Origin: Deuterostichococcus epilithicus
Taxonomy: Eukaryota > Chlorophyta > Trebouxiophyceae > Prasiolales > Stichococcaceae
Direction: 5' to 3'
DNA length: 64,000 bases
Assembly (NCBI GenBank): GCA_033439295.1
Contig: JAVTLE010000011.1
Coordinates: 1,550,082 to 1,614,081 of the forward strand
The notes below the pieces were generated by a model. It made no database searches. It had not been told where the DNA came from and saw nothing but the letters and a program-made list of their open reading frames with translations. Positions 1-64,000 of this stretch are shown here, piece by piece; position 1 is the stretch's first letter, and each line of letters begins with the position of its first letter. A program made the translations under genes and the position numbers.

Positions 1-2081
1 GCCGAGTGCATCAGGTGGCCTGCAAACCCATCTGCAGCCACGCCCTTGCTACACTACCGGTGCAGAGTGTGTATCATTTCTGAGTTCAACATCTGTTCAT
101 GTCTGTTGCATGGACAGCAGCCCACCTGTCAGCGGGCGGCAAAGCAGCTGCGTCGCCCGATGGGGCCAGCGACGCCAGCGACATGGGCAGCGGCAGCGTG
201 CGGTGGCTGCCAAAGTGCACAAAGCGCGGCTGCGTCGGCAGCCACCGGGCGCCCACCAGCGCAGCATCCCGCAGCGCGTTCCAGCCACGCAGGTAGCCGG
301 GCAGGCTGGACGCGGCATGGCCGGAGGCCGCCGGCAGGCCGTCACCGTCGGCTGCAGGATCGCCCTCCCGCTGCGCGGCTCCTGCCGCTGCCGACGACTG
401 GACGCCTGCTGACTGCGCGCCATCGCCTGCCAGCTGCGCCTGGCCGCTGCTGCCGCCAGCGTTGGCAACCTGCGCCTCCACCGCGCTCAGTTGCTTGGCG
501 GCCGGGGCGCCAGCTGCCAGCATCGTCCGCGGCACGGGGTCCTCTGTGCCGAGGCACGGAGACCAGCCCTCAGTCGAAAGCAGGGGGCCGCTATGAGGGC
601 GGCAGCAGACTCCCAGAGGCATCAGTCACTGTGCAACGTCCGTCTTTGCAGAAGAGCAGCATGCATGCTGCAGTCCATGCGCCGCGAAATACCGGCAGAC
701 TCTCAGGTGCAGAGCAGAGGACGCACCTGGCAGAACGAAGCTGCTGAAGCAGCCGTGCCAGCCGCGCAGGCTGACGTGGTCTGCCAGCGCCGCGTTGCCG
801 ATCGCCGGCATGCCAAAGGTGACGCAGCGGATGCTGCCGCTGCCGTCGAAATCACCCAGCGCCCGCAGCAGACGCAGCGTGCACAGCACTGCTATCGCAC
901 CTGCACAGGGTGCGCACCCGCAGGGTTGCACGCCCTCTCAGCACAGTGTCGGCCCGCATTACGTCTGGGAACCCTACCTGGTGAAGAGTGACAGGCAAGC
1001 TGTCGTACAGACATCAGCCTGACGGCGTCTGCAATTCGACAACAATCTGCACAGGACCCATGAAGGGGCTCACCTCCGAGGGAGTGCCCGCAGAAGACGA
1101 GGCGCTGGCGGCGCTGCTGCGCCCAGGCGAACAGCGCTTCGGCTGGCACATGTTGCGAGCGGTCCAGGAAGCCCCTGTGCACCGACTGCACGCAGGGAAA
1201 ATGGGAGTCTTCAGGGACGAGTAAATAAATATAAGGAATGAGTAATTAAGATAAGCGATACAGATTGCCGTGGTGCACCACTGCATGGAGGCGGTTAAGA
1301 GTGTCGAAGGACGAGGGCTTGCAGCAGTATGTCGCCGTGGAGGGCGATCGGAGCCTCGCAGGGCGAGACTGTGCAGCAGTGCTTTGGCGCAGTGCAGTCC
1401 TTCACTGCCACAGCGGACTCATCAAGGGGTGATGCCGTAAGGGCAGGAACCTCTTTGCAACCATATCCAGGATGTCCAATAATCAACAGATGCACGGCGG
1501 TGCCCACCAGCTGCTCCTGAGCCTCCGGCGTGTCCTGGTCCCAGATGGGTCGCAGCCAGAAGTTCAGGTCGGTGACCAGGTCGCGGCCGCCTTTCGTGCC
1601 CTGCAGTGCAACGTACAGCGCGTCGCCGGCGCTCGCCAGTAGGTACCTGCACCGGATGCATGCAGATTGTTGACAGCAGCGGTGGCGGCGGTACTAATGA
1701 AGCAGCAGATGGCGACAGCAATGCAATGGATCCAGGCTGTGCTCATGCGTTCGGCAATATAGGTCCACCTGTGTGCCACGTGCGGCAGTGCGCACTGCAC
1801 ATGCGACAGGGTGCACGCATCGCCAAACTGCCGCTTCCAGGCAGATAGCGCATCCGCAGCGGCCTGCGGCCCGCCGTCGCAGGCCTTGTAGGCGCTCTCG
1901 CACAGCAGCAGCGCGTTCACGACTTCCTGCAATCACCTTTCAATTGCATTGCTGGTCAATGAAACAATGAGAAGCACAAAACGAGGCACGGACAATGTTG
2001 TGAGCCGCGCTCGCGCACCTGTGCCTCCTCGATGCTGCGAACTTGCAGCGCCGAGAAGAAGCGCTCCTGCTGGCTGGACAT
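1..2081 (-). CDS. Class 3 (alpha/beta-hydrolase) lipase, 3' end off the left edge
   Basis: Predicted serine lipase/acylhydrolase of the plant-type lipase class 3 family, acting on an acylglycerol or polar-lipid ester. Exons on the minus strand: 2019-2081, 1769-1926, 1496-1646, 1074-1185, 727-900, 91-543 and 1-31 (partial); all phases agree. The start MSSQQERFF at 2081 is the first Met of the open frame. Exon 3 carries LYVALQGTKGGRDLVTD, typical of the family before the lid. Exon 4 ends in the nucleophile elbow FCGHSLGG, split by an intron inside the glycines. Exon 5 has IRCVTFGMPAIGN, and exon 6 has EDPVPRTM, where the family's acidic triad residue lies, followed by a low-complexity Ala/Gly/Ser insert of about 55 residues and then PRFVHFGSHR. 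The last visible residues, GFAGHLMHS, should approach the catalytic His. Substrate cannot be told from sequence. An extra small exon between 1185 and 1496 cannot be excluded. Confidence 0.85.
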
Positions 2082-2683
2082 CGCTTCGCTACCTTGTTAA
2101 TGCTACTCTTCGCCTCTAACTAGGCTTGCCGTGCGTTTAGGAGAGGTGCGGGGTGGTGACCACGTTGTAGAGATTGAGGCCATCAGCAGGAAAGCACGCA
2201 GCGCTGCCACCTGACAGACGCGAGTTATTGATGCGACTCGGCGCCCATACTGCGGCTCAATACCGACAAATGTGCTACGACACGAACTAGGCTGAGCTGG
2301 AAAAGAGTTTCGGGACTTGGGAAACCTGCAGCAATCCCCAGCGTTCGATGCCACAGCAACAGCATGTGGTCGTTTGCAGCTACAGCACTCAACTGTGTGC
2401 TCATCGCGCGGAATTATTTGCAGGCCAACCGCGGAGTCGAACGCAGGAGTACGCCTGAACCGATTAGGACTGATCTCGGTCGGGTCGGACACTTGACGGT
2501 GGCTCTTACCATCTGCAAGCCTACTGGTCACTTGGACTGGAAGGCGATCGGAGACTTTGCCGACTTGCAATCATTCGGCAGAGGCTTGCAGGGTGCTCTG
2601 CCTGATTCCAAGCACTCGCCGGAGCAGCAGGCTCAGCGCAGCTGCTGTTGCTGCTAGTACGGACTCAGAGTCGACAAACAAGC

Positions 2684-3785
<1,102 letters not shown>

Positions 3786-4270
3786 ATACCCACCAACTTG
3801 CCGATGCCCAAAGGCTGAACGATTTAGGTAGTACATCTCGTGGCTTTGGGGTAGCGTCATAAAGCAGCGGCGAACCTTTCAGCCTGGTCACATATATCAT
3901 CAAAGCACACCACTGCAATCTGCACAATGGCTGCCCTCGGAGCCGTGGGCCTAATAAAACCAACCCAAAGCCCTCAATCGCAACAGGAATGGACGACACC
4001 AAGGTTGCGCGTACCCGCCGATGTTTATGGATTTACTGATGTGGCATTGGGTAAGTGGGGATCGTCGACAAAACAGGGTGACGTTGGGCTCCTGGAGCAA
4101 GATGGATGTGCAGGTGCAGTTCTCACAGCTGCAGGCTTTTCAAAGACGTCTTGAATCTCACGGACCATATTGCCCGGCACGCACGTCAGAGCAGCCCTTC
4201 TGTGACACTGAGCTCTGCATACCCGGTGAAGCCTTCGAGTCTTTGCGTAGACGTATTGTGAGCACGCAGG
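3786..4270. other. Intergenic spacer between TRAPPC3 and the S26 homologue
   Basis: About 485 bases that must contain the TRAPPC3 3' UTR and the promoter/5' UTR of the next gene. I see no convincing open frame, RNA gene or repeat here. A short 5' UTR exon of the downstream gene could lie within it but no clear donor decides this. Confidence 0.5.
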
Positions 4271-5759
4271 ATGGGTGCCAAGGCCTGGAGCTTGCGGTAC
4301 CTGGTCCAAAAGCTGCAGCTGGGGATCGAGGAGATGATCGGCCAGTTTCCCACGTCTAGCAGTGCCACGGTGGCCCTCACAAAGGGCATCGAGGCCTACC
4401 GACGGGTGAGCACGCTGCCTGAGTGCTGCACGCCTGCAATTGAAGTGCTTCTGGCGTCCCTTGACGCCAAACCAGTTCTCGAGACAGCACTTGACAACCT
4501 GAGCTGAGGAGGGGCTTGACACCGGCACGCAGGAGCTTACCACGGTGATGTACCTTTCCGGAGCTGCCATGGTGAGGCGTGCATGCCTGACCGCCGCAGC
4601 AGCTTTGTAATCTCGCATCCATCTTGTACATTGACGCTCTGTGCTTTGACAGTTGCTCCTCACCGCCGGCTTTGCCGCACACCCGCACGGCAAAATGCGC
4701 TATCCCAACTCCGCTATGCACAACGACCCCGGCTGCCACATCGTCCTGCAGGCGCCGACGTTGAACCCTGCAGCGCTCAGCTCAAACTCCACCGGCCTCG
4801 TGGACCGCCTGTTGGTGCGCAACATTCCGCGGCCCTCGCATCGCTCGGTGTTCGTCGGCGATGTGGTCGCGTTCAACAGCCCGCTGTCGCCGACCTCGGA
4901 GCAGGTAAGCACTTTGGTCAACGTGCTCTCTTTCGCTAATGCCTGCTGCTGACACGTGCCAAAGCACAACCTGTGACCTGAAGCATCATTGAGAGCTGTC
5001 CGTTTGCTGCTGTCCGCCTAGCTTTTGCAAATCGCATGTCAAGATGCTCAGCAGCCGCCCTCAACATGCAGAGCGTGATGGTGCGGCGGGTCGGGGCGGG
5101 CCCGGGCGACGAGATGGTGTCGGACGACCCCGACTGCTCCCCCTTCCGGATACCTGATGGCCACTGCTGGGTGCTGGCGGACAACGAGGAGCTGGCGCCA
5201 CCTGCTGTGATTGACAGCCGCAGCTTTGGGCCACTGCCGCTTGACAGCGTCCTCGGCCGCATCATGTGAGTGAGCAGCAGACGTGCAGTTGGACATGTAC
5301 TTGCGGCTCTGCTGCCGAAGTGTGTGTCCCGTCGCAGTATCGACAGCCGCAGATGCGTGCTGCTGTGGCCGCAAGACGTCCTGTGCGGCACCGTGTGAGC
5401 ACAGACCAGCTGGGCATGACAGCAGATGCCGATAAGGCCCGCAGTGGGCGCCGGGGGTAGCAGGCGCTGAAATGTGCATGTTTTCATACCACACACATCA
5501 AGCAGTAGCCTTGTAGCGCGACACCTTGTCGTCTCTGACATCACAAGCTCTCGCAGCATCATAGCATGCCACTACTGACATGGCGCATCCTCTGTGCAGG
5601 TATTTTTATCGGTCGCAATCAGATTATGGAGTGGTGGAAAACAGCCCGCAAGCCTCAGCGTCAGATGAGGCGGTGCTCGACGCAGAGCTGGATCTGGACA
5701 AGCTCCGAGTCGGGGACGGCAAGAGCAGCAGTGACGATGGGGAGGAGCCGGGAGTATGA
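4271..5759 (+). CDS. S26 signal-peptidase-like membrane protein, probably catalytically inactive
   Basis: Homologue of type I (S26) signal peptidases, closest in my recollection to the plant At1g06200/At2g31140 group related to the organellar inner-membrane peptidases. Exons: 4271-4405, 4533-4571, 4653-4904, 5072-5265 and 5600-5759; phases agree and give about 259 residues. After an N-terminal helical segment comes a likely membrane span, VMYLSGAAMLLLTAGFAAHP. Then APTLNPAAL stands where peptidases have Ser-x-Met-x-Pro-Thr, and LLVRNIP, FVGDVVAFNSPL, MVRRVGAGPGDEM, FRIPDGHCWVLADNEE and DSRSFGPLPLDSVLGRIMY follow the S26 fold in order. The nucleophile Ser position reads Leu and the general-base Lys position reads Arg, so I infer a non-peptidase. 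The C-terminus is acidic (SSSDDGEEPGV). Start is the Met right before the conserved helix; an upstream exon is possible. The next TGTAA lies near 6187, far downstream. Confidence 0.82.
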
Positions 5760-6690
5760 AGGGTGGCATGGCATCATGCGGGACAAGGCTCGGCATCGTG
5801 TTGGGCAAGTCGCCACGGTGACGCTGTTGCTGCTTTCAGAGCACCAGAACGAAAACATATCACTTGCACGATCGATTACCATCAACGAGCTCAGGAGCGC
5901 AGCCCTGCGCAGGCATCTGCACTCCATCGCTTGGCTGCTGGTCCTGCTTCTGGACATGTGTATGTAGAGCTTGCGGCGCTCCTAGATTCGCGATGGCCAA
6001 TTTCTGGCGAGGTGTGGGCCGAGCAATCATCGGCAGGCGGGAGAAGGGAAGTGGACAGGGTCAACCCTCGTGTACGAACATCGTTTTCGGGAGTTCATAT
6101 ATGGTGTGGTACACATTGCGGCAACAATGACGAATTTTGTGGCAGGCAATGGCAGCAAATGGATCCAGGCATATCTGTACCACGGCTGTAAAATACTATT
6201 ACTGCGTTGAAAGATGCTGACCACAAATTAGGCCATTCGATGACAGCAAGGGAGCAGGAGGGAGACCTGTCGGAGATTGGACGACCATCTCGAGCACCCT
6301 CTCCGGATTGGAGTGTTGTCCTTCTGGGCAATCTGCTTTCGCAGACAGTCCTGGATCCTTTCGCGGTTACGGACAGCTTGGTCAGCTATTAGCTTCCTTT
6401 ACAGCATCCACAGATCACGTCGCGTCTCTGAAGCGCTTTCAAACGACGTGGGCAGCTTCGCCCGTGTGCGATGGCGTCCTTGCTGCGCGCAGGATCGCTG
6501 CTCCCGTTCCCGTTTAGGATGTAAATCCGTCGCATCCAGCATTTCAACACCTCAAGTGACGTCTACCGAGCGCATGTCGCATGAGCTTGCCAGGCGCGCG
6601 GATGCGCAGCCGCGGCAGCACGACAGTAGCATCCTGCAAGGCAGCAACCGTACAGCGCCAGATTCCGTACATCATAGAGACAAATTCTAA
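5760..6690. other. No gene recognised
   Basis: About 930 bases after the S26 homologue. Short open frames on both strands show no recognisable domain, no consistent splice pattern and no repeat shared with the mobile-element region to the right. It includes the 3' UTR of the upstream gene (TGTAA at about 6187). Confidence 0.4.
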
Positions 6691-7345
6691 ACACTCATCA
6701 CCACCCACACAGTGTTTTCGAACACTCACGACCACCCATCACTCACCACCACTCGTTACTACCCGCCACCTGCCGCCGCTTGCCACCNTCAGCCGCCACC
6801 CCCTGCCACCCCCACCCGCCACCACCACTCGCCGCAGCCCACCACCCGGCACTCCCCACCATCCACCGCTCACCGCCACTTGCCGCCGCCACCTGCCACC
6901 TGCCACCTGCCGCCTGCCAGCTGCCACCTGCTTCTTTGTTGGCTTGCCACCCGGCACCCACCGCCCGTCACCCGTCACTGTCCGCCACCCGCCACGCGCC
7001 ACTCAGACAATGTTTTTTTATACTCACCACCACCCACATAGTGTTTTCGAACACTCACGACCACCCGTCACTCACCACCTCTTTTCCAGCCGCCATCTGC
7101 CGCCGCTTGCCACCGTCAGCCGCCACCCNCNGNCACTGCCACCACTTGCCCCTTTATGCCGCACGCCGCCACCCGCCGACACTGCCNCCACTTGCCCCTT
7201 GCCATCCTCCCACCGCCTTCCTACCCGCCGCCTCGTCACCGTCATCACCGTACTGCCGCATCACCCCGCTTGCACCTTCACCCTCACCGTCGTCGTCACC
7301 ATCCACACTACACACGCAAACACGAATGAAAAAATCCAATCATCG
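6690..7345. repeat. C-rich, (CCGCCAC)-type minisatellite with assembly Ns
   Basis: Degenerate array of short units such as CCGCCACC and TGCCACC, almost free of G on the plus strand. Ambiguous bases at about 6788, 7129, 7131, 7133 and 7187 show that assembly struggled here. A phrase of about 60 bases containing GTGTTTTCGAACACTCACGA occurs twice (around 6705-6765 and 7035-7075). The long Pro/His/Thr-rich open frames here are by-products of composition. The same unit appears in reverse complement at about 21.79-22.11 kb, beside the far part of the LINE cluster. Confidence 0.8.
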
Positions 7346-7558
7346 CCGTCACCATCACCGTCATCATCACCGAGACTTGGAGGGAGAGCACATGGAAGCA
7401 GACCGGATTCCACTAATAGCACGGACTCATGTAGAGCCAGGCACCCGCGGAACCCGCTGGCATGGAGGCGTCGACCACAGATGACTGGGGTGTCCGGCGT
7501 TGCGCGTTAGCCGATAACTGGCGGCGTCAACCGCTTAGATGTCAGCCATTGCCCTAAA

Positions 7559-7825
7559 CCCCAAGTGGTTGGAAAACGGAAAAATACCCATGGGGTCTCG
7601 AGTTCGATTCCTTATGCGGACAAAAAAAAGGAGTGAATTGGGTCATAGTCATACATATGATTGCCCTGCTTTCGCATTGCTTCTGCAATCACCCATCGCT
7701 ATCGATCACCTTCGGGTGACACACCACCATCTCTTGGTTGTGTATATAAGTGGATTTAATTCCACTTTCACAACCAACCTTCCGGTCAAAGGCTCTTTCA
7801 CTTTTCACGCTCCACCACCCCCACC
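7559..7825 (+). mobile_element. R270 repeat copy a
   Basis: Copy of the ~270-bp repeat I call R270. It runs from CCAAGTGGTTGGAAAACGG through a tRNA B-box-like GAGTTCGATTCC, then TGTATATAAGTGG (TATA-like) and ends in the 36-bp terminal motif that finishes CTCCACCACCCCCA. The 5' terminal repeat is reduced to its last few bases. Confidence 0.75.
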
Positions 7826-7833
7826 CCCTTTGC

Positions 7834-8190
7834 GAGCGCCAGCCCTCTGTTACCTTGGGCTCGGTTGCTTTCACCAGCATGCAGGACGCCTCGCGGTGGA
7901 ACGGCCCCAGCGAGCCAGAGAGCTCGGCGCATTGTGCGCTACCGGCCTACATGTCTACGCGGGGTTTACTGGGTTTACCCGCGGGTGCCGTGGCACATAG
8001 AGACTTTAGCTCCACGTCTTACTTAGCGCGCTGGTTTGTCAGTGGATTGTTCCAGCCGCGTGTGCATGGCTCTGCTGCCGCCGCCGCCGTGACCCCGCAC
8101 TTGCATGACCATCACATAGGTCAGCCTCATGGGGACTGTTGCCTTTCGCTAGTCTCACAGGACCCCAAACAAACAAACAAACAAAAATTA
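7834..8190 (+). mobile_element. Diverged LINE 3' end with (AAAC)n tail
   Basis: The first ~170 bases match the 3' UTR of the main LINE family (CATGCAGGACGCCTCGCGG, then GGTTTACTGGGTTTACCCGC), but the rest diverges and ends in CCAAACAAACAAACAAACAAA instead of (CCAAGT)n. It looks like a related LINE subfamily or a hybrid 3' end that uses a different tail. No coding part is present. Confidence 0.5.
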
Positions 8191-8204
8191 TAGGACCTGC
8201 ATTC

Positions 8205-8400
8205 CCCAGTGGTTTCAGCGTCCTCCACCGACATTATTCGAACGACGATTCCTTTGCAGATCCACCCCGCCACGCCCTCGTTCACACATGGGATGCCGCA
8301 TTGTGCCGCATTGCCTTGTTCTAGGACTTGGCTTTGGTCTGGACGCCCACAGTAAAAAACAAACAAACAAACAAAAACACAAACAAACAAACAAAAAAGA
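8205..8400 (+). mobile_element. Small (AAAC)n-tailed element, copy 1
   Basis: Short non-coding element containing GCCGCATTGCCTTGTTCTAG and GGTCTGGACGCCCACAGTAA, followed by a double (AAAC)n tail from about 8357 to 8400. Related copies lie at 9640-9770, 13757-13890 and 26935-27060. Size and simple 3' tail suggest a SINE or a heavily truncated LINE 3' end; I see no clear A/B box. Confidence 0.55.
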
Positions 8401-9201
8401 CATCCCGCAGCCTTGGCAGCGGGAGGTTAGGCTTAGCATGTGGTTTTCAGTCCTTGGCTTTTGTGTCTGCTTCCACCGCAGGGCGCCTCACGGCGTTTCC
8501 GGTCCCAGCGAGCCAGAGAGCTCGGCGCCTTGTGCGCAACTGGTCCTGTATGTCTGCGCGGGGTTTACTGGGTTTACCCGCGGGTGCTGTGGCACATGAC
8601 TCTATGACTGGACATGGTTGCCGATGTCGTTTTGATCTGCTCGACGCCCTTTCCGTTTGTTCCCTCAGCATGTCGCTTGCTGTTGCGCATTCCGACCGCC
8701 TTCGGGCCTGTGCTATAGTCAGCCACTTGACTGCACAGTATGTAACCAAGTCCAAGTCCAAGTCCAAGTCCAAGTCGCTTGCTGTTGCGCATTCCGATGG
8801 CCTTCGGGCCTGTGCTATAGTCAGCCACTTGACTGCACAGTATGTAACCAAGTCCAAGTCCAAGTCCAAGCCTTGGCTGTTGTGTTTGGCCTGTTTCCAC
8901 CAGCATGCAGGGCGCCTCACGGCGTTTCCGGTCCCAGCGAGCCAGAGAGCTCGGCGCCTTGTGCGCAACTGGTCCTGTATGTCTGCGCGGGGTTTACTGG
9001 GTTTACCCGCGGGTGTTGTGGCACATGACTCTATGACTGGACATGGTTGCCGATGTCGTTTTGGTCTGCTCGACGTCTTCCCCGCTTGTTTCCTCAGCTT
9101 GTCGCCTGCTGTTGCGCATTCCGACCGCCTTTGGGCCTGTGCTATGGTCCGCCACTTGACTGCACAGTATGTAACCAAGTCCATGTCCAAGTCCATTATC
9201 C
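8401..9201 (+). mobile_element. Three head-to-tail LINE 3' ends
   Basis: Non-coding LINE 3' UTR ends arranged in tandem on the plus strand: about 8401-8776, a 100-bp piece at 8777-8872, and 8873-9201. The first two end in (CCAAGT)n; the third tail (about 9176-9200) is degenerate. The next copy starts directly on the previous tail. The ~400-residue open frames across this stretch only reflect repeat composition. Confidence 0.8.
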
Positions 9202-9216
9202 AGTGCGAGTGCGGCT

Positions 9217-10752
9217 TGGACTTGGACTTGGTTACATACTGTGCAGTCAAGTGGCTGACTATAGCACAGGCCCGAAGGCAGTCGGAATGCGCAATAGCAA
9301 GCGACAAGCTGAGGGAACAAACGGAAAGGGCGTCGAGCCGACCAAAACGACATCGGCAACCATGTCCAGTCATAGAGTCATGTGCCACAGCACCCGCGGG
9401 TAAACCCAGTAAATCCCGCGCAGATATACGGGACCAGTCGCGCACAAAGCGCCAAGCTCTTTGGCTCGCTGGGACCGGAAACGCCGTGAGGCGCCCTACA
9501 TGCTGGTGGAAACAGGCCAAACACAAAAGCCAAGGACTGAAAAACACATGCTAGGCCTAACCTCCCGCTGCCGAGGCTGCGGGATGTTTGACTGCGCAAC
9601 ATGCCTAAAGTGCCCCCGGCACCTGAGTCAGCCGCTCCACCCCGCCGCGCCCTCGTTCACACGTGGGATGCCGCACATTGTGCCGCATTGCCTTGTTCTA
9701 GGACTCGGCTTTGGTCTGGACGCCCACTGTAAAAACAAACAAACAAACAAACAAACAAAATTTAGCCGCTCCCGTCGCAGGAATCCGCTAGCGCTATGGC
9801 ACACCACTCCGAAACCCAAACACAGAGAATGAAATCGCCATCTACCCCCATGCCGACCCCAAAAGTCCCGACAGCAGGGTGCCCTCTGCCTCGAAAGCAT
9901 GATGATGATAGGCCTCATTGAGAGCTCGAGCCCCAGCCCACTAGCTCCGCGCAGCGATCGGCGCAATGCCGCAGAAACACCCCCAAGCTAGCAGGGTCCT
10001 GCTGCATGAACGCCTCGACTGTGGCGTCGCCCCGGCTGAACAACTCCACGTGCTGGAGGCGCTGGTCTAGCAGAGCAGAAACCCCCAGAGCATGTGTCCT
10101 GCGTCATCAACCTCGCCGTTGTCGCAGCGCTGACAGCTGCGCTGCTCGCGCGGCAGACCGGCCCACCGCCCTGTCTCCACCCGCAGCCAATGGGAGCCGG
10201 TGCGAAACTGCGCCAGCCGAACGCGGCCGGTCCTGGAGGCCACCGCCTGCAGATACATAGCTGGTTCGTAGGCACCAAAAGCCAGAGGGCCCCGAATCTG
10301 CAGCCACTCGCGTACCTTGCGGGCGTCGCTGCCATTCGCCGACTCAAAGTGTCGGCGCTGCAGCACCGCCGTGGCTGCGTCAGGGTCGATGTGCTGCGGC
10401 AAACCGTCAACAATGGGGGACATGAAGTCCAGGAACGAGGCCACCTGGGCTGCCCAGCAAGCCGAGTGGATGCCGCCGCCGCGGCCGGCCATGCTGACGT
10501 TCTCGAGGAAGGCCTGCTTGGTGAGCCGCGTGTCGGGCATGTCCACCAGCCGGTTCCAGAAGCGGCAGATCAGCGTCACTGCTGTGTGCGCCGCCTCAAA
10601 GCGGCCCGCCTCGCCGAGTAGCGCCGCCTTGGGCGTGCCTGCACGCACGCCAAGAAGAGCCCGCAAAAAGCTCCTCTGCACTTTCTCACAAGCCACCATG
10701 CCGCTGGCCTTGCCACACAGCGCCCCAGGCCCCCAAGTCTCCACACCGTACA
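9217..10752 (-). mobile_element. LINE copy, ORF2 C-terminus plus 3' UTR (left arm of inverted repeat)
   Basis: 5'-truncated LINE reading right to left. It encodes the end of ORF2 (open frame 10067-10753, starting MYGVETWGPGALCGK, with the zinc-knuckle-like CQRCDNGEVDDAGHMLWG), then the 3' UTR and the tail at 9217. The frame ends early after GFLLC compared with copies reading GCSALLDQR, so one indel is present. The (AAAC)n-tailed element is inserted at 9640-9770. It is nearly identical to 12771-14307 in opposite orientation. Confidence 0.85.
9640..9770 (+). mobile_element. (AAAC)n-tailed element, copy 2, inserted in LINE 3' UTR
   Basis: Inserted in the LINE 3' UTR with a target-site duplication of about nine bases, AGCCGCTCC, on both sides. 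Its tail is (AAAC)n at about 9733-9760. The same insertion, same site, is present in the mirrored arm at 13757-13890, showing that the two arms descend from one copy. Confidence 0.7.
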
Positions 10753-10753
10753 T

Positions 10754-10831
10754 TTGGGGGGTGGTGGAGCGTGGAAAGTGAAAGAACCTTTGACCGGAAG
10801 GTTGGTTGTGAAAGTGGAATTAAATCCACTA
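10754..10831 (-). mobile_element. R270 copy b, partial
   Basis: Only the 3' terminal repeat and about 40 bases of the interior (to AATTAAATCCACT) remain, fused on one side to LINE ORF2 and on the other to another LINE tail at 10832. The R270/LINE junction is the same as at 12770. Confidence 0.75.
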
Positions 10832-11286
10832 CACTTGGACTTGGTTACATACTGTGCAGTCAAGTGGCTGACTATAGCACAGGCCCGAAGGCGGTCGGAA
10901 TGCGCAACAGCAAGCGACAAGCTGAGGGAACAAACGGAAAGGGCGTCGAGCAGATCAAAACGACATCGGCAACCATGTCCAGGCATAGAGTCATGTGCCA
11001 CAGCACCCGCGGGTAAACCCAGTAAACCCCGCGCAGACATACAGGACCAGTTGCGCACAAGGCGCCGAGCTCTCTGGCTCGCTGGGACCGGAAACGCCGT
11101 GAGGCGCCCTGCATGCTGGTGGAAGCAGACCAAACACAAAAGCCAAGGACTGAAAAACATCTGCTAAGCCTAACCTCCCGCTGCCATGGCTACGGGATGA
11201 TGTCTGACTGCGCAACATGCCTAAAGTGCCCCCGGCACCTGAGCTAGCCGCTCCCATCGCAGGATTCCGCGAGCGCTATGGCACAC
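10832..11286 (-). mobile_element. LINE 3' UTR fragment cut by the gypsy LTR
   Basis: Begins with the reverse tail ACTTGGACTTGGTTACATAC and covers most of the LINE 3' UTR up to GCGCTATGGCACACC, where the gypsy long terminal repeat starts. No coding sequence. Confidence 0.8.
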
Positions 11287-12513
11287 CTATAACAGAACGG
11301 GTGTTTATGTGCTAAGAGTCTCGACTTCGCTGTATGAGTGTATGATCCTAAGGATTTACAGAGGTGCCAAGTCTGCAAGTTGCGAAGTCCCGTATAGGTT
11401 CAGCAGGTCAGCATACCATGCCTGACCGTACAATACATGTTGTAAGAACGTTCATGTCAAGGCGAAGGAAGTGTACAGCCAATGAACGTTCGTACAGACA
11501 ACATGCGTCAGATCTTAGAAAGATCTGACACGAGCGAATCTAGGAAAAGGCCAAGGAAGGCTGTTCTACTACATACCTTCCCCACCTGAAAACGTTTTTG
11601 TCCTCAAAAACAGAAGGCAGGCCATCAGCATTTTTGCGAAACCACAGTCTGGGGTAAACCGCCAAAACCCCCAGCTGCTTTCCCTAGAGCTATCCCGTGC
11701 CACTGATTGGTCCCCGGGGGCGGTAGCTCTCATTCGTGGGAAAACAGGTGGTGCTGAATGGTCAAGTGGCTGAGCGCAAAAGCGGCGCCCAGCCATCGAG
11801 GAAACGTAGCTGCAAACAAAAGTCCAAAACGAACACGAGTATCTGCAAACGCACGAAATACCGCGCCAGTGAACCCTAGCCATGTCTATCTCGCTAAGGC
11901 CATCATTATGGCAGGGTATCGGCAGCAGCAAGCCAACCATTGGCTGCGCTGCAAGTGTGTGCTGATGGACGTCGGCGGCAGCAGCTGGCAGCGGCTCCGG
12001 CTGCGGCGCCAGCTGTGGCCTCGGCAGCGGTAGCGCCCATCATCAGCAGCACATTGGAGTGTGCGCCGATGGACGTCAGGCGGCGGCGCCAGCGGCGGCG
12101 GCGGCGGCGTCAGCGGCAGAGAGTACATGACACAGAAACAGGCTGCACCTGGTGACGCAGATGGCAGCGGTAGGAGTCATGACGGAGGTTTTAGGATGCG
12201 CCGATGTGGTCGGCGTCACGTCGCAGCGCCGCGTTCAGGTGGCCGTAGGGCTCCCAGGTGGCGTCGTGGAGCGGGTAGCCCTTCCATTGTACCAGGTACT
12301 CGCGGCACTTGCGGTGTTTGTTGTAGCGCGCGCGCAGGATGGACTCTGCGATGAATGCCTCGCCAACGTCAGGGTCCAGGACGGGGGCGGGGGGCGGCGC
12401 AGGCTGCTGTGCCTGCTGTCGGCGGGCAGCGGCGCGAGTGGGGAAGCGATCATCGTCGCTGCGGTAGGGCGCCAGACGTGAGACGTGGAAGACGTTGTGG
12501 ATGCGCCAGGTCT
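11287..12513 (-). mobile_element. Ty3/gypsy chromovirus fossil: chromodomain, polypurine tract and LTR
   Basis: Minus-strand 3' part of a Ty3/gypsy retrotransposon inserted in a LINE. From right to left: the end of the integrase region with WRIHNVFHVSRLAPYR and a chromodomain (YLVQWKGYPLHDATWEP), a low-complexity stretch near 11.95-12.15 kb, a polypurine tract at about 11576-11586 and a presumed long terminal repeat of roughly 285 bp at 11287-11573. The chromodomain places it among chromoviruses. It is an incomplete, broken relic; upstream parts are missing here. It is younger than the LINE it interrupts and older than the R270 copy abutting it at 12513. Confidence 0.75.
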
Positions 12514-12770
12514 TGGAAAACGGAAAAATACCCATGGGGTCTCGAGTTCGATTCCTCATGCGGACACAAAAAAGGAGTGAACTGGGTCATAGTCATACAT
12601 ATGACTGCCCTGCTTTCGCATTGCTTCGGCAATCACCCATCGCTATCGATCACCTTCGGGTGACACTCCACCATCTCTTGGTTGTGTATTTAAGTGGATT
12701 TAATTCCACTTTCACAACCAACCTTCCGGTCAAAGGTTCTTTCACTTTTCACGCTCAACCACCCCCCAAA
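12514..12770 (+). mobile_element. R270 copy c, fused to LINE ORF2
   Basis: Nearly complete interior and 3' terminal repeat, including GTGTATTTAAGTGG (a TATA-like block) about 75 bases upstream of the first Met of the downstream LINE frame. It abuts the gypsy fossil on the left and LINE sequence on the right. Confidence 0.75.
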
Positions 12771-14307
12771 TGTACGGTGTGGAGACTTGGGGGCCTGGGG
12801 CGCTGTGTGGCAGGGCCAGCGGCATGGTGGCTTGTGAGAAAGTGCAGAGGAGCTTTTTGCGGGCTCTTCTTGGCGTGCGTGCAGGCACGCCCAAGGCGGC
12901 GCTACTCGGCGAGGCGGACCGCTTTGAGGCGGCGCACACAGCAGTGATGCTGATCTGCCGCTTCTGGAACCGGCTGGTGGACATGCCCGACACGCGGCTC
13001 ACCAAGCAGGCCTTCCTCGAGAACGTCAGCATGGCCGGCCGCGGCGGCGGCATCCACTCGGCTTGCTGGGCAGCCCAGGTGGCCTCGTTCCTGGACTTCA
13101 TGTCCCCCATTGTTGACGGTTTGCCGCAGCACATCGACCCTGACGCAGCCACGGCGGTGCTGCAGCGCCGACACTTTGAGTCGGTGAATGGCAGCGACGC
13201 CCGCAAGGTACGCGAGTGGCTGCAGATTCGGGGCCCTCTGGCTTTTGGTGCCTACGAACCAGCTATGTATCTGCAGGCGGTGGCCTCCAGGACCGGCCGC
13301 GTTCGGCTGGCGCAGTTTCGCACCGGCTCCCATTGGCTGCGGGTGGAGACAGGGCGGTGGGCCGGTCTGCCGCGCGAGCAGCGCAGCTGTCAGCGCTGCG
13401 ACAACGGCGAGGTTGATGACGCAGGACACATGCTCTGGGGGTTTCTGCTCTGCTAGACCAGCGCCTCCAGCACGTGGAGCTGTTCAGCCGGGGCGACGCC
13501 ACAGTCGAGGCGTTCATGCAGCAGGACCCTGCTAGCTTGGGGGTGTTTCTGCGGCATTGCGCCGATCGCTGCGCGGAGCTAGTGGGCTGGGGCTCGAGCT
13601 CTCAATGAGGCCTATCATCATCATGCTTTCGAGGCAGAGGGCACCCTGCTGTCGGGACTTTTGGGGTCGGCATGGGGGTAGATGGCGATTTCATTCTCTG
13701 TGTTTGGGTTTCGGAGTGGTGTGCCATAGCGCTAGCGGATTCCTGCGACGGGAGCGGCTAACTTTTGTTTGTTTGTTTGTTTGTTTGTTTTTACAGTGGG
13801 CGTCCAGACCAAAGCCGAGTCCTAGAACAAGGCAATGCGGCACAATGTGCGGCATCCCACGTGTGAACGAGGGCGCGGCGGGGTGGAGCGGCTAGCTCAG
13901 GTGCCGGGGGCAGTTTAGGCATGTTGCGCAGTCAGACATCCCGTAGCCTTGGCAGCGGGAGGTTAGGCTTAGCGTGTGTTTTTCAGTCCTTGGCTTTTGT
14001 GTTTGGTCTGCTTCCACCAGCATGCAGGGCGCCTCACGGCGTTTCCGGTCCCAGCGAGCCAGAGAGCTCGGCGCCTTGTGCGCAACTGGTCCTGTATGTC
14101 TGCGCGGGGTTTACTGGGTTTACCCGCGGGTGCTGTGGCACATGACTCTATGACTGGACATGGTTGCCGATGTCGTTTTGGTCGGCTCGACGCCCTTTCC
14201 GTTTGTTCCCTCAGCTTGTCGGTTGCTGTTGCGCATTCCGACCGCCTTCGGGCCTGTGCTATAGTCAGCCACTTGACTGCACAGTACGTAACCAAGTCCA
14301 GTCCAGT
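12771..14307 (+). mobile_element. LINE copy, ORF2 C-terminus plus 3' UTR (right arm of inverted repeat)
   Basis: Mirror copy of 9217-10752. Open frame 12770-13456 (228 codons) encodes the ORF2 C-terminal part; the 3' UTR runs from about 13607 and the tail (CCAAGTCCAGTCCAGTCCAG, degenerate) ends near 14309. It contains the same (AAAC)n element insertion. It enters the gypsy reverse transcriptase/RNase H region at its right end, so the LINE came after that gypsy copy. Confidence 0.85.
13757..13890 (-). mobile_element. (AAAC)n-tailed element, copy 3
   Basis: Reverse-oriented copy with TTTGTTTG tail at about 13765-13790, flanked by GAGCGGCTA on both sides as a target-site duplication. Orthologous to the insertion at 9640-9770 through the inverted duplication. 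Confidence 0.7.
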
Positions 14308-15636
14308 CCAGTAGTTGCGCTCTGCCGGGTTCAGCTTGCGCGAGTGGAAGGCGATGGGACGGGTCCAGAGCCCTGATCCTGTGACAGGACCTACCAATGG
14401 CGAAGGCGGACGCGTCGGTGGCCAGCTCGTAGTCGTGGGTGGGCGACGGCAGCTGCAAGACGGGAGCGGCGCTGATGGCAGCCTTGAGACTGTCGAAGGC
14501 GCGCTGCTGGTCAGCGGCCCAGACGAAAGGGGCGCCCTTAGAGAGCAGCGCCGTGAGCGGGGTCGCGATGGCGGAGAAGCCGAGGATGAAGCGGCGGTAG
14601 AAGTTGGCGAGGCCAAGGAAGCTGCGCAGGTCCGTGACGGCGGCGGGCGTGGGCCAGTCGCGGACGGTGGCAACCTTGTCAGGTTCCATGTGCAAGCCCT
14701 CGGCGGTGACGATGTGGCCTAGGAAGTCGACACGGTCGGCGAAGAACTCGCACTTGGAGGCTTTGCAGTACAGGCCTGGCGGCGCAGGATGTCCAGGGCG
14801 GCGCAGACGTGACGGTGGTGCGCAGCGGGGTTGGTGGAGTAGATCAGGATGTCGTCGAGGTAGACGATGACGAAGGTGTCCAGGTACGGGCGAAATATGT
14901 CGTTCATCAAGCCCATGAAGGTTGCCGGCGCATTCGTGAGTCCAAAGGGCAAGACGGTGAACTCGAAGTGGCCGTAGCGCGTCCGGAAGGCAGTCTTGTA
15001 GACGTTGCCGTCGGCTATGCGAATCTGGTGGTAGCCAGAGCGCAGATCCAGCTTGGTGAAGATGGTGGCGCCGTGGAGCTGGTCCAGCAGTTCGTCGATG
15101 CGCGGCAGTGGGTAGGCGTTGCGGATGGTGATCTTGTTCAGCGCCCGGTAGTCCACACACATGCGCATGCTGCCGTCCTTCTTTTTGACGAAGAGGACGG
15201 GGGCGCCGAAGGGGGACTTCGACGGCCGAATGTGGCCCTTGGCGATGAGGTCGGCGAGCTGTTGGCGCAATTCCTCCAGCTCTGCAAAGCTGGATTTGAA
15301 GTAAGCGCGGGAGGTGGGCTGGGCGCCAGGCTGCAGCTCGATGCGGTGATCGACGGCGCGACGAGCCGGCAGGCCAGCAGGCAGGTCGTCTGGAAAAACG
15401 TCCGCATAACTGCGCAGGATGGCAGCGATGGCGGCGGCGTGGGGTCCGGGCGGCAGCAGTGGGCTGCCGGCGGAGCCGGATGCCAAGTCGGGGCCGGGTG
15501 GGCTGGCAGCAGGCGCGGCGGAGTTGGGCCGGCGGGGCGGCTGAGGGGTGATGGGTGGCCTAGGGCTGGTGGCGGCATCCGTGCTGCGCACCACGCAGAG
15601 GATGCAGGTGTCACCCTGCCGGGCGGCATTGCGCAC
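14308..15636 (-). mobile_element. Ty3/gypsy fossil: protease-to-RNase H part of pol
   Basis: Minus-strand reverse transcriptase and start of RNase H of a Ty3/gypsy element. Family signatures visible: [49 protein letters not shown] and [10 protein letters not shown], then FLGLANFYRRFI and RNase H ELATDASAFAIG. It is broken in more than one place and its ends are replaced by a LINE tail (left) and an R270 copy (right). Same strand and family as 11287-12513, and possibly part of the same old insertion, but that cannot be proven here. Confidence 0.88.
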
Positions 15637-15815
15637 GCTCCACCACCCCCAAGTGGTTGGAAAACGGAAAAATACCCATGAGGTCTCGAGTTCGATTCAC
15701 GACTCATGCGGACCAAAAAAAAAGGAGTGAATTGGGTCATAGTCATACATATGACTGCCCTGCTTTCGCATTGCTTCGGCAATCACCCATCGCTATCGAT
15801 CACCTTCGGGTGACA
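15631..15815 (+). mobile_element. R270 copy d, 3' truncated
   Basis: Starts within the 5' terminal repeat (CACGCTCCACCACCCCCAAGTGG), so it shows that the repeat also stands at the 5' end. It stops at GGTGACAC, where LINE sequence begins. Confidence 0.75.
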
Positions 15816-16075
15816 CTTCGCACCGGCTCCCATTGGCTTCGAGCTCAGCCTGGAAGTCATCAATGAAGATGCCAAACAGGGTTGGAGAAAGTGGGCAGCC
15901 CTGTTTCACACCTAGCAGGGAATCGAACGTGGCAGACATGCCGTCAGCAAACTGCACCCCCATGGGCACCTCCGCATACAAAGCCTGCACCGCCCGCAAG
16001 AAGTCCCCATGCACCCCGATGCGCTGCAGTTTGTGCCACAGCAGGTCTCGTGGAATGGTGTCATATGCTATGTCA
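15816..16075 (-). mobile_element. LINE reverse-transcriptase fragment
   Basis: Minus-strand piece encoding GDFLRAVQALYAEVPMGVQF and GVKQGCPLSPTLFGIFIDDF, identical in order to the RT core at 24.6-24.9 kb. Both ends are abrupt junctions. Confidence 0.85.
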
Positions 16076-16500
16076 CCGGTCCTTCCTCACCTCCGAGGAC
16101 GCTGGAGGAGCTGCAGGCTCGCCTCCGCCATCCTGCCAACCTTAGCCCCGAGGAATGGGACCGGCGTATGCACGCCAACAACGAGCGGCGTGCGTACAAC
16201 AGCTGCCAGCGTCTCGGCAAACTCACTGCCGAGGACATTGCCCGTGGCGGCCCGCCCAAATACGCCGACGACGGCGCCCCGCTACCGCCCTTCGCCGCCG
16301 GCACACCTGGCCCCGCCTCCGGCGCCCTGCCCACGCCGCACCCTGCCTCTACCGCCGCAGCCAACTTGCCCTCCACCTCCAACTTCGGAGGGTCATCCTA
16401 CTCCCTCGGCCCCCTCCGAGACATTGGAGATCAAGCCGACCCTGCGCCCAACGTCGCCTACGTCCTTCGGCGCTCCCACATTCGATGAGGCTGCCGCCGC
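16076..16500 (+). other. Unidentified open reading segment inside the LINE cluster
   Basis: An open frame from about 16076 to 16488 encodes TLEELQARLRHPANLSPEEW, NNERRAYNSCQRLGKLTAED and then a Pro/Ala/Ser-rich stretch. The first part reads like a real helical protein domain and is not found elsewhere in the window. It could be LINE ORF1, a gag-like segment or a captured host exon. I do not recognise it. Confidence 0.35.
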
Positions 16501-16508
16501 CGCTGCCT

Positions 16509-17694
16509 ACTTGGACTTGGACTTGGTTACATACTGTGCAGGCAAGTGGCTGACTATACCATAGGCCCGAAGGCGGTCGGAATGTGCAACAGCAGGCGAC
16601 ATGCTGAGGGAACAAACGGAAAGGGCGTCGAGCAGATCAAAACGACATCGGCAACCATGTCCAGTCATAGAGTCATGTGCCACAGCACCCGCGGGTAAAC
16701 CCAGTAAACCCCGCGCAGACATACAGGACCAGTTGCGCACAAAGCGCCGAGCTCTCTGGCTCGCTGGGACCAGAAACGTCGTGAGGCGCCCTGCATGCTG
16801 GTGGAAACAGGCCAAACACAAAAGCCAAGGACTGAAAAACACCTGCTAGGCCTGACCTCCAGCTGCCAAGGCTACGGGATGTCTGACTGCGCAACATGCC
16901 TAAAGTGCCCCCGGCATCTGAGCTAGCCGCTCCCATCGCAGGATTCCGCGAGCGCTATGGCACACCACTCCGAAACCCAAACACAGAGAATGAAATCGCC
17001 ATCTACTCTCATGCCGACCCCAAAAGTCCCGACAGCAAGGTGCCCTCTGCCTCGAAAGCATGATGATGATAGGCCTCATTGAGAGCTCGAGCCCCAGCCC
17101 ACTAGCTCCGCGCAGCGATCGGCGCAATGCCGCAGAAACACCCCCAAGCTGGCAGGGTCCTGCTGCATGAACGCCTCGACTGTGGCGTCGCCCCGGCTGA
17201 ACAGCTCCACGTGCTGGAGGCGCTGGTCTAGCAGAGCAGAACACCCCCAGAGCATGTGCTCTGCGTCATCAACCTCGCCGCTGTCGCAGCGCTGACAGCT
17301 GCGCTGCTCGCGCGGCAGACCGGCCCACCGCCCTGTCTCCACCCGCAGCCAATGGGAGCCGGTGCGAAACTGCGCCAGCCGAACGCGGCCGGTCCTGGAG
17401 GCCACCGCCTGCAGATACATAGCTGGTTCGTAGGCACCAAAAGCCAGAGGGCCCCGAATCTGCAGCCACTCGCGTACCTTGCGGGCGTCGCTGCCATTCA
17501 CCGACTCAAAGTGTCGGCGCTGCAGCACCGCCGTGGCTGCGTCAGGGTCGATGTGCTGCGGCACACCGTCAACGATGGGGGACATGAAGTCCAGGAACGA
17601 GGCCACCTGGGCTGCCCAGCAGGCCGAGTGGATGCCGCCGCCGCGGCCGGCCATGCTGACGTTCTCAAGGAACGCCTGCTTGGTGAGCCGCGTG
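16509..17694 (-). mobile_element. LINE copy, 5' truncated
   Basis: Minus-strand 3' UTR (16509-17085) and ORF2 C-terminal region (17086-17694) up to TRLTKQAFLENVS, where a second LINE tail begins. Zinc knuckle CQRCDSGEVDDAEHMLWGC is intact here and the frame continues to ELVGWGSSSQ and a stop. Confidence 0.85.
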
Positions 17695-18733
17695 CCTTGG
17701 ACTTGGACTTGGACTTGGTTACATACTGTGCAGGCAAGTGGCTGACTATACCATAGGCCCGAAGGCAATCGGAATGCGCAACAGCAAGCGGTAAGCTGAG
17801 GGAACAAACGGAAAGGGCGTCGAGCAGACCAAGACGACATCGGCAACCATGTCCAGTCATAGAGTCATGTGCCACAGCACACGCGGGTAAACCCAGTAAA
17901 CCCCGCGCAGTAATACAGGGCCAGTTGCGCACAAAGCGCCGAGCTCTCTGGCTCGCTGGGACCAGAAACGTCGTGAGGCGCCCTGCATGCTGGTGGAAAC
18001 AGGCCAAACACAAAAGCCAAGGACTGAAAAACACATGCTAGGCCTAACCTCCCGCTGCCAAGGCTGCGGGATGTCTGACTGCGCAGCATGCCTAAGGTGC
18101 CCCCGGCATCTGAGCTAGCCGCTCCCGTCGCAGGATTCCGCGAGGGCTATGGCACACCACTCCGAAACCCAAACACAGAAAATGAAATCGCCATCGACCC
18201 CCATGCCGATTGCAAAAGTCCCGACAGCAAGGTGACCTCTGCCTCGAAAGCATGTTTGCTTGTTTGTTTGTTTGTTTGAAAGCATGATGATGATAGGCCT
18301 CATTGAGAGCTCGAGCCCACGCCCTCTAGCTCCGCGCAGCGATCGGCGCAATGCCGCAGAAACACCCCCAAGCTGGCAGGGTCCTGCTGCATGAACGCCT
18401 CGACTGTGGCGTCGCCCCGGCTGAACAGCTCCACGTGCTGGAGGCGCTGGTCTAGCAGAGCAGAACAACCCCAGAGCATGTGCTCTGCGTCATCAACCTC
18501 GCCGCTGTCGCAGTGCTGACAGCTGCACTGCTCGCACGGCAGACCGGCCCACCGCCCTGTCTCCACCCGCAGCCAATGGGAACCGGTGCGAAACTGCGCC
18601 AGCCGAACGCGGCCGGTCCTGGAGGCCACCGCCTGCAGATACATAGCTGGTTCGTAGGCATCAAAAGCCAGAGGGCCCCGAATCTGCAGCCACTCGCGTA
18701 CCTTGCGGGCCTCGCTGCCATTCACCGACTCAT
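17695..18733 (-). mobile_element. LINE copy, 5' truncated, with TTTG-repeat insert
   Basis: Tail and 3' UTR at 17695-18300, then ORF2 C-terminus to 18733 (FESVNGSEARKVREWLQI). A short (TTTG)n insert at about 18255-18278 duplicates part of the flanking CATG motif. The ORF2 fragment has the whole zinc-knuckle region with a few substitutions relative to the neighbours. Confidence 0.85.
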
Positions 18734-18734
18734 G

Positions 18735-21700
18735 ACGAGTCTGCACCCACTGCATCGCCGGACGCCCAGGCGCCGGCAGAGGGCTTTACCCCTCCGACGG
18801 CTGCGGCGGCCGCCGACCCCACCACCATGCCTGCTGCTGCACGCATCGATGTCTGCTAGGGGTGTTGGGGCCGGGCTGCGCCCGGCGCCGTCCGGTCCCC
18901 TCACAGCTCATTGTCCGTGTTGCACCTGAACGTCCATGGCTGGCTCTCAAGAGATGCGTTTGCTATCACGCAGGCCATCCAGGGAGCGGCCTACGATGTC
19001 CTGGTGTTCACGGAGACGTGGCTGCGGCAGGGCGCTGACGCGCCGGATCTGGCAGGCTACACCGCCATCCTCAATCTGCCTCGGAGCCGAAAGCTTCAGC
19101 ACGGCGGCACGCGAGGCGGCATCGCCGTTTACGTCGCCGACGCGCTGGCACTAAAGGTCACGGTGCTGTCGACAGAGCCACAGGGCTGCTTGGACTTGGT
19201 TACATACTGCTATGCCTTGTTGCGTCTTGATGGCTGCATCGGGCAGGAGGAGGATGCATACATGTTTGCATGCTACATTCCGCCAGAGGGCAGCTCAGCA
19301 CTAGCTGGGAAGGGACCTGCGGTTTGGGAGGCATTGCGTGAGGAGGTTGGGGCCACCTCGCGCTTGGGTCATGTCTTTGTCATTGGGGACCTGACTGCAC
19401 GCACAGCCACATTCCCGGATTTTCCCGGGACCATCACTCACCCCATTCGGGAGCCTTTCCTGTCCACCGGCGCCGAGCCAGTGCGGTCGCAGCGACACAG
19501 TCGCGACCCGCTGGCGCGGCCAAACCTGTGGGGCACGGAGCTGCTCGATCTGTGCATCTCCACCAGCATGCGCATTGCTAACGGTCGTGTGTCGGGTGAT
19601 GAGCAGGGACAGGTTACTTTTGTCAGCCAGAGTCAGGAGGGCAGCAGCCTCATCGACTATGTGCTGGCCAGCCCTGACGCCATGCCCCTCATTCAGTCTT
19701 TGCAGGTGCTGCCGGCGCCGGAGTCGGACCACCTTGCTGTGGTCTTGCAGATAGAGCGTCGCTCCACAGCCAGCCCGACCTCGCAACGGCGGCGCCCGCG
19801 CCGCCGGCCCGCAATGCCGCCGCCGCCGCCGGCTCCCGAGCCGCCGCGCCTTAAGACGGACGCGCAGCTGGCCGCATGGCAGGAGCTACTGCGGCAGCCT
19901 GACTCAGTCATGGATCTGTACCTGATGGAGGTTGCAGCTTGTGTTGCCGCAACCCCTGCAGACATCCATGAGGCAGGACAGCAGTTCGACTCTTTCGTTG
20001 AGCGCACGCAGGCACAGGTGCTGGCGTCGCAGCCGGCCGCCAAGGGGCGGCGGCGCAGCGCCAAGGAGCAGCCGGACTGGTGGGACAAGGAGCTGGCCGA
20101 CGGCCGGCGCGCAGCGCGGCAGGCCATGCGCAGCGATCCGCGTTCGCACGCGGCTCGCGCGGCGCGCGCTGAGTACCAGCGCGCGCTGCGGCGCAAGCTG
20201 AACCGCTGGACGCGCAGCCAGGCCATCGCCCTCCTCACTCTGGCCCAGGCCAACCCAGCGCGCTTTTGGAGCAAATTCAAAGTTGCCAAGAAGCGTGTCT
20301 GCGCTGTGCCTGATGCTGCCATGGCTGACTACTTTCGTGATCTGCTGGGGCAGACGACGAAGGTGGTGGTGTACACCACCGCGCGCGGCGCGGTGGCGGC
20401 GCCACAGCTCACCTACATGTCCGCCCCCATCGAGGTGCTTGACACGTTCAGGTACCTGGGGGTTGACCTGCACAGCACGAAGCCATTTGCGTCGAGCGCA
20501 GCGGACCGGGCGGCGTCCGCCCGACGCGCTGCGCTTGCACTGCATAATCGCTGTCGTGATCTCAGGCTGCATATCCTGCACTGCTCATGCATCTCTTTGA
20601 TGCACTTGTGCGCCCGGTGATGCTGTACGGTGTGGAGACTTGGGGGCCTGGGGCGCTGTGTGGCAAGGCCAGCGGCATGGAGGCTTGTGAGAAAGTGCAG
20701 AGGAGCTTTTTGCGGGCTCTTCTTGGCGTGCGTGCAGGCACGCCCAAGGCGGCGCTACTCGGCGAGGCGGGCCGCTTTGAGGCGACGCACACAGCAGTGA
20801 CACTGATCTGCCGCTTCTGGAACCGGCTGGTGGACATGCCCGACACGCGGCTCACCAAGCAGGCGTTCCTCGAGAACGTCAGCATGCCATGATGGCCGGC
20901 CGCGGCGGCGGCATCCACTCGGCCTGCTGGGCAGCCCAGGTGGCCTCGTTCCTGGACTTCATGTCCCCCATTGTTGACGGTGTGCCGCAGCGGTTGATGA
21001 CGCAGAGCACATGCTCTGGGGGTGTTCTGCTCTGCTAGACCAGCGCCTCCAGCACGTGGAGCTGTTCAGCCGGGGCGACGCCACAGTCGAGGCGTTCATG
21101 CAGCAGGACCCTGCCAGCTTGGGGGTGTTTCTGCGGCATTGCGCCGATCGCTGCGCGGAGCTAGAGGGCTTGGGCTCGAGCTCTCAATGAGGCCTATCAT
21201 CATCATGCTTTCAAACAAACAAACAAACAAGCAAACATGCTTTCGAGGCAGAGGTCACCTTGCTGTCGGGACTTTTGCAATCGGCATGGGGGTAGATGGC
21301 GATTTCATTTTCTGTGTTTGGGTTTCGGAGTGGTGTGCCATAGCGCTCGCGGAATCCTGCGACGGGAGCGGCTAACTCAGATGCCGGGGGCACCTTAGGC
21401 ATGCTGCGCAGTCAGACATCCCGCAGCCTTGGCAGCGGGAGGTTAGGCCTAGCATGTGTTTTTCAGTCCTTGGCTTTTGTGTTTGGCCTGTTTCCACCAG
21501 CATGCAGGGCGCCTCACGACGTTTCTGGTCCCAGCGAGCCAGAGAGCTCGGCGCTTTGTGCGCAACTGGTCCTGTATTACTGCGCGGGGTTTACTGGGTT
21601 TACCCGCGAGTGCTGTGGCACATGACTCTATGACTGGACATGGTTGCCGATGTCGTCTTGGTCTGCTCGACGCCCTTTCCGTTTGTTCCCTCAGCTTACC

Positions 21701-21790
21701 GCTTGCTGTTGCGCATTCCGATTGCCTTCGGGCCTGTGCTATAATCAGCCACTTGACGGCACAGTATGTAACCAAGTCCAAGTCCAAGTG
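18735..21790 (+). mobile_element. Longest plus-strand LINE copy: ORF1 end, APE endonuclease, deleted RT, 3' UTR
   Basis: Starts with the presumed ORF1 end (SAPTASPDAQAPAEGFTP up to a stop near 18860), then a frame open to 20620. Endonuclease motifs in order: LHLNVHGW, FTETWL, GGIAVYV, VIGDLTAR (the usual Asn after GDF/L reads Thr), SLIDYVLASP and ESDHLAV. No ATG precedes the endonuclease after the ORF1 stop, so re-initiation or an earlier frame is needed. An internal deletion joins FRDLLGQT directly to KVVVYTTARGAV, removing the RT fingers and palm. A short deletion near 20570 shifts frame and another, near 20990, removes the region before the zinc knuckle. The 3' UTR carries an (AAAC)n insert (21212-21234) and ends in the (CCAAGT)n tail at 21775-21789. 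Confidence 0.88.
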
Positions 21791-22117
21791 GCAAGACTCG
21801 TTTTGCGGCGATGGTTGTCGGTCAACGGTGGTGGGCGGCAGGTGGCGGGTGGCAAGTGGCGGAGATATGCCATGGCGGCCGGCAGTGGTATGTGGCGGTG
21901 AGTGGCGGCATGTGATGGAGGACGGCGAAGGTTTTGGTGTGATGGATGGGTACTGTGTGGCAGATGGTGAAGGTGATGGTGGACGGCGGGTGGCGGGTAA
22001 TAGCACACGGTGGAGAGCGGTAACCAACGGCGGCAAGCGGCAGCAAGTGGCGGTGAGTACCGGGTGGTGGTGAGAGATGGGTGGCGGGTGGTGGGCGACT
22101 GTAGCAAGCGGTGGAAT
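21789..22117. repeat. G-rich (GTGGCGG)-type minisatellite
   Basis: Degenerate array of GTGGCGGGTGGC-like units, the reverse complement of the array at 6690-7345. It sits exactly between a plus-strand LINE tail and a minus-strand LINE tail, so tails of two opposite copies face each other across it. Confidence 0.75.
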
Positions 22118-22484
22118 GGACTTGGATTTGGACTTGGACTTGGTTACATACTGTGCAGTCCAGTGGCTGACTATAGCACAGGCCCGAAGGCGGTCGGAAT
22201 GCGCAACAGCAAGCGACAAGCTGAGGGATCAACCAGAAAGGGCGTCGAGCAGATCAAAACGACATCGGCAACCTTGGACTTGGTTACAGACTGTGCAGTC
22301 AAGTGGGTGACTGTAGCACAGGCCCGAAGGCAATCGGAATGCGCAACAGCAAGCGGCAAGCTGAGGGAACAAACGGAAAGGGCGTCGAGCAGATCCAAAC
22401 GACATCGGCAACCATGTCCAGTGATAGAGTCATGTGCCACAGCACTCGCGGGTAAACCCAGTAAACCCCGCGCAGACATACATT
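22118..22484 (-). mobile_element. Two short LINE 3'-end fragments in tandem
   Basis: Minus-strand pieces at 22118-22273 and 22274-22484. Each begins with (TTGGAC)n and stops after 150-210 bases of the 3' UTR. They are severely 5'-truncated insertions, each landing in the previous copy. Confidence 0.8.
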
Positions 22485-25005
22485 GGACTTGGACTTGGAC
22501 TTGGTTACATATCGTGCAGTCAAGTGGCTGACTATAGCACAGGCCCGAAGGCAATCGGAATGCGCAACAGCAAGCGACAAGGGGAGGGAACAAACGGAAA
22601 GGGCGTCGAGCAGACCAAAACGACATCGGCAACCATGTCCAGTCATAGAGTCATGTGCCACAGCACCCGCGGGTAAACCCAGTAAACCCCGCGCAGACAT
22701 ACAGGACCAGTTGCGCACAAGGCGCCGAGCTCTCTGGCTCGCTGGGACCGGAAACACCGTGAGGTGCCCTGCATGCTGGTGGAAACAGGCCAAACACAAA
22801 AGCCAAGGACTGAAAAACACATGCTAGGCCTGACCTCCCGCTGCCAAGGCTGCGGGATGTCTGACTGCGCAACATGCCTAAAGTGCCCCCGGCACCTGAG
22901 CTAGCCGCTCCCATCGCAGGATTCCGCGAGCGCTATGGTACATCACTCCGAAACCCAAACACAGAAAATGAAATCACCATCTACCCCCATGCCGACCCCG
23001 AAAGTCCCGACAGCAAGGTGCCCTCTGCCTCGAAAGCATGATGATGATAGGCCTCATTGAGAGCTCGAGCCCAAGCCCTCTAGCTCCGCGCAGCGATCGG
23101 CGCAATGCCGCAGAAACACCCCCAAGCTGGCAGGGTCCTGCTGCATGAACGCCTCGACTGTGGCGTCGCCCCGGCTGAACAACTCCACGTGCTGGAGGCT
23201 TGGGGGTGGTGGAGCGTGAAAAGTGAAAGAACCTTTGACCGGAAGGTTGGTTGTGAAAGTGGAATTAAATCCACTTATATACACAACCAAGAGATGATGG
23301 GGAGTGTCACCCGAAGGTGATCGATAGCGATGGGTGATTGCCGAAGCAATGCGAAAGCAGGGCAGTCATATGTATGACTATGACCCAATTCACTCCTTTT
23401 TTTTGTCCGCATGAGCCGTGAATCGAACTCGCGACCTCATGTGTATTTTTCCGTTTTCCAACCACTTGGGGGTGGTGGAGCGTGAAAATTGAAAGAACCT
23501 TTGCGCTGGTCTAGTAGAGCAGAACACCCCCAGAGCATGTGCTCTGCGTCATCAACCTCGCCGCTGTCGCAGCGCTGACAGCTGCGCTGCTCGCGCGGCA
23601 GACCCGGCCCACCGCCCTGTCTCCACCCGCAGCCAATGGGAGCCGGTGCGAAACTGCGCCAGCCGAACACGGCCGGTCCTGGAGGCCACCGCCTGCAGAT
23701 ACATAGCTGGTCCGTAGGCACCAAAAGCCAGAGGGCCCCGAATCTGCAGCCACTCGCGTACCTTGCGGGCGTCGCTGCCATTCACCGACTCAAAGTGTCG
23801 GCGCTGCAGCACCGCCGTGGCTGCGTCAGGGTCGATGTGCTGCGGCACACCGTCAACAATGGGGGACATGAAGTCCAGGAACGAGGCCACCTGGGCTGCC
23901 CAGCAGGCCGAGTGGATGCTGCCGCCGCGGCCGGCCATGGTCACGTTCTCGAGGAAGGCCTGTTTGGTCAGCCGCGCGTCAGGCATGTCCACCAGCCGGT
24001 TCCAGAAGCGGCATATCAGCGTCACTGCAGTGTGCGCCGCCTCAAAGCGGCCCGCCTCGCCGAGTAGCGCCGCCTTGGGCGTGCCTGCACGCACGCCAAG
24101 AAGAGCCCGCAAAAAGCTCCTCTGCACTTTCTCACAAGCCTCCATGCCGCTGGCCTTGCCACACAGCGCCCCAGGCCCCCAAGTCTCCACACCGTACAGC
24201 ATCACCGGGCGCACAAGTGCGTCAAAGAGATGCATGAGCAGTGCAGGATCATGCAGCCTGAGATCACGACAGCGATTATGCAGTGCGAGCGCGGCGCGTC
24301 GGGCGGACGCCGCCCGGTCCGCTGCGCTCGAAGCAAATGGCTTCGTGCTGTGCAGGTCAACCCCCAGGTACCTGAACGTGTCAAGCACCTCGATGGGGGC
24401 GGACATGTAGGTGAGCTGTGGCGCCGCCACCGCGCCGCGCGCGGTGGTGTACACCACCACCTTCGTCTTCTTGACGTTGACGGTGAGCCGCCAGCGCTTG
24501 CTGTAGGCCTGCAAGAGGTCCAGCTGCGCCTGCAGGCCGGCGACGGTGGTGGACACCAGTGCCAGGTCGTCCGCGTAGAAGAGCGCCGGCGTCTGCACGC
24601 CGGACAGTGTGGGAAGGGCGAAGCCGGCGGAGCCGGCTTCGAGCTCAGCCTGGAAGTCATCAATGAAGATGCCAAACAGGGTTGGAGAAAGTGGGCAGCC
24701 CTGTTTCACACCTAGCAGGGAATCGAACGTGGCAGACATGCCGTCAGCAAACTGCACCCCCATGGGCACCTCCGCATACAAAGCCTGCACCGCCCGCAAG
24801 AAGTCCCCATGCACCCCGATGCGTTGCAGTTTGTGCCACAGCAGGTCACGTGGAATGGTGTCATATGCTTTTTTGAAGTCAACGTAACATACATACAGCG
24901 GCTTTTTGTCTGCACGGGCTCGCTCAATGAGCGTGCGGAGCACAAACACCTGGTCAGTGGTGCGGTGGTCCCTCCGGAAGCCAGCCTGTCCGCGGGCACG
25001 CAGCC
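22485..25005 (-). mobile_element. LINE copy with the best-preserved reverse transcriptase, split by R270
   Basis: Minus-strand copy interrupted by R270 copy e at 23200-23502. Tail and 3' UTR occupy 22485-23070 and ORF2 runs from about 23070 to 25005. RT motifs: GQAGFRRDHRTTDQVF, YVDFKKAYDTIPRDL, GVKQGCPLSPTLFGIFIDDF, FYADDLALVS and RLTVNVKKTKVVVY, followed by the thumb/C-terminal domain. The frame from about 25005 to 23552 is open for some 480 LINE codons and shifts just before the zinc knuckle (WAGSAARAAQLS instead of WAGLPREQRSCQ). The 5' end is truncated at GLRARGQ and joined to another LINE's 3' UTR. Confidence 0.9.
23200..23502 (-). mobile_element. R270 copy e, complete with both terminal repeats
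   Basis: The only copy here with both ends. A 36-39-bp motif (TTGGGGGTGGTGGAGCGTGA on this strand) stands at 23200-23237 and again at 23466-23502 in the same orientation, enclosing about 230 bases with the B-box-like GAATCGAACTC (reverse strand) and the TATA-like block. It is inserted in LINE ORF2 between GCTGGAGGC and GCGCTGGTC; only two bases, GC, could be duplicated. Confidence 0.8.
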
Positions 25006-25432
25006 CGTCGCAGGATTCCGCGAGCGCTTTGGCACACCACTCCGAAACCCAAACACAGAGAATGAAATCGCCATCTACCCCCATGCCGACCCCGAAAGTC
25101 CCGACAGCAAGGTGCCCTCTGCCTCGAAAGCATGATGATGATAGGCTTCATTGAGAGCTCGAGCCCACGCCCTCTAGCTCCGCGCAGCGATCGGCGCAAT
25201 GCCGCTGAAACACCCCCAAGCTGGCAGGGTCCTGCTGCATGAACGCCTCGACTGTGGCGTCGCCCCGGCTGAACAACTCCACGTGCTGGAGAAAGGGTTC
25301 TCTCACTTTTCACGCTCCAACACCCCCAAGCTGGAGGCGCTGGTCTAGCAGAGCAGAACACCCCCAGAGCATGTGCTCTGCGTCATCAACCTCGCCGCTG
25401 TCGCAGCGCTGACAGCTGCGCTGCTCGCGCGG
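25006..25432 (-). mobile_element. LINE 3' UTR/ORF2 fragment
   Basis: Minus-strand piece from the 3' UTR into the ORF2 C-terminus. It contains the solo R270 terminal repeat at 25291-25329 and meets a plus-strand LINE piece head-on at 25432/25433 within the zinc-knuckle coding region, forming an inverted junction. Confidence 0.8.
25291..25329 (-). mobile_element. Solo terminal repeat of R270
   Basis: A 39-bp stretch (GAAAGGGTTCTCTCACTTTT and then CACGCTCCAACACCCCCAA) inserted in LINE ORF2, flanked by the six-base duplication GCTGGA at 25285-25290 and 25330-25335. It matches the R270 ends with no interior, like a solo LTR in miniature. It reads in the plus direction although the LINE is minus. 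Confidence 0.75.
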
Positions 25433-25876
25433 TGGCCTCCAGGACGGGCCGCATTCGGCTGGCGCAGTTTCGCACCGGCTCCCATTGGCTGCGGGTGGAG
25501 ACAGGGCGGTGGGCCGGTCTGCCGCGCGAGCAGCGCAGCTGTCAGCGCTGCGACATCGGCGAGGTTGATGACGCAGAGCACATGCTCTGGGGGTGTTCTG
25601 CTCTGCTAGACCAGCGCCTCCAGCACGTGGAGTTGTTCAGCCGGGGCGACGCCACAGTCGAGGCGTTCATGCAGCAGGACCCTGCCAGCTTGGGGGTGTT
25701 TCTGCGGCATTGCGCCGATCGCTGCGCGGAGCTAGAGGGCTTGGGCTCGAGCTCTCAATGAGGCCAATCATCATCATGCTTTCGAGGCGGAGGGCACCTT
25801 GCTATCGGGACTTTCGGGGTCGGCATGGGGGTAGATGGCGATTTCATTCTCTGTGTTTGGGTTTCGGAGTGGTGCC

Positions 25877-26002
25877 ATGCGGAACTTGGTGTGGCTAGAA
25901 TCGCAGCGCCCTGAGGCCAAGGTGTGATGTGCTGAAGGTGGTGCCTTTCCCCTTTCTGAAGTCGTTTGCCTCAGTTGAGTCGAGAATGCTGTGAGCTGCT
26001 CA
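25877..26002. other. Unique 125-bp insertion in LINE 3' UTR
   Basis: Sequence from about CATGCGGAACTTGGTGTGGC to GAGCTGCTCACGG is absent from all other LINE copies in the window and has no coding signature. It may be filler DNA or another small element. Confidence 0.45.
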
Positions 26003-26146
26003 CGGAATCCTGCGATGGGAGCGGCTAACTCAGGTGCCGGGGGCACTTTAAGCATGTTGCGCAGTCAGACATCCCGCAGCCTTGGCATCGGGAGGTCAGG
26101 CCTAGCATGTGTTTTTCAGTCCTTGGCTTTTGTGTTTGGCCTGTTT

Positions 26147-26422
26147 AAAAGTGGTTGGAAAACGGAAAAATACCCATGAGGTCGCGAGCTTGATTCACGA
26201 CTCATGCGGACAAAAAAAAGGAGTGAATTGGGTCATAGTCATACATATGACTGCCCTGCTTTCGCATTGCTTCGGCAATCACCCATCGCTATCGATCACC
26301 TTCGGGTGACACTCCCCATCATCTCTTGATTGTGTATATAAGTGAATTTAATTCCACTTTCACAACCAACCTTCCGGTCAAAGGTTCTTTCACTTTTCAC
26401 GCTCCACCACCCCCACCCCCAA
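26147..26422 (+). mobile_element. R270 copy g
   Basis: From AAGTGGTTGGAAAACGG to the 3' terminal repeat, with TGTATATAAGTG at about 26332. The 5' terminal repeat is missing. Confidence 0.78.
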
Positions 26423-26717
26423 GTGTTTCCACCAGCATGCAGGGCGCCTCACGGCGTTTCCGGTCCCAGCGAGCCAGAGAGCTCGGCGCCTTGTGCGCAA
26501 CTAGTCCTGTATGTCTGCGCAGGGTTTACTGGGTTTACCCGCGAGTGCTGTGGCACATGACTCTATGACTGGACATGGTTGCTGATGTCGTTTTGATCTG
26601 CTCAACGCCGTTTCCGTTTGTTCCCTCAGCTTGTCGGTTGCTGTTGCGCATTCCGACCGCCTTCGGGCCTGTGCTATAGTCAGCCACTTGACTGCACAGT
26701 ATGTAACCAAGTCCAAG

Positions 26718-26934
26718 TCATGTCTGCGCGGGGTTTACTGGGTTTACCCGCGGGTGCCGTGGCACATGACTCTATGACTGGACATGGTTGCCGATGTTGT
26801 TTTTGTCTACTCGACGCCCTTTCCGTTTGTTCCCTCAGTTTGTACCTGTGTCGCGCATTCCGACCGCCTTCGGGCCTGTGCTATAGTCAGGCCACTTGAC
26901 TGCACAGTATGTAACCAAGTTCAAGTTCAGTGTC
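26718..26934 (+). mobile_element. Short LINE 3' end
   Basis: Second 3' UTR end immediately behind the tail of the previous copy, itself ending in a degenerate tail (CCAAGTTCAAGTTCAG). This is the right border of the LINE cluster. Confidence 0.8.
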
Positions 26935-27060
26935 CTCCACCGACATATTTCGAACGATGATTCTCATGGTTCACCTAGCCGCACTCACGTGCACACATGA
27001 GATGCCGCGTTGTGCCGCATTGCCTTGTTCTTAGACTTTGGTCTGGACTCCCACTGTCGA
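26935..27060 (+). mobile_element. (AAAC)n-tailed element, copy 4, tail lost
   Basis: Matches copies 1-3 (GATGCCGCGTTGTGCCGCAT, CTTTGGTCTGGACTCCCACTG) with more divergence and no simple-sequence tail, so probably the oldest copy. It forms the outer edge of the repeat region. Confidence 0.55.
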
Positions 27061-27387
27061 AGAAAAGTGGCTGGAAGAAGTCAGGAAGAGGTTATTTGAC
27101 AAGAAACTTTCAATTTCGAGAACTCCAAACTCCATTGATGGACTTTTGTTACATGTTAATATCAGGTGATGGGCGGCTGGCGCAAACCGCAAATGTGGAC
27201 AACGACAAACAAACAACGACATGCATCCCATGCGGGGCACACTCGCTTGCGGGGCTGGTCGAATCTTTCATATTAACAAATACCTACTAGACTTGAAACG
27301 GTGTTCAATGATGACCTCTGTTGCTATAACAATTTGCAACAACTGCCATAGCACCAAAGCGAATCCTAACCCCAAGCACAGTTGTCC
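27061..27387. other. Spacer between repeats and the J-like/LEA gene
   Basis: Lower-GC unique sequence that should contain the 3' UTR of the minus-strand gene. A minus-strand TGTAA (plus TTACA at about 27146) is a possible polyadenylation signal 240 bases beyond the stop. No open frame of interest. Confidence 0.45.
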
Positions 27388-30300
27388 TTACTTGTCCCAC
27401 ACCTCCAGCTTGCCCGGCTGCTGCGTGTCAATCTCCACATTGGACTTGTCGCTGCTCAGCGCCTGCCCCACGTCCTTGGCACCCTCGAACGCCTCCTGCG
27501 CTGCCGCCTACACAGCGACCATACATCCATTTGCCAGCAACGGGATCAGCCACAGGATTGAAAAAGAAGGTCCACATCGAGGGCTTCAGCAGGTGACACT
27601 GGCCTGCGGCCTGACTTGACTAGGGCATTGCTAAAGCTGCAGTGTGTCCTTGCACAAGTGCATGAGCAACAGTAGAGTACTGTTTCACCACTGCGCTGCC
27701 ATTATTTGAACCGAATTCGCATGCCTCACCTGCACATGCTCGCTGGTGACGCTTGCGCCATCCTTGATGCTCTGCAAGATACGCTCGCCCGCTGTCTGCG
27801 CAGAATCACCGCTGTCCGCGCCGCTCGAGGACTGCGCGGTGCTGCCACCGCCTGACACAGCACCGTCAATCGCCTGTCCCGCCGACTCGCCTGCCGACGC
27901 GGCCTTGTCTCCGGCCTCCCGCCCGACTGACTGCGCCTTGCTGCCAGCGGACTCGGCCGCCTCACCGGTCGTGTGCCCAGCGGACTCGGCCTCGCCCGCA
28001 CCGGAGTCTGCCGTCTGGCCGACCTTGTCGGCGGCTCGGTCGCCTGCCGAGCGCAGCGAGTCAGCTCCACTATTCGCCGCATCCGCGGTCGCATCGCCGG
28101 CGTCCTCTGCCTTGCCAGCTGCAATGTCAGCCGCTTGCTTCGCCTTGTCACCGGCCTGTTTGCCTACCGACTTTGCCTGTGCATGATGGATACTCAGCTC
28201 AGCTTGGCTCAAATCCAAGAATCTGGTCGTGTTCAGTCATCAGCAACAATTTGTTTTCAAACCGGGGACGTACTGGACCGGCAAATGCCCACGGCAAACA
28301 GTATCCACAGCTGCATGTGTGGGTTTTTGCTGCGTCACCTATCTCGTGAACGTGATGATATAATGTGCAAGAGCGCACCTGCTGCTGGCCAGTCTTGGAG
28401 TAGTCCTCAGCCGCCTGGCCAGACTCCTCCGTCTTGTCCGCTGCCGTGTCTGCGGCTTGCTCGATCGTCTCGCCTGCCTGACCACCAGCATCCTTCGCCT
28501 GCGAAGAAGGTGGTCAGAGTTGGAAACGGACAGAAGCTGATTTGACCTTCCAAAATTCGAAGAAGCTGCAACGCCTTGTGTGGATGCGCAGAGTACTCGA
28601 TTTGCTGCCGCATGCATATGCAGGTCCAATTCCAAGTCAAAAGGAAGAAGTCTGCGGCGGAGCTGGCAGGTGTGCGATGTCTGATGCACATGCACCACAG
28701 CGCATGTCGGATGTGTGATAGCACTGGGCCAGCAGCGCACCTTCTTTGCGCCGGTCTTGGAGTAGTCCTGCGCAGCGGCGCCGGCCTCCTCCGTCTTGTC
28801 GGCGGCAAGGTTGGCGCCCTGCCGGGCGGCGTCGCCGGCCTGCTGCCCCGCAGTTTTGGCGCCCGCCTACAGCAGGGAATTGAACCGTGGTTCACACATT
28901 TTCGAGTCAAAAGGGAGGCAGTTCTGCCTGCAACACTGTATTGTTGCCTCCACACAGTCTGCCTCCACCCGTACCAGCCCTCACCAATCTGCTGCATTTA
29001 CTTGTCTACTATGTGCGCGCGCCTGGTGGAACACGCCAGGCATTGCCACCACTGCTACCCTCCACGCGCGCAGGGCAAATACAACTGAACAGGCGCACCT
29101 GGCCACGCTTGGCGAGGTCGCCTGCGGTGTCCTGCGCCTGCTTGGAGTACTCGCCAGCCTTGCTGTGCGCTGTGTCCGCCGCGTCCTGCACCTGCATTTT
29201 GGAGGAAGCGTATGTGAACGACACTGCAGAGAGGGTTTTCGACTGATCAACCCACTTCTGTGACAAGAGGTAGCTGAGAGCAGGCTGAGAGCTGGCTCTG
29301 CATATGCAGGACACTGCGAGGCTCTGGCAATCCTGTGATTTCGTCAGAGCTGTCCCAGTGACAGTTGTAGCATCTCGGCACCTGGCTGCCCAGCTGCTCG
29401 CCGGCGCGCTTGGTGGTGTCAGATGCAGATTCTGCGCCGCGCTGGATGGCATCTGTGGCCTGGTCCGCGCCGCGGTTCGTCTGCACATGAAACCGTGGCG
29501 CAGTGCTGTTAGCTTGCCGGGGGCGGAGCTGTAAGCACGACACAATGAGCAGCATCAAATTTCCGATGGCACCGTCACTTGCACGTTGCTGCGGCTGCCC
29601 GCTGACTGCAGAAAATGCCAGCACCCAAACAATGCAGAGCTTGCATCAGGGCGCAGCGGCAGCACTGGCGCTCAACCTGGAACACTCAGCTGGAAGGCCG
29701 ACTCAACCCGACTCGGCTACGTAGAGAAAAGGGCACCTGCTCCTCAATGGTGTCGGCGGTGTCGTGGATGGTCTTGCTGGCGCGGTCTGCAACATCCGGG
29801 GCCTTGTCGGCCGCATCCTGAGCGATGTCCTCCGCCTGCAGTGGACAGGGTGTTGCGGTCAGAACTCCCTGTGACCTGGACCTCAGCTGAGGGGGTGCTG
29901 GGTGACGCACGGTCTGCCGTGCTACTGAAGCATACAAATCCATGTTCTGCTTGCCCACAGTATGCCATGGGCTTGACCCTGCTCTCTGTCCCAAAGGGGG
30001 GCACAGGTGCAGCCAGTCTTCGGACCTGTGCAGCTGAGGCACTGTGATGCTGCATGTCAGTTTGACTAGATCTGACACTTGACAGGCAGTCGAACGAGCG
30101 TTCAGACTGCAGCAGGCCCAGCCGCCGCGCAGCCGCGGTCGCGGAGCTGCACAGCCGTGCAGGGTGGCGGCCCCTGAACACAGATCCCTTGCGCACACAG
30201 GTCTGCCGGCGCACCTGCTTGGAGGCGACATCGGCGACGCGCTTGGTCTCTTCGCCCACTGAGTGCGCCCCCGCCTCGATCTTGGCGGCCGCCTTGTCGG

Positions 30301-33300
30301 CTGCCGGTTCCACATTGGCCCGCACATCGCCCGCCACATCGTCCGCAACATCGGCGACGCCCGCCACCGCGTCCTTCGACGCCTGAGCAGGTGATATGCG
30401 TCGCTGAGCATTGCCGTTGGCGGGGACTGCAATGATGTCGTCGGGTGTGTGCGCTGTGCATTGCCGCTGATGGAGCTTTAGAAATCTGGCTCAATGGAGT
30501 CTGTGTACCATCAGACTGCTCTGGACGACTCGTTTTTCTTGTGCAAGGAAGACATCCGCTCTATCAACCTCCCTTAGGGGGGAGGGGCGCCCTGAACAAA
30601 GGAGACAGTCCTGGGTCCCCGAATCGTAACCTGCAACCTGTCAGATACTCGCAGAAAATACCAAACTGAAAATATGCGCCCTGCCCTACATGAGGGTCTG
30701 CTGGGTGTGCATGGAAGAGTGCTAATATTAGCCTGAATCAGTGAAGGTGCTTTCCTCAGAGCGTTGACAGGACAATTTGTCCTGCAAGGGTACAGCTCAC
30801 AGCAGGGCTGCAGCAGGGGTTGTGGCGTGGGGCCTGCGAAGTTCTGCCTGACACACCCACCAAGTCCTGTCTTTTTTAAGGCGCAGCCCACTGCAGGGCG
30901 GTGAGTCGTCCAGGCCAATCATTGCAGAAGCCACGGAACTCTTGATCAGGCGCCGCACCTGACCGACGCTGGCTGCGACATTCTTGAGGTCCTCCGAGGC
31001 GGCATCGGCTGTGGGAATTGCCGCGTCGCCCACCTGCTTCGCCTTCTCCTCGATCGGCGTCGCCAGCTTGTCCGCCGCGGGCTCCGCATTGGCCTGCGGC
31101 TCCAGAAGCTCAAGGGTGAGGAGGGGTTTCATGCACTGGTGGCAGGAAGGCGACCGGCAGCGCGCTCGGCAGCATGAGGCAACACATCTCGGTGGTGTAC
31201 AGGACATGGCTTGGTGCACAGACAGGCCCGTCACATGGAGGCGGCACCTCGCTGCTCAGCCCACGCGTCAGCCACACGACAGAACGCTTGCTGCTGCTGC
31301 CGCCGCCAAAGGCACACCTCGATGTCTTTGGCGACATCCTCCACGGTTTTGGACACATCCGCCGCCGCCTGGCGGGTGGAGTCGCCAACGGCGCCCGCCA
31401 CATCGGTGATGTCCCGCGCCCCCTTGTCCGCTAGCTCGGGCACGTTCTGCTCCACTGACGCGGCCGCCGCGTCCACCTGCTTCGACGCTGCGTCCGCCGT
31501 GGGCTGTGCGTTCGCCTGCAGCACAGCATTTGTGGGTTTCGCGGTAAGGTTGGCCACTAGCTTCATCTGACGAGGGTAGAGCCCTGCGAAGTTCGACACT
31601 GTAACGAAACGCGCTGCCATGACCTTGGCCTGCTTGTAAGGACGCCGGCATCTCGTTCCCCAACACACAGGGGCGCCCCCAGCAGTTTCGGTGCACGAAC
31701 CGAGGACCCTCGGCGATCCGTGCGCTGTTTGATCGAACGACATCTGATAACATCCTATGTTGCACTGCAGCGGGCGCACCTCCGCATCGTGGGCGACATC
31801 CTCGATGACCTTGGACACGTCCTGCGTCGCCTGCACGCCCGCCTGGCCGGTGGCATGCGCCACTCGCTCGATGTCCTCTGATGCAGCGTCCACGGTCGCG
31901 ACCGTCTTCTCTGCCGCCGCATGCCCTGCAGCCTCCACCTTTGACGCCGCCTTGTCCGCCATCGGCTCCGCGTTCACCGCCACCTGCAGACGAGCAATCC
32001 AGCTGTTTCATGCTCGCACTTCTTGAATGAAAGACACACATTCACACGGGGTCGGTCTGGCAAGGACGAACAACCGTTGAGGAGCAGGTCGACACCTCGC
32101 AGACTTTAGAGTTCAAATCCCCAGGCAGACAGTTTAAGTGCATCACTCTAGCGCAGGGTCTCCTCACCGTCTCGGCCTGACGCACGATGACGTCAGAGGC
32201 CTGCTGCGCATAGTCGTCAGCGCGCGCCGTCACTGTCGCGGCGCCCTCGTTGATCTTGTCCGACAGCTGCTGCGCGCGGTCCGGGGTCTCGGTGGCCACA
32301 CGCGCCGCGACGCGGTCGATGGTGTCGTCGACACGCTGCTCGATGTCCTGCGCGTCCTCCGCCACCTGCCATGCCTACGAGGTTGTGGCAGCACGGCATC
32401 TGAGAACCTGCTCTCAGGATCTGATCTGGAAGTTGTCCTCTCGCCATCTGCCACACCTCCGCGGTTGTGCTGTAACGAGAGCATTGGGATTGACTGATAA
32501 TTAGATCTTGCCAGGGTACTCCGGGGCACAGACAGCAGACCGCAGTTGGATTGCCAGAGCACCACATCATCACAGCCAACTTGATAGACTGCACAACTCG
32601 AGTGAGTCCAGGCACTCATCAGCCTGGCCACCTGCCTCACCTCTACAGCAGCGTGGAAGATCTGACGACAGGTCCCCTGCTGAGGGATCATGCTTGTACG
32701 GTGACTCATGCTGTGGAAAAGAGCAGAGTACTGCAGCACTGTGCAAATCACACCTTCTTCTGGGCGAAGTCAGTGGCCTGCTGCACCGCGGGCTCCACGT
32801 TGGTCGCCACCGTGTGCGCCGCGTCCTGGATCGCCTCACCCGCCTGGTCTGCGGCCTCCTCGATGTGCGGCGCCGCCTGACCATATGTCATAAACCCAAT
32901 TCAGCGCTTGCCAACAGCACATGACAGGCGCTGAATGGACAGCAAGCCCTCAGGTGGTGATGCACCAGCTTGTTGCTCAACTTGGAGTCGTTGAGTCGTT
33001 TAACCGAGCTCAACCAGCCTTGATGCATGGTCCCCATGCGCACCTTGCGTGCGGCCTCTGGCAGCTTCTCAATGGTCTCGTGCACCTTCTTCACCGCCGG
33101 CTCAATCTCGTCCGCCAGCAGCCTGCACACAAGGGGCAAGATGTTCCTCTCAACCTGCATGTCAGCAAGGCTAATGGATCGTGAGGCTGCAAGCCTTTCA
33201 CAATCACATCCTGCTTGCTCCAGTGCAATTACCCGCATTGCCCATGCTTCGGCAGGTCCAGCGCTTTGCTGATGCGTGAGCAGACACCAGGCAGGCATGC

Positions 33301-36300
33301 TTCCTGACTCTCAGCATGCACCCTGTATATGAAAGGCAACGCACCAGATCTCGCCCTCCAGGTCCTTCGGCACGCGCTGCAGCCGCACGGCATTGCGCAG
33401 GGAGGCTGGGAAGCGCTCTGCCAGTGGGCCAAGCCGCTTAGCCAGCTCCCGAGCCTGCAGGTTGCACCCGATCGTCAAGGGCTGCTCAAACCTTGCCTTG
33501 GACCAGGTGCAGGAATGGGGTCGGGCACCTCTAAACGTTCTGCATGTCTGCCATGCAGGGCAGCAGGTGCAGTCGGTGATGCACAGAAGTCAGCATCTTC
33601 ATGCATCTTTATGCCCGCAATGCCCCGGAGGAGGTTTCAACTCGGACGAAGAAGACTGCACGACACCAAAGATCACCTGCGGCTCCAGGTCGGAGGCGAA
33701 CTCGTGGGCGCGCGGCTTGAGCTGCTGGTTCACAAAGGCATCCGCGATGGGCTCCGCGTTCTCACCAATGATGTGCGCCGTCTCGTTGGCCTCCTTTGAC
33801 AGCGCCTCCACCGTCTGCGGCGCCTGGCATGATTGAGGGCAGAAAACCTCAATGCAACGTCCTGAAATGCTCCTTCAATCACCCGAAACCTGTGTGCACG
33901 AGATGAGCAGCTCGTTCCACACAGCACGGCAGCCAGGCCAGGCAGGGTGACTGTGTGACATGTTGTTCAGGCAGTGTGGCTTGTGAAGCTTTTTGGCTCA
34001 CCGTCTCTGTGATGATCGAGGCAATGGGCGCCACGTACTGTGTCTTGACCAACTCAGCAGTGGGCTCCGCCTGTGGAGGGCATGGCGCTACATCAGCTGA
34101 CGTGGGTATGGAATGTTTCGGAATGATGCACATAGCAGCTCCCACATGTCTCCTGTTGTGCCTTCCCCGCGGCTGCACAGTATGGATATGCCACAGGCCG
34201 CTGCTACAAACCAACATCTGACAAAAGAGCCCTCCACAGCATGTTTCGATCTGCACCTGGTCAGCGATGGCCTGGGCGACAGGTATGATAGCCTCCGAGG
34301 TGATACGGTCGGCCGCATACTCAGCCTGCCCCGCAGCGTCCGCCACCGCTGGCTGCAGCACCTGTGTCACAGGTGGCATGCTGCGGACTGAGCTGCCGTG
34401 ACAACGCTCGCAAACGGTTCCTGGGCTGTGGATGGCATGGAGCCCTTTGGGACTGAGGCTGCAGCTGGCGGCACGGGCAAATAGATACGGTACAGCATAT
34501 AAGTCCGCACCTTCTCAGTGAGGACCTTTGCCTGCGGCACAGCATTCTCAGCGACATCCTTGCCGATGGTGCGCAGCTGGCCTGCCACCTCCTGCGAGGC
34601 TGGCTCCACCTGGTTTGCGAACTCCTGCGATGCAGTCAGTGTTGGCAGGGTCAGCGCAAGCTTGGCACTCCATATGTAGCCAGTCGACCGTGCAGGGCAG
34701 GGACCGGGCGCAGTACAGGCGGCCTGTATTTTTCACGGCTCGTCAAGAGTGTTCTGTCATGGAAAGCTACGATGACCATTTGTGTGTGTCAGCGTTCGCC
34801 ATCCCCCTGTCTTCTCATCTTCACATGTGCCGCTATTTCTGCAGGTGCCCAAGCAGAACGGTGCCCAGTCAGAACTCAAGTCCTCATCTGCCAGATCTAA
34901 CATTGCTTCCAAGCGACTGGGCCATCACACACCTGAGCGCCCGGCTTCAGGATGTCCCGGGTGATCTCCTTGGCCGTCGTGTCCAGGCGCTCGGCTGCAT
35001 GCTCCGCTGCAGGCTGCATCGTCTCCTGCGTCAAGCGCTCTGCTGCCGGCACCGCCTGCACAGGGCACGAGCAACGAGTTTCTATATTGAGGCTTGTCCG
35101 AAACCAGAGTTGAGTGTGGCGACACTCTTGAGGCGCGCAAGCCGCAACTACTGGTCAGCCAGCCCCTGCGCTGCACCATGCATTTTGCACTTGTGTGGTG
35201 TTGCAGCCAAGGTCAGCCAGGCACCAGACGGTCAAGAGCGTTGACTGCCTTGATTGCGCGGCCCATTGGAAAACTGTCCATTGGTGAACTGACCATTGGT
35301 AAACTGTCACAAAACAGACAAATTTCCGAATGAACATCTCACCTCCGCCTTGACCTTGTCAGCCACAGGCTGGATGATCTCGCTCTTCACCTCGTCCGCC
35401 GTCGGCTGCGCCTGTGTGCAGCAATGATGCAAGAGCACCCTTACAACTGCAATTGCCTGCAGCATCACAGCCAGTGGCACCCTCTGCGGCCTGAAACATT
35501 GCTGTACAGTAGAGAGCATGCAGCAGGCGCCTAGCAGCTGCCAGTAGCAGCACACTAGACTAGGGTTTGCGAAAGGGCGTGCCTGTTCTGCCAGCTTCTG
35601 CGCCTCGGGCAGCAGCACCTCCTGCGTCACACGCTGGGCGCCGTCCTCCACCTGGCTCGCCAGCCGCTCCGCGCCCGGCTGCAGCTGCCCCTTCGTGAGC
35701 TTCTCTGCGGTCGGCACCGCCTGGATGGCAGGAGAGGGCTCGTGAACTTATTGCTATTTCGTGGGACTGCCGCCCATGTCCTTGCACAGGAGAACATCCG
35801 CACAATTGCTGTGCAGCAGGCGCCCTGCTACGGCCACTCACACACAGGTGAGAGACAACAGCGGCATGGTGGGAAATGCGTCAGCAGCACACCCGATCAC
35901 GATGCGGCAAAAGCCCGGGACAGACAACCACGAGGAGTCTCACAAATAGGACTGCTCAGACACCTGCTCGGCCAGTTGCTTGGCGGGCTGGCGGATGTAC
36001 TGGCTTGTGGCGTCCTTGGCCATCGGCTCGGCATTGTCAGCCACCTTCTGCGCCAGCGGCTTCAGCTGCTCCTCCGCCACCCGCTCCGCCATGGCGTTGC
36101 CTGCAAAGCAAGGAAACGAAGGTGAGCACACCAGGCTCAATAACAAACAGATGTTCTGTTTGATAGGTGGAAGCCTGCACGCTGGCTGCAATGACATAGG
36201 TTCGATGCAGTCTGCAGACATGTGGCCAGAGTACCCTCCCAACATCGACCGACATTGCATGGAGCCCTCAGTCAAGTCAAATCAAATTTACCATCTTGTT

Positions 36301-39300
36301 CAGACATGTTGTGATTTTCTTGTGTGTGGGCGCTCCAGCACTCACCCTGCTCGTCGACGTAGGCAGCAGCGCTCTCGCCGCGGCTACGGAGCTCGTAGGC
36401 GGCGTTCTCCGCGCTGTCCGGCACCTGCTTTGCCGCCGGCTTCAGCTGCTCCTGTGTGAACTGCTGCGCCGTAGAGTCCACCTGTGCACAATCAGATCAA
36501 AGGCATCGGCAAAGGCATCGGCAAAGCAGGCTCGTCACAAAACGTCAACTCTTTAGCGTTTCTGAAAAACAGACGGTAATGGTGGGAACCATGCGACTAC
36601 CGCCTCACAGGACGACATAAGTGGACTGGCTGCTAAAGTTCAACTGTATAACTGCAGGTGTCTCCTCCTTGACGCCTTCTTCTGAAACGACGAGCCATAG
36701 GGCAGAGGCATAGCACTCAATATGTGGTCGCAACGAAACACACCTGCTTGGCAAACTGGTCCGCTGCGGGGCGGACCGCTCCATCTGTCACCTTCTTGAC
36801 CTGCGGCACCGCCTGTTCCTGCACCTGCAAATTCCCAGGCAGGAACAGTAAGGGACGAAAATGCCATGAGGAAGACACACAGATAGGGCTGAAACTGCTG
36901 AAGTTGCGCTGGACAGCGATGGCGGCCCGGCTTCTGAAGGCATGTGCAGCGCGCTGCAGTGGACAGGTGTTGCCTTGGTGAGCATCTGCGCCGCCAGGGC
37001 GTGCATCTGTGCAGCCACTGCCATGCTCCTTGCGGCAGGCCAGCTGTGCTGCAACCCAGCTGCGCTGCAAAGCCACCACAGCCACCTCTGCAATCTGCCA
37101 CTTGTGCAAAACAGAAAACAGGTGAAGAGGCGCGGCGCGCCTGCTTGGCGGCACCCTGGACCTGGGCGTCGGCTTGATCGGCCACCTGCTGCGCCGCAGG
37201 GCCCACCTCCTGTGCCACCTCCTGGATGCCGTCGTTCACCTGCAGCAGGGATTGCCACGGGTGAAGGTGCCAGAATCCACACTAAGGCGCAAGTATGTCT
37301 GGTCCTAGCTGCCAGTGGCGGACGTCGCTTTGCGTGAGCCACCGCCTAATCATGCACCCACCTCGCAAAGACCTCGCACCTAGCCATCGGCAACACCATG
37401 ACTGGGTGTACTGTGCAGGCCTGCCCGCATGCCCGCAGCCAAGCGCTGTAATGCTGCAAGGCGGCACAGCACACGCACCTGGCCTGCCGCATCCAGCTCC
37501 ACCTGGGCCAGCTGGTCCGCGATCGGCTTGATCTGCTTGCCGCTCTCCTTCACCTGCTTGGCCACGTCCTGCGCGGAGTCGCCCAGCTGCGCAATGTTGT
37601 CCTGCGCCTGGTCACCCACCTCCCCGATCTGCACCAGTTGCATGTCCAGTCGGCTCCAGCTCGCTAAACAGGAACCGATACGGCCAGAGACACCCCAGAG
37701 GTGCTGCCAAACAGCCCAGGTGCTTTCTGAGAGCGCAGCAGTACAAAGGGCAATTGCCTTTCCGTTCGAATGCCGATGCATCTCAAACCCGCAACTGCAA
37801 CCATGCAGATTGTCAGTGGAAACAGACTGACCTGCTCCGCGGCATTGTCGCCCGCCTCCTTCAGCTGTTTCTCCGCGTCCGCGCCGGCGTCACGGCCCTG
37901 GCCTGCGAGGTCGTCCGCAGCGTCCCTCGTCTGGTCGCCTGCCTTGCTGATCTGCAAGACGAAAACTCGGCCATGAGATGCACCGCTTGGAAACTGCTTC
38001 ACCTGAAGGCCGACAGCTGACTACGGGCTAGCCAGCCGATCCGCTGGTCAGGCTCGCCCCTCACAACATTTGCAGCGCTTGTCCAGGGTGCGGGCTGCTC
38101 ATTTCAGTCCCAGCCAGCTCGCGCAGGTTGGCCAGCAGGTTCAGGATCCACGCTGACCTCGTCGGCGGCGGTGTCACCAGCCTTCCGCGCCCGCTGCGCT
38201 GCATCGCCGCCCGCCTCGCGCCCCTGGCTGGCCAGGTCGCCCGCAGTCTCCTTCGCCTGCGCACCCGCGCGGCCGATGCCGCCTGCCGCCGCGTCGCCGG
38301 CCTTCTCCGCCTCCGCCTGCGCCTGGCTGCCCGCCTGGCGGCCCTGGTCCGCTGTATGAAGTGGAGGATGAGGTCGGGACTCCTTTGATGTGTGGCAGCT
38401 TGCTGATTACATGTTCCTCTACGGCCGGGTAGTCTGCTGTGAGGGGTACAGCTCCTTGCAGGTTGCAGGTATATTCTAATTGTGCTGTGCGCACATGGAC
38501 CATACATGCATGCCCTGGATGGGCACAAAGCCGAAATCTTCCGATGCGAGCAAGTATCAAAATCCGTGCCTGCTGTGCCAGCAGCAGACTGCGCCTGCTG
38601 GCCGGCCTGGCTGACGCCGCCAGCAGCGGATGCGGCAGCGTCCTGCGTCCTGCCCGCAGCCTGGTCACCCGCCTGGCGCACCTGCATCACATTAGACGCC
38701 CTGATCAAGTCTTGCACCACGGCCAGTCTTCAAAAAGCAGTGCTCAGCCTGCACTCCAAGGCATGTGAACTGCAGGGCTTATCTACACCCGCACAAGCTG
38801 CCATAGTTCCCTGGGAAGCCAACTCTGACCCCTTGTGCTTGGCCATGTCATGCCGTGTCTCGCTTCACTGGCGAGACAACGTGCCTGCGAGCCCGTCTGC
38901 GAGCCCGCCTGCTGTGCCGCGCCACCAGCCTGGCCGGCCACCCGCTTCGCGGCGGCGCCGGCGCTCTGCGCCTGCCCCGCTGCAGCGCCGCCCGCCTGCT
39001 GCGCTGCAGACTGGCCGGCTGCACCGGCGCCTGCCTGTGACGAGCTGCCGCTGATGCCCGGCACATTGAGGCCCGTCCAGTCCTGACGCTTGGCCTCCTG
39101 CAGGGTACAAGAGCTCGAACCTGATGACCGATGTGCTTTCGTTGAAGAAGTTTTGATGATGATATTCTGGATTGCCATGTCAGACTGAGTGTGTGGCAAT
39201 TGGAAGGAACGGTCGTTGGGTTGGCTGATCGTGCGGCTGTGCGGCGTGCTCCGAATGATGGATATTCATGATGGAGCAGCTGTCGACGTGCTTCTGCCGT

Positions 39301-42040
39301 ACCTGGAAGATTGTCGCCAGGTCGCGCAGCGCCTCGGCGCGGCGCCGGCGGACAGCCTTCTCCACAGTCTTGTCGCCCAGCACCAGGTCGCACACCTGCG
39401 GTGTTCGGTGCCCAATCCTTGAGTTTAATGATCTGTGTGAACCAGTTGTTGCGTTCCAAAAATGCAGAAGCATGTCGGCAGATGTGCAGGGGAATGAGGT
39501 GGGGATGCTGCTGGCGGGACAGCAGGATGCTCAGCAGTCGACGGGTGCTGCGCAGTCTGCCAATGAGATGCCAGATGGACATCCAGACCTGGTCGAGAGT
39601 GTTCTCGGTGTCGTACACCAGCACGCGCCACACGGAGGTGATGGTCAGCCCCATCCGATTCTCCAGGTAGGCTGCACGCGAGGCGCAAAGGCTCAGCACA
39701 GCTGCGGCTGCTTGCACACAAGGGCATCTCAAGAGCCTGCATGGCCCGGCCCAGTGCACATGCCGCAATGAGACCAGGCATGGCATTGCGTGTGAGGTGC
39801 TGCGCCGCGACACTGACTCGCGATCAGGGCAAGCCAGTCAGGCCGCCACACCGTGCATTCCAGTGCAAACAGGAAGGTGACACGTACCGGCACCCTCGAT
39901 GGGGTCCATGGCACCGCCATTGGACCCGTTGGTCTCCATGTCCCGCTTCATGAGCTTCAACGAGATGTATGCCTTGCCCGCGTTGGCCTGTGGGAAGCAT
40001 GTCAACCAATCGGCTCGACTGCACCTGGGGGTTAGATGGCCTATGGGAAGCGGTCAAACAGTCGTTGACTGCGCCTGAATTGGGTTGACAGCACCAAGGT
40101 GGCCAGCGTTGGCCAGCCCGGGTGTTTGCGCATCAGAGCCCGGTCTCCTGGTCTCTTAGCATTGACTGTTGACGCCAGGCGCTGTGCACCCATGGCAGGC
40201 GGTCCGGGAAGGCGCGCACCAGTGTGGTGGCGTTGTGGTACTTGCGCGCGAACCATTCGCCGACGACATTGCCGAGCCATGGCTCCGCCTTGCGGTCGTA
40301 CATGTAGCCGATGACATGCAGCAGCGGCGCGCCAAAGGCGTGGTTTGCAAGCCGCTGCGCCTCTTCCACCATCTGCGACGTTTCATTAGAGCCACCAGTT
40401 AACCTCTTATTTAAATTTTCAAGATTGGTGGTGGGTGTCAGCTGGTAGATGTGCACCTCTGCGCGAGGCTGGCTGAACATCTGCAGCACCGTCACACAGA
40501 GGTGAGGCAGCAAGGACGGGAATGTATGGATGTGAAGAACAGCAGCTGAAGGATCGACAGAATCGACATTGACGGGAGAAAGCGTGCCTGCATGCGGAAG
40601 CCGGCGCGATCGCCGTCCACGTATGGCTGCAGCCGCTGCTTCAGCTTGTCCGCCAGCATGTGGCTCCGTTCCTGCAGCATGCCAGCTTCATCAGGTCGGT
40701 TCATTGTGAGTCTGGACTGGACATCAGACACAGAAGCGATGCCAGGGACCGTCTCACCTCAGACGACAGTGTTGGAGGTACTCGTAAAAGGCTCTCGTCG
40801 TGCAGCCACAGGGCTGAGACCATGCCAGACTCACTTTCAAACAGTGCGCACCTCTTGCAGCACAGTCAGGCGCTCCTTGACGGAGCGGTTGTCGCTGTCT
40901 GGCGCAGCATAGTCTTGCGCCACCACGATGCCCGCCGCAGCCGCCATGGCCACCTGCGCGTGAAGGAGTAGGTGAGTGGTCAAGCTGTGCGGGCACTCAG
41001 TGCCTGTGCTTTTGGGATTTGCTTCCACAGGCTGCCGCTCTCCAGTGTTTTGTGATGGCAGATCAAGCCTGTGATGTCGTGGTTTGTTTGCACAGTATGA
41101 GTCTCAGGGACTGTCAGCTCGGCGTGCAAGCGCCTGCCAGCTCGGCTTGCGCAACCTACAGCTTGCAGACGGTGTGAATGCCAGCGCTCGAACTCCACCA
41201 TAACCCAGACCAGCAGCACGCACCTGGCCGACATACTCCTCAAAGTAGTCGCCGGCGAGCGCCAGTCCCACTGCCTGCGCCGCGCTCACCAGCTGCTGCT
41301 CGTGAATGCCTGCGTACCGCAATATTCGTTTCAGTGCCGCGCTGCGCTGCAATGTCTGCGCTTGGCTGCTGTGGCCACGGCATCAATGTGGCTGCACGAT
41401 CAGTGAAATAGGGTCCTGGACATCGTCAGCTGACGGCCAGCGATAGTTGACATACAGGATCAGCAAGGCCAGAGAGGCACCTGAGTATCCGATGTCGTCG
41501 TACTGCTGCCGCGCCTTCGAGTTCGTCAGCACGCCGTACGCCTCCTTCAGCGGCTCCAGCTCCTCTGCGGCCTCCGTGGGCGTGTCTGCGACCTGCTTGA
41601 CCTGTGCGTCGTGGCATCGCAAATTGAAGGCCTATGAGCTTCTGCAGACGTGACATTGGCAGCGCCGGCTGGACTGTCTGCGTCATCATGAGCAGTGGCG
41701 TGCCTTCCATCATCAGCCCTGATGAGCAGGCAGTGCATTCAGCTTCATCCGACTTGCGATGCGTGGCAATATCATGTCGCGTGATGAGCAGCTGGGTCTC
41801 GAAGACTTGCTGCCGCACCTCTGCCTTCCGCTCATTGAAGGCGGCCTTGATTTGCGACTTGGACGCATCCTCGGCGACGCCGAGCGTGTCGTATAGCTGC
41901 ATGTCCTTTGGGTGGCCCTCTCCGCCGTTGCCGCCACTGATGCCCGCGGGCAGCTTGCTGGTGACCGCCTCCTTCATCTCCCGCAGCTTGGCGCCCGCGG
42001 AGCTGTTGCTCAGCTCCGCCTTGGCCACCTCTCCGGGCAT
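27388..42040 (-). CDS. J-like/DnaJ-X protein fused to a giant LEA-like helix array (1,793 aa)
   Basis: Forty exons join in frame (5,382 nt). Start is ATG at 42040 (MPGEVAKAELSN); stop TAA at 27388-27390. Exons 1-3 encode a J-like domain: YDTLGVAEDASKSQIKAAF and then LKEAYGVLTNSKARQQYDDI, but the HPD tripeptide is missing. Exons 4-9 match the plant/fungal DnaJ-X domain: FEEYVGQVAMAAAAGIVVAQ, ADKLKQRLQPYVDGDR, EEAQRLANHAFGAPLLHVIG, TSVWRVLVYDTENTLDQ and RRAEALRDLATIF. From exon 10 on, about 1,360 residues are Ala/Glu/Lys/Gln/Asp-rich amphipathic repeats without Cys, resembling group 3 LEA proteins or apolipoprotein helices (ADKAASKVEAAGHAAAEK, AEDYSKTGQQQ). The first part implies a relative of Hsp40 co-chaperones; without HPD, Hsp70 activation is unlikely. 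The array suggests membrane or protein protection under drying or freezing (inference). Five introns are GC-AG. Confidence 0.85.
27388..42040 (-). other. Exon map of the J-like/LEA gene
   Basis: Exons 5' to 3' on the minus strand: 41819-42040, 41481-41592, 41224-41309, 40852-40953, 40588-40671, 40190-40372, 39888-39987, 39589-39671, 39303-39395, 38885-39097, 38570-38681, 38158-38351, 37832-37951, 37479-37628, 37141-37239, 36744-36824, 36346-36481, 35964-36100, 35583-35720, 35343-35411, 34933-35055, 34511-34624, 34257-34352, 34002-34070, 33677-33823, 33345-33454, 33044-33122, 32754-32876, 32168-32365, 31780-31983, 31318-31515, 30959-31093, 30215-30382, 29737-29835, 29382-29480, 29099-29191, 28741-28866, 28379-28498, 27730-28176 and 27388-27507. 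Thirty-four of 39 introns are phase 0. GC donors follow the exons ending at 40588, 38885, 38570, 37141 and 35583. The least certain donor is at 40190 (TGG then gtgcac). Confidence 0.8.
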
Positions 42041-42200
42041 CCTGACCTGCGTTATAAATATTAGTCTACGTTGCGCGTTGGCTGAATGCAAACATCACGG
42101 TGCACAACTGCACTCATGTGCTGCAATCGCAGAGGTGAGTACGGCCACTGACTCACGGCGCTAACCTGGCTGATGCTTCTTCGGGCGCTTTAAAGAAAAT
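42041..42200 (-). promoter_or_regulatory. 5' UTR intron and leader of the J-like/LEA gene
   Basis: A six-base leader stub (42041-42046) precedes the ATG and follows an acceptor (TTTATAACGCAG). A matching donor, GCGCC then gtgagt, sits at 42156, giving a 110-nt intron in the 5' UTR. The exon beyond 42157 has no in-frame ATG, so it should be untranslated. A coding upstream exon cannot be fully excluded. Confidence 0.5.
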
Positions 42201-43071
42201 TCAACACTCTGTTATTCTCGTCGAATGCGCAGTGCCTTCAGTGATGCCAACTCAAAAGCAGCTTCCGACACGGGTCTTCGTCAGCATGTATTGCGCACAG
42301 TCGTTTCGCGCAGTTATAGCGCGCCGATCGAGTTTGCTGCAACTCCTGCACCCAGGAAATGTCTTGACAGTCCAGCCGGCTGTTTCCTGGCCTCCTGTGC
42401 TTGCAGGCCGAAAGAATGTCGGCCTAGGGAGCCAGGCGGAAGTCGCCGGCACGTGCAGTCTGCTACTCAACCTATATGAGTAGCCTAGGTTTCCGCCAGC
42501 CGAAAGGCTGTGTGCTCCGGATCACAGGACCCGTCACGGCATGATCACTTGCGTCTCAGGCTTCAGTCACAAAGAGCATATGCATGTGCTGTTTCGTTGA
42601 AACAACAGTCTGCACAGAGGCGGTGTGAAAGACTTTTGTCCTGTCCAAGGGTTGATGAGCCTCACATAATTTTGGCAGCCAGCTGCGCAGCGCCGCAGTC
42701 ATCAAAGCACTGAATCCCATCTTGACAAGCCTTTGAACAGGCCTCCCACCACATCGGGCTGTGCCAGCGTTGTTGCAAGCCGGGTTCCGGAAGACATCGT
42801 ACATGCAGCTTCGCAACATGCGTGAGGCATCTGGGGGATGATCTCAACGTAGCCTGCAGCCGGCCGCTCGCTTCCGTCGGGACTGGCCGTTGCATGCTGG
42901 ACCTTGGGCAATGGGTGGAACAGAGGGCGGCACCAACGGCAGTTCTGGTGCAAGCGGCCACAATGACGAGCAGTTCCAGTAAGCGACCCCGCACTCTGCT
43001 TAGCGCTCAATGTGCACGCTCTGAACGAGTCGCTTGATCCCTGAACTTGGTACGCGGCGTTGCGCAGGCGC
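42201..43071. other. Divergent intergenic region
   Basis: About 870 bases between the head-to-head J-like/LEA gene (minus) and the synaptotagmin-like gene (plus). It must hold both promoters. I see small open frames but nothing recognisable and no TATA box that I trust. An upstream exon of the plus-strand gene is possible, because an acceptor (TTGCGCAG) sits just before its first Met. Confidence 0.45.
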
Positions 43072-46000
43072 ATGCTGGAACAGCTTGATCAGGCCGTCGC
43101 CAGATACGGCTCACGCAGCCGCTTCCATATGTTCGAGTTGTGCCTGGGAATCATCGTCGCCATCGGCCTGGTGGTGCTCTGGCAAATGTGGTACCAGGGC
43201 GCGCTGTCGCGGTGCGCATGTGCTGGCGGCCAAGGCCAAGCAATTGGCAATGCCCTGACACTCGCCACTGGAGACTGTCCCAGGATGCATGAAGCTGAGG
43301 ATGGCACACTGATCGCATCATTGACAGACGATCTCCTTGCCTTGCAGGCGACAGAGGAAGAAGCGGCTGCAGCGGGCGGTGGAGGCGCTGAACGATATGA
43401 GCCCCGAGCAGCTGAAGCAGCTGTTCCGACAGGTGATGAGCTGCCTTTGTACTGCACGACTGCCTGCTCCCTGTCGGCCTGCGCAATGCAACATCGTCTT
43501 GACCCCCTGATCCGGCTCGCAGGCCAACCTCGACCTGCCCGGGTGGCTGATGAACCCAGGTATGTCTGTGGGTCACGACGACTTCCCACATTGCTGTACG
43601 CTGCTGCTCGAACTTGAGTTTCCCTGCACAAACGCTCGCCTGCTGTGCGACAGCTGATCAGTTTTGAATTCTTCAGACATGGAGCGGTCGCCCTGGGTCA
43701 ACGGCGTCATCACGCAGCTGTGGGAGCGGATCGCGCACATCATGGAGGTGCCTCTGCTGTCACGCGCTGCCGGCAACTCCCAATGTGCATCCGCGAGTCA
43801 TGTTGCAGAAAATGCCACAAGATGGCAGAGTCCGAGGCACAGAGCCAGGACTGACCGCTGTCACGACTGCCTACCACAGGAGCAAGGCAAGGAGATGGCG
43901 GAGCAGGTGCTGAAGGAGAACACGCCCCGCTGGATCACGTCCGTAAAGCTGACCAGGCTCACGATGGGCGAACAGGTGGGCGCCAGCAGCCACTGTGCTG
44001 GGTTCGGCAGGGTTCGGCAGGGTGTTGCAGGAGGCGCTATCCCGCAAGGAAACTGACTTGTGCTCCGTGCACGGGGTGGCAATTCAAGCGGCAGTGCATC
44101 GCTCGACCGCATCTCCTGCTGCTGCGCAGCCGCCGGAAATCACGTCCATCAAGGTGTACAAGACGGAGGGCGCCAGCCAGGAGGAGGTCACCCTGGACTT
44201 CGACTTCATGTGGAACGGTGTGTGCAGGGGCATGCGCGCTTGCATGAAGCAGGCAGCTACACATGCCTCAGGACTGGCACATGTAGCCGGAACCTGCGGG
44301 GCTGTTTGCTACTGCGGTGGAGAGCGACTGCGGTGGAGAGCGAGAAGGCCATACCATGATGTCGCCTCGCAGGCGACCAGGAGGCGCAGCTGCTCATCAA
44401 GCCGCTGCCCCGCCAGCTGCAGTGGACGCCGCTGCTGCCGGCGGCCAAGGTGCAAAGCCGGCGGCTGTCTGATGTAGTGACAGGGGCTTGCAGTGCTCCG
44501 GTCCTCCATGGCGGCGTTCAGGTCTCGAGTGTTTTCATGCGACCTGTTCATGCTGGCAGGTTCTGTCCAACATCGTGGTGCTGAAGGTCGGGATGGAGGA
44601 TTTTTCCATCAGCGGCAAGGCGCGCTGCTCGCTGCGGCCGCTGCTGAACCGGCCGCCCGTCGTCGGCGCCATGAAGGTGTAGTGACAGGCCTCCATATAG
44701 GCGAGCTGCTGACGTGCCTTCGTCGATTCCTCCACGAACCAACACGTCGGTTCTGCTCCTCTGCACAGCTCAACTAGCAGGCAGACCACAGCACCCATGG
44801 GCGAGAAAGTCGGTGCTTGCAAAACAACGACAGGGCTCTGTTGCCTGCAGATCTCGCTCATACAGCCGCCGAAGTACCACTACCACCTGACGCTGTACGG
44901 CGGCGATCTGACGCTGCTGCCCGGCGTGGAAGCGTGGCTCGACAGCGTCATCACCGACAGCGTCATTCAGTGAGATCCTTTGCTTACCTGTGGGGGCATG
45001 CACCAATACCTGCTTCGGCACGCGGCGCAGGGCAGGGAGCCCAAGACCGGCCAGGGAGCGGCACATGCATGCCGCTGTGAGTTCGTGTGTGCTGAGGAGG
45101 GTTTGGAGCCACACCTCACGAGACGACTTCGACAGCTTGCAGTGTGTGAATTATGTGTATATTTTTTTACTCGAGACCGATGCCAGACTTATCAGGCAAC
45201 GTAAGCTCAACCATCATCTCAAAGCCCTCCGCTCCCAGGTCGTACATGCTGCCGGAGGGGCTGGTGGTGCCGCTGGTGGACGGCGATCTTGGCTTCGTGG
45301 ACCTGCCCAAGGGCATACTGTTCGTGCGCCTCATAGAGGCCGTCAACGTGCCCAAGACCGACTGGCTGGGCAAATGCGACCCCTACGTTGTGTGAGTCAA
45401 CTGCCCTGCCTCGACAGATGCAAGTGGCAGCAGTCGCGCCCATGGCACTGGCGTCGGTTGCTGCTGCTGGTGCATGTGGTGGCATCGTCATCATTCCAGG
45501 AGGGTTTCACCAGCCCTGCCAAGTGCCTGACCTGTCTGCTTGCTCTCGGGGCCTGTGCTTGAAGCATGCACTGCAGGTCTGCCGGCTGGCAGATTGGAGA
45601 CATCTGCTTCGTAGATAGGCCCTACTCGTGGCGTGTTATTTCTCCGCCTTCACACAAACGTACCCTGCTCGTAACCCTATTCTCCAGCGCGCAAGACTGC
45701 CGCAAGTCTTGGTATGTCTGCTGCAGCATGTGGACGCGGTCAACGCGCAAGTCCAAGAGCCCGGTGCAGCACAACTCGTACCACCCGGTGTGGGAGGACG
45801 CACGCAGCTCGCAGCCCTACGTGTTTCTGGTGCACGACCCCGACATCCAGAAGCTGCACATCGAGGTGCGGGCGCACTGTTCCGCCTCTGACAAGCATTC
45901 ACTTCAGGCAAACAAGAGCGTTAGAGAGGAAGCGCGCATGGCCCACAAGGTGACACAAAGCGCGCTGCTTCGTGCATCGGCTACAGCATGTGGAGGTTTG

Positions 46001-48924
46001 GCGACTGACGGTGTTTTTCCTGCAAAGCTCTCGCATGAGTGTGAGCTGGGACGGATCATGCATTCCTACCATCGCACTGGTGGCCGCTGACGGCTGCCCG
46101 TGCGGTTTCTTGCAGCTGTTCGACTGGGATGTGATGGGAAAGGAGAAGGTGGGCAATGGGGAGACGCCGTCCATCAAGGAGCTGCCGCCGGGGCAGCCGA
46201 AGGACGTGTGGGTGGAGCTGCAGCTGGAGACCGAGACGGTGAGGAGGAAAGCAAAAAGTGTGCCGTCCTTGCTGGACGCCGATCCGTACATTTTTGCATT
46301 CGCTGATCAGCACACACTGCAGGCACCTGCAGGCCCAGCAGGCATCTGCTGCTCGTCGATGGCCAGATGGTTGCGATCTCCAAAACTGGAATCATCATGA
46401 GCGAAATGTCGCATGCTGTCTCTCGGGGTTTGCATTCCTCGATTGAGCCGCGCACTTGCAGAGCGTCGGTCATGGTCAGCTGCCTCGGCCACCCGCTGCA
46501 GGGGCCAGCCAGCAAATCTCCTGCAGAGCGCCTCCGGCGGAGCATCACCATGGCACCATTCAGTGCCGCTTTCAGCCCACCTGTTGTGTCGCAGTCCGAC
46601 CCAGACGACCTGGGGGAGAAGTTCATGGACACCATGGGGAAGATAAAGCAGAACCTGACGCGCCACCGGCGCAAGGGCCCCTGCAAGGTCCACCTGGAGG
46701 TGAGTGCCGCTCTCCGAGCCCCCCTTGCTGCAGGCAGCTCAATCGGCGCCCCAGTAGTCCTGAGCGTGCGCTTGTGCCTCGTTGCCGATTCCTGTTCTAC
46801 AAAGTGGGTTCCAAAAAGGACACAGTCGGTGGTTCTCTGAGACGCCGCATCGCCACCCGTCCATTGATTGCCAGCAAAGGCACCAACTGCAGCAGGGAGG
46901 AGCGGGAGGGGGAAGAAGTGTGCAGAGAGCACGTTACCTGCGCATCCATCGTCCGCGCATCCTCTCCAGATATGCATTGTACCGCCCTCCCCATTGCCGC
47001 GCAGGTGACATACCAGCCACTCGGGTCAGAGGAGGTGAAGCGCATCCGAGAGGGCGATGATGAAGGCGAAAACGAGGACGACCAGGTGGGGGCCTTTGAA
47101 CCGTCTAAAACAGCGGCAAATGCCATGACGCTTCATTGAGCCCAAGCGTGCGGCGAAGACCGGGCGGCTGCACGCCTGGAGCAAGGTGTGTCCATGTGGG
47201 GGAGGTACATACTCGGGTAGACTTCTACTGCGCTCAGACGCCGCACACACGACGTCCGTGCACACGGCTTGCACATCTACCCTGCATTGAGACCCTGGAT
47301 CCCGACACTGCACGTCTCTGCTCCGGGCTGCAGGTACACGACATGCTCAAGGGCGGCGTGCTGTACGTCTACATCAAGAAGGTGCGCTGAAAATTGAAAC
47401 GCTCGCTGGGAGACGGCTGCAAGGGGGACTGCCCGTGATGGGCGCGCCGGGTGGTCTCCTCACTCAAGCTGTGACTGCCATGGCGGAGGGCCGGGCAACT
47501 GCCACATGTTGCCGACCCTGCCAGAGGTTGCCCTTTTGCATGCGGCTAAATATAGTCCTGCTCCTTGTATGATCGTTGCTGCTGTTGACCTGTCGAGCAG
47601 GCGATGCACCTGGTGCGGCGCAATTTCGTCATCGGCAAGGTGGTGTCGCCCAAGAGCCAGGTCAAGGTGAGGCAGCGAGACGCTTCAGGAGACTGCCTCA
47701 CACAGCTGCATGCTGCCAGGCAGGAGGTGCTATGAGTAGTTCAGTGTCCGCACCGTTTCTTGGAGCTGCAGTAGGACTGGATGCTTGCATGGCACCGCTA
47801 GCAACGTTCTCGCATGTTGTCTCGTACAGGTCAAGGTGGCGGACCAAATGCAGTACAGCTCAGTCGGTCGCGGCAAGCACGGCGAGCTGACGTGAGGCTG
47901 CGCTCCGCTGTATAGCGTGCAGCATGCTCCCGCTTTGTCCTGCTGCATTGTGCTCCCGGGCGCAATGCATGTGCTGTGCATCCTTGGCATCGTCATTTGC
48001 AGTGGCATGTATCAGGTGAGGCTTCGTCTGCCGGCCGCTTGGGTGGGGACGCACAAGCTGAGCATGCAAGCATTCATTGCGGTCAACTCTGGCTCCGGTG
48101 CTGCAGGTTCGACGACCGGCTCGAGTTCATCCTCCCAGGTCAGGGTTTGCTGCAGCAAGCGCTCTTGATGCTGAACTCGTTGTTCAGGTATGCCACGATG
48201 CTCTGATGCTGGTGCAGTCCCATTTGCGGACCGACAATGCAGTCAGACCACGGCCTTTCACTCACACTGCAGGTCACATATCGCGCAACTCGGACATCAT
48301 GGTGCACTTTGAGGTCCGAGACTACAGGTGAGGGCCTTGCAAGCGGATACAGGCTTGAGAGAGTATCAGGAAAGCGGTCCACACGAGTGTCTAAGGTGTA
48401 TCTGGGCACGACAATGGCGCCCAATCAGTGCCTGCACTCCAGGAGGGAACTGTAGAGGTCCAGATTCGTGCCTGCAGGACAGCCTGCCCTCACCCATGCT
48501 CCCTGGACGCAGCCGTGCAGCCTTGGCATCCTTCACAACAGTGCGCCTGCTACCACCCGTAGGTTCATGAATACGTTCCAGGGGCGGCTGGACATTCCGC
48601 TGGTGGAGGTGGAGCGGCACCGCCACCTCAAGGGCGACTATCCGCTGGACGGCGTCAAGGAGGTGGTGCCTTGCTTGTTGGGAATGTTTTTGAGAGGCGA
48701 AGTGGAGCTAGAGCATGAGTTGATGCTCTTAAATGCACCTGCTGACCGGGTGCTCAGGCTTGCCATTGCTTGACGGGCAGACGCTGAAGCGTATGCTGCT
48801 TCCTGAAATGACAGTGGAACTGCCGAGCATTCATTCCACGGTACGCCCCATACGACGACTTGCTCCTGTGCAGGGCACGCTGAAGCTGGAGCTGCAATGG
48901 GTCGGCATACTTGAGGGCGGTTGA
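43072..48924 (+). CDS. Synaptotagmin/E-Syt-like tether: TM, SMP and two C2 domains (629 aa)
   Basis: Predicted ER-plasma-membrane contact-site lipid-transfer tether of the plant SYT/tricalbin/E-Syt family. Twenty-two exons (1,890 nt, in frame): 43072-43211, 43348-43432, 43523-43559, 43677-43747, 43880-43975, 44130-44217, 44373-44449, 44560-44676, 44851-44969, 45239-45391, 45727-45865, 46116-46238, 46595-46699, 47005-47085, 47141-47185, 47334-47381, 47601-47666, 47830-47891, 48107-48138, 48273-48327, 48563-48662 and 48874-48924. An N-terminal membrane span (CLGIIVAIGLVVLWQMWY) is followed by basic RRQRKKRLQR. The SMP domain runs from PWVNGVITQLWERIAHIM to WLDSVITDSVIQ. C2A (GILFVRLIEAVNVPKTDWLG, KCDPYVV, FDWDVMG) keeps acidic loop residues and should bind calcium. 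An acidic linker follows. C2B (GVLYVYIKKAMHLVRR to LQWVGILEGG) lacks loop-1 Asp residues. The start is the first Met of the open frame; an upstream exon is possible. Confidence 0.93.
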
Positions 48925-49080
48925 TGAGCCGCCAGCAATGAGCCTGACCAGCAACACAGGCGGCCTCCATGGAAGGTTGTGGGCGCCTTCATGTTGGATA
49001 TGCTGCACATTTTGGTTTGCTGATCTGTTCAGACGACTCGGGCTTTTTTTCCACTGGAAGGGCGTCAGGGGATGATGCGT

Positions 49081-49252
49081 AGTTGATCAGCGGCAGCAGC
49101 GCCAGCATCAACCGCTCCCACTGCCAGCAGAAGCAGCGGCGGCAGCAGCGACGGCGGCGGCGGCGGCGGATCAGCAGTAACAACGGGTTGTGGCGGCGGC
49201 AGCAGCAGCAGCAGCAGCGGCGGCGATGGCGGCTGCGGCTACGGTCAACCTA
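49081..49252. repeat. CAG/GGC trinucleotide-repeat tract
   Basis: Imperfect GCAGCGGCGGCAG triplet repeats just downstream of the synaptotagmin-like gene, outside its coding region. Low complexity only; the Arg- or Ser-rich frames across it are composition artefacts. Confidence 0.75.
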
Positions 49253-50074
49253 AAGACGGTAACCAATCTTACGACTTGATTGTGTGCCCGATGATTGGCA
49301 TTTGTCAGTACTGTTCAGTGTTTGTGCATGACTCATCGATGGAAGTGGGCAGACCTGCACCACATCAGGGTGCGGGGTAAAGGTAGACACACAGGCGGAT
49401 TGTCTCGCCACAGCTACAGCACTACCCGCTGCATGCCAGCCTTCTCGTTTGGCCAGCCCTGCGGCTGGTGCCTCAACCGTGCCTGGACCCTCGTTGCCTG
49501 GAGGTCTGCTTTGACAGTCACTAAAGGTAAACTTTTCCGAAGGGGGCAGTTTGCTTTACTGTATATTGCCCGACTGAGTTCACCTCATTGTCGTACCCCT
49601 CGCCTGCTGACGGTGTCCTTCTGCGGCCGCCACCTTCACGCACATCACGCCATTCCGGTCAGCCCAACCCCTCAAAGGAGGTGCTTTCGCTCATTGTGTG
49701 CGTGCGTAGCCGACCCGCTTGGGCGCAGTCCACCTGCCAGCGCTGAGAGATTGTGTCCATTGTGGAGGTACTCGTAGAGCAGTCGTACCAACTGGTACAA
49801 TATGTTGCCGCCGATAAAACTTGCGGTTGGGGCGCCGAGACAAGTCATTTCTGGTGTTGCGCTACGTGCTCGCTCGTCATCTGCTGCAGCAGCGTTCGAT
49901 CGTTCGACTCATCCTCGACCGCAGTGGCGGCGCCACGTCTGAGACTGCAGTTCTACAGCCATCTCCGCTTGCATCGCGCCGGGTGCACTTCGGACGGACC
50001 GGCATGCTGAAGACGCAGCTGGGCTGAATGGCTCCTGCGACTCAGTCATAACCTAAGTCGCCAGGCAGCTCAGC
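49253..50074. other. No confident gene; one transit-peptide-like frame
   Basis: About 820 bases with only short frames. At about 49802 an ATG opens MLPPIKLAVGAPRQVISG and continues Arg/Ser/Ala-rich with no acidic residue until FDRSTHP, as in an organelle transit peptide, but I find no continuation exon in frame. Noted as a possible first exon only. Confidence 0.25.
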
Positions 50075-50501
50075 ATGGCGAAGAGTGCAGGACGCGTCGG
50101 GGCCACTCTCACCAGACAGCCTGACAACGGCATCCCCAGTCTGCAGGATCTCGCGCTGAGCGGGCTGCAGAAGACAATAGGCCTCCGAACCGTCCTGCCG
50201 CTGCTTTCATGGACTCGCCAACACCCTGTCCTCCTGTACTCGACACAAATGCTTTGTGAACGGTGCGCCGCTTTGCTTTCCCAATTTACCTGCTCGATTG
50301 TCTGCACCTCGTATAGACCAAAGAGCTGCACAGAATTGCTGTGTGGCAAGCGGAAGGTGGCGGCGATGCTCTTCAGTAGGCGTCATAATCTGATTTGGCT
50401 GCCGCTGCGCTCGTAGCTTCATCCTGCAAACGTTTGATGCGATTCTGGAGGTGGAGGGCGCTGAGGCGGTGGCGGAAGCGCTGGATGATCCCGACCTGTG
50501 A
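50075..50501 (+). CDS. Possible small two-exon gene (90 aa), doubtful
   Basis: Exon 50075-50262 (MAKSAGRVGATLTRQPDNGI and onward) joins through a GT-AG intron to 50417-50501 (FILQTFDAILEVEGAEAVAE then ALDDPDL and stop) with matching phase 2. The second part looks coding. No family recognised. It overlaps an equally plausible minus-strand model at 50373-50619, and both are unlikely to be real. Confidence 0.25.
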
Positions 50502-50619
50502 GTTCCTCCCGCATGCTGGCCGACATGTCTTGAAGCTTGTCAGGCATGACTGGGGCGACTGCTGCACCCGCACCAACCTCGCGCTTCCCATTGTACTTGA
50601 GCTTTTCTGCAGCCGCCAT
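50373..50619 (-). CDS. Possible small two-exon gene (54 aa), doubtful
   Basis: Minus-strand exons 50578-50619 (MAAAEKLKYNGKRE) and 50373-50495 (VGIIQRFRHRLSALHLQNRI, KRLQDEATSAAAAKSDYDAY, stop) join in phase 0 across a 82-nt intron with GT-AG ends. The product would be a short basic helical protein. It starts about 10 bases from the villin-headpiece gene in divergent orientation. No homologue recognised; competes with the plus-strand model at 50075-50501. Confidence 0.28.
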
Positions 50620-51272
50620 GGTGCGCAGCTGTGCGCATCGTGCGGCAGGGCCCTGCTACGAATGAACTGAGTTGCGCTGCAGCATCCGACGCCCTCCGGC
50701 GACGCCGCAGGTTTACGGAGCTTTTGGCAGAGTCTGAGGAGCGCCGGCGGCGCATCAGGGCATTGCGGACGCCCGGCCGCATCCTGGAGCGCCGACCCTC
50801 AGCGCTCGTTCTGCCAGACCCTGTGCTTTCCGCCGCGCTGCTTAAGCGGCTCGACGGCATCACGGCTGCCGAGCAGTGGCGTGCGGGCGAGACCAGCGCC
50901 CACAGCATCGAGGCCCACTGCGACAGTGTCAGCTCCGATGCCAGCGCCACCAGCACTCCAAGCACGCCGCCCAACGCAGAGGCGTCAAAGATGCCAGAGT
51001 CTCCTTCCCAGCCTGGCAGCCCGGCGCCGTGCGCCGCTGCCAACCGCGGCGAGAATTCTGCAGGCACAGCGCGTCAGCAGGCCAGCGTTCACCACCCGTA
51101 CAGCAGCCTCGTCTGGGGCGTGCAGTGGCCACCCGATGTCGACGCGGCAAACCGGGAGCGACACATGTCGGCGGCCGCCTTTTGCAGTGTGTTCGGCATG
51201 GCACGCTGCCAGTACGATGCACTGCCAGTGTGGAAGAGGGTGCAGCTCAAGAAGCGGCACAATCTGTTTTAA
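50613..51272 (+). CDS. Villin-headpiece-domain protein, 5' end uncertain
   Basis: The C-terminal 36 residues (HMSAAAFCSVFGMARCQYDA, LPVWKRVQLKKRHNLF, stop TAA) fit the villin headpiece: hydrophobic core FxxVFGM, LP.WK, the basic LKK cap and a C-terminal Phe as the last residue. The preceding HPYSSLVWGVQWPPDVDAAN matches the N-terminal headpiece subdomain. Headpieces bind F-actin in villins, but there are no gelsolin repeats here: the rest (about 150 residues) is an Arg-rich helical stretch (RRRRRFTELLAESEERRRRI) and a Ser/Thr/Pro-rich linker. Actin binding is therefore inferred. The frame is open from an acceptor-like CTGCAG at 50612 and has no early ATG, so at least one upstream exon is missing. 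The basic KKRH in the cap differs from the usual KK..GLF. Confidence 0.7.
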   Translation, partial: PPWCAAVRIVRQGPATNELSCAAASDALRRRRRFTELLAESEERRRRIRALRTPGRILERRPSALVLPDPVLSAALLKRLDGITAAEQWRAGETSAHSIEAHCDSVSSDASATSTPSTPPNAEASKMPESPSQPGSPAPCAAANRGENSAGTARQQASVHHPYSSLVWGVQWPPDVDAANRERHMSAAAFCSVFGMARCQYDALPVWKRVQLKKRHNLF

Positions 51273-51548
51273 GCTAGGTTTCATGCGCCCAATTTGGCCG
51301 CCAATCCCTGGCGCTTGTGCGGCGAGGCGTCGCTGCTTCCCCAGCTTCACTGCCCTTCTTTGCTTCGACCATAATTTAACAGCAGTAACACCTTTGAACA
51401 ATTTCTTTCGGGGTTGCGTTTATGAGATTAACATTTATGCCACGGCTCAGATTTGTGACAAGTCAAGGTTTGCCTGCATGTGTGTGCTGCGAGAGGTGGG
51501 CAATTCTGTGTACATACTGGTGTACGCTGTGATGTTTACCAGGAAGCT

Positions 51549-51553
51549 GTAAG
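51549..51553 (+). terminator. Putative polyadenylation signal TGTAA
   Basis: TGTAA, the usual green-algal polyadenylation signal, lies 277 bases after the villin-headpiece stop, in AT-richer sequence with no other gene before it. Confidence 0.4.
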
Positions 51554-51857
51554 AGTAAAGTCACTTCTGAGATACAAACTGGCAGCCAACATGCGATGAA
51601 CACCTACCTGACGTGCGATGGCCACCAAACACATCGTAGCGGAACACTTTTATATAATACATGCTGCAGACGGGATGCTCACTGTTCCTCGCGAGGCTGA
51701 TAGCAAACCGAACACTGCAAAATTGGCGGCAGCCCAACTGCTTTGACGGTAGCGAGCCTGGCTGCCTACTGACACCGCAGCATGTTGTCCACTCGTCACC
51801 TGTCAATCTGCCCGCGACGCGACCGAATTTCGCCGAATTCAATCAGGCAGCGCCGCA

Positions 51858-53985
51858 TCACCGAGCGCTGCACTGCTGGTGCAGCTTGATGCTGCCCAGC
51901 ACCAACATAGCCGGAACGGGCGCGATGAAGCCCGCCACAAACAGGCCTGCAGCACAGCAGGAAAGTGGCATCAGCGGGGCGATCAGCATGCATGTCAAGC
52001 TCACCGCAGCCAAAGCAAAGCTCACGAGATAAAGCACGCTACCCTCAAGCTGTCCGTGCACATTTGTTGGCGGCGTGGGCCATGCCTGCATTGGGTATAA
52101 GCGAGTAGCAGCCAAGAGTGCGCGCCACGTGAACCGCCGCCGCGCCGGCGGTGGCGCGACCCAGCAGCCGCACGATCCGCCGGGTCCGCCCGGGGGACGC
52201 TGCAAGAGAGGGTGCGCCATCCTTGGCACGGGATCATTTCGTGGGCGGCAGGAGGCTTCATCATGCTGCTGGGGAGGCGTTGCTGAGCACACCGCAGCGC
52301 CCGCAGTGAACATGCCCTGCGTTTGGCTTGTACGAGGTCCTGCAGCATCCCCGCACGCCCTGGTAGCCTCTGCACGGCATACGCTTTTGCCATCCAAGAC
52401 AAGACGAGTGGAATGTGCACTGTTGCAGCAGACAACTCCCCCCCCCAACTTTTCCTTGGCAGGGTGCACGCCCCCAAATGCGTTCGCCTCCTCGGTGGGG
52501 AAACGACCCTACAACGGAAACCTCAGTGCCAGCTTCAATTCAAGCTCGAACTCGGCACTCACCTAGTCCCATGCGAAACATGTATGCAGGCAGCTCGGCC
52601 TCCTCCTCATCCGAATCGTCCAACTCCCCGTCGCCTCCGTGCAACCGCCGCTGCGGCAGCTTTGCCGCCAGCGCCCACAGTTCAGACTCCTCCTCGGGGA
52701 CCTCCGGGGCTTCGCCCCAGGCGCCGCTCCCGCTGCGTGGCAGGCAGGGCAGGGATCTCAGCAAGCCCACGGCACACGGCAGGGGCGGCGGCAGCCGCTA
52801 AACCCACCACGTGCCATTGCGCCGCCGGCACCAGCGGCACCCAGATCAGCTAGCTGACACATGCAGTCTGTGCACTGATGAACACCATGCAACCTCCGAG
52901 CTTCTGCCTGTATCAGTCAGAATCTCCGCGCGCCATCGCCGCTGGCGCGTGTGAACAGCATATAGAGGAGCCAGCGCTGCCGGTCAAGGCTCGCCACTGC
53001 AGCACCTGCCGATGCTGCCCCACACGAGGCTGCGTGCCATGTCGCTGACGAGGGAGTCCACGACCGCCACGCGCACCGGGCCGGGCAGCGCCGCAAAACC
53101 GGGGCTGCTGACCAGCGCCTCCATGAGTGGCCGCACCTGCAGGCCATAAGCGAAACTGACGTTGCAGAACGGTTCACGGTTGCTTGGCGGCAGCGCATAT
53201 TAGGGCCAGCAGGCTTCCGGGTTCCTGTGCCGTCGCCAGCAGGCGCTCTGTCGGCAGCTGATACGCGGCTGCGCGCAATCGTCACAGCCGTGCAGGGATT
53301 GCGGAACGCCCCACCTTCCGCCTGAAGCTGTCTGGGAATTCCTCATGGTTCTCCCGTGACCAGGACAGCGGCACGCCTTTCTGTATCAGCGCCAGCACCG
53401 CTGATGTCTCCGCATGACCTGCACATCGAGACTCCACTTGCCTGCCAGTGCCCTGCAGCTGTATGTGAAATGGTGTAGCACTTGCTCCGCATTCAAGCAG
53501 CGCGGCGGCAGCAGCAGCATTCTGGCCAGCTCGGCCGCCTTGCCTGAGTGACACTGGAAAGACAGCAAATCATGGACAAAAATGGCCCACCTGCGAGCAG
53601 GGCTGTCTCCTGCGGCGCCACAGTGATCGCCTTCGACCAGGGGCTGTTGTCTGAAGTGCCGTTGGCGCAAAATGACGCGACCTGGCACGAAACAAGGATC
53701 ATCATAGGTGGCGGGCGGCTCATCGTACGTGCCGGCACTGCTAGGGCTAAAGCGCCGACTGAAAGAAAGTTATCAGCGACTCCAAATGGCTGCATCGCAG
53801 ATCAATTCACATGTCACCTGAAATGGCCGGTCCATGCGCACGCTGCGGGAGTAGAGGTACGCTGCCAGGGCTGTGTGACCGTGCAGGCCACAAAAGTGGA
53901 AGGGGAAAGTGCCGAGAGATATCTGGTGCGTCAGGTCTCGGTGGAAGTACAGCCTGTATGGTTCACAGTGCGCTGTCAGCGGCAT
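51858..53985 (-). CDS. Unrecognised ankyrin-like protein with hydrophobic C-terminus (363 aa model)
   Basis: In-frame model of eight exons on the minus strand: 53818-53985, 53591-53681, 53315-53553, 53178-53257, 53006-53155, 52563-52723, 52086-52199 and 51858-51946 (1,092 nt). The first part has ankyrin-like helices: PFHFCGLHGHTALAAYLYSR, QETALLA, NAAAAAALLECGASATPFHI and TSAVLALIQKGVP. The middle reads LMEALVSSPGFAALPGPVRV and an acidic patch (GELDDSDEEEAELPAY). The end has RRIVRLLGRATAGAAAVHVA and a hydrophobic tail (GLFVAGFIAPVPAMLVLGSI) that may be a membrane segment. I do not recognise the family. Weak points: the start Met is a guess, one intron would be only 22 nt (53156-53177) and one uses a GC donor (52085). 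If the 22-nt intron is wrong, the gene carries an in-frame stop there. Confidence 0.5.
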
Positions 53986-54261
53986 CAGCAGGAAGCGTCT
54001 CGCCTGCTTTTGGCAACAGTGCAAGCTTGAAAATTATACGCAGTGGTGGAGTTGAAAGCAGAACATGGATGGTGGTGTTAGGAGCACCACACCAAGCAAA
54101 AAAAACATGCTCGAGACTGGCACAGTGCACAAAAAGATTACATGAAGGCTTGTAAACACGCGCAGGCGCATCTGAGACGCACAAGAGTCCGTATGATCAT
54201 GCGCTGTGCATCCATTGCGAAGTTCGGATGAAAGTAAGGGTCTGAGCAAGCTGAATTGGTC

Positions 54262-56697
54262 GCGCAGGAGCGCACGCACCTTACGCCTGTGTCGCCTCCT
54301 GTCTTCTGCAAAAGCAGCAGCTCGAGCAGGCTATCCGGGGGCGAGACCACCAGGTTTTCAGCATCCGTCTCTGCATCTTCCATGTCGACAAAAGCTGAGC
54401 GCGTGACACTCCTTTGACTGCGAGGCTTCACGCGTTTGCTCGACCCGCGATGCAACACCCACCGCATAACCCCGCTTCTGCGCCAAGGCATCTCGAGATT
54501 GGAAGTTGTACACGTGGCGTCACGCGGCACAACCGGCGAGCTTCCGGCGGCACATACAGCGGAATATTTGGTCCATGCTCCTCGCCAACCCGCCTATTAC
54601 GTCAAAGCTGGACTGCAGGTGCTGTGGGCGGGCAAGCTCCGCACGCAGCTGTGCAATCTCCAGCTGGTACTGTCGCAGCATGGCGTCCTGCGCACAATGG
54701 CCCAGAGGTTCAGAGGTTCAGCTTCGATGTGGAGAATATAGATACTCGCGAACAGCACATTGCCCCGATTGAATTTTCGACTGGGTGCCCGTGGTGCAGC
54801 AGTACTCCCTACAACTTCCTTACCCGCGCATGCATGCAGGGAGCAGTGCAGAGTACAACCCACAGCCACAGAGCCAAACTAGACTGCGGGATCACCTTAG
54901 GGTGTTCGTTCACAAAAGGTCGATTACGCACGCGGCTGGCGCGGCCGGCAGAGCGCGATGTGCCCAGCGTCTCATCATAGTTGTAGTCCGCAGGTCCGAT
55001 GTTGGCGATCATGACGGTACGGCTGTTGCCGCCCAGGCTGTCTTGCAGCAGGCGCGTCAGCTTGCCGTCATGATGCGGGACGTAGCCTGGCCGATGCGGC
55101 ACAAATGTGTAAGGTTTAATTGAACCTCAAGTGTGCCGAGTGCTGACGCTGCCAGCAGAATCCGTGCAAGTTTGATCCCAAAGTAGCAGGCACCTGCAGC
55201 GCTGTCCGCAAGCGCGCCGATGGCATTGCCGAGCGCCGACAATGACAGGTTGATCTTGGACGCCTCCTTCAGGCGGTCGCCCGTTGTGCGCGACTTGGAC
55301 ACGCGCTCGCTGCCGGCCAGGTCCACCAGGTTTAGCTTCCCCACTCGAATGCAAGCCTACGACAGCACGACGGCGGGCACCATGGACCAGGGAATGCTGT
55401 GTGGATGCTGTGTTCTGGCTGATACAGCAGCTGCAGAAGAGGTTGAGAGCCGCGCTGAACCTCAAATTCACTATGAGGTCCACCTCAAGAGGTTTTGCAA
55501 GCGGTTCAGAGCAAGCTAACCTTTGTTGCGTCGCTAGATTCGCCGCCGTCATTGCCGCTCTCGATGGTGATGGTGAAGATGGGATGCGACCGTGATGAGT
55601 CCTTGTTCACGCATGGCAGTCGCTGCAGTGGCTCTCTTCTTCCCGCCCACCTGCAGCCGAGCAGAGCACATTGGAGCTCGGCTTGCTATGCTGATAGGCT
55701 GCACGTTTCAACAGCATCGACTTGTCAGTCGCTGGCTGCGAGCACGCACCTCCAAGATGCGAAGCATATCAGTGGGGCTCCTGACGACAAGCGTTGATAG
55801 CCCGCGCACATGCCGCCCCGCCGGTGTCTCTCGCAGCGACAGTGGCAGTCCAGCAGGTTATGACCGCAGATCATGCAGCTCGTCATTGTAGATTTCGAGG
55901 AAGGAGGCTCGCACGAGATACTGCCTTTCCGTGCTGGCGGCAATGGCATCGAAAATGGCTGCAAATGTAGATGGGATGACACCGGGTGTCTTGGCCATGT
56001 CGCCGCCTTCCATCGTGAAAGTTTTACGTGGAGGAAAACACTCACAGTCAAGTGCATATTGCAGTTTCCCATTGGCGGTGTTTTGCACGCTTGAAGCTGC
56101 AGAGTTTTGCCAGCCGCATCGATGCCGCATGTATGTAAACACTCGCCTGCGCCTGGCTGCCCATAGGCAAAGATTGTGCCATTGTCACCTTCCAAAAAGC
56201 TGGCGATGATGGGCCGTGCTGTATCCTCGAACACCTGCCAGCATGCGACATACCGGTTTCTGACTATACCGATTTCTGACTGATTGCATGCGTCATCCGC
56301 AGTACAGAGCCACACAACGCTTGATGCCTACGCCAGAGCTCATCACACTCAAGGACGCACCCGATCACCAGCTGTAGGGCTCACGATTTAGCGTTAGTCA
56401 GTCGCGCGCGCCTGTCTCTGAGTCGAGTTTTGTCCGAAGGCTGCATCGAAGGGCGAAGGCCCGGGCGTCCACATCGCCAGCACGGGCGGCGTGGAGCACA
56501 ACTTGTCGAGCGGCCTCGTCGACCTGCAGGATGGACCGGCGGCCGTCTCTGACCTCGTTGCTGCTTAGCGGGCGACACCGCAGCACGATGCGAACCCGCT
56601 CGCCTCCTGCGATGGGCAATGTCACGACATGGGCGTGGGGAGTTGGGCGTGTGAACTGTCCGGGGCAGCTGACCACTGTCGCATGCGACGGCGACAT
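54262..56697 (-). pseudogene. Decayed kinesin motor gene, probably kinesin-2
   Basis: Minus-strand kinesin motor in correct order: [180 protein letters not shown] and [15 protein letters not shown]. After the motor, MLRQYQLEIAQLRAEL matches the neck/coil start of kinesin-2 (KIF3/FLA10 type). Damage: an extra base near 56448 shifts frame before FDAAFG; the acceptor before KTFTM (about 56028) reads AC where AG is needed; an in-frame TAA follows ELHDLRS (about 55860); and a second shift lies before NKDSSRSH (about 55600). The P-loop reads GQPGAGKT instead of GQTGxGKT. TAA is a genuine stop in this genome (other genes end with it). Sequencing error could explain one of these, hardly all. Confidence 0.82.
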
Positions 56698-57263
56698 TTT
56701 AGAAAATATCGCTCGTCGCTGTGAATATATTTGGGCGGCATCTCGGGGGAGCGTGCAGCCTGGTCGCGGCATGGTCACGCCTCGCAAACATGCTGTACAG
56801 CACGATGGACCCCACCAGCCAGCCGCGCCATTGCTAATCAGCAATGCGCTGCTAATAAGCAATGCGCTGCTCACATGCGGTCCAGGAACATGTCAACAAC
56901 TGATGTGAAACACGATGCAGACGACAATATTGGTCTGAACGATCAGCCACCCAGGGGTGCACGATAATGTGCGACAAGGCCGCGGCAAGCTTCACGACTT
57001 GTATTACTGAACGCGCAGTCCATAGAACTAGCGGCATGGAGCGCACCTGTGGCGCACGGCGCTGCAAGACAATGAAAGTCTGAAACCCATTTCTGCACGA
57101 CACATTTCCGCAACTGCTTGGCAAGTTGGCCACTTGCAAGATTGCAGGACATGCTCTCAGATCCTTCACCCGTGTTGTCTGCTTGCGATCTGCGAGTCTT
57201 AGCCGCCGTGTCAGCGCGGGGCCTGCAGCTGCAAGAGCGACAGCGACATTTTCGCACGCCAGC
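56698..57263. other. Spacer between kinesin pseudogene and nucleoside hydrolase
   Basis: About 565 bases. The only structure noticed is a small imperfect tandem repeat, AATCAGCAATGCGCTGCT followed by AATAAGCAATGCGCTGCT, at about 56834-56870. It should contain the promoter of the plus-strand hydrolase gene. Confidence 0.4.
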
Positions 57264-60020
57264 ATGTCCACACAACCTAGCGTGGATCGACGGAAGCCCG
57301 TGTGGCTGGACTGCGACCCTGGCCACGACGATGCTATGGCCATCATCCTGGCAGGTGGATGAGACATGTAGTTGCTGTCCTTGCCGTCACGCTGACGCGG
57401 CGCATTGCATCATCAACATAGTGGCTTGACAGGGCCACACTGAGTACCTCGCAGGCTACAACCCGCACGTCGAGCTTCTGGGCGTGAGCAGCGTCGCTGG
57501 CAACCAGACCTGCGACAAGACAACAGAAAACGCAGTGCAGGTGCTGGCGGCAGCAGGGCTCTCCCATATAGGTGTGCTTGGTTGACACCGGCACACTGCA
57601 TAAAAGCAGAATTGCACAAGGCGCGTGAAACCTCCCGCATGTGTCGCTGATGGCATGTGGTTTAAAATGCAGAGGTCTGCAAGGGGCAGAGCAAACCGCT
57701 CATACGCCAGCGGGTAAGCATTTCTTGTGGCCACCATAATCGACTGCGGCAGCATGCCAAATGAAGCTGTCAGCGCTTGCCTTGCGTCGCTGAAATCAGC
57801 GCATGCTGCCACGCCTGCTGCAGCCCATGCTGTGCCCTGAGATCCACGGAGACAGCGGTCTGGACGGGCCACAGGGCGGCCCTCTACTGGAGGGGTCAGC
57901 AGCAGCTGCGGGCAGGCAATTTCCCAGCGCAGTGCCGCGCATGTTCGAGCGAATATCGGCACACTACGGCAGAAGGTGAGCCATCGGAGGAAAGATCTGG
58001 AAGCTCAACTCCCGCCATGAGCTTTCCTTTTGGACTGCGTGGTTGCTTAGGGGACCGAGAGGCCAGCGTTCTGTCCAGGCGAGAGCCCAGCGGTCTGTCC
58101 GGGCGGACAGCTGCGCGGATTACGAGTGGCCTAGGACGTTGATGCGAGCCTCAGCTCCTGCCCTGCGTGTGCACAGGCGGGAAAAGGTGCAGCTGGTGGC
58201 CATTGGCGCGCTGACTAATGTCGCGCTGTTGCTCATACTGTACCCTGAGGTGTGCGCCATGATTGAGATCACCATCATGGGCGGTTGCCTCGGCATTGGT
58301 GCGCCCTGCTCCTCTGGTTGCAACAGGCAGGTGCAGCAAGGTTCTGATGGGTGTGCTATGAGCGCTGCACCCGACGACCCTGTCGCCCGCTGCCTCGACT
58401 GAACAGATCTAGTTCTAGTGGATGGCACCCAGATCTAGTGGATGGCGCAGGCAACACGGGGCCTGTACAGGAGTTCAACATCCAGGTGTGCGGGGCTGAT
58501 CGTCCCACAGCCTGCTTAGAAATGGTAGGGCCTACTACTGCTGCCATTGGAGACGAAGCATCAGAATGTCAGGTTGCGGCTCAGTTTGCTTGTGAGCCGC
58601 CCACAGACCGACCCAGAGGCGGCGAAGGTGGTCTTTGAGGCGGGCGTGCCGCTGGTCATGGTGCCACTGGAGGTGAGGGAGTCGAACAGCCAGCAGAAGC
58701 CGGACAGAATCCGTGCAAGCAGGAGCTGTGCCAAGGCCGCACGCCCTGACAAAGCCATGCCTGCCACATGGTGCCTGTGGCGGTTCGCCTGCGCAATGGG
58801 GCATGATTCAGGCCGAGCCCGTGCCCTCAGGTGACGCACACGGCGCTGACTACGCCGGATGTGCTGGCGAGGTTGTGCCCCGACGGCGCGCCGCCCTTCC
58901 TGCGCTTCATCCGCAACCTGCTGCTGTTCTTCTCGACCACCTACAAGGTGCCCACCAAACCAGCATGCGTGTCTGCAGCCTGGAAAGGTACACCCCGACC
59001 AGGATGTGTCACAGGGAAGTGCTGCAGTTGCTGTGCTAGGTCTGCGACTGGCTGCAATCTTTTGCGCTCACGCCGCGCTTGAGGCCCCGCGGCCCGGTGC
59101 CCTGACCATCGCATTTGAATCTCTGTATCACCTGTGGGTGCGTTCTGCATCACTGTGTGCTGTGGCTCATGCGTCCAACGCCTCAGGATCCCGCACGGCC
59201 GCCAGCATTTGGTTGTGACTCTGCTGCATCTTCAGCGCTCGCCAGGCGTGCCTGGTCAGTGCTGCGGTGTGTTGAAATGCCCTCAGGTTCTGTACTGCAG
59301 GAGGTGTTCAATTTCGACAGCCCGCCGCTGCACGACCCAACAGCTGTTGCGTACGTCATCGACCCGAGCTTGTTCCAGGTGCCTTCATGCCCACCTCCGG
59401 AAACACTGTGAGCACGGGCTGTGTGAGCACGGGCAGTATGCTGGAGCGACCTGTGTCTGCAGCCGGCGCATAAGTTGCACCCGCGCCTGCTGCTACAGTC
59501 GCTGCCGCTGCTGCTGTGCCGCTGCCACTACAGCACGCTAGAAGGGTCTCGCAGGTGTCAACATGAGGGTGCTGCAGTGCAGGGACTGTTCGCATGCAAT
59601 TGCATGCAACTCCTTACAAGAGCAAGTGCAAACCCGGATGAGTCGAGTTTCCAACAGTGTCGGTTCTCTGGGTGCAGACTGAGCTCATGCGGGTGGACGT
59701 CGAGACGACGAGTGAGCTGGCGGCGGGGCAGACAGTCTGTGACGTCTGGCACCAGAGCAAACAGCCAAAAAACGTCGTCGTTGCCAAGGTGCACGGCGCA
59801 CTCTGGCGCGACGAGCGAGCGCTGTTGCTTCAGCAGCCTCTCTGTGTTAACGAATGCCGTGTTGCTGATCCACGACCCCAATGATCTGGTCGCAACCACG
59901 GTGGTGCAGGTGATGGACGTCCCGAGCTTCTGGGACCTGATGTGCGCCGCCGTGGCCGCCGCAAATGAGCGATCGCCAATGAACAGCGGGGAGGCAGGAC
60001 CGACAGTCGAGCAGTTGTAG
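57264..60020 (+). CDS. Inosine/uridine-preferring nucleoside N-ribohydrolase (364 aa)
   Basis: Hydrolyses the N-glycosidic bond of ribonucleosides (uridine, inosine, xanthosine in plant homologues) in purine and pyrimidine salvage; plant relatives are cytosolic. Eleven exons, 1,095 nt: 57264-57350, 57433-57571, 57673-57713, 57800-57975, 58177-58298, 58439-58485, 58607-58672, 58831-58947, 59301-59378, 59678-59788 and 59910-60020. The calcium- and ribose-binding signature DCDPGHDDAMAIIL opens the protein. Then come LLGVSSVAGN, EIHGDSGLDGP, LVAIGALTNVALLL, DGAGNTGPVQEFNI, DPEAAKVVFEAGVPLVMVPL and, near the end, FNFDSPPLHDPTAVAYVIDP with the conserved HDP. All key residues I know of are present, so it should be active. 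The first intron needs a GC donor (CTG then gcaggt) to keep frame. The 3' splice region before exon 6 contains a short direct repeat. Start is the first Met of the conserved frame. Confidence 0.93.
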
Positions 60021-60822
60021 CGTGGGCACCAGCCGCTTCAGACGTAGCAGTCTCAGCCGCACCGCCCAGCAGAAGTGTACTTGCGGAGCTCAAATCGGCG
60101 CCAGTCAAATGTGGCGGCGGTTACTTTTCGAGCTCTAAATCTGAGAATGCCGCAAATTGATATGCTATTGTCGTACAAAAATTGACCACCTTGAATACGA
60201 CGCTCAATGAACCTGCGGGTGTGCTGGGGAGCAGCTATGAATACCACTGCAGGTTCCTATGTCTGTTAGGTCCTACTTATATAACGAAAGGTCTTTCTCG
60301 AAGTATTCCCCCTGGTTGGTAAGATCAACATGTGCAGCGGTGCACAGACGCGGCTAACAAGCTCAGACCGTCACAACATCATTGTCTGAGTGGGACCGGC
60401 CGACTCGAGCGGTGCGTCGGCCTGCTGGCGGCTTGCAGATCGGCGTCAGCTCGACGGTCAGGAAGACATCGTATTATACGGGGCTCCCAAGGGACGGATC
60501 CTGGTCCTGACGCAGGTCAGTGTCCACACCAGCAGTCAGAGCAGCGTTGCAGCCGCTTTTGCAGCTCAGAAACTGCTAACAGCACACAGCTTCAGCAAGT
60601 TTTCTCAAGTTCCTGTGCGAGGGTCGACCAAGCCTGAGCAGCTGAAGTACCGGGCTCGGCGACTCGTGACGCCTGAAGGAGCACCTGAACCACTGTCAGT
60701 GGCTCGGATAGTCGGCGGCACGCCACCTCCTCGAATCTGCCGTGCGTGTGTACCAATCCTATTGGTGTGGGTGCTGAAGTGCCACATTGAGCAGCGTCCG
60801 CGACCCGCGCGAGCGAGCCACC
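60021..60822. other. Spacer between nucleoside hydrolase and kinase-like gene
   Basis: About 800 bases containing the hydrolase 3' UTR and the next promoter. A short frame near 60435-60512 (EDIVLYGAPKGRILVLTQ then gtcagt) looks a little coding-like and could be an upstream exon, but it is not connected in frame to anything I can recognise. Confidence 0.35.
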
Positions 60823-63701
60823 ATGGCGGACGGTCAATTGCCGCCGCCACCACTGTCGCTGATCACGACCGCTATTGTAGCGGCGGCAGCTGGCGTGGTC
60901 GGCTTTGCTGTAGTCTATTGGGCGACGGCGGACGCGTCGCAGGCTGCGGCGCCGCTGGCTGACAGCAACGGCGACGAACAGCCGGCTAAGCGGGCCTGGC
61001 GTCTGTCACGGCTCTGGACCACCCGCACTGCGTCTCAGCAGGCCGGTACGTAGTCAGTACAAGCCAGCCGGTTTATTCTGTCGGCTGCCTGCAATGTGGC
61101 CCAGCTGGCGCCTGCAAGTCCTTGGCGGCTGACATGATGGGTGATCCAGCTGATCTCCCCTCGGACGGGTGCCTTGTCGCTCTGGCCTGGGACGTCCTCG
61201 GTGGCAGCCAGATGACATTTGGCTTGGCCTGCGTGTCTTGCAGCCGCGGCGATGGCGGCGGAGCGATTGAGCGCCCTGGCGCGCACCAACGAGGCCCTCG
61301 ACTCCGCGGCGCAGATCCCGCTGGAGAGGCGGCCCAAACTCGCCAGCCTGGGCGGCCCGGCGCCGGCGGCTGGCGCCGGCGGCGGCGGCGGCGGCGCCTG
61401 GAGCAGCAAGCCCTTCACGGACGCAGACCTGCCGACGCTTAAGATGTGCAGACGAAAGAATGGCAGCCGCTGGGTGCTGGGCGGCGACCACACGGGCCAG
61501 GTGCCTGCCGCTTGGATTTGCCAACATCAATGCACGATACGCAACCATGCGGCTCGTCCATGGATGCTGACGATTCGCCCTGTCAGTCTCACTTTGTGTG
61601 CTGCAGGGGCACCGCTTGGGTCCACCTCAGCTGCTTTGAAGCCAAGCTGCCGAGCCAGCACGCTGGCACTGACGCGCTGCCCGTGGTCAGCAGGTGTTCA
61701 AGGCGCTGCGCGGCGGCGTGCATGCGATCGCAGTGCGCGAGTTCCGCTACACGCTGGACGAAGCCGAGGAGCAGCAGCTGCAGTGGCTGGTGGGCAAGCT
61801 CGCAAAGTGCCCCGACCCGCACATTGTGAAGCTGCTGGGCAGCGCGCGCATCCCTGGCCCGGGCGGCGGCCATTTCATCGCGGCACCGCTCTTCGACAGC
61901 GGCAGCCTGAAGGACATGCTGGCTGGCTCCAAGGCCGGCGACGCGCTGTGGTACCGAAAGTGCGGTTCTTGCCTCCGCATTCCCCGTGCACCCGGCTGTG
62001 CACAAGGGCACATGCGACGCGGGCCATGCCTGCTCGTGCGATTGGGCTCGTGCGGCCAGGCGGGCTGCAATGGTGGCATGCGGCACCTGCGCGCAGCTCT
62101 ACGCTGGCCTGTTCAGCACAATCCGATGCCGAGCGGTGCAATGCTGCATTATGTGATGGTCCGGCAGCTGGGCCAGCACGAAAGTCGGATGCGCTGCATC
62201 ATCGCACTCATCTCCGTCTTACGCTTGCCGCTTGTCCGGAACAGGCGCACGGCCAAGGACTCACAGGGTGGCAAGCGGCAGCAGGGCGCGGGGCAGCACA
62301 TCGCGCTGGCTGTTGCGCGTGGGCTGCACTGGCTGCACACCAATGGCCTCGTACACGGGGACCTGCGCCCCTCCAAAGGTCGTCCTTCCCTCCTGCTCGC
62401 ACGCATCTCAATAGCAGGCGACTGTCAGCTGGGAAACTCAGCCGCCCCACTGCCCAGCGATGCACACATGGAGTCTTCCGGCACTAGACCGGCACTGTGT
62501 TGTTCCTGTCGCGCTGCGCCATGCAGACTGTCCGGCTAGTGCGGCGCATGTCAACAGAATACGCTGCTCGAGATGTGTCATGCCTGTGCTCGCTTCTTGC
62601 CGCAGTGCTGTTGGCGGACGGCGGCGCCGCCAGGTTGGCCGATGCAGGGCTGGCGGCCTTCATGCACACCGATTACATGGCGGCCAAGTCCAACCTTGGG
62701 CCCTTCACCTGGACCGTACGCGCTCCAATGTCCCGCAGCTGCTGCTCGCAGCACTGTGGATTCTTCTGGCAGACCAGAGAGGATAGAGCCTGGATATTGC
62801 CACTTGCTGTACCTCTCTGCTTGATGATGTGGCCGGCCGCATGTGCGGCTGCGCGTACGGTTTGGCTCCATATGGCACATGAAGGCGGCAGCTGCGCGCG
62901 GCGCCAGGACATGGTGCAGATAGGGCCACCCTTGCCGCGCAGGCTCCCGAGGTGATGATCGAGGAGCCGGGCGCCTGGGGGCCGCAAGCAGACATCTACA
63001 GCTTTGGCATGCTGCTGTGGCAGCTGTGCAGCGGCAAGGACCCCGTCACCAAGCGCAAGCGCCACCTCGAGTGAGCGTGCTGGCCGTTAAGACCATAAGT
63101 GCCGCTCAAAGACGTCAGCTTGCTCATGACTGGTGCAGCAGCTGCTGATCAGACTCATGAGTCGCCCTCGACGGTGGCACTAGTTTCTGACAAGTCTGAA
63201 GCTGCAGCTATGCTGTGAAGGAGGCTTTTAACCCGATTCACAGCAGACGGGTGCCACCTCGTCAAGAACTTGCTTCACATTGTGCATCACTGCACCTGCA
63301 GGGGCACAGACGCCTGCCCGCGGCCAGTGGCGGAGCTGATTGTCAAATGCCTCGACCGCAATCCCGCCGCGCGGCCGACGGCCGCGGAGATCGTGGCCCT
63401 GCTGTGCCTGCCGGAGCACCAGCTGCCGCTGTCGCTGTGGCCGCGCCCGCAGGCCCGCCCGCCTGCCGGCGCCCCGGTGGGTATCTGCCTGGATGCAGGT
63501 GTTCGCATAAGCCCAGCCTTACACAGGGCCCACCCTCATCGCATGCCATCAGCCGCCGGGTTCAGAAACAGTGGATCTCCCAGGCATGGAGGATTGCTCG
63601 CAGAATGAGGTGGACTGATGTGCCAATGTGTGTAGGTGGAGGGTGGGAAGCAGACGGTCTGGGACGCGATTGCGTACGAGCTCTCCCCCAATGCCTTCTA
63701 A
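60823..63701 (+). CDS. Membrane-anchored protein-kinase homologue, probable pseudokinase (436 aa)
   Basis: Eight exons, 1,311 nt in frame: 60823-61045, 61244-61500, 61694-61933, 62267-62378, 62606-62715, 62943-63070, 63302-63476 and 63636-63701. A single N-terminal membrane span (TTAIVAAAAGVVGFAVVYWA) follows MADGQLPPPP. Then a linker with a Gly run and a kinase fold: the Gly-loop WVLGGDHTGQVFKA, IAVREF (the ATP-anchoring VAIK Lys is Arg), SGSLKDMLAG, IALAVARGLHWLHTNGLVHG, DLRPSK (catalytic Asp kept, HRD reads HGD), LLADGGAARLADAGLA (DFG reads DAG), APEV, ADIYSFGMLLWQLCSGKDP and CLDRNPAARPTAAEI. Overall closest to plant receptor-like/TKL kinases. Two changed ATP-site motifs suggest weak or no catalysis, perhaps a scaffold. 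The exon 3 donor must be GC (AAG then gccggc); the alternative GT donor at 61960 breaks the frame. Confidence 0.8.
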
Positions 63702-63861
63702 CTTTAGGTTGCATATCGTTGCGGCCCCAGACACCAGCCAGCCTACTCCGTGGAATGCTTGTGTATGCACTCGTCATTGCATGCTGTGGGTCCGCAGCTC
63801 GCCACCACACAGTGCTAGCATATGTTGATTGTATGCTTGTATGACAGCTCATCTGCTGCAG

Positions 63862-64000
63862 GACATGGGTGAACCTGTGCTACGGATCGAAGGAGGCGGC
63901 TCGCGCAGCAGGATACGTAGAGTCACCGGTGCGCAGCCGATGCTGCATCCCACGGCGCCTCTCGTGGCTGGGCACCCAAGCTCCTGGCTGCAAGCTGGCA
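63862..64000 (+). CDS. Coding-like exon running off the right edge
   Basis: After an acceptor (ATCTGCTGCAG) the frame DMGEPVLRIEGGGSRSRIRR continues open to the window end (HPTAPLVAGHPSSWLQAG). It could be a further exon of an alternative kinase-gene transcript or the next gene. No family recognised. Confidence 0.3.

Follow-up and report, generated by a model that had tools for sequence, protein, structure and literature searches.

The minus strand of the window, by which we mean the whole 64,000-nucleotide stretch that was analysed, carries a multi-exon gene whose predicted product begins with a J-like domain and a DnaJ-X domain and continues into a long array of 11-residue repeats (Table 1). 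A nested cluster of non-LTR retrotransposon copies begins about 0.7 kb downstream of the gene (window positions about 8.4-26.7 kb). Between 8400 and 26700, the copies are inverted and nested and contain endonuclease and reverse transcriptase frames, as seen among the 25 of 46 repeat pairs listed. Comparison of one reverse transcriptase frame with the genome gave at least 92 matches (81 of 292 candidates scored), and on each of the 16 contigs (of 21) that have scored matches, these are confined to a single stretch no longer than about 31 kb. The excerpted source describes the Zepp element of Coccomyxa subellipsoidea as forming one cluster per chromosome, probably the centromere (PMC3446292). 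The retrotransposon matches scored here likewise form a single cluster per contig and, by this analogy, the gene may adjoin a centromere. Elsewhere in the window, an open frame with a terminal villin headpiece domain (42.9 bits) lies on the plus strand at 50601-51269, and no Rfam family reaches its gathering threshold anywhere in the window.

Table 1. Features of the gene, in window coordinates
Feature	Position	Strand	Details
Whole coding span	27388..42040	-	40 exons, 1,789 aa; ATG 42040, stop ending 27388
N-terminal region and J-like domain	41224..42040	-	Exons 1-3; domain at residues 49-109, without HPD; Pfam DnaJ 35.3 bits (cut-off 27.8, draft head)
Exons 1-3	42040-41819, 41601-41481, 41309-41224	-	
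DnaJ-X domain	38885..40953	-	Exons 4-10; residues about 176-353; Pfam DnaJ-X 116.8 bits (cut-off 29.4, draft head)
Exon 10	38885..39097	-	Joins head and tail: DnaJ-X end and first 55 repeat residues
Tail block 1	37141..39097	-	Exons 10-15 (as delimited, includes about ten residues of exon 16); rich in Ala/Gln/Gly, with repeats of 11 and 40 residues
Tail block 2	32754..36824	-	Exons 16-28; Pro-punctuated 11/12-residue repeats, 23-residue pairs
Tail block 3	29737..32365	-	Exons 29-34; 22/44-residue repeats, exons 30-33 alike
Tail block 4	27388..29480	-	Exons 35-40; Ala/Gly/Asp/Ser-rich 11/18/40-residue repeats, exons 37-39 alike; stop
TGTAA	27149..27153	-	235 nt past the stop

The gene model is corrected by a related protein

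A draft built from splice sites and open frames comprised 41 exons and 1,807 residues. Comparison with P0001, a related protein of 315 residues (sources jgi and mmetsp; the MMETSP transcript frame is labelled "complete"), turned this draft into the 40-exon, 1,789-residue model used here. Specifically, a 24-nt exon (40480-40457) was removed and the 3' end of exon 6 (exon 7 of the draft) was cut back by 30 nt, because P0001 has neither the small exon nor the longer form. The sequence-only reading had placed 40 exons in one frame between 27388 and 42040, and these points hold, the ends being the stop and the ATG of the corrected model; its length of 1,793 residues gives way to 1,789. P0001 is identical to the gene product at 192 of 265 aligned residues and covers exons 1-7, which are consistent with it from residue 13 onward. 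It ends after exon 7 with its X domain incomplete. We infer that its last residues are a retained intron; its "complete" label would also fit a short protein.

In the corrected model, the acceptor is AG in all 39 introns, and the donor is GT in 34 and GC in 5. Intron lengths range from 149 to 576 nt, and 34 of the 39 introns are in phase 0. The GC donors, a high share, follow exons 5, 10, 11, 15, and 19 (starts 40587, 38884, 38569, 37140, and 35582), and the one after exon 5 is supported by P0001. GC3 of the coding sequence is 0.84, compared with an intron GC of 0.56, and the three frames contain 1 (the terminal stop), 27, and 33 in-exon stops. Downstream of the coding span lies TGTAA, which we take to be the usual polyadenylation signal of green algae; on the minus strand between 43500 and 26900 there are two further copies, both intronic (38411 in intron 11 and 35445 in intron 19).

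The head has a J-like domain without HPD and a DnaJ-X domain

Both domains recognized in the head by the sequence-only reading score above their Pfam cut-offs (Table 1), as measured on the draft head, which is 18 residues too long. The end of the DnaJ-X match, residue 371 of the draft, is residue 353 of the corrected model, and its last five residues lie in exon 10. HPD, through which J domains contact and stimulate Hsp70, is absent from all three minus-strand frames of 42300-41001, and P0001 likewise lacks it. Since this motif is missing, stimulation of Hsp70 and an Hsp70-based function are unlikely, and the head is better termed J-like. As such, the earlier description of the head as chaperone-related is weakened, while the matches to the J and X domains stand.

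A genome-wide search with the DnaJ-X profile gave five matches, two of them within this gene, and located two other DnaJ-X places. Upstream of both lie J-type frames that contain the motif, in the sequences HPDKNPNN and HPDKNPDD (in unspliced genomic frames). The loss of HPD looks particular to this gene and would predate its split from the source of P0001. Searched exon by exon in the genome, the head gave 14 matches, comprising 10 to this gene, 3 to the two other DnaJ-X places, and 1 weak J match. Downstream of another DnaJ-X place of the genome, we also observed a long Gln/Pro/Gly-rich open frame (L030 5621-6601). In the PDB, 36 sequences match the head at E ≤ 0.1, all within residues 35-141, and none of them matches in the X domain. 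A single-sequence model of P0001 has a mean pLDDT of 47.8, with block means of 74-78 at residues 51-90 and of at most 70 elsewhere.

A protein search with the head and the start of the tail returned two proteins at E ≤ 0.001 among 7997 scored, namely P0001 and P0002. The latter shows 29% identity across 35% of the query, and its precomputed Pfam domains include DnaJ-X and no J domain. In agreement with the sequence-only reading, a search for relatives of the head with lengths of 994-3162 aa found none among the 7997 candidates scored. Among 8000 candidates scored for the middle of the tail, none was a relative, and in exon-by-exon genome searches all 13 matches of the tail middle and all 7 of the tail end are this gene itself.

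The tail is an array of amphipathic 11-residue repeats

The tail starts at residue 365 and comprises 1,425 residues. It is free of Cys, the only one in the 1,789-residue model being residue 319, as had been noted from the sequence alone, and is slightly longer than the roughly 1,360 residues then counted. Its composition is dominated by Ala (24%), Gln (10%), Asp (9%), Glu (8%), and Gly (8%), with 0.1% Trp; aromatic residues make up 0-2.7%, depending on the block. The pI is 4.5, the GRAVY -0.59, and the net charge -0.07 per residue, being negative in each of the four blocks.

We found that the hydrophobicity of the tail peaks at a period of 3.667, or 11/3, residues (z 38; 16 periods tried, 100 shuffles) and that sequence identity at lag 11 has a z of 13 (200 shuffles). 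The head, taken as a comparison, gives a z of 0.8 at 3.667, and lag 11 is outside its eight strongest lags. An 11-state model scores 597.5 on the tail, compared with 110.0 ± 10.3 (highest 125.9) for 12 shuffles, which were given 3 restarts and 15 iterations as against 6 and 25 for the real tail. The model makes 31 phase jumps along the 1,425 residues. In its learned 11-mer, three polar pairs alternate with two apolar pairs, a polar pair coming first, and a single apolar residue closes the unit; Pro reaches 25% at one position. The period peak is 3.667 in three blocks and 3.75 in block 2, and an apolar face at 11/3 residues per turn is present in all four. In addition, the mean hydrophobic moment (33-residue windows) is 0.280, compared with 0.115 ± 0.007 in 50 shuffles. 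In block 2, identity at lag 23 has a z of 8.3, and 19 of 31 Pro-to-Pro gaps measure 11, 12, or 23 residues. Exon 40 lies outside the repeat (score -5.9 under the repeat model). Altogether, the tail is best called a predicted giant 3-11 amphipathic helix.

When exons 11-40 are compared in pairs, 31 of 435 pairs score higher than 99% of 600 shuffled pairs, against an expectation of about 4; the most alike are 30/31, 37/38, and 12/13. The phase-0 exons and the similarity of neighboring exons suggest that the tail grew by exon duplication.

Head and tail very probably belong to one gene

The joint between head and tail was examined with an 11-residue model trained on exons 13-40 only. The repeat part of exon 10 scores 9.1, compared with -2.5 ± 2.5 for its shuffles (0 of 2000 as good), and exon 11 scores 10.3, compared with -0.9 ± 2.3, and beats all 2000. 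The head shows no such fit: 131 of 500 shuffles were as good for the N-terminal 45 residues and 57 of 500 for the rest of the head. When both exons of a junction were excluded from training and each was decoded separately, 18 of 30 tail junctions kept the 11-residue register, where chance would give about 2.7, and 7 showed a shift of 4; the remaining 5 show shifts of 8, 8, 7, 10, and 3. The shift is 4 at junction 10/11 and 0 at junction 11/12.

The sequence-only reading had named two separate genes as the case that would undo the fusion. Under this alternative, exon 10 would be the end of a short J-like/DnaJ-X gene and a neighboring repeat-protein gene would begin near 38687, the two having been misjoined. 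Reading through the end of exon 10 indeed stays open for 33 more residues before a stop, an in-frame ATG lies just 5' of exon 11, and both introns at the joint, 10 and 11, are of the GC-AG type. The TGTAA at 38411, the shortness and "complete" label of P0001, and the judgment, in the excerpted literature, that joins of J-X and dehydrin parts in grasses are not fusions point the same way. However, exon 10 already holds 55 residues of the same array, and intron 10 measures 203 nt, so that two UTRs would have to fit into the roughly 100 nt that separate the stop of the read-through from the new ATG. In addition, the TGTAA sits past exon 11, not between exons 10 and 11, and the P0001-backed donor of exon 5 is a precedent for GC donors in this gene. 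We consider a misjoined pair highly improbable. Despite the GC-AG introns 10 and 11, one gene is likelier than two, and a single gene very probably spans head and tail.

The tail resembles, but does not match, known 11-residue repeat families

The assignment of the tail to LEA group 3, made from the sequence alone, was not borne out. LEA_4 (PF02987) has no match at E ≤ 1 in three protein pieces of the gene's product, and an exon-by-exon genome search with this profile gave none at this gene and two elsewhere, both below the cut-off. Compared with the strict group-3 11-mer consensus, none of 1,415 positions fits as many as 8 of its 9 classes; 7 positions fit at least 7, compared with a mean of 1.6 and a highest value of 5 in 300 shuffles. 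The tail shares with LEA group 3 an 11-residue amphipathic repeat that is Ala-rich and hydrophilic. It differs in lacking a LEA_4 match, in departing from the strict motif, in its position with 25% Pro, and in carrying a small residue where the consensus has one of its Lys positions. We do not assign the tail to LEA group 3, although its pattern leans that way.

For the apolipoprotein character also claimed for the tail, the profile matches fall below their cut-offs. Apolipoprotein (PF01442) gives 49.0 and 52.9 bits on two tail pieces, under the cut-off of 90, and the profile is unspecific, with sub-cut-off matches (E ≤ 1) in 13 of 14 control genomes. Its exon-by-exon search does not list this gene. 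Apolipophorin-III (PF07464) reaches 33.3 bits on the first tail piece (cut-off 36.3) and 12.8 on the second. The resemblance to Apolipoprotein is one of helix type and says little about descent.

No perilipin family is among the Pfam matches at E ≤ 1. Nevertheless, the tail resembles perilipin 4 (Plin4) in its 11-residue repeats, which extend over about 1,000 residues or more, in its low hydrophobicity, and in its few aromatic residues, for which the excerpted Plin4 paper gives 0.2% in its table and 0.6% in its text. The hydrophobic moment of the tail is near the 0.257 of the same table, the two values having been computed with different programs. The tail differs from Plin4 in being acidic, Ala/Gln-rich, and Pro-punctuated in its middle, in its super-repeats of 40/23/22 rather than 33 residues, and in its charged fraction (0.27, compared with 0.15 in the Plin4 excerpt). 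A net positive polar face of the Plin4 type is found in none of the four blocks. Charge is the main predicted difference between the two.

DnaJ-X proteins and fusions in print

The yeast proteins Caj1 and Djp1, which we take to be DnaJ-X proteins, their plant counterparts, and the two other DnaJ-X places of this genome share with the present gene a J-type domain followed by a Pfam DnaJ-X domain. Here, in contrast, HPD is absent and the X domain is followed by the 1,425-residue repeat tail. In the published excerpts, Caj1 is a phosphatidic acid-binding protein found in part at the plasma membrane (PMC9798423), and Arabidopsis atDjB7 is termed a Djp1 orthologue (PMC10421020).

The sequence-only reading knew of no DnaJ-X protein with such a tail, a statement weakened by models from rice, Brachypodium, and Setaria. 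According to the excerpted sources, rice DHN1, a protein of about 600 aa, combines DNAJ, DNAJ-X, and dehydrin domains, and one clade contains 26 DHNs of this architecture (PMC5411031); Brachypodium Bdhn9, of 508 aa, has the same three domains, as do proteins of rice and Setaria (PMC8709310). A further excerpt holds that such models in grasses are not expressed as fusions (PMC6364937). As far as these excerpts describe them, the grass models likewise join a J/DnaJ-X part to a drying-related disordered part, but they carry a dehydrin domain and measure about 500-600 aa, whereas here there is an 11-residue helix array. A J-X head on a drying protein is an idea already in print, and the same excerpts are a warning on such joins. 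A literature search lying mostly outside subscription journals found no earlier fusion of DnaJ-X with an amphipathic-helix array and, judged by titles and the start of abstracts, no algal protein that combines DnaJ-X or DnaJ with parts of LEA or apolipoprotein type.

A coat or shield with a targeting head is the favored reading

The sequence itself shows that the frame is joined, that HPD is lacking, and that the tail is an amphipathic array of 11-residue repeats, and we propose that these properties together describe a J-like/DnaJ-X head fused to a giant 3-11 helix tail, forming a coat or shield with a targeting head (probability about 0.45). The tail would be largely unfolded in water and would turn helical on lipid or another apolar surface, or upon drying, becoming a long, weak, multivalent coat or shield. 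Rather than recruiting Hsp70, the head would now position the coat or anchor it, perhaps at a membrane, by analogy with the phosphatidic acid binding and partial plasma-membrane location of Caj1 in the excerpted account. Counting against this reading is the acidity of the tail (-0.07 per residue); in the Plin4 excerpt, shifting the net charge of the 33-mer from +1 to -1 eliminated targeting to droplets, except where hydrophobicity had been increased. The searches that gave no long head relative (7997 scored) and no relative of the tail middle (8000 scored) count against it as well.

Three other readings bear on the tail; these and the readings above overlap, and their probabilities need not sum to 1. 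The tail might be a LEA-type desiccation or cold shield that is unfolded when hydrated, folds on water loss, and separates proteins and membranes, with the head targeting stressed complexes. The Ala-rich amphipathic array, its GRAVY, its lack of Cys, and its scarcity of Trp are in keeping with this, the apolar positions of the learned 11-mer can be overlaid on those of the group-3 consensus when compared by eye, and more positions fit at least 7 of 9 classes than in any of the 300 shuffles. With no LEA_4 match at E ≤ 1 in the product, none over the cut-off genome-wide in the exon-by-exon search, no 11-mer fitting 8 or more classes, and a Pro-rich block 2 unlike LEA group 3 as commonly described, we regard this shield as unlikely. 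A lipid-droplet or membrane coat like Plin4 or the apolipoproteins, acting in growing or starved cells and not in drying, would account for the Plin4-like moment and length, the Pro-punctuated 23-residue repeats of block 2, and an Apolipophorin-III score just below its cut-off on the first tail piece. The Apolipoprotein scores would also fit, but they stay under 90 bits with an unspecific profile whose exon-by-exon search omits this gene, and the tail is net acidic with nearly twice the charged fraction given for Plin4 in the excerpt; this coat seems to us quite unlikely. Finally, the tail could be a passive spacer or scaffold that sets distance or volume only and binds no surface. Little sequence constraint would be expected on a long Ala/Gln/Asp array, and the 8000 candidates scored hold no relative of the tail middle; yet an 11/3 apolar face is found in every one of the four blocks, and we consider a mere spacer improbable.

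Returning to the coat or shield with a targeting head, it is possible, though on balance doubtful, that the gene encodes one genuine, expressed protein whose J domain, having given up Hsp70, has become the docking head of a giant helical coat, a self-targeting shield to which the grass J-X-dehydrin models may be an independent parallel. If transcripts confirm the fusion, it would offer a direct test of a degenerate J/DnaJ-X module as an Hsp70-independent targeting head, a role that, to our knowledge, nobody has tested. In that case, one more lineage would have an amphipathic helix of perilipin 4 size, and the reality of the grass J-X-dehydrin joins would become a question again.
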